IMG/VR virus record: IMGVR_UViG_3300028925_011157
Location: 1 to 20,388 of that record
Origin: a virus
DNA length: 20,388 bases
Direction: 5' to 3' (one strand)
Within the stretch, counting starts at the first letter, position 1; each line of letters opens with the position of its first letter. Below, in pieces: positions 1-20,388 of the stretch. Under the pieces are notes generated by a model. It was not told where the DNA came from. It worked only from the letters and a program-made list of their open reading frames with translations, and made no database searches. The position numbers and the translations under genes are program-made.

Positions 1-1
1 A

Positions 2-1438
2 GAGATAGATCTACAAGGACAATCCGTAGATATAGACAGTGGCAATTTCCGCCCAGCATCCTGGAGTCTACCTCTGTTGACAAAACAGGTCGGTATTAAA
101 ATAGAAGATACAGCCAACAATTCACAAGGTGTTGAAAGTTATGTAGGGCTATCTACCTCAGGTATCAAAATAGACAACGCTAATTCTAGTAGTTATGGAT
201 CAGCAGTCTGGAATTCATCTGGTGATTTTAGTATTGATATGGCAGTATCGACAGGTCAAGAGCCCTCACTCGATGTTACAACATATTTAGATAATAGTAT
301 ATGGCTCGGGGAAGAGGATACCCTTTCCGGAACAGTCAACATTCATGTAACTGGAAGCAAGTCACGCACAAACGAGACATATGTGCAAACAGACTATAAG
401 CCAGACGCACTATCTATTTATTATGATACAGGTACTGGTGGAAATGAATCTGACAAAGATTTAGCTTTAGTCAGAGCTGCATTTAATGCAGATACACAAA
501 CATCAAAAAATTCATACACCTTTTATGGGACAGGAGGGTATCTATATAACAGTGGAGCGGTGAAAATTGGAGCTGCTCTTGGTGTCAGCACACCTGCACA
601 ACTTTTGCATATAGAAGGGACAAATCCGCAAATACTTATTGAAGAAAGCTCTACAGAATTTGTCAGACTTGGTGTAGAAGCTACCACCGGGGATATGTGC
701 CTAGGATGGGATGATGCAGATGACATGCATTTTGGAGTATTTTCGTCCCCAACAGATACCACCATAGACGCCAAAATGATAATCGAAGGAAGCACAGGTG
801 ATGTTGGAATTGGAACAACAGCCCCAGATTTACGGCTATCTGTAAAAGATGCTGCATCTAACACCTACGTAGCTAGATTCGAAAATACCTCCGGCACCAA
901 TCCCAAGGGGGTAAAAATACGAGTGGAGGAAAACAACACAGATGCAATTCTTATTAATTTTGAAAGAAACAGTGGATACACCTTAGACTCAATCATTGGA
1001 GACGGAGCTAATGGAGCTAAGTTTACAGGTACAGCAGCAGGAATAACCTCTGACGTAAGAAACAAGACTTCTATAATTCCAATAGAGCAATCATTACTCA
1101 ACCCACAAGAAATTCTTAATAGTATCGATGTTATAGAATTTAAGTATAAGTCATATGATTGGCACACGGATAAGGTTAAGGAACAAAAGAACTCAGAAAC
1201 ACGAATTGGTGTAAGTGCACAACAGCTGAAAACTGTAGTGCCTACGGTGGTTTCACAACACGAGTCATTGAATATTATTAACAAATTACACCCAGGTGAT
1301 GCAGGGTATAAATGGATGGAGGTTAAGTATGAAGAACTAGTACCTCTGTTAATTCAAACAAGTAAAGAGCAAAATGCACTCATACAACAGCTAGAAAATA
1401 AAATAAAAATGATAGAGGAAAAAATAGCATGCCTATAG
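2..1438 (+). CDS. Tail fibre/spike protein with C-terminal S74 chaperone domain (5' partial)
   Basis: The reading frame is open from base 2, so the true start lies upstream of the window; the TTG at 77 is only an internal codon. The visible 478 residues are a glycine-, serine- and threonine-rich, beta-type fibre body, with fibre-like segments such as DVGIGTTAPDLRLSV. The last ~129 residues look like an intramolecular chaperone auto-processing (peptidase S74) domain. The motif SDVRNK begins with the Ser at 1049-1051, the family's self-cleavage point, with Lys four residues later. A GVSAQQL segment and a long C-terminal coiled coil follow. In this family the domain trimerises the fibre and then cuts itself off on the N-terminal side of that Ser. 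The C-terminus overlaps the next gene by 10 bases, so the two are probably co-translated. Most likely an adsorption fibre or spike; its receptor cannot be inferred. Confidence 0.85.
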   Translation, partial: EIDLQGQSVDIDSGNFRPASWSLPLLTKQVGIKIEDTANNSQGVESYVGLSTSGIKIDNANSSSYGSAVWNSSGDFSIDMAVSTGQEPSLDVTTYLDNSIWLGEEDTLSGTVNIHVTGSKSRTNETYVQTDYKPDALSIYYDTGTGGNESDKDLALVRAAFNADTQTSKNSYTFYGTGGYLYNSGAVKIGAALGVSTPAQLLHIEGTNPQILIEESSTEFVRLGVEATTGDMCLGWDDADDMHFGVFSSPTDTTIDAKMIIEGSTGDVGIGTTAPDLRLSVKDAASNTYVARFENTSGTNPKGVKIRVEENNTDAILINFERNSGYTLDSIIGDGANGAKFTGTAAGITSDVRNKTSIIPIEQSLLNPQEILNSIDVIEFKYKSYDWHTDKVKEQKNSETRIGVSAQQLKTVVPTVVSQHESLNIINKLHPGDAGYKWMEVKYEELVPLLIQTSKEQNALIQQLENKIKMIEEKIACL

Positions 1439-2361
1439 TAATACCAAGTGGCTCATCTGAGATATTATTTGTATCACAAGCATCGGCAAGTTTAGATTAT
1501 AGATTTACTCCCGGCAATCGCACAGGGAGCGGAGTCATAGGTATATGGGAAATGGATCCAGATGATGGATCGAGCATACAATTTAGAATACCTAAATTAT
1601 CATTTGGAGGAGATGACGATAGAATAGCTTTTTATGTATCGGGCAGTGGTGAAATCGGTGTCAATACGAAAAATCCAAAGTCATCATTTGATTTTGTACC
1701 CACCAGTGGTAAGCATATCATACAGGGAAAAACAAAAATCACAGGATCTGTAAATATAGTCGGGGATGTAACAGCCTCAGGTCATATAAGCTCAAGTGGA
1801 AATTTATATGGATCTAGAGTAATTACAGATCGAATTCAACCTACAGATGGTACTTCAGATATATACTTTGCAAAGGGTATCCACGTTGCGAATGGAAGCA
1901 TTACAGCTTCAGCTGATATAAGTTCAAGTGGTGAGATAACTGGATATGTTGGATATAACCAACACTCTACCTCATCATTTACAGTAGGTAGAGGTGATGT
2001 AGTCCGATTCGGTAGTGGCACATCAGTGACTGGTAAAATCTATCATTATAAATCAGATGGATCTTGGGAACTAGCTAACTGCACCGGTGTAGCAACCAGT
2101 GATGGAATGTTAGCTGTAGCTTTAGGAACAGATCCAGATCAAGATGGAATGCTATTGAGGGGAATGTGTAAAGTTCATACAATTCAAGGTACAGAGGCAG
2201 TTGGAATGCCATTGTACTTATCTGAAACCGCAACAGGTACTGTAGATTGTGTGGCACCTGCAGCTTCAGATGAGGTTGTACGAGTAATAGGATATTGTTT
2301 GCATGCTTCCTCTAAACTGATATGGTTTAATCCAGATAGCACATTCGTAGAGATTGCGTAA
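1429..2361 (+). CDS. Tail fibre protein with shared C-terminal tip domain
   Basis: 310 residues. The ATG at 1429 lies inside the end of the preceding fibre gene, with a purine-rich gaggaaa upstream. The middle carries two copies of a short fibre repeat of the type TASGHISSSGN / TASADISSSGE (encoded at 1771-1800 and 1903-1935). The last ~124 residues, from about residue 187, form a compact domain with GKIYHY, LLRGMCKV, PLYLSETA, VVRVIGYCL and the terminal FNPDSTFVEIA. The same domain, diverged, ends the protein encoded at 3271-4779, so the two fibres are modular relatives. Domains of this pattern occur at the C-termini of many marine phage fibre or structural proteins. The role as a distal, possibly receptor-contacting part is inferred from position and repeat structure. 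Confidence 0.75.
   Translation: MPIVIPSGSSEILFVSQASASLDYRFTPGNRTGSGVIGIWEMDPDDGSSIQFRIPKLSFGGDDDRIAFYVSGSGEIGVNTKNPKSSFDFVPTSGKHIIQGKTKITGSVNIVGDVTASGHISSSGNLYGSRVITDRIQPTDGTSDIYFAKGIHVANGSITASADISSSGEITGYVGYNQHSTSSFTVGRGDVVRFGSGTSVTGKIYHYKSDGSWELANCTGVATSDGMLAVALGTDPDQDGMLLRGMCKVHTIQGTEAVGMPLYLSETATGTVDCVAPAASDEVVRVIGYCLHASSKLIWFNPDSTFVEIA
1771..1935 (+). repeat. Fibre ASG-ISSSG coding repeats, first gene
   Basis: Two DNA-level copies of a ~30-base unit, at 1771-1800 and 1903-1935, begin acagc(c/t)tcag and run into atataag(c/t)tcaagtgg. Further copies lie in the second fibre gene (3496-3519, 3919-3948, 4072-4102). They encode the fibre motif (T)ASG(H/D)IS(S/A)SG. The nucleotide similarity is high enough that recombination between the two fibre genes is plausible. 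Confidence 0.7.
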
Positions 2362-2402
2362 TAACATAAGAGTAGTATAACTAGATAAAAACAGATTAGG
2401 TA

Positions 2403-2413
2403 GATATTTATAT
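2403..2413 (+). promoter_or_regulatory. Candidate late transcription signal GATATTTATAT
   Basis: The 11-base motif ends exactly at the ATG at 2414. It matches the motif at 6032, 10151, 13531 and 17779, each at the 5' end of a gene block. The core TATTTATA is the reverse complement of the T4 late box TATAAATA. With zero bases between motif and start codon, a simple -10 role would give transcription inside the gene, so the exact function is unsure. Confidence 0.5.
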
Positions 2414-2698
2414 ATGGCAAATGTAACTTGGGATAACGCAGACTTTAAGTGGAATATAAATCCACATTTATGGAATTTAGTAGAAGAGCTAATTTCCGGC
2501 GGAGATGGTGGTGATATACCAAAAAAGCTACAGGGTCTGCCTAAAGATGAAAAACAGAAGTTTATTAGGCTAATTATGGAGTTCAAAGGTATCAAGGTAT
2601 ACGATGAGAAGAAAGAAGTAAAAAACATAAAAGCTTATGCGACCGATGTAGAATTGATCGCAGAGGAGATAAAAAGAAATGTACAAATTATACACTGA
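2414..2698 (+). CDS. Small structural-region protein, function unknown
   Basis: 94 residues, beginning MANVTWDNADFKW. I recognise only the VTWDNA-type N-terminus, which is common in small proteins of marine T4-like phages. The rest is mostly helical and charged, with a GGDGGD turn near residue 34. No SD precedes the ATG; instead the TATTTATAT motif abuts it, so it may be translated from a very short leader. It overlaps the next gene by 20 bases and sits between two fibre genes, which suggests a virion or fibre-associated role. I cannot assign a function. Confidence 0.7.
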   Translation: MANVTWDNADFKWNINPHLWNLVEELISGGDGGDIPKKLQGLPKDEKQKFIRLIMEFKGIKVYDEKKEVKNIKAYATDVELIAEEIKRNVQIIH

Positions 2699-3257
2699 TA
2701 AGATAGAGAATTTTGAAGCAAAAATAAAACTAGAAGGAGCTTCATTAAAAAAATCGATTGCTAGATTAGTAATCGAAGCAGACGGGTTTGATTTATTATT
2801 CAAAGGAACTATATCGGAATCCGGTAAAGTGAAAATCCCTGTGAAGCGTCTCCGCGGATTGCTAGATGAGAGTACAAAAGGTACTATTAAGCTAGAAGTG
2901 ATAGCAGAGGATACATACTTTACACCATGGGAAAGTCAATTTGAGGTAAACACATCTAAGAAAGTTACCGTTGAGATAAAGTCACAATCTGCACCTATGA
3001 TTAAGACTATCAGCAACAAAGCAAATGTAGAGATACAAGTTATGAATGAACAAGCAGTTACAAAAAGTGAAAAAGAGCACGTAATAAGCATTGTTAAGTT
3101 ATTAATTAGAGAGAATATTAATTTACGTAACCTAACAATTAAAAAAGATAAACTCAATAATATTATTGGAGAGTATATTACAGGTAATGATATTACAGAG
3201 GGTCAAAGAGCCCCTGTAATACAGAAAGTTATCCGTGTCCTTGAAAAACGTAAATAG
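2679..3257 (+). CDS. Putative virion protein, beta-rich N-terminal half
   Basis: 192 residues; the ATG at 2679 lies 20 bases inside the previous gene. Residues ~1-100 read as alternating beta strands, including KIKLEGASL, KVKIPVKRL and the conserved-looking LEVIAEDTYFTPWESQFEV, which suggests an Ig-like or sandwich fold. After a linker (VEIKSQSAPM), residues ~125-192 are helical and lysine-rich (EKEHVISIVKLLIREN). Similar two-part proteins occur in structural clusters of marine T4-like phages, but I know no experimental function. Context between fibre genes suggests a structural or assembly role. A short gap holding an AGGGAG SD separates it from the next fibre gene. Confidence 0.7.
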   Translation: MYKLYTDKIENFEAKIKLEGASLKKSIARLVIEADGFDLLFKGTISESGKVKIPVKRLRGLLDESTKGTIKLEVIAEDTYFTPWESQFEVNTSKKVTVEIKSQSAPMIKTISNKANVEIQVMNEQAVTKSEKEHVISIVKLLIRENINLRNLTIKKDKLNNIIGEYITGNDITEGQRAPVIQKVIRVLEKRK

Positions 3258-3270
3258 GGAGTTATAAAGT

Positions 3271-4779
3271 ATGGCTGGATCAGACAATTTTACAGGCCAA
3301 AATATTCAAGATACTTATCAAAGGGTATTACAGATATCGTCCAGCGGACAGTTAGCAGATGGTACAGGATCACTTGTGCCACTTCTACATGTAACCGCAT
3401 CATATGCTGTGTCTGCATCTCACGAAATTACATATGAATTATCATCTTCGTATGCTGAGACTGCCTCAATGGCATCTAACAATTTTAACGTGCAAGGAGA
3501 TATAAGTGCAAGTGGTGATGTAATAGGCCAAAATTTCACAGCACATGATGTTCTCTCTACTTCATTTACAGGGTCGGTAGATAATCCTGCAATACGACTC
3601 GGTCCTTTATCAGGAAATGCAGCTGGTAATAAAGTAGGTCTTATGATGGAGGACTTAAATCCTCCAAATAAACTATTCGTACCTTACTTTTGTGCTAATG
3701 GAAACAAAATATTTGGGTTCGGTACATTAATGGATATGCAAGCTGGTATCCAAATGAATAGCAATAAGATATCATTTGATGCAGATGCTACAAACACATT
3801 TATACAATCTGACCAAGAAACTCCTGAAAATCTTGAAGTTCATGCTGATGGTAATATCGAACTAAGAGCTCAAGATGATTTACAAGTATATAGCAATATA
3901 GACGTGTCTGGTCAAATTACAGCCTCAGGTCATATAAGTGCAAGTGGGAATATAGATGCAGTAAATATAGATGCACTTACTTCATTACAAGTAAATAATA
4001 AAAGAATAACTTATGCTAATGATGACCTAACATTTTTAGATACAGGATTAAATGTAGCAGGCGGAGCTATAACAGCCTCAGGTGATATAAGTTCAAGTGG
4101 TGATATTTATGGTAGCACTTTAACAGTGGCCGGACCTGCTTCGTTTGTAGGTACAGTCGCGTTAACTGGTACCGGTAGAATAACTGGTATTGATACTGTC
4201 GCGTCAGTAGGTGACGCAGCTAATAAAGCGTATGTAGACGACCATGTTTGGAACGGTAACGATATAACGTCCGGTGTTGTTGTTTCTGCTAGATTAGACA
4301 CCGACACAGCTCACTTAAGTGTTAATCAGGTAATCACCGGTACTAAAACAATTAACCAAAGATTGTTTGCCGCACCTGGGGCCACTGATGGAAATGTATG
4401 TGGAGATTTTCTTCAATTCGGAACAACCACAGTTGTACGAGGTAAAATATATTATTTTGATTCTACAGGTCAAGCGGGTGACTGCTGGACATTAACCAAT
4501 GCCACTACAGCCGCAAATTCTAAAGGTTTATTAGCTGTTGCCATGGGAAATGGTACTGCTAATTTTGTCGGCATGTGTATAAAGGGTAGAGTAAATCTTA
4601 GCCATAACCCCGGGGCAATTGCAGCTGTGCTTTATTTAAGTGAAGACACTGCAGGGTTTGCCACAAGCACTGCACCAGTAGACGGTGATGAAGTTGTAAG
4701 AATTATAGGATATGCATTAACTGCAAACGGAAATGACGTTTGGTTTGATCCTGATAGCACATATGTGGAGATTGCATAA
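3271..4779 (+). CDS. Tail fibre protein, repeat-rich, shares tip domain with upstream fibre
   Basis: 502 residues with an AGGGAG SD upstream of the ATG. The N-terminal part has ASYAVSASHEI/SSSYAETASMA heptad-like segments seen in phage fibres. Three copies of the (T)ASG-IS(S/A)SG unit follow, encoded at 3496-3519, 3919-3948 and 4072-4102. A further segment (SVGDAANKAYVDDHVW) resembles the ANKAYVD element that joins fibre repeats. Residues from ~372 form the same C-terminal domain as the protein at 1429-2361: GKIYYF, LLAVAMG, VLYLSEDTA, VVRIIGYAL and the final FDPDSTYVEIA. The stop overlaps the next start (TAATG), so the methyltransferase that follows is translationally coupled to it. Most likely a distal fibre. 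Confidence 0.78.
   Translation: MAGSDNFTGQNIQDTYQRVLQISSSGQLADGTGSLVPLLHVTASYAVSASHEITYELSSSYAETASMASNNFNVQGDISASGDVIGQNFTAHDVLSTSFTGSVDNPAIRLGPLSGNAAGNKVGLMMEDLNPPNKLFVPYFCANGNKIFGFGTLMDMQAGIQMNSNKISFDADATNTFIQSDQETPENLEVHADGNIELRAQDDLQVYSNIDVSGQITASGHISASGNIDAVNIDALTSLQVNNKRITYANDDLTFLDTGLNVAGGAITASGDISSSGDIYGSTLTVAGPASFVGTVALTGTGRITGIDTVASVGDAANKAYVDDHVWNGNDITSGVVVSARLDTDTAHLSVNQVITGTKTINQRLFAAPGATDGNVCGDFLQFGTTTVVRGKIYYFDSTGQAGDCWTLTNATTAANSKGLLAVAMGNGTANFVGMCIKGRVNLSHNPGAIAAVLYLSEDTAGFATSTAPVDGDEVVRIIGYALTANGNDVWFDPDSTYVEIA
3496..4102 (+). repeat. Fibre ASG-ISSSG coding repeats, second gene
   Basis: Three diverged DNA copies, at 3496-3519, 3919-3948 and 4072-4102, share agcctcaggt(c/g)atataag(t)(t/g)caagtgg. 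They match the two copies in the upstream fibre gene at 1771 and 1903. They encode flexible beta-turn units of the shaft. Not CRISPR: the spacing is irregular and the frame is kept. Confidence 0.7.
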
Positions 4780-5339
4780 TGACATATATAGATGAAACAT
4801 TGGCCTTCGAATCTGATAAGATATATTATACAGAAGATGGATCTGAGCTCCAAGTCATGATGAGTTGGGAAGATCCTTTAATGTCTGCATCTGCTGCTTA
4901 CGTTTGTGGTGGTGCAGGAGATATCTTAGAGATAGGATTTGGAATGGGAATATCAGCAGGGTATATTCAATCCCACTCAATTGTATCACATACTATAATA
5001 GAGAACCATCCTGAAATAATCCCGAAGGCTCAGACTTGGGCAAGTGGAAAATCCAATGTAACAATAGTAACTGGTAGTTGGTATGATATAAGAGATTCCT
5101 TATCAACATATGACGGGGTATTCTATGATGCATTCGGCGACGAAGATCAGATACACTTTTCCTCTTCATTATCATCTTTAGTAAAAAAAGGTGGTAAAGC
5201 TACATGGTGGAATAGTCATCCAAATGAAACAACCTTTTTTAATATACCTAATGTAACATATCAACAATATTCTGTTAACCCTCCTACAAATACTTATTTT
5301 AACCATACAACCTACTACCTACCTAAATGGCAACACTAA
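4779..5339 (+). CDS. SAM-dependent methyltransferase resembling guanidinoacetate/arginine N-methyltransferases
   Basis: 186 residues. The order of motifs follows GAMT and the related RMT2 arginine methyltransferases. VMMSWEDPLM (residues 26-35) matches the family's VMxxWExPxM lid. DILEIGFGMGISA (48-60) is SAM motif I with the family-typical GFGM. IIEN with Glu75 fits the ribose-binding acid. GSWYDI (99-104) and GVFYDAFGD (113-121) follow, where Asp117 fits the GAMT catalytic Asp. KKGGK (136-140) precedes the last strands. It is shorter than animal GAMT (~236 residues), with a reduced C-terminus, and the Tyr after the catalytic YD motif is Phe. It is coupled by TAATG to a fibre gene and overlaps the next structural gene by 13 bases. 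The superfamily is clear. The substrate is unknown; a virion protein side chain or a small guanidino compound are both possible. Confidence 0.82.
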   Translation: MTYIDETLAFESDKIYYTEDGSELQVMMSWEDPLMSASAAYVCGGAGDILEIGFGMGISAGYIQSHSIVSHTIIENHPEIIPKAQTWASGKSNVTIVTGSWYDIRDSLSTYDGVFYDAFGDEDQIHFSSSLSSLVKKGGKATWWNSHPNETTFFNIPNVTYQQYSVNPPTNTYFNHTTYYLPKWQH

Positions 5340-6022
5340 ACGCAACTAAATGGGGTCGTCTAGCTATGACGGGTCAATCCACCCATGCTGCAGCAAGGGA
5401 TAGTGCAACAGCAAATTCTGTGTCTGTTGACCCTACATTTTCATCTGCAGCTGCAATTCAATATAAAAAGCAAGCGGGAAGATCCGGCAATGTTTATAAT
5501 CTTTATCGTTCATATTATTACTTCAACACCACTGGTATAACAGGTAATGTTACAGACTCATCCCTTAATATAAGGGGGGTATCCGCCGAAACAGCTGCTG
5601 TTAGAATAATACCAAGTACAGCTTTTGGAGGAGATGGAAGTGCAGATATAGTAGCTACTGATTTCGATAATATAACATTTAATGGAGCTCTAGGAGCTGC
5701 AGGAGAGAGCTGGAACGATGGTGCTAATAATGAACTTGAATTTGTAGACAAAGACAATGCAGAAGGAGTAGCAAATGCAGCTATAAGAGATCAGAATTAT
5801 TTTATTTGCGCTGTAATTGAATATGGCCATGACTGGAGGAATGTAGATCCAGGAAGCGCTGTTACCTTACAAGCAGGTATAAATTATGCAGTAGCAGCTT
5901 ATTTAGATTATACTGAAGCTACTTCGGGCTATGCAAATGATATTATGGGCGTCGCGACAGCGAATATTGGAAAAGTAATAAACGTAGCCACAGCAAATAT
6001 TGGAAAAGTCATAGGTGTTTAA
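5327..6022 (+). CDS. Beta-rich virion/fibre-associated protein with C-terminal tandem repeat
   Basis: 231 residues; the ATG lies 13 bases inside the methyltransferase gene. The body is Ala/Gly/Ser/Asn-rich with strands such as VYNLYRSYYYFNTTGI and VTDSSLNIRGVSA, suggesting a beta-sandwich. The end is a tail of two 11-residue units, VATANIGKVIN and VATANIGKVIG. Similar 'NIGKV' tails end structural proteins of other marine phages. Its place at the end of the fibre block suggests a fibre tip, accessory or attachment protein. No enzyme motif is seen. The next transcription signal starts 10 bases after the stop. Confidence 0.68.
   Translation: MATLNATKWGRLAMTGQSTHAAARDSATANSVSVDPTFSSAAAIQYKKQAGRSGNVYNLYRSYYYFNTTGITGNVTDSSLNIRGVSAETAAVRIIPSTAFGGDGSADIVATDFDNITFNGALGAAGESWNDGANNELEFVDKDNAEGVANAAIRDQNYFICAVIEYGHDWRNVDPGSAVTLQAGINYAVAAYLDYTEATSGYANDIMGVATANIGKVINVATANIGKVIGV
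5951..6013 (+). repeat. 33-base tandem coding repeat, VATANIGKVI
   Basis: Two 30-base units at 5951-5980 and 5984-6013 share most positions, e.g. aatattggaaaagt(a/c)ata. They encode two 11-residue repeats at the very C-terminus of the protein, immediately before GV and the stop. Confidence 0.75.
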
Positions 6023-6031
6023 GCCTAGGGT

Positions 6032-6042
6032 GATATTTATAA
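6032..6042 (+). promoter_or_regulatory. Candidate late transcription signal GATATTTATAA
   Basis: A copy of the recurrent motif, in the short gap after the fibre block and 15 bases before the favoured ATG at 6058. Here the spacing would allow a short leader containing the GGAGA SD, so this copy best fits a promoter. Confidence 0.5.
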
Positions 6043-6057
6043 TATATGGAGAAGAAT

Positions 6058-8463
6058 ATGAACTTAGGAACGTGGTTAGCCGACCAAATAATAACAGAAG
6101 ATGCATCTAATATAACAACAATTGTTGCTATATATCCCGGCAGATTCCAGCCAATGGGTAAGCATCACGCTCAGGCATTTAAGTGGCTCAAATCTAAATT
6201 TAAAGATGCTCATGTAGTGACATCTGACAAAGTTGATCTACCAAAATCACCATTCTCGTTTAATGACAAGAAAAAGATAATAGCCTCACACGGAATACGT
6301 AATATTGTTAAAGTAAAGAATCCATATCAAGCAACAGAGCTTCTTAAAAAGTATGATCCGAAAACAACAGCAGCTGTATTTATGGTCGGTGCAAAAGACG
6401 CAAGTAGGTTAGGTGGTAAGTTTTTTAGACCTTGGAAGGGTAACGCAGAGATAGGGTACAAAGACGGAGCTTACACAATTATTGCACCACATGTATCATT
6501 AAAGGTACCCGGCCATGGTGAGATGTCCGGTACTGCTATTAGAACAGCGTTGGGAGCAAAAGCTATTACAGATAAGGATAGGTTAGAATTATTCAAACAC
6601 ATATTCGGACATACTAAGAATTACGACTTAATAACAAAAAAGTTAGGTGTGAATGAATCTATATTAGATTTTATTGCCTCCGGTAAAGTCCACGCGATAT
6701 TATTAGAGAACAGTAAAGCTAGTACTGCGACCTTAGGTGACGTAGATGATGGACCACAAGGTTGGTATCAATCTCAAGCTCACTATAAGAGTTCTACAAA
6801 CGATGTAGCTATGCAATTAGGCATGACTATTATTAATTACCTTTCCGGTGATGAAGAATTAAAATTTGGAACAAGTAGATTCCAAGGTAAGACAATGTCC
6901 CCATCTTCCTTCCCAGCTGGTGTTGCAGGTAAAAAAACAGCAACAAACCAGGACGACTTACCATCATCACGAGCATACGCAAAATGGAAATCACATGTGG
7001 ATGGTATAGCGGCACAACTAGGAATGGAGCTGTTAGATTATTTAGGAGCAGATAAATCTAAAAAAACTAAAGAGCCAAACAAGATCGATGAAACAATATC
7101 ACTACCAGTAGAGATAGGTGATACTGTTTTAATGGGAAAGTTCAAAAATAAGAAAGTTGTTGTAAAGACTATTAGTTTTAATGAAAAAGGTGATCTTCTA
7201 ATAAACGGTAGAACAGCTATGAAAATGAGGTTAGTTAAAAAGCAAAAGGCTGTTACTGAAGGATTAATAACTGAAGGTGGAGCATATGGACATATGTCAC
7301 ATCCATTTGATGACAGGGGATTAACGTTTGGTGATTTTAAGGAAATAATTGACATATCATTACAAGGTAAATTAGACCTAGATACAGCAGCAACAGAAAA
7401 AACAGATGGTCAAAATTTGTTTATAACCTGGAACGGTGAATTACGAGCAGCTAGAAACAACGGTGACATAAAGAGAGGTGGGATGGATGCTAATTCGTTT
7501 GCAGCTAAGTGGAAGGGTAGAGGTAATATAGAGAAAGCTTTCACATACGCATTTAAAGATCTCTCGAAAGCAATAGGGAAGATATCAGACAAGCAACGCG
7601 CAAAGATATTTAATGATGGTAACAATTGGATGAACATGGAGATTATGTATCCAGCATCTCAAAATGTTATAGTGTATGACGCTCCACATTTACAATTTCA
7701 TGGTATATTAAAATACGAGAAAGGTGTACCAGTTGGTACTGTAAAAGATGGTGCAAGAATATTAGCAGGTATGATAAAGCAGGTAGATGCTAACATACAG
7801 AAGAGTTTTAGTATAATTGGACCACATGTTCTTAAAATGTCCCCACACCAAGACTTCGCGGCTAAAGTTCCATATTTTAAAGCAAAGCTACAGAAACTAA
7901 TGTCACCGTATGGTATGAGAGATTCAAGCACATTTGCAGAATATCATCAAGCGTGGTGGGAAGCATACATTGACAAAAACTTCAAGAATCTTGACACGAG
8001 AGTTAAAATGGGGTTAGTCAAACGCTGGGCATTTTTTGATAAGTCATTTAGGTTAAATAAGAAGACAATAGAAGACGAAACGTTACTATCTAAAATAATT
8101 GAATTTGATAAACAAAAACATAAAGGTACAGTACAAGATACTATGAAGCCATTCGAAGTATTATTCTTTGAACTAGGTGTTGAGGTATTAAAGAATGTAG
8201 AAGGCTTCTTAACCGCTAGTCCAGACAAAGCGATAAAGCATATTAAAAGTCAAGTATCAAAAGCTATTAGCGATGTACGTAGGGGCGGTGATATTAAAAA
8301 ATTAAATAGAATGGGTCAACAATTAAATAAATTAAATGCAATTGGCGGATGGAAAGCAGTTATACCATCTGAAGGACTTGTATTTATTTACAAAGGTAGT
8401 ACATATAAGTTAACAGGTGCATTTGGTCCAATAAATCAAATAGCAGGCCTGATGACGTTTTAA
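6058..8463 (+). CDS. Fusion of NMN-adenylyltransferase-like and RNA/DNA-ligase-like domains
   Basis: 801 residues from ATG 6058, chosen over ATG 6046 because GGAGA at 6048-6052 gives a 5-base SD spacing. Residues ~20-165 look like an HIGH-type nucleotidyltransferase: PGRFQPMGKHH (27-37) at the usual HxGH site, VFMVGAKD, and MSGTAIR (156-162) at the ISSTxxR site. The middle holds two related helices (QLGMTIINYLSGD near 255, QLGMELLDYLGAD near 322) and a small beta domain (GDTVLMGKFKNKKVVVK). The C-terminal half has covalent-nucleotidyltransferase motifs: EKTDGQN (447-453, motif I, Lys448), ARNNGD (motif Ia-like), MNMEIMYP (Glu528, motif III-like), EGLVF (772-776, motif IV) and YKLTG (motif V-like, Lys784). 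The ~240-residue gap between motifs III and IV is much longer than in classic ligases. The order of domains is visible; substrates are not. T4 RNA ligase 1 also helps attach tail fibres, so a link to the adjacent fibre genes is possible. Confidence 0.72.
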   Translation: MNLGTWLADQIITEDASNITTIVAIYPGRFQPMGKHHAQAFKWLKSKFKDAHVVTSDKVDLPKSPFSFNDKKKIIASHGIRNIVKVKNPYQATELLKKYDPKTTAAVFMVGAKDASRLGGKFFRPWKGNAEIGYKDGAYTIIAPHVSLKVPGHGEMSGTAIRTALGAKAITDKDRLELFKHIFGHTKNYDLITKKLGVNESILDFIASGKVHAILLENSKASTATLGDVDDGPQGWYQSQAHYKSSTNDVAMQLGMTIINYLSGDEELKFGTSRFQGKTMSPSSFPAGVAGKKTATNQDDLPSSRAYAKWKSHVDGIAAQLGMELLDYLGADKSKKTKEPNKIDETISLPVEIGDTVLMGKFKNKKVVVKTISFNEKGDLLINGRTAMKMRLVKKQKAVTEGLITEGGAYGHMSHPFDDRGLTFGDFKEIIDISLQGKLDLDTAATEKTDGQNLFITWNGELRAARNNGDIKRGGMDANSFAAKWKGRGNIEKAFTYAFKDLSKAIGKISDKQRAKIFNDGNNWMNMEIMYPASQNVIVYDAPHLQFHGILKYEKGVPVGTVKDGARILAGMIKQVDANIQKSFSIIGPHVLKMSPHQDFAAKVPYFKAKLQKLMSPYGMRDSSTFAEYHQAWWEAYIDKNFKNLDTRVKMGLVKRWAFFDKSFRLNKKTIEDETLLSKIIEFDKQKHKGTVQDTMKPFEVLFFELGVEVLKNVEGFLTASPDKAIKHIKSQVSKAISDVRRGGDIKKLNRMGQQLNKLNAIGGWKAVIPSEGLVFIYKGSTYKLTGAFGPINQIAGLMTF

Positions 8464-8472
8464 GGAAAAGTT

Positions 8473-9048
8473 ATGAAGAAAGGAATTACACAAGATAAAG
8501 TACAGAGGATGAGAAATTTAATCTCTGGTAATCATAATAACAAAAGTTTAATACGCAGTGGCTATACTAAGAATATAGTCGAGCGTGTAGAAGGACAAGT
8601 TTGGACAGAGCGCGGTAAAACATGGACTATTAAGAATGGCATAAAGCGGACTGTTGATAAATTAGATTTTGCTAGAAAAATTAATAGAGTGCCATTCGCT
8701 TGCCCGAAGTGTGTACAATCATTAAAACATTCTGCTCATAAACAGATGTATAAGCGATGGGGAATGTGCTTAACGTGTGTAGTAAAGTGGGAGGCGGAGA
8801 TGAAGGCTAATGGTACATACGATGAGTGGTTTAAGCAATTCGATGTATCAAACTTTAATGCATTCATATCAGACATTCAGGGAGAATATAATGATTGGTT
8901 ACAATCCAGAAATGCACAGCACTACATAACAGAAGCAGGACAAATAGAGGATTGGAGTGGTGGTGAGCAAGGCGATGAATTATCAAAAGAGTTTAACAAA
9001 ACAGTAGCTAAAGCAAAGGAGCAACATAATGCAAAGCATAAAGATTAA
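8473..9048 (+). CDS. Zinc-ribbon protein, conserved in marine myoviruses
   Basis: 191 residues, with an AAGGAAA SD nine bases after the previous stop. The N-terminal region (GKTWTIKNGIKRTVDKLDFA, residues 49-68) is followed by a likely zinc site: Cys77-x2-Cys80 and Cys99-x2-Cys102, with His86 and His89 between. The C-terminal half is helical and acidic (NDWLQ..., GGEQGDELSKEF). I recall the same architecture in many T4-like marine phages, where it has no proven function. A nucleic-acid or protein-binding assembly role is a guess. It overlaps the next gene by 20 bases. Confidence 0.68.
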   Translation: MKKGITQDKVQRMRNLISGNHNNKSLIRSGYTKNIVERVEGQVWTERGKTWTIKNGIKRTVDKLDFARKINRVPFACPKCVQSLKHSAHKQMYKRWGMCLTCVVKWEAEMKANGTYDEWFKQFDVSNFNAFISDIQGEYNDWLQSRNAQHYITEAGQIEDWSGGEQGDELSKEFNKTVAKAKEQHNAKHKD

Positions 9049-9454
9049 GAATATTATAAACGAAGAAGTACATAAATTACTAGAAGCGTCGATTACTAAA
9101 GGATTTCGAAAAGCTGTTGAAGCTCTACAGAAGGCACAGTTAGATCAACAAACATTAAGGAAAGCTTTCGTTGCAGAGAAGAATCCAAAACAAAAAGAGA
9201 AGCTAAAGCAATCGTTAATTAAAATGCACAAAGTCGTGCAGAAGGTAGAAGTAGAGTTCAACGATGTTTTACGGAACGAACCAGCTGGTGAGTTAGAAGA
9301 GGTAGATGTACGTAAGGTACATGGTGATGAGAGGATAGAAAATCCTGATACAGGTAATGCAATTAAACTCAGTACAGCATTAAAATCTAAAAAAAGCTCT
9401 GCAGTGTATCGCACAGCAAAAGAAAAATATAATCAATACAAGGATAAGGAATAG
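9029..9454 (+). CDS. Coiled-coil protein with N-terminal INEE leader, function unknown
   Basis: 141 residues. The ATG at 9029 has AAGGAG seven bases upstream, inside the previous gene. The N-terminus IKNIINEEVHKLLEASI (4-20) is an amphipathic helix of a type repeated at the start of other proteins in this window. LLE/A at 17-20 fits the T4 prohead-protease pattern (L/I)xE. Residues ~25-85 are a charged coiled coil, and the end (KSSAVYRTAKEKYNQY) is basic. It might be a capsid internal or core protein, but that is inference only. Confidence 0.62.
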   Translation: MQSIKIKNIINEEVHKLLEASITKGFRKAVEALQKAQLDQQTLRKAFVAEKNPKQKEKLKQSLIKMHKVVQKVEVEFNDVLRNEPAGELEEVDVRKVHGDERIENPDTGNAIKLSTALKSKKSSAVYRTAKEKYNQYKDKE

Positions 9455-9458
9455 TTAT

Positions 9459-9758
9459 ATGAAAAATTTATGGAAATGGGTACTAGGAGCAATAGCTGCT
9501 ATAGCCGGTATAGTTACACTATTTGCCTCACAGAGTGCAAGTAAGCAAGTTTATGACGATAAGGTCAACGATAACAATGATGAAGTCAAAAAAGTTAAGA
9601 CTAAGACCAAAGAGGCAACAACAAAGAAAGCAGCCACGAAAGCAGCACTATCTAAAGCAAAGACGAAAACAGCTAGTACAAAGTCTAAAGTAAAGCAAAC
9701 CGGTAGTGCTACAAAGACCACAAAAGATTTTAAGAAAAAATATAGAAGTAAGTCGTGA
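9459..9758 (+). CDS. Small membrane protein with Lys/Thr/Ala-rich tail (possible holin or spanin partner)
   Basis: 99 residues, AAGGA SD with eight-base spacing. Residues ~6-24 form one hydrophobic segment (WVLGAIAAIAGIVTLFAS). It is followed by a strongly basic low-complexity tail of Lys, Thr, Ala and Ser (KTKTKEATTKKAATKAALS and similar). The stop overlaps the GTG start of the next secreted protein (GTGA). A single-TM protein paired with a signal-peptide/TM protein directly upstream of the terminase suggests a lysis cassette, but the sequence does not prove this. The tail could instead bind nucleic acid or wall polymers. Confidence 0.6.
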   Translation: MKNLWKWVLGAIAAIAGIVTLFASQSASKQVYDDKVNDNNDEVKKVKTKTKEATTKKAATKAALSKAKTKTASTKSKVKQTGSATKTTKDFKKKYRSKS

Positions 9759-10135
9759 AGCAGATACTAACTACACTCTTACTGTGTGTATCTAGTTTTT
9801 GTCTCTCCCAAGACACTATCCAAATACCAGCTGTTGAACTCCAAGAGTTTATACTAGCTGTAGATACCCTAGAATCACAAGATTCAATTAAAACACTATT
9901 AATTAACCAACTTGAACATGAAATTAAACTTCATGTGCTATTAGCTGAACAAGATAGTCTAATCATCTTGTATAAAGATCAAGAGATATTACTACTAAAT
10001 GAACAGATAGAGTTACATATAGATCGGTTAGCTCAAGTAGATAAATGGTATAATAAACCATGGGTTGGTTTCGCAGGAGGAGCTCTAGGAACGGTACTGC
10101 TGATCCACGTAATAGATTACACTCTACCACAGTAA
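9755..10135 (+). CDS. Exported protein with N-terminal signal and C-terminal TM (spanin-like topology)
   Basis: 126 residues from a GTG that overlaps the previous stop. Residues 1-18 form a signal peptide (MKQILTTLLLCVSSFCLS) with a likely cut before Q19-D20, a pattern typical of Bacteroidota exported proteins. A helical central part with QDSI and QDSL repeats follows. Residues 103-121 (WVGFAGGALGTVLLIHVI) are a second hydrophobic segment, and a short tail ends DYTLPQ. Two membrane-anchoring ends with a periplasmic rod between resemble unimolecular spanins such as phage T1 gp11. There is, however, no proper lipobox: the Cys at 16 is preceded by Phe. Function is inferred; a different envelope protein is possible. 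Confidence 0.58.
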   Translation: MKQILTTLLLCVSSFCLSQDTIQIPAVELQEFILAVDTLESQDSIKTLLINQLEHEIKLHVLLAEQDSLIILYKDQEILLLNEQIELHIDRLAQVDKWYNKPWVGFAGGALGTVLLIHVIDYTLPQ

Positions 10136-10150
10136 TAATTTACACTCTAT

Positions 10151-10161
10151 ATATTTATATA
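10151..10161 (+). promoter_or_regulatory. Candidate late transcription signal ATATTTATATA
   Basis: A copy of the recurrent motif just upstream of the terminase, two bases before the ATG at 10164. No SD is present. As at 2403, the closeness to the start codon argues for a leaderless or near-leaderless message, or for a role other than a -10 element. Confidence 0.5.
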
Positions 10162-10163
10162 TA

Positions 10164-11747
10164 ATGGCGAAAGACTTAAAACAAATAATTGCAGATGAGT
10201 ATGTGAAGTGCGCTAAAGATCCAGTACACTTTATGAGAAAGTACTGCAAGATCCAACATCCAACGAGAGGTAAGATTAACTTTGATCTATATCCTTTTCA
10301 AGAAAAGTCTTTAATGCAATTTGCAGAACATGATTATAGTGTAATACTAAAATCGAGGCAATTGGGTATTTCAACCCTAACTGCAGGCTATACATTATGG
10401 TCGATGGTATTTAACCAAGATTTTAATGCTCTAGTAATTGCAATAAAACAAGATACAGCAAAAAATTTAGTAACTAAGATTCGTGTAATGCATGAATTCC
10501 TACCTAGCTGGCTAAAAGGTAACATACTTGAAGATAACAAGTTATCTCTAAGATTAGCTAATGGCTCACAGGTGAAAGCGATATCCAGTTCTCCAGACGC
10601 TGGTAGATCAGAAGCGCTATCGCTACTAGTAATAGACGAAGCAGCATTTATTGATAGCATAGATACTATATGGACATCAGCTCAACAGACACTAGCTACC
10701 GGTGGTAAGTGTATTGCACTATCTACACCAAATGGTGTTGGTAATTGGTTTCATAAAACATGGGTGAAAGCGGAAGCAGGTGAAAATAAATTTAACACTA
10801 TCCGACTACACTGGTCAGTACATCCTGAGAGAAGTCAAGAGTGGAGAGATGATCAAGATATTTTATTAGGAATTGATCAAGCAGCACAGGAGTGTGATTG
10901 CGACTTTATAAGTTCTGGAAAGTCTGTAGTGCCCGGTCCACTTTTAGAATGGTATCGCGACAATATGGTGCAAGAGCCTGTAGAAAAGCGAGGACATGAT
11001 AATTCGTATTGGGTATGGGAATATCCTAACTACACAAAGAACTATATTGTTGTAGCAGACGTCGCGAGAGGGGATGGAGGTGACTATTCAACATTCCATG
11101 TTATCGATATAGAGACAGTCACACAAGTTGCAGAGTACAAGGCTCATATTGGTGTTAAAGAATTCGGAAATATGCTAGTAAACATAGCTACAGAATATAA
11201 CGAAGCTTTACTAGTAATTGAGAATGCAAATATAGGATGGGCAGCCATACAACCAGCTATAGACAGAGGGTATAAGAATTTATATTATACATACAAACAC
11301 GAAGGTGTTATTGATCCAGATGTACAATTACGTAAAGGATATGATATTAAAGATAAAGGTCAAATGGTGCCAGGCTTTACAACTTCAGCTCGCACAAGAC
11401 CACTTTTGATATCAAAGCTAGATATTTATTTTAGAGAAAAGGCCTGTGTTGTGCGTTCGAGTAGACTTGTAGATGAATTATTTGTATTTGTCTGGAAGGG
11501 GTCGAGACCGGAAGCACAAACTGGATATAACGACGATTTAGTTATGGCGTTTTCAATAGCAATGTATATCCGTGATACAGCGCTAAAGTTAAGGAATGAA
11601 GGATTAGAGTTAAATAAGCGAGCAATTAAAATGATGGGTACAAGTACAACATTTAATGGAGCATATAGCACTAATTCAGATCCAACTGATTCATGGAATA
11701 TGGACGTTGGACACAACAATAGTGAAGACTTAACATGGTTATTATAG
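10164..11747 (+). CDS. 17: Terminase large subunit (gp17-like)
   Basis: 527 residues; T4 gp17 is ~610. It is the ATP-driven packaging motor and headful nuclease. The ATPase part shows Walker A SRQLGIST (64-71), Walker B LLVIDEA (154-160, with Asp158 and Glu159) and coupling motif STPNG (187-191). The nuclease part shows VVADVARGDGGDYS (296-309, Asp299 and probably Asp304), IENANIG (Glu353) and GYNDDLVMAF (454-463, Asp457/458), the expected acidic metal-binding set. The start is fixed by the upstream motif and the next stop. The portal gene follows after 12 bases, with no sheath or tube gene between. The small terminase subunit is not in the window. Family assignment is secure. Confidence 0.96.
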   Translation: MAKDLKQIIADEYVKCAKDPVHFMRKYCKIQHPTRGKINFDLYPFQEKSLMQFAEHDYSVILKSRQLGISTLTAGYTLWSMVFNQDFNALVIAIKQDTAKNLVTKIRVMHEFLPSWLKGNILEDNKLSLRLANGSQVKAISSSPDAGRSEALSLLVIDEAAFIDSIDTIWTSAQQTLATGGKCIALSTPNGVGNWFHKTWVKAEAGENKFNTIRLHWSVHPERSQEWRDDQDILLGIDQAAQECDCDFISSGKSVVPGPLLEWYRDNMVQEPVEKRGHDNSYWVWEYPNYTKNYIVVADVARGDGGDYSTFHVIDIETVTQVAEYKAHIGVKEFGNMLVNIATEYNEALLVIENANIGWAAIQPAIDRGYKNLYYTYKHEGVIDPDVQLRKGYDIKDKGQMVPGFTTSARTRPLLISKLDIYFREKACVVRSSRLVDELFVFVWKGSRPEAQTGYNDDLVMAFSIAMYIRDTALKLRNEGLELNKRAIKMMGTSTTFNGAYSTNSDPTDSWNMDVGHNNSEDLTWLL

Positions 11748-11759
11748 GAGTAAATAAAA

Positions 11760-13532
11760 ATGGCAGATAAATCATTTTTCGGAAGATTAGAAACATTATT
11801 TTCAACAAACGCAATTGTGCGAAGAGTTGGAACAAACAAGTTAAAAGTTATTGATGTCAATAAGGCACAATCTAACAATGGCTTAGCCACAAACAAGCTT
11901 GTTGATAGGTATACAAAATTACATGCATCATCTACACAGATGACATATAATCAATATCAAACTTTTCAACAGCAGAGAATCACATTATTCACAGATTATG
12001 AAACTATGGATGAAGATTCAATCATATCATCAGCACTAGATATCTATGCAGATGAATCAACTATTAAGAATGAATTTGATCAAGTACTATCGATCAACTG
12101 TCGTGATGAAGATATAAATAAAATATTACATAACCTTTTCTACGATATATTAAATATAGAATTCAATTTATGGCCGTGGGTACGTAATCTGTGCAAATAT
12201 GGGGACTTTTACTTGAAGTTAGATATAACAGAGAAGCTGGGTGTAACAAACGCACAACCTATATCCACCTATGAGATGGTTAGAGAGGAAGGTACTGATC
12301 CAACCAATGATGAGTACGTTAGATTTGTACACGACATAAGTATGGCTGGGCAATCTTCAGCAGCATCATCACAAGCTAAAACAGAATTCGAAAACTATGA
12401 AATAGCACACTTTAGAATGTTAAGTGATACAAACTTCTTACCATATGGCAAATCTATGCTAGAAGGATCTCGTAAAGTCTGGAAGCAATTGACACTTATG
12501 GAAGACGCGATGTTAATTCATCGTATAATGAGAGCACCTGAGAAGAGAGTCTTTAAAATTGATATAGGAAACATTCCACCAGCTGAAGTTGATAACTATA
12601 TGCAGCAGGTTATTAATAAGATGAAGAAGGTACCTTATATAGATCAAAACACTGGACAGTATAATCTTAAGTTTAATATGCAGAATATGTTGGAGGATTT
12701 TTACCTACCTGTGAGAGGAGGGCAGTCCGGAACAGAGATAGATTCACTTAGTGGTATGGAATTTACAGGCATTGACGATGTTGATTATCTTAAGAATAAG
12801 ATATTTGCAGGATTAAAGGTACCTAAGGCGTTTCTAGGATATGATGAGACAACAGAAGGTAAAGCAACATTAGCAGCAGAGGATGTTAGATTCGCAAGAA
12901 CGATAGAACGAGTGCAGAGAATAATAGTATCGGAACTTACCAAGATTGCAATTGTGCACTTATACGCTCAAGGATATGAAGATAGCAAGTTAGTTGATTT
13001 TGAATTAGCACTAACAAATTCATCGACGATATACCAACAAGAAAAGATTAGTTTATGGGCTGAAAAAATCTCATTAGCAGATTCAATGAAAGAAAATAAA
13101 ATGCTTTCAGAAGATTGGATATATAAAAACATATATAACATGAGTGATAAAGAGATTACAGACCAGCAAGGTAAGGTGGTCAAGGATATGGAAGGTGTGT
13201 ATAGAAAGATGAAGATGTCTGAAGACGGAGAAGACCCAGCTGCAGACTCTAAAGTACAGCCTGATGAAGAGTCAAGCACGTGGGAGTCTAGCGGAGGTGA
13301 TATCGGAAGACCACCAGAAGGTACAAAGTATAATACACAAGATCATGTAAGAGGAGCAGATCCCCTAGGTGATAAGACGAGAAAGCGCGATTATCTTAAT
13401 AGAGATCGTACTATTAAGCACAGTTATGCTGAATCGCTCAAATCAATCACGAAGAGTATGGACAAGCATGCAAAAGCAACCTTGTTAAGTGAAAATAACT
13501 TGTTAGATGACGAGTCTTTGCAAGCGGGATGA
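11760..13532 (+). CDS. 20: Portal vertex protein (gp20-like)
   Basis: 590 residues (T4 gp20 is 524), with an AGGAG SD 10 bases before the ATG. The dodecameric portal starts head assembly and docks the terminase and neck. Family hallmarks are RAPEKRVFKIDIGN (258-271), KKVPYIDQNTGQYN (289-302), LEDFYLPVRGGQSGTEID (311-328) and DYLKNKIFAGLKVPKAFLGY (342-361). The C-terminal ~100 residues are extra: acidic, Ser/Gly-rich and probably disordered (about 490-540), then a basic helix ending KATLLSENNLLDDE. The stop TGA overlaps the next transcription signal. The long C-terminal extension and the LLSE site may be processed during maturation, which is not demonstrated. Confidence 0.95.
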   Translation: MADKSFFGRLETLFSTNAIVRRVGTNKLKVIDVNKAQSNNGLATNKLVDRYTKLHASSTQMTYNQYQTFQQQRITLFTDYETMDEDSIISSALDIYADESTIKNEFDQVLSINCRDEDINKILHNLFYDILNIEFNLWPWVRNLCKYGDFYLKLDITEKLGVTNAQPISTYEMVREEGTDPTNDEYVRFVHDISMAGQSSAASSQAKTEFENYEIAHFRMLSDTNFLPYGKSMLEGSRKVWKQLTLMEDAMLIHRIMRAPEKRVFKIDIGNIPPAEVDNYMQQVINKMKKVPYIDQNTGQYNLKFNMQNMLEDFYLPVRGGQSGTEIDSLSGMEFTGIDDVDYLKNKIFAGLKVPKAFLGYDETTEGKATLAAEDVRFARTIERVQRIIVSELTKIAIVHLYAQGYEDSKLVDFELALTNSSTIYQQEKISLWAEKISLADSMKENKMLSEDWIYKNIYNMSDKEITDQQGKVVKDMEGVYRKMKMSEDGEDPAADSKVQPDEESSTWESSGGDIGRPPEGTKYNTQDHVRGADPLGDKTRKRDYLNRDRTIKHSYAESLKSITKSMDKHAKATLLSENNLLDDESLQAG

Positions 13533-13541
13533 TATTTATAT
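13531..13541 (+). promoter_or_regulatory. Candidate late transcription signal GATATTTATAT
   Basis: An exact repeat of the motif at 2403, overlapping the portal stop codon and 30 bases before the ATG at 13572. The spacing here leaves room for a normal short leader. Confidence 0.52.
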
Positions 13542-13571
13542 AAGCATAGATGTATATATTGGAAAAAAAGT

Positions 13572-14438
13572 ATGGCAAATATTAAACATAATAAAATAAA
13601 GAACGTCGGTGTTCTATTCGAGCTGTTAACGCGTCAAATTACAAGTGACACTATTAGCGGTATCGATAACTCCCCTGCAATTAGAATTGTTAAGGAGTTC
13701 TTTAATAAGAATTCACAATTATTAAAAGAGTACAATCTATATAAAGCATTACAACAGCAAAAGTACAAAAAAGAGGCTAGCGCCGAGCGATTTGTAGATA
13801 TAGTTATTAATGAGCATGCTAAGCTATCAAGTGCAAAACTTAAGCGTGAGAAGTACAGCTTAATTAAAGAGATAAAGAGGACATACAATCTAGAAGATTT
13901 CTTTAAATCACATATATCTAGCTATAAACTCAATGCATCTATATACAATATATTAGAATCAAAAAATAACGGTAACGTTCAAAATCCCACTGTATCGATG
14001 AAGAGTAGATTCTTCATTACAGGGCACATTCTAGAAAGTAACACTACCGCGAAGCGAGCTATTGATACAGTAATTAGTGAGTACAGTAAGCAAGATAAAG
14101 ATTTAAGATTATTGTCATATAAGATTTTACTTGAGAAGTTTAATAGTAAATATGGTAAGTTAAATAAAAAGCAAAAATCTTTACTAAAAGAGTATATTAA
14201 TAATATATCTAATAGCTCAACATTAAAGAAGTATATTGTAACAGAGATAGCAGTAGTAAATAGAGCATTAACATTGTTGATTCCAAAGGTTAAAGACAAT
14301 GTTGTTAAGATAAAGCTCCAGGAAGTTGCACAGCAATTAGAGTTAATCAAAGAAGACACAAGAGTTAGAGATAAGCACCTTGTATCCCTATTACGTTCAT
14401 ACAGCTTAATTACGGAGTTAAAAAATGTCATTAAATAA
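13572..14438 (+). CDS. Helical prohead-region protein, function unknown
   Basis: 288 residues, with a weak GGAAAAA before the ATG. It is almost entirely helical and Lys/Leu/Ile/Asn-rich, beginning HNKIKNVGVLFELLTRQITS, with GHILESNTTAKRAID in the middle. No catalytic motif is seen. It lies where T4 carries the small prohead core genes 67 and 68, between portal and protease, and similar proteins occur there in other marine far-T4 phages as I recall them. A prohead core or scaffold-assembly role is inferred from position only. It overlaps the next gene by 14 bases. Confidence 0.68.
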   Translation: MANIKHNKIKNVGVLFELLTRQITSDTISGIDNSPAIRIVKEFFNKNSQLLKEYNLYKALQQQKYKKEASAERFVDIVINEHAKLSSAKLKREKYSLIKEIKRTYNLEDFFKSHISSYKLNASIYNILESKNNGNVQNPTVSMKSRFFITGHILESNTTAKRAIDTVISEYSKQDKDLRLLSYKILLEKFNSKYGKLNKKQKSLLKEYINNISNSSTLKKYIVTEIAVVNRALTLLIPKVKDNVVKIKLQEVAQQLELIKEDTRVRDKHLVSLLRSYSLITELKNVIK

Positions 14439-14865
14439 AAAGCTAGAAGAAAAACTAAAAGATCTCGAAGAGATGTCTTCTACTGGAGCTGGTGAAGCAT
14501 ATGATACCCCTAATGCGTTTAGTAAAGATGAGGAAGAGGATGAGAACGATAATGCTATACAGGCTGGATACAAAAAAGTAAAAGAATCTAAATTTAAGAA
14601 GTATGCAAAAGCTACTTTCTTAAACGAAGTATCATACACAGAGTACAAAAGCGATGAAAAGTTATCATCGAAGCAGAAAGTGAATCAATCGATTAAGGAA
14701 GTTGGTAGTAAACTTCTAAGAATAGAGCGAATTATAAATCACAATATCAAACTGAAAACAGAAGAAGGTATCGATAACAAACAGTACTGGAAATCTACTC
14801 GAGGTGGTCTTTATAAGATATCTGAGAGAATGATGCGAATTAGTGAAAAGTTAAGAAAATTCTAA
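14425..14865 (+). CDS. Prohead-region protein with STGAGEAYDTPNAF motif
   Basis: 146 residues, GGAG SD eight bases before the ATG. An acidic helix is followed by MSSTGAGEAYDTPNAF (17-32), a glycine-rich motif I associate with small proteins of marine T4-like phages. Next come an acidic stretch, then KYAKATFLNEVSY, a segment that resembles the portal C-terminus (KHAKATLLSENN), and a basic helical end (ISERMMRISEKLRKF). Its position between gp20 and gp21 matches the T4 core proteins gp67/gp68, but there is no sequence proof. The stop overlaps the next small gene (TAATG). Confidence 0.68.
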   Translation: MSLNKKLEEKLKDLEEMSSTGAGEAYDTPNAFSKDEEEDENDNAIQAGYKKVKESKFKKYAKATFLNEVSYTEYKSDEKLSSKQKVNQSIKEVGSKLLRIERIINHNIKLKTEEGIDNKQYWKSTRGGLYKISERMMRISEKLRKF

Positions 14866-14993
14866 TGAATAATTCTAAAGAAATAATAACTGAAGAGATG
14901 GATGAGGAACAAGTTAGAAAAGTTATCCGCAAAGAGATAGCTCGAATCTTCTTTGATTTATACAGAAAACGTAGCGTATGGGAGAAAGCATAA
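14865..14993 (+). CDS. 42-residue conserved-looking small protein upstream of the prohead protease
   Basis: A short ORF coupled at both ends by TAATG: its ATG (14865) overlaps the previous stop and its stop (14991-14993) overlaps the favoured gp21 ATG. The product begins MNNSKEIITEEMDEEQVRKV and continues as an amphipathic helix with IARIFFDLYRKRSVW near the C-terminus. Without it there would be a 127-base gap in an otherwise gapless operon. The E-rich start resembles the N-terminal leaders of neighbouring proteins. It could be a minor core component in the gp67/68 place. Function unknown. Confidence 0.66.
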   Translation: MNNSKEIITEEMDEEQVRKVIRKEIARIFFDLYRKRSVWEKA

Positions 14994-15616
14994 TGTCAAA
15001 GAGTTTATTAATAGATTATACACCATTTGATATAACACCTCAAATGATTACTGAGTCTGAACAGAGGAACGGTGGTAGGGTTATTGTAACCGGTGTCCTG
15101 CAAAGAGCTGGAGCAAAGAACCAGAACGGTAGAGTTTATCCAAAAGAAATTTTAATGCGGGAAGTTACTGAGTATAAAAAGATACAGGTAGCAGAACGTA
15201 GAGCTCTAGGAGAGTTAGATCACCCTGAATCATCTGTTGTTAATCTATCTAACGCGTCTCACAATGTTGTAGACGTGTGGTGGGATGGTGATGATGTTGT
15301 AGGTAAGGTAGAGGTATTATCAACCCCAGCTGGTAACATATTAAAAGAATTATTCAAATCAGGCATTAAGCTTGGTATTAGTTCTAGAGGGTTAGGATCA
15401 GTGAAGCAAGTGAATGAAGACACGGTAGCAGTACAAGATGACTTTGAATTAGTTTGCTGGGACTTCGTTAGTAATCCATCTACCCAAGGAGCTTTTATGG
15501 CACCTGTAAATGAATCAAAATCGGCTCAACGGCCATTAAATAAGTATTATAAAGTAAATAGCATAATTAATGAAATGCTATGTGATTTAACATGTAAGTG
15601 TTCACTGCCAAGTTAG
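14993..15616 (+). CDS. 21: Prohead core protease (gp21-like)
   Basis: 207 residues from ATG 14993, preferred to ATG 14978 because GGAGA sits seven bases upstream and the start overlaps the previous stop. It matures the prohead by cutting scaffold and capsid proteins. Visible hallmarks are NQNGRVYP (43-50), GELDHPE with His77, GISSRGLGSV with Ser130/131 as nucleophile candidates, and WDFVSNPST with Asp157. The length equals T4 gp21 (~212). ITE/S at 19-22 fits the protease's own cleavage rule, so N-terminal self-processing is plausible. The end is unusual in having three cysteines (CDLTCKC). Confidence 0.94.
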   Translation: MSKSLLIDYTPFDITPQMITESEQRNGGRVIVTGVLQRAGAKNQNGRVYPKEILMREVTEYKKIQVAERRALGELDHPESSVVNLSNASHNVVDVWWDGDDVVGKVEVLSTPAGNILKELFKSGIKLGISSRGLGSVKQVNEDTVAVQDDFELVCWDFVSNPSTQGAFMAPVNESKSAQRPLNKYYKVNSIINEMLCDLTCKCSLPS

Positions 15617-15625
15617 GAGAATAAA

Positions 15626-16294
15626 ATGAAATTAAAAAGATTATTACAAGAGAGTAACAGAGATGCATTTAGCAGATCTCTAACACGTGAACAGAAACGT
15701 GAGATTATGGATGGTGTATCTAAATTCAATGAATTTGGTTCACGGCTGTATAAAACAAATGAAATATCAGAAATGGTAGAAGCTATTAGAAATATGACTG
15801 AAGGAGCTTCACAGTTAGCATTACAAGAAACAGATGGCTGGTTCGACGGTGTTACAGTCAAGAGAGATATGAAAGAGGTAAAAAACTCAACCAGATTATT
15901 TGAGAAAGCTGCTAAAGAATTATCTACTCTACAACAGAGACTTGAATCAGTATTCGAAGATCTTGGAAACAAGCTTGGAAAGTATTACAATATTAATGAA
16001 GCAATGGACGCACCAGGTAAAGAAGACGCTGATATAGACAACGACGGTGACGAGGATGAGTCTGATGAGTACTTAGCTAAGAAAAGAGCTGCAATTGATA
16101 AAGCTATGAACGAAGCTGCACCTCGAATGAAAGATTCACAAGAAACAAAAGCTTTAACAGATTTGCGACTTAAGATATTGAGAGCAAAGAAGGGCGGTTC
16201 ACCTAGTAGATACTCAAAAGATTTTCAGACACATCAAAAGAGCGCTCTAAAATCAATAGAGCAGATGATAAAATTTTCTCAAATCGGAGTATAG
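15626..16294 (+). CDS. Prohead-region protein with EF-hand-like DxDxDGDxDxxD loop
   Basis: 222 residues, AGGAG SD. It starts MKLKRLLQESNRD, a short leader with LQE/S that fits the gp21 cleavage rule. Residues ~20-120 are helical. Residues 136-147 form a calcium-type loop (D136, D138, D140, G141, D142, D144, D147), followed by EYLAKKRAAIDKAM, as in dockerin/EF-hand motifs that recur in marine phage proteins. The basic C-terminus (KILRAKKGGSPSRYSKDF) may bind DNA or scaffold. Its position directly after the protease suggests a core or internal capsid protein. No family name is assigned. Confidence 0.68.
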   Translation: MKLKRLLQESNRDAFSRSLTREQKREIMDGVSKFNEFGSRLYKTNEISEMVEAIRNMTEGASQLALQETDGWFDGVTVKRDMKEVKNSTRLFEKAAKELSTLQQRLESVFEDLGNKLGKYYNINEAMDAPGKEDADIDNDGDEDESDEYLAKKRAAIDKAMNEAAPRMKDSQETKALTDLRLKILRAKKGGSPSRYSKDFQTHQKSALKSIEQMIKFSQIGV

Positions 16295-16296
16295 TA

Positions 16297-17247
16297 ATGA
16301 AAGAGACGCAATTACGAGATTTAATTAGTGAGGAGATTAAATTCTTACTATCTGAGAGATTTGGATCAAAGAGATTGCAATCACTCGTAGGTGGTATGTC
16401 TAAATGGGAGAAGTCAGCATTTCTAAAGGCCGGGGTCAAAACTGGGCTAGATTGGAATACATTAACCGACACTGATCTAGTAGTAGTTAAAAAAACACCT
16501 GCTCAATTATATGGTAAGCAAGGTATATTCCTTATTATAGCATCCCAAGATTTTGAGTTTAAAGAGAAGGCAGGTCAGTATGGGTGGAACCGATCGATTA
16601 AAAAAGGTCAGATGATCGGAATGATGATAGGTGGTAAAGTCGCGTATATTACTCAAAATGGGCTTGGAAGCAAGTCTACGTACAGTAGCGGGGCAAAGGT
16701 TGGTATGGATATGTCAGGTGCTAGAAGCGTGAAAGGTATGTCAGAAATGCCGCACATTGCGTTTGAGATAAACAATAGTGATAAGATGCAAGCATTAAAG
16801 TCTAAGCAAGCTACGCGTGTAAATCTAAAGTTCGGTGCAACAGCAATTAAATCAGCAAAAGAATTTAAGCAAGAGAACTTAGACAGATATAAAAAAGCAC
16901 TGACGCTAACAGCTGATAAATCAGAGAAAGTTCATAAGCTAGTATTAGCTGCTGTTAATCACTCGAATGCACTTGTACAACAAGCTTTAGCTGAGATGCA
17001 AACAGATGGTGGTGGTGAGCTTGCTGTAGATATAAATGGTAACCTTGTAAAACTGCAAGCTATCACACGCTTACAGGATAACATATTAGCCAACTATACC
17101 AGATACACTAGATTAGATCAAGACGCGAAAACAAGCATGGAGTACAACAGAACCGACAGTTACTACCAAAAAGCCCGCGGAGCAGAAGCATTGGAACTTA
17201 CAAAGAACGTTAAGAGCATGTTAAGCAATAAGTTTGATCGTTGGTAA
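16297..17247 (+). CDS. Head-region protein of unknown function with LISEE leader
   Basis: 316 residues, starting two bases after the preceding stop. The N-terminus QLRDLISEEIKFLLSERFG (5-23) is an amphipathic acidic helix like those on neighbouring proteins, with LSE at 18-20 as a possible protease site. Residues ~60-160 look like a mixed alpha/beta domain rich in Gly and Met (KKGQMIGMMIGGKVAYIT, then SGAKVGMDMSGARSVKGM). The rest is helical, ending KNVKSMLSNKFDRW. I do not recognise a family. It is the last gene before an intrinsic terminator, so it closes the prohead operon. Confidence 0.66.
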   Translation: MKETQLRDLISEEIKFLLSERFGSKRLQSLVGGMSKWEKSAFLKAGVKTGLDWNTLTDTDLVVVKKTPAQLYGKQGIFLIIASQDFEFKEKAGQYGWNRSIKKGQMIGMMIGGKVAYITQNGLGSKSTYSSGAKVGMDMSGARSVKGMSEMPHIAFEINNSDKMQALKSKQATRVNLKFGATAIKSAKEFKQENLDRYKKALTLTADKSEKVHKLVLAAVNHSNALVQQALAEMQTDGGGELAVDINGNLVKLQAITRLQDNILANYTRYTRLDQDAKTSMEYNRTDSYYQKARGAEALELTKNVKSMLSNKFDRW

Positions 17248-17270
17248 AATAAACTAAAATATATATTGTG

Positions 17271-17300
17271 AAAAGGTTGGTTTATCCAGCCTTTTTTCTT
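17271..17300 (+). terminator. Intrinsic terminator after the prohead operon
   Basis: Inverted arms aaaggttgg (17272-17280) and ccagccttt (17286-17294), one G-T pair, five-base loop, then a T-rich run. It lies 24 bases after the stop of the upstream gene and before the bS21 gene. Confidence 0.85.
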
Positions 17301-17335
17301 ATATTATAGTATTAATCGAGCAATAACAAACTAAA

Positions 17336-17707
17336 ATGCATATGCAAGAAAATTCGAAAAAAGACCGACCTTATAATAAAGACGGCAACAAGCAATTCAA
17401 GCCACGAGGTCCGCGGCAAGACTTTTTTATACCTGGAAATCCTAGAGGGGTTAAGGTACATGATGGGTCACCAATAGCTCTAGAAAAGAGCCTGAGATAT
17501 CTTAAACGTCAGATCAAAGATACAGATATAATGGGTCAGTATAAAGCTAACCAAGAGTTTCTAAAACCATCGGCTATTAAGCGAAGGAAGATGAAAGATG
17601 CTAAATACAAACAGCGTCTACGTGACAAGATCTCAGCTGAGTTTTGGAAAGATCACTGTTGGCTAGTGCCACCTGATAAGAATTACGGTCCAATACTACC
17701 AGACTAA
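17336..17707 (+). CDS. rpsU: Ribosomal protein bS21 homologue, extended
   Basis: 123 residues. Residues ~42-97 match the bS21 pattern: DGSPIALEKSLRYLKRQIK, then QEFLKPSAIKRR (73-84) and a basic end with AKYKQRLRD (89-97). These align with the Bacteroidota S21 signature (ALKRYKR ... FIKPS.. KR ... AAYIQ.LRD). Normal S21 is ~60-70 residues. This one adds a ~40-residue basic, Pro/Gly-rich N-terminus and a ~26-residue C-terminus ending DKNYGPILPD. bS21 sits on the 30S platform near the 16S 3' end. Phage-borne S21 is known and is thought to compete with or replace the host protein. The gene stands alone between two terminators with no clear SD; ATG 17342 is an alternative start. A host-translation role is inferred. 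Confidence 0.83.
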   Translation: MHMQENSKKDRPYNKDGNKQFKPRGPRQDFFIPGNPRGVKVHDGSPIALEKSLRYLKRQIKDTDIMGQYKANQEFLKPSAIKRRKMKDAKYKQRLRDKISAEFWKDHCWLVPPDKNYGPILPD

Positions 17708-17730
17708 CATATACTATAACATATTTTTAA

Positions 17731-17759
17731 GAAACCCGGAACTTTTCCGGGTTTTTTTA
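17731..17759 (+). terminator. Intrinsic terminator after the bS21 gene
   Basis: Perfect 10-base arms aaacccggaa (17732-17741) and ttccgggttt (17745-17754), three-base loop, then a T run. It follows the bS21 stop by 24 bases. Confidence 0.93.
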
Positions 17760-17896
17760 TGTGTTTAATATATATGCATATATTTATATGTGTACAAAAT
17801 ACACCATCACAATACATATGGTGTTAGCTACTTACAAAAATATATTAAGGATCCTAATATCCTTATTTCCACATTAAAATTTATTGGAGACAAATT
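17760..17896 (+). promoter_or_regulatory. Long leader of the scaffold/capsid operon
   Basis: With the terminator before it, this is the longest non-coding stretch of the window. It holds the TATTTATAT motif at 17781-17789, a hairpin with arms acaccat/atggtgt (17801-17807 and 17818-17824), a second with arms aaggat/atcctt (17847-17852 and 17859-17864), and a good SD (TTGGAGA) eight bases before the ATG at 17897. The structures could stabilise the message for the most abundant late proteins; that is inference. Confidence 0.55.
17779..17789 (+). promoter_or_regulatory. Candidate late transcription signal CATATATTTATAT-type
   Basis: The fifth copy of the recurrent motif (core TATTTATAT at 17781-17789), placed right after the bS21 terminator and 107 bases before the scaffold ATG. 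Position after a terminator supports a promoter. Confidence 0.55.
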
Positions 17897-18799
17897 ATGT
17901 CAAAAGACTTATTAAAAGAAGCAATCGCTGATGCCAAAGCTGTCCGAGAGACTGCAATCGCAAATGCAAAAATTGCCCTTGAAGAAGCATTTACCCCTAA
18001 ACTACAATCGATGTTATCTGCAAAATTGCAAGAAGATGACGAAGAAGGTGGCGAGGAAGAGTTAGAAGATGAGCTATCAAATGATGATATCGCCGTTGAA
18101 GAATTTGAAGATGAAGAAGGTGCTGATGTACCTGCTGAAGACGAAGAGGATTTAGGTGAAATGAGTCATGAAGAAGGTGAAGAGTCCTACGAAGACGAAG
18201 TTGAAGAGGATGCTCATGAAGCTCCTGCAGACGACGAAGAAGAGGACCTCGAACTTGAAGCAATCATTAGAGAACTTGAACACGAAGGCGGAGAAGAAGA
18301 AGAATTTGATGCAGAAGCGGAAGCTCCTGTTGAAGAGGGCCCTGAAACAGAAGATGAAGATGAAGAAATCGACCTAGATGAAGTTATCAGATCACTATCT
18401 GAAGACGAGCATGAGGGAGATGAAGAAGTACCTGAAGACGATGCAGAAGCAGACTTGGAAGAAGCTTACAAAACTATCAAATCTTTAAAAAACACTCTAC
18501 AAGAGGTAAATCTACTTAACGCTAAACTATTATTCTCGAACAAACTGTTCAAGAGTAACAGCTTAAGTGAATCACAGAAGATGAAAGTAATTGAAAACTT
18601 TGACCGAGCTCATACATTGAGAGAAGTTAAGTTAGTATATACAACTTTATCTGAATCATTCACTACTAGAGCGACAGGTAAGAAGACAGTAACAGAAGGC
18701 TTTGCTTCTAAAAAATCAAACTCAACAGCACCGAAAGGTCAGATTGTTGAATCTAATGGTATGGCAAATCGCATGAAGCGACTAGCTGGCCTATTGTAA
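17897..18799 (+). CDS. 22: Prohead core scaffold protein (gp22-like)
   Basis: 300 residues, with a strong SD and a position immediately before the capsid gene as in T4. The N-terminal helix (AKAVRETAIANAKIALEEAF, 13-32, then TPKLQSMLSAKL) is typical of marine gp22-type core proteins. Residues ~46-190 are extremely acidic low-complexity Glu/Asp runs. A helical C-terminal part follows (KTLQEVNLL-type coiled coil, FDRAHTLREVKLVYTTLSE), ending RMKRLAGLL. Scaffolds of this kind fill the prohead and are degraded by gp21. Several LSE and TLSE sites in the C-terminal half fit its cleavage rule. T4 gp22 is 269 residues. Assignment rests on position, composition and the C-terminal pattern rather than on a unique motif. 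Confidence 0.86.
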   Translation: MSKDLLKEAIADAKAVRETAIANAKIALEEAFTPKLQSMLSAKLQEDDEEGGEEELEDELSNDDIAVEEFEDEEGADVPAEDEEDLGEMSHEEGEESYEDEVEEDAHEAPADDEEEDLELEAIIRELEHEGGEEEEFDAEAEAPVEEGPETEDEDEEIDLDEVIRSLSEDEHEGDEEVPEDDAEADLEEAYKTIKSLKNTLQEVNLLNAKLLFSNKLFKSNSLSESQKMKVIENFDRAHTLREVKLVYTTLSESFTTRATGKKTVTEGFASKKSNSTAPKGQIVESNGMANRMKRLAGLL

Positions 18800-18828
18800 A
18801 ATTAAAAAAGAAATAGGAGAAGACACAA

Positions 18829-20388
18829 ATGTCTGAAATTTCAAAATTATTAAATGACGCTCAATCAACGTATAGAACACAGTTGAACGAGACAAAGAAG
18901 TACGTTTCCAAATGGGAAAAGACGGGACTTCTTGAAGGAATCGACCACGATTATGAAAAACATAATACAGCGATCCTACTAGAGAATCAAGCTAGAGAAC
19001 TTGTAACAGAGAACTCAAAGGTTGGTGGTGCAAATTCTGAAGAGTGGAACGGCGTTGCCTTACCACTTGTAAGACGTATATTCGGTGAAATCTTTGCAAA
19101 AGAATTCGTTTCGGTACAGCCAATGAATCTCCCATCAGGACTAATATTCTGGTTGGATTTCAAATATGGATCAGCTGGAGGTATTAACCAAACTAAAGAC
19201 ACAGATGTAATGGGTAACACTTCATCATCAGCTTCACCAACAGGTGGACTTTATGGTAAAGGTAGAGAATCTTACACGCTTAAGAAAGTATCTCAAGCTG
19301 GTGGTGCACTTGCACTTGTAGTAGCTAACGGAGCCGACTGGGCTTTACCAATCGCATCTGCATCAGAAGCTGATTTAGATTTAGTAGATTCATTCTACTT
19401 AACTTCTCAATCTTCAGCAGGTGTAGACGGTGGTGTAGCTTTCTCAACAGCAGGAACTGCAACATTAAATGCTGCAGGTACTACAATTACATTTAAAAAC
19501 GCTGGTACTTCAATAGGTGGAACAACTAACGCAACACTTGCAACAGACGGGTTCTTCCTACACTACTACAAGAACACGTTAGTGGCTTCTAGCAGAGGTG
19601 ACTTCGAAGATTCAGCTGCAACTCCTGCAGGAACTACTTCTACTGGTACTGATGATATCGGTATTCCAGAAATGAATGTAGAATTGAAGCAAGAAGCTTT
19701 AGTTGCAAAGACTAGAAAGTTGAAAGTTGTTTGGTCTCCAGAGTTCGCTCAAGATCTAAACGCTTACCATTCTATCGATGCAGAAGCTGAATTAACATCT
19801 ATGTTATCAGAGTACATCTCAATGGAAATTGACATGGAAATTTTAGCAATGCTTGATAGAGCTGCTAACACAGTAGCTTCAAGTCAAGGTACATTTGCTT
19901 TGTCTTCAGCTGCACATGGATATGCTCCAGTAATAGCTGATGCAACTGCTAGATATGACTTCGGTACATGGGCACAAACTTTAGGATACGAAATGCAAAA
20001 AGTTTCGAACTCTATCCATAAGTTAACCATGAGAGGTGGTGCTAACTTCGCAGTTTGTGATCCGGAAATTGCTTCGATTATCGAATCGATTCCAGGGTTT
20101 GCTGCTGATACTGACGGAACTGCATCACAGTTCGCTGCCGGTGTAACTAAGGTAGGTTCTTTTGCTAACAGATACACGATCTATAAGAATCCTTATAGAG
20201 CAAAAACAGATGGTATCTTGATGGGATTCAGAGGTAATCAATTCTTGGAAACTGGTGCTGTTTATGCTCCATACATTCCACTAATCATGACTCCTTTGGT
20301 ATATGACCCAACTAACTTTACACCAAGAAAAGGTGTAATGACCAGGTATGCTAAGAAAGTTGTTCGACCTGAATTTTATGGCAAGCTT
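18829..20388 (+). CDS. 23: Major capsid protein (gp23-like), 3' partial
   Basis: 520 codons are present with no stop, so the gene runs out of the window; by comparison only a few residues are missing. AGGAGA lies eight bases before the ATG. The first ~60 residues are a charged propeptide. LVTE/N with Glu61 sits where T4 gp23 is cut after Glu65, in LTE/A. Clear family matches are FVSVQPMNLPSG, FWLDFKYG, KTRKLKVVWSPEFAQDLNAY (from residue 294), DAEAELTSMLSEYISMEI and LVYDPTNFTPRKGVMTRYAKK. The end ...RPEFYGKL shows the terminus is near, shorter after TRY than T4. It forms the hexameric shell of the head. Confidence 0.96.
   Translation, partial: MSEISKLLNDAQSTYRTQLNETKKYVSKWEKTGLLEGIDHDYEKHNTAILLENQARELVTENSKVGGANSEEWNGVALPLVRRIFGEIFAKEFVSVQPMNLPSGLIFWLDFKYGSAGGINQTKDTDVMGNTSSSASPTGGLYGKGRESYTLKKVSQAGGALALVVANGADWALPIASASEADLDLVDSFYLTSQSSAGVDGGVAFSTAGTATLNAAGTTITFKNAGTSIGGTTNATLATDGFFLHYYKNTLVASSRGDFEDSAATPAGTTSTGTDDIGIPEMNVELKQEALVAKTRKLKVVWSPEFAQDLNAYHSIDAEAELTSMLSEYISMEIDMEILAMLDRAANTVASSQGTFALSSAAHGYAPVIADATARYDFGTWAQTLGYEMQKVSNSIHKLTMRGGANFAVCDPEIASIIESIPGFAADTDGTASQFAAGVTKVGSFANRYTIYKNPYRAKTDGILMGFRGNQFLETGAVYAPYIPLIMTPLVYDPTNFTPRKGVMTRYAKKVVRPEFYGKL

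Follow-up and report, generated by a model that had tools for sequence, protein, structure and literature searches.

Our analysis suggests that a ribosomal protein, bS21, encoded among the head genes of a marine T4-like phage acts as a switch from early to late translation by making the host ribosome read the Shine-Dalgarno (SD) sequences of late phage genes. We put this reading at slightly below even odds (about 0.48). The gene (17336..17707, + strand) lies in a stretch of 20,388 nucleotides, hereafter the window, which is a complete IMG/VR record and holds no second bS21. It is accompanied by putative control signals of its own, its neighbours bear SD, and in related phages the presence of bS21 goes with the use of SD. 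Of all ribosomal proteins, bS21 is the commonest in phages, and to our knowledge its role for them has so far been a guess.

An earlier note on this DNA had identified the gene as a phage bS21 with extensions at both ends, and this identity holds. The product of 123 residues, whose start may be the second ATG at 17342, matches PF01165 over residues 39-94 (model positions 2-55 of 55, E=7.7e-9, 35.6 bits for a cut-off of 27) and the NCBIfam model TIGR00030 over residues 38-94 (E=5.1e-9, 35.8 bits for a cut-off of 28.95), in both cases above the curated cut-offs. The top match in a single-sequence search of solved structures was Flavobacterium johnsoniae bS21 (7JIL, E 2.2e-5, residues 42-99), and the PHROGs match to S21 was weak (E 0.026). 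The protein is indeed about twice the usual length, F. johnsoniae bS21 having 64 residues, and its extensions are real. They are conserved in an alignment of 27 long-form proteins, the one in the window and those of marine phage relatives, to all of which the S21 core is common. The basic N-terminal extension (codons 1-38, 17336..17449, + strand) carries the conserved block DF..PG.P.GVKV, with F30, G34, P36 and G38, and the C-terminal extension (codons 95-123, 17618..17704, + strand) carries W109; F30 and W109 are invariant. The AlphaFold2 model (pLDDT 75.7) has helices at 46-63, 65-73 and 78-105, with uncertain tails and low confidence in the N-terminal extension. The top Foldseek row was a mitochondrial S21, a weak match (E 0.77), and a fold comparison (VIA) gave a Z of 3.3, level with unrelated helical chains; such weak structure-search scores are expected for two long helices and contribute little. 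The description of the core as the Bacteroidota form stands in part: the window protein retains Y91 (codon 17606..17608, + strand), by alignment the equivalent of Tyr54 in F. johnsoniae bS21, but this Tyr is missing from the 26 other members of the long clade, which mostly have Arg.

The placement inside the head module was confirmed. On the same strand as bS21 lie the terminase large subunit (10164..11747; PHROGs E 1.1e-48), the portal protein gp20 (11760..13532; E 6.9e-71), the prohead protease gp21 (14978..15616; E 5.2e-57; alternative start at 14993, with GGGAG upstream) and the major capsid protein gp23 (18829..20388, running off the contig), recognized by tblastn to the capsid proteins of the phages immuto and Mel-JY01. 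The bS21 gene sits between the gp21/gp22-like genes and gp23. This head gene order, TerL-gp20-gp21-(bS21)-scaffold-gp23 with homologous proteins, matches that of the immuto/Mel-JY01 T4-like group, and Mel-JY01 and Flavobacterium phage immuto are the best cultured relatives of the gp23-type capsid. Ahead of TerL lies an ORF of 805 residues (6046-8463), and immuto has the same arrangement; a long ORF of that region in immuto carries the annotation NadR-like nucleotidyltransferase. There was no Rfam match in the window; in a bS21-bearing phage (G030, locus L197), ARAGORN reported a permuted tmRNA candidate at 12474-12768, with the tag GTQVEMAMAA.

The SD-bearing late genes that the earlier note had pointed out are also there. 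AGGAG precedes gp20 (11746..11750, start 11760) and gp23 (18815..18819, start 18829), and GGAG precedes an acidic gp22-like gene (17886..17889, start 17897), all on the + strand. Counting as a strong SD any GGAG or GAGG that lies 4-17 nt upstream of an ATG called mechanically, we found one on 12 of the 21 window genes, compared with 6% at arbitrary positions (binomial 5e-10).

The signals around bS21 are of another kind. Just upstream of a putative early-type promoter box, TTATATTA (17299..17306, + strand), lies a terminator-like hairpin with a T run (17270..17297, + strand; fold of 17262-17300, -14.3 kcal/mol), and the box is followed by an A-rich leader without SD (17307..17335, + strand). 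A second hairpin of this type, again with a T run, follows the gene (17729..17757, + strand; fold of 17714-17764, -18.9 kcal/mol), and past it the head operon resumes at the next gene, with a putative late-type box, ATATTTAT (17780..17787, + strand), and an SD. The early-type box precedes bS21 in 22 of 26 distinct leaders of the long clade. None of these 26 leaders has an SD, unlike the strong SD that autoregulation of bS21 would call for, whereas SD precede capsid (21/22), gp21 (17/25) and portal genes (8/18) of the same clade (bS21 vs capsid, p 1e-12). Lacking an SD, flanked by two terminators and provided with its own promoter box, bS21 does not simply belong to the late operon; judged by these motifs, it looks like an insulated unit of the early class set among late genes rather than a co-expressed late gene. 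The arrangement is not universal, as the 75-residue bS21 of a freshwater clade (L103-L147) has a strong GGAGGU directly before it, as in the autoregulation of host rpsU, and that clade has sigma70-type promoters.

Both kinds of box are directional in upstream regions (TTATATT[AT], early type, 128 sense and 19 antisense; ATATTTAT not preceded by TT, late type, 149 and 7), and the late box is more often found ahead of structural genes (72/129 vs 23/121, p 1.5e-9). The terms early and late, for boxes and genes alike, are putative assignments from sequence. With this reservation, the two boxes differ strongly in what follows them: SD occur on 59 of 81 genes behind late boxes (73%) and on 19 of 87 behind early boxes (22%; p 3e-11), and in the four best-defined records on 28/36 and 4/55, respectively. 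When genes were classified by orthology to immuto and Mel-JY01, 16 bS21-bearing records had SD on 191/453 structural genes, 21/99 replication genes (p 9e-5) and 4/33 early small genes. T4 has no such bias towards late genes (early 68/174, late 11/36), and, judging by its few classified genes, HTVC008M has none either. Three late-type boxes of the window (10151-10164, ahead of TerL; 2404-2414; 6033-6046) lie so close to the ATG, at 10-13 nt, that the mRNAs are probably leaderless; similarly close boxes in relatives (20 late, 25 early) almost never come with SD.

The association between SD and bS21 extends well beyond the window. A scan of viral contigs for close relatives with the bS21 protein as sole query returned nothing, and relatives were reached through gp21 and capsid protein scans. 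These gave 160 loci, in which 104 ORFs were recognized as bS21 by jackhmmer; they lie on the same strand as gp21 and the capsid gene, between the two. Another 160 loci came from scans with two more capsid proteins, those of immuto and one bS21-less phage. In the comparison set of 201 loci holding both gp21 and a capsid gene, SD are present on 641 of 1645 genes (39%) in the 112 loci with bS21 and on 48 of 1165 (4%) in the 89 without it, for an internal-ATG control of 0.03-0.06. Contigs from MAGs agree with this association, and whole records of bS21-bearing relatives are rich in SD (e.g., 0.54 in G026 and 0.45 in G036). Phage immuto, with no bS21 anywhere in its genome, has SD on 3 of 208 genes. 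The exceptions in the comparison set are one SD-rich locus without bS21 and 17 SD-poor loci with it (at 12% or less); SD without bS21 is thus rare, and bS21 without SD less so. On the capsid tree the bS21 state changed only five times, and the independent pairs are concordant, if too few for significance. Locally, a clade of 13 rows and a separate pair (L425/L427) both carry bS21 and mostly SD, beside rows that have neither. Four huge phages with a Tyr54-type bS21 have SD on 6/42, 1/29, 0/35 and 0/31 genes; in a 735-kb phage (LR756501.1, locus L509) the Tyr54-type bS21 (14960-15189) stands behind aaaggaggataaATG, and few other genes have SD.

How might bS21 bring this about? Tyr54 of F. johnsoniae bS21 keeps the 16S tail parked and stacks on A1534; in this species the Y54A change or the loss of the C-terminus leads to more translation of mRNA with strong SD (PMC9976891). 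The bS21 of a Pelagibacter phage enters E. coli ribosomes (PMC6375957, as reported in PMC9976891). We propose that the early-type promoter of the phage bS21 would drive its transcription, and that unmodified host ribosomes, which make little use of SD, would translate it from its A-rich, SD-less leader. It would then substitute for the host protein on the 30S platform, where the altered protein, which in most relatives lacks the tail-parking tyrosine and has extended tails, could free the 16S anti-SD. Ribosomes changed in this way would favour the SD-bearing late mRNAs of the phage. The broader view, in which SD-blind ribosomes become SD-reading in mid-infection and the phage exploits this with a genome divided between early genes that lack SD, bS21 among them, and late genes that bear it, is a shade more tentative. 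The earlier note had proposed that translation could be reprogrammed towards SD-bearing late genes; this is partly supported, in that SD tracks bS21 and clusters on late genes, those of phages with Bacteroidota-type promoters included, but the mechanism is one that we infer, and bS21 itself seems to be an SD-less gene of the early class.

Tyr54 loss is not the whole story in the window, because the window bS21 keeps Y91. As the sole determinant of SD use it was rejected as too simple, the window being among the exceptions. Among 74 distinct bS21-bearing phages, SD are used by 6 of 13 with an aromatic residue at position 54 and by 51 of 61 with other residues, and the length of the bS21 tail correlates weakly with SD use. 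In five SD-less loci with bS21 (L397, L412, L417, L431 and L432), the protein stops soon after position 54 (with KRKNKFNFL or a similar end), and these are perhaps a functional sub-type.

The association could also be caused by host matching: phages with SD would infect bacteria that use SD, those without would infect Bacteroidia, and bS21 would only supplement or replace a limiting ribosomal protein, with no control of SD. We consider this rather unlikely, even if several observations fit it. The freshwater clade with short bS21 has sigma70-type promoters (TTGACA-17-TATAAT), and SD may therefore be normal for its host. HTVC008M combines bS21 with sigma70-type promoters and SD across gene classes, and independent changes of bS21 on the tree are few. 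A search of 396 genomes of the order Flavobacteriales for CRISPR spacers yielded nothing convincing against the window, only phage contigs and short chance matches. Yet host matching leaves unexplained why genes of the early class in the same genomes lack SD. It also fits poorly with phages whose promoters tell something of their host. Promoters of Bacteroidota (TTTG/TAnnTTTG) are very unlike those of the sigma70 type (PMC6847099) and are thus usable as host markers. They are abundant in Mel-JY01 (21, with 1.4 expected), G045 (17, 1.4) and G034 (20, 1.2), and fewer in G046 and G047. In this Bacteroidota-linked set, to which immuto was assigned for its known Flavobacterium host and the others for their promoter type, structural genes have SD in 34/132 cases in phages with bS21 (Mel-JY01, G045 and G046) and in 4/87 in phages without it (G034, G047 and immuto); the p-value of 3.7e-5 is, like the other p-values on SD, optimistic because genes of one genome are not independent. 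In the three phages with bS21, SD occur on 0 of 27 genes behind host-type promoters and on 17 of 51 behind late boxes, as against 1 of 27 behind late boxes in two phages without bS21. Mel-JY01 (PP395634) is labelled as a Microcystis phage, yet some 20 near-identical Bacteroidota-type promoters precede its early genes (L224-L227), which makes this host label doubtful.

For the window phage itself, we tentatively infer a host with SD-blind, Bacteroidota-like ribosomes. Among cultured phages of known host, its capsid is nearest to that of a Flavobacterium phage, and the capsid kinship of its clade points to Bacteroidota. For the early boxes of the clade, neither the consensus of Bacteroidota nor that of sigma70 is a clean fit. 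Six of 15 contigs from MAGs are in Flavobacteriales bins, a weak signal because these bins hold several phages and the other bins are implausible. One Flavobacteriales MAG (L054; G054 loci L514, L516 and L518) has three divergent bS21 genes, at least some of which probably come from phage contigs in the bin.

A different timing was suggested for the bS21 of lake phages (Chen et al. 2022, PMC9723584). Under this model a bS21 made late would replace that of the host and favour phage transcripts through its N-terminal helix, with the anti-SD still blocked and SD irrelevant. Y91 of the window protein would keep the contact with the anti-SD, the gene sits in the head module, and bS21 and structural transcripts co-occur in lake phages (PMC9723584). 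Nevertheless, we regard the model as improbable here, since bS21 in the window clade has an early-type box of its own and an SD-less leader, the late genes do bear SD, and the other aligned members of the clade have no Tyr. Least probable is an extra-ribosomal role, in which the protein would bind phage RNA, DNA or capsid, or be packaged (a possibility raised in PMC9723584) and injected, with the S21 core serving only as an RNA-binding scaffold: the basic, conserved extensions with their invariant W109 and the adjoining scaffold and capsid genes would suit it, but the best-conserved part of the protein is the S21 core, which scores above ribosomal cut-offs, and relatives without long extensions have bS21 at the same locus.

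If the pattern holds, the proposed translation switch gives bS21 a concrete and testable function, the release of a sequestered anti-SD to the benefit of SD-bearing late genes. A virus would then alter which mRNAs the ribosome selects by exchanging a single protein, and the passage from early to late expression would take place at the level of translation initiation. This would also explain the presence of SD in some phages linked to SD-blind bacteria.

Phage bS21 and its location among head genes have already been published (Mizuno et al. 2019, PMC6375957; Chen et al. 2022, PMC9723584). In the literature searched, most subscription journals and preprints lying outside it, we came across no report on how bS21 phages use SD, on an early bS21 promoter or on the extended form; what seems new here is the regulatory pattern, with an SD-less, insulated bS21 among SD-bearing late genes. 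The myoviruses of freshwater Bacteroidetes described by Chen et al. (PMC9723584), a study that did not analyse SD use by phage genes, share with ours a bS21 among TerL, portal, prohead protease and capsid genes, a Bacteroidetes-like core and a proposed takeover of the ribosome. They differ in that their bS21 is on the strand opposite to the structural genes, while it is on the same strand in the window and its relatives, and position 54 is aromatic in all 61 of their proteins and mostly Arg in the window clade. Other features that set this clade apart are the N- and C-terminal extensions, the putative early-type promoter, the SD-less leader and the SD on late genes. HTVC008M is also a T4-like phage with a bS21, the one reported to enter E. 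coli ribosomes, but the gene is far from the capsid gene (91.2 kb vs 74.2 kb) and SD are found on all gene classes. The F. johnsoniae protein (McNutt 2023, PMC9976891; 7JIL) shares the core over residues 42-99, including the Tyr54 position, but is encoded by a host rpsU with an extended SD, whereas the phage gene has none. Phage immuto (MW353176), the nearest of the cultured relatives for which a Bacteroidota host is documented, has the same head gene order, but neither bS21 nor more than sporadic SD. Mel-JY01 has bS21 at the same locus and SD on structural genes, as in the window, but its bS21 has 75 residues, and its promoters are of the Bacteroidota type in spite of its label.
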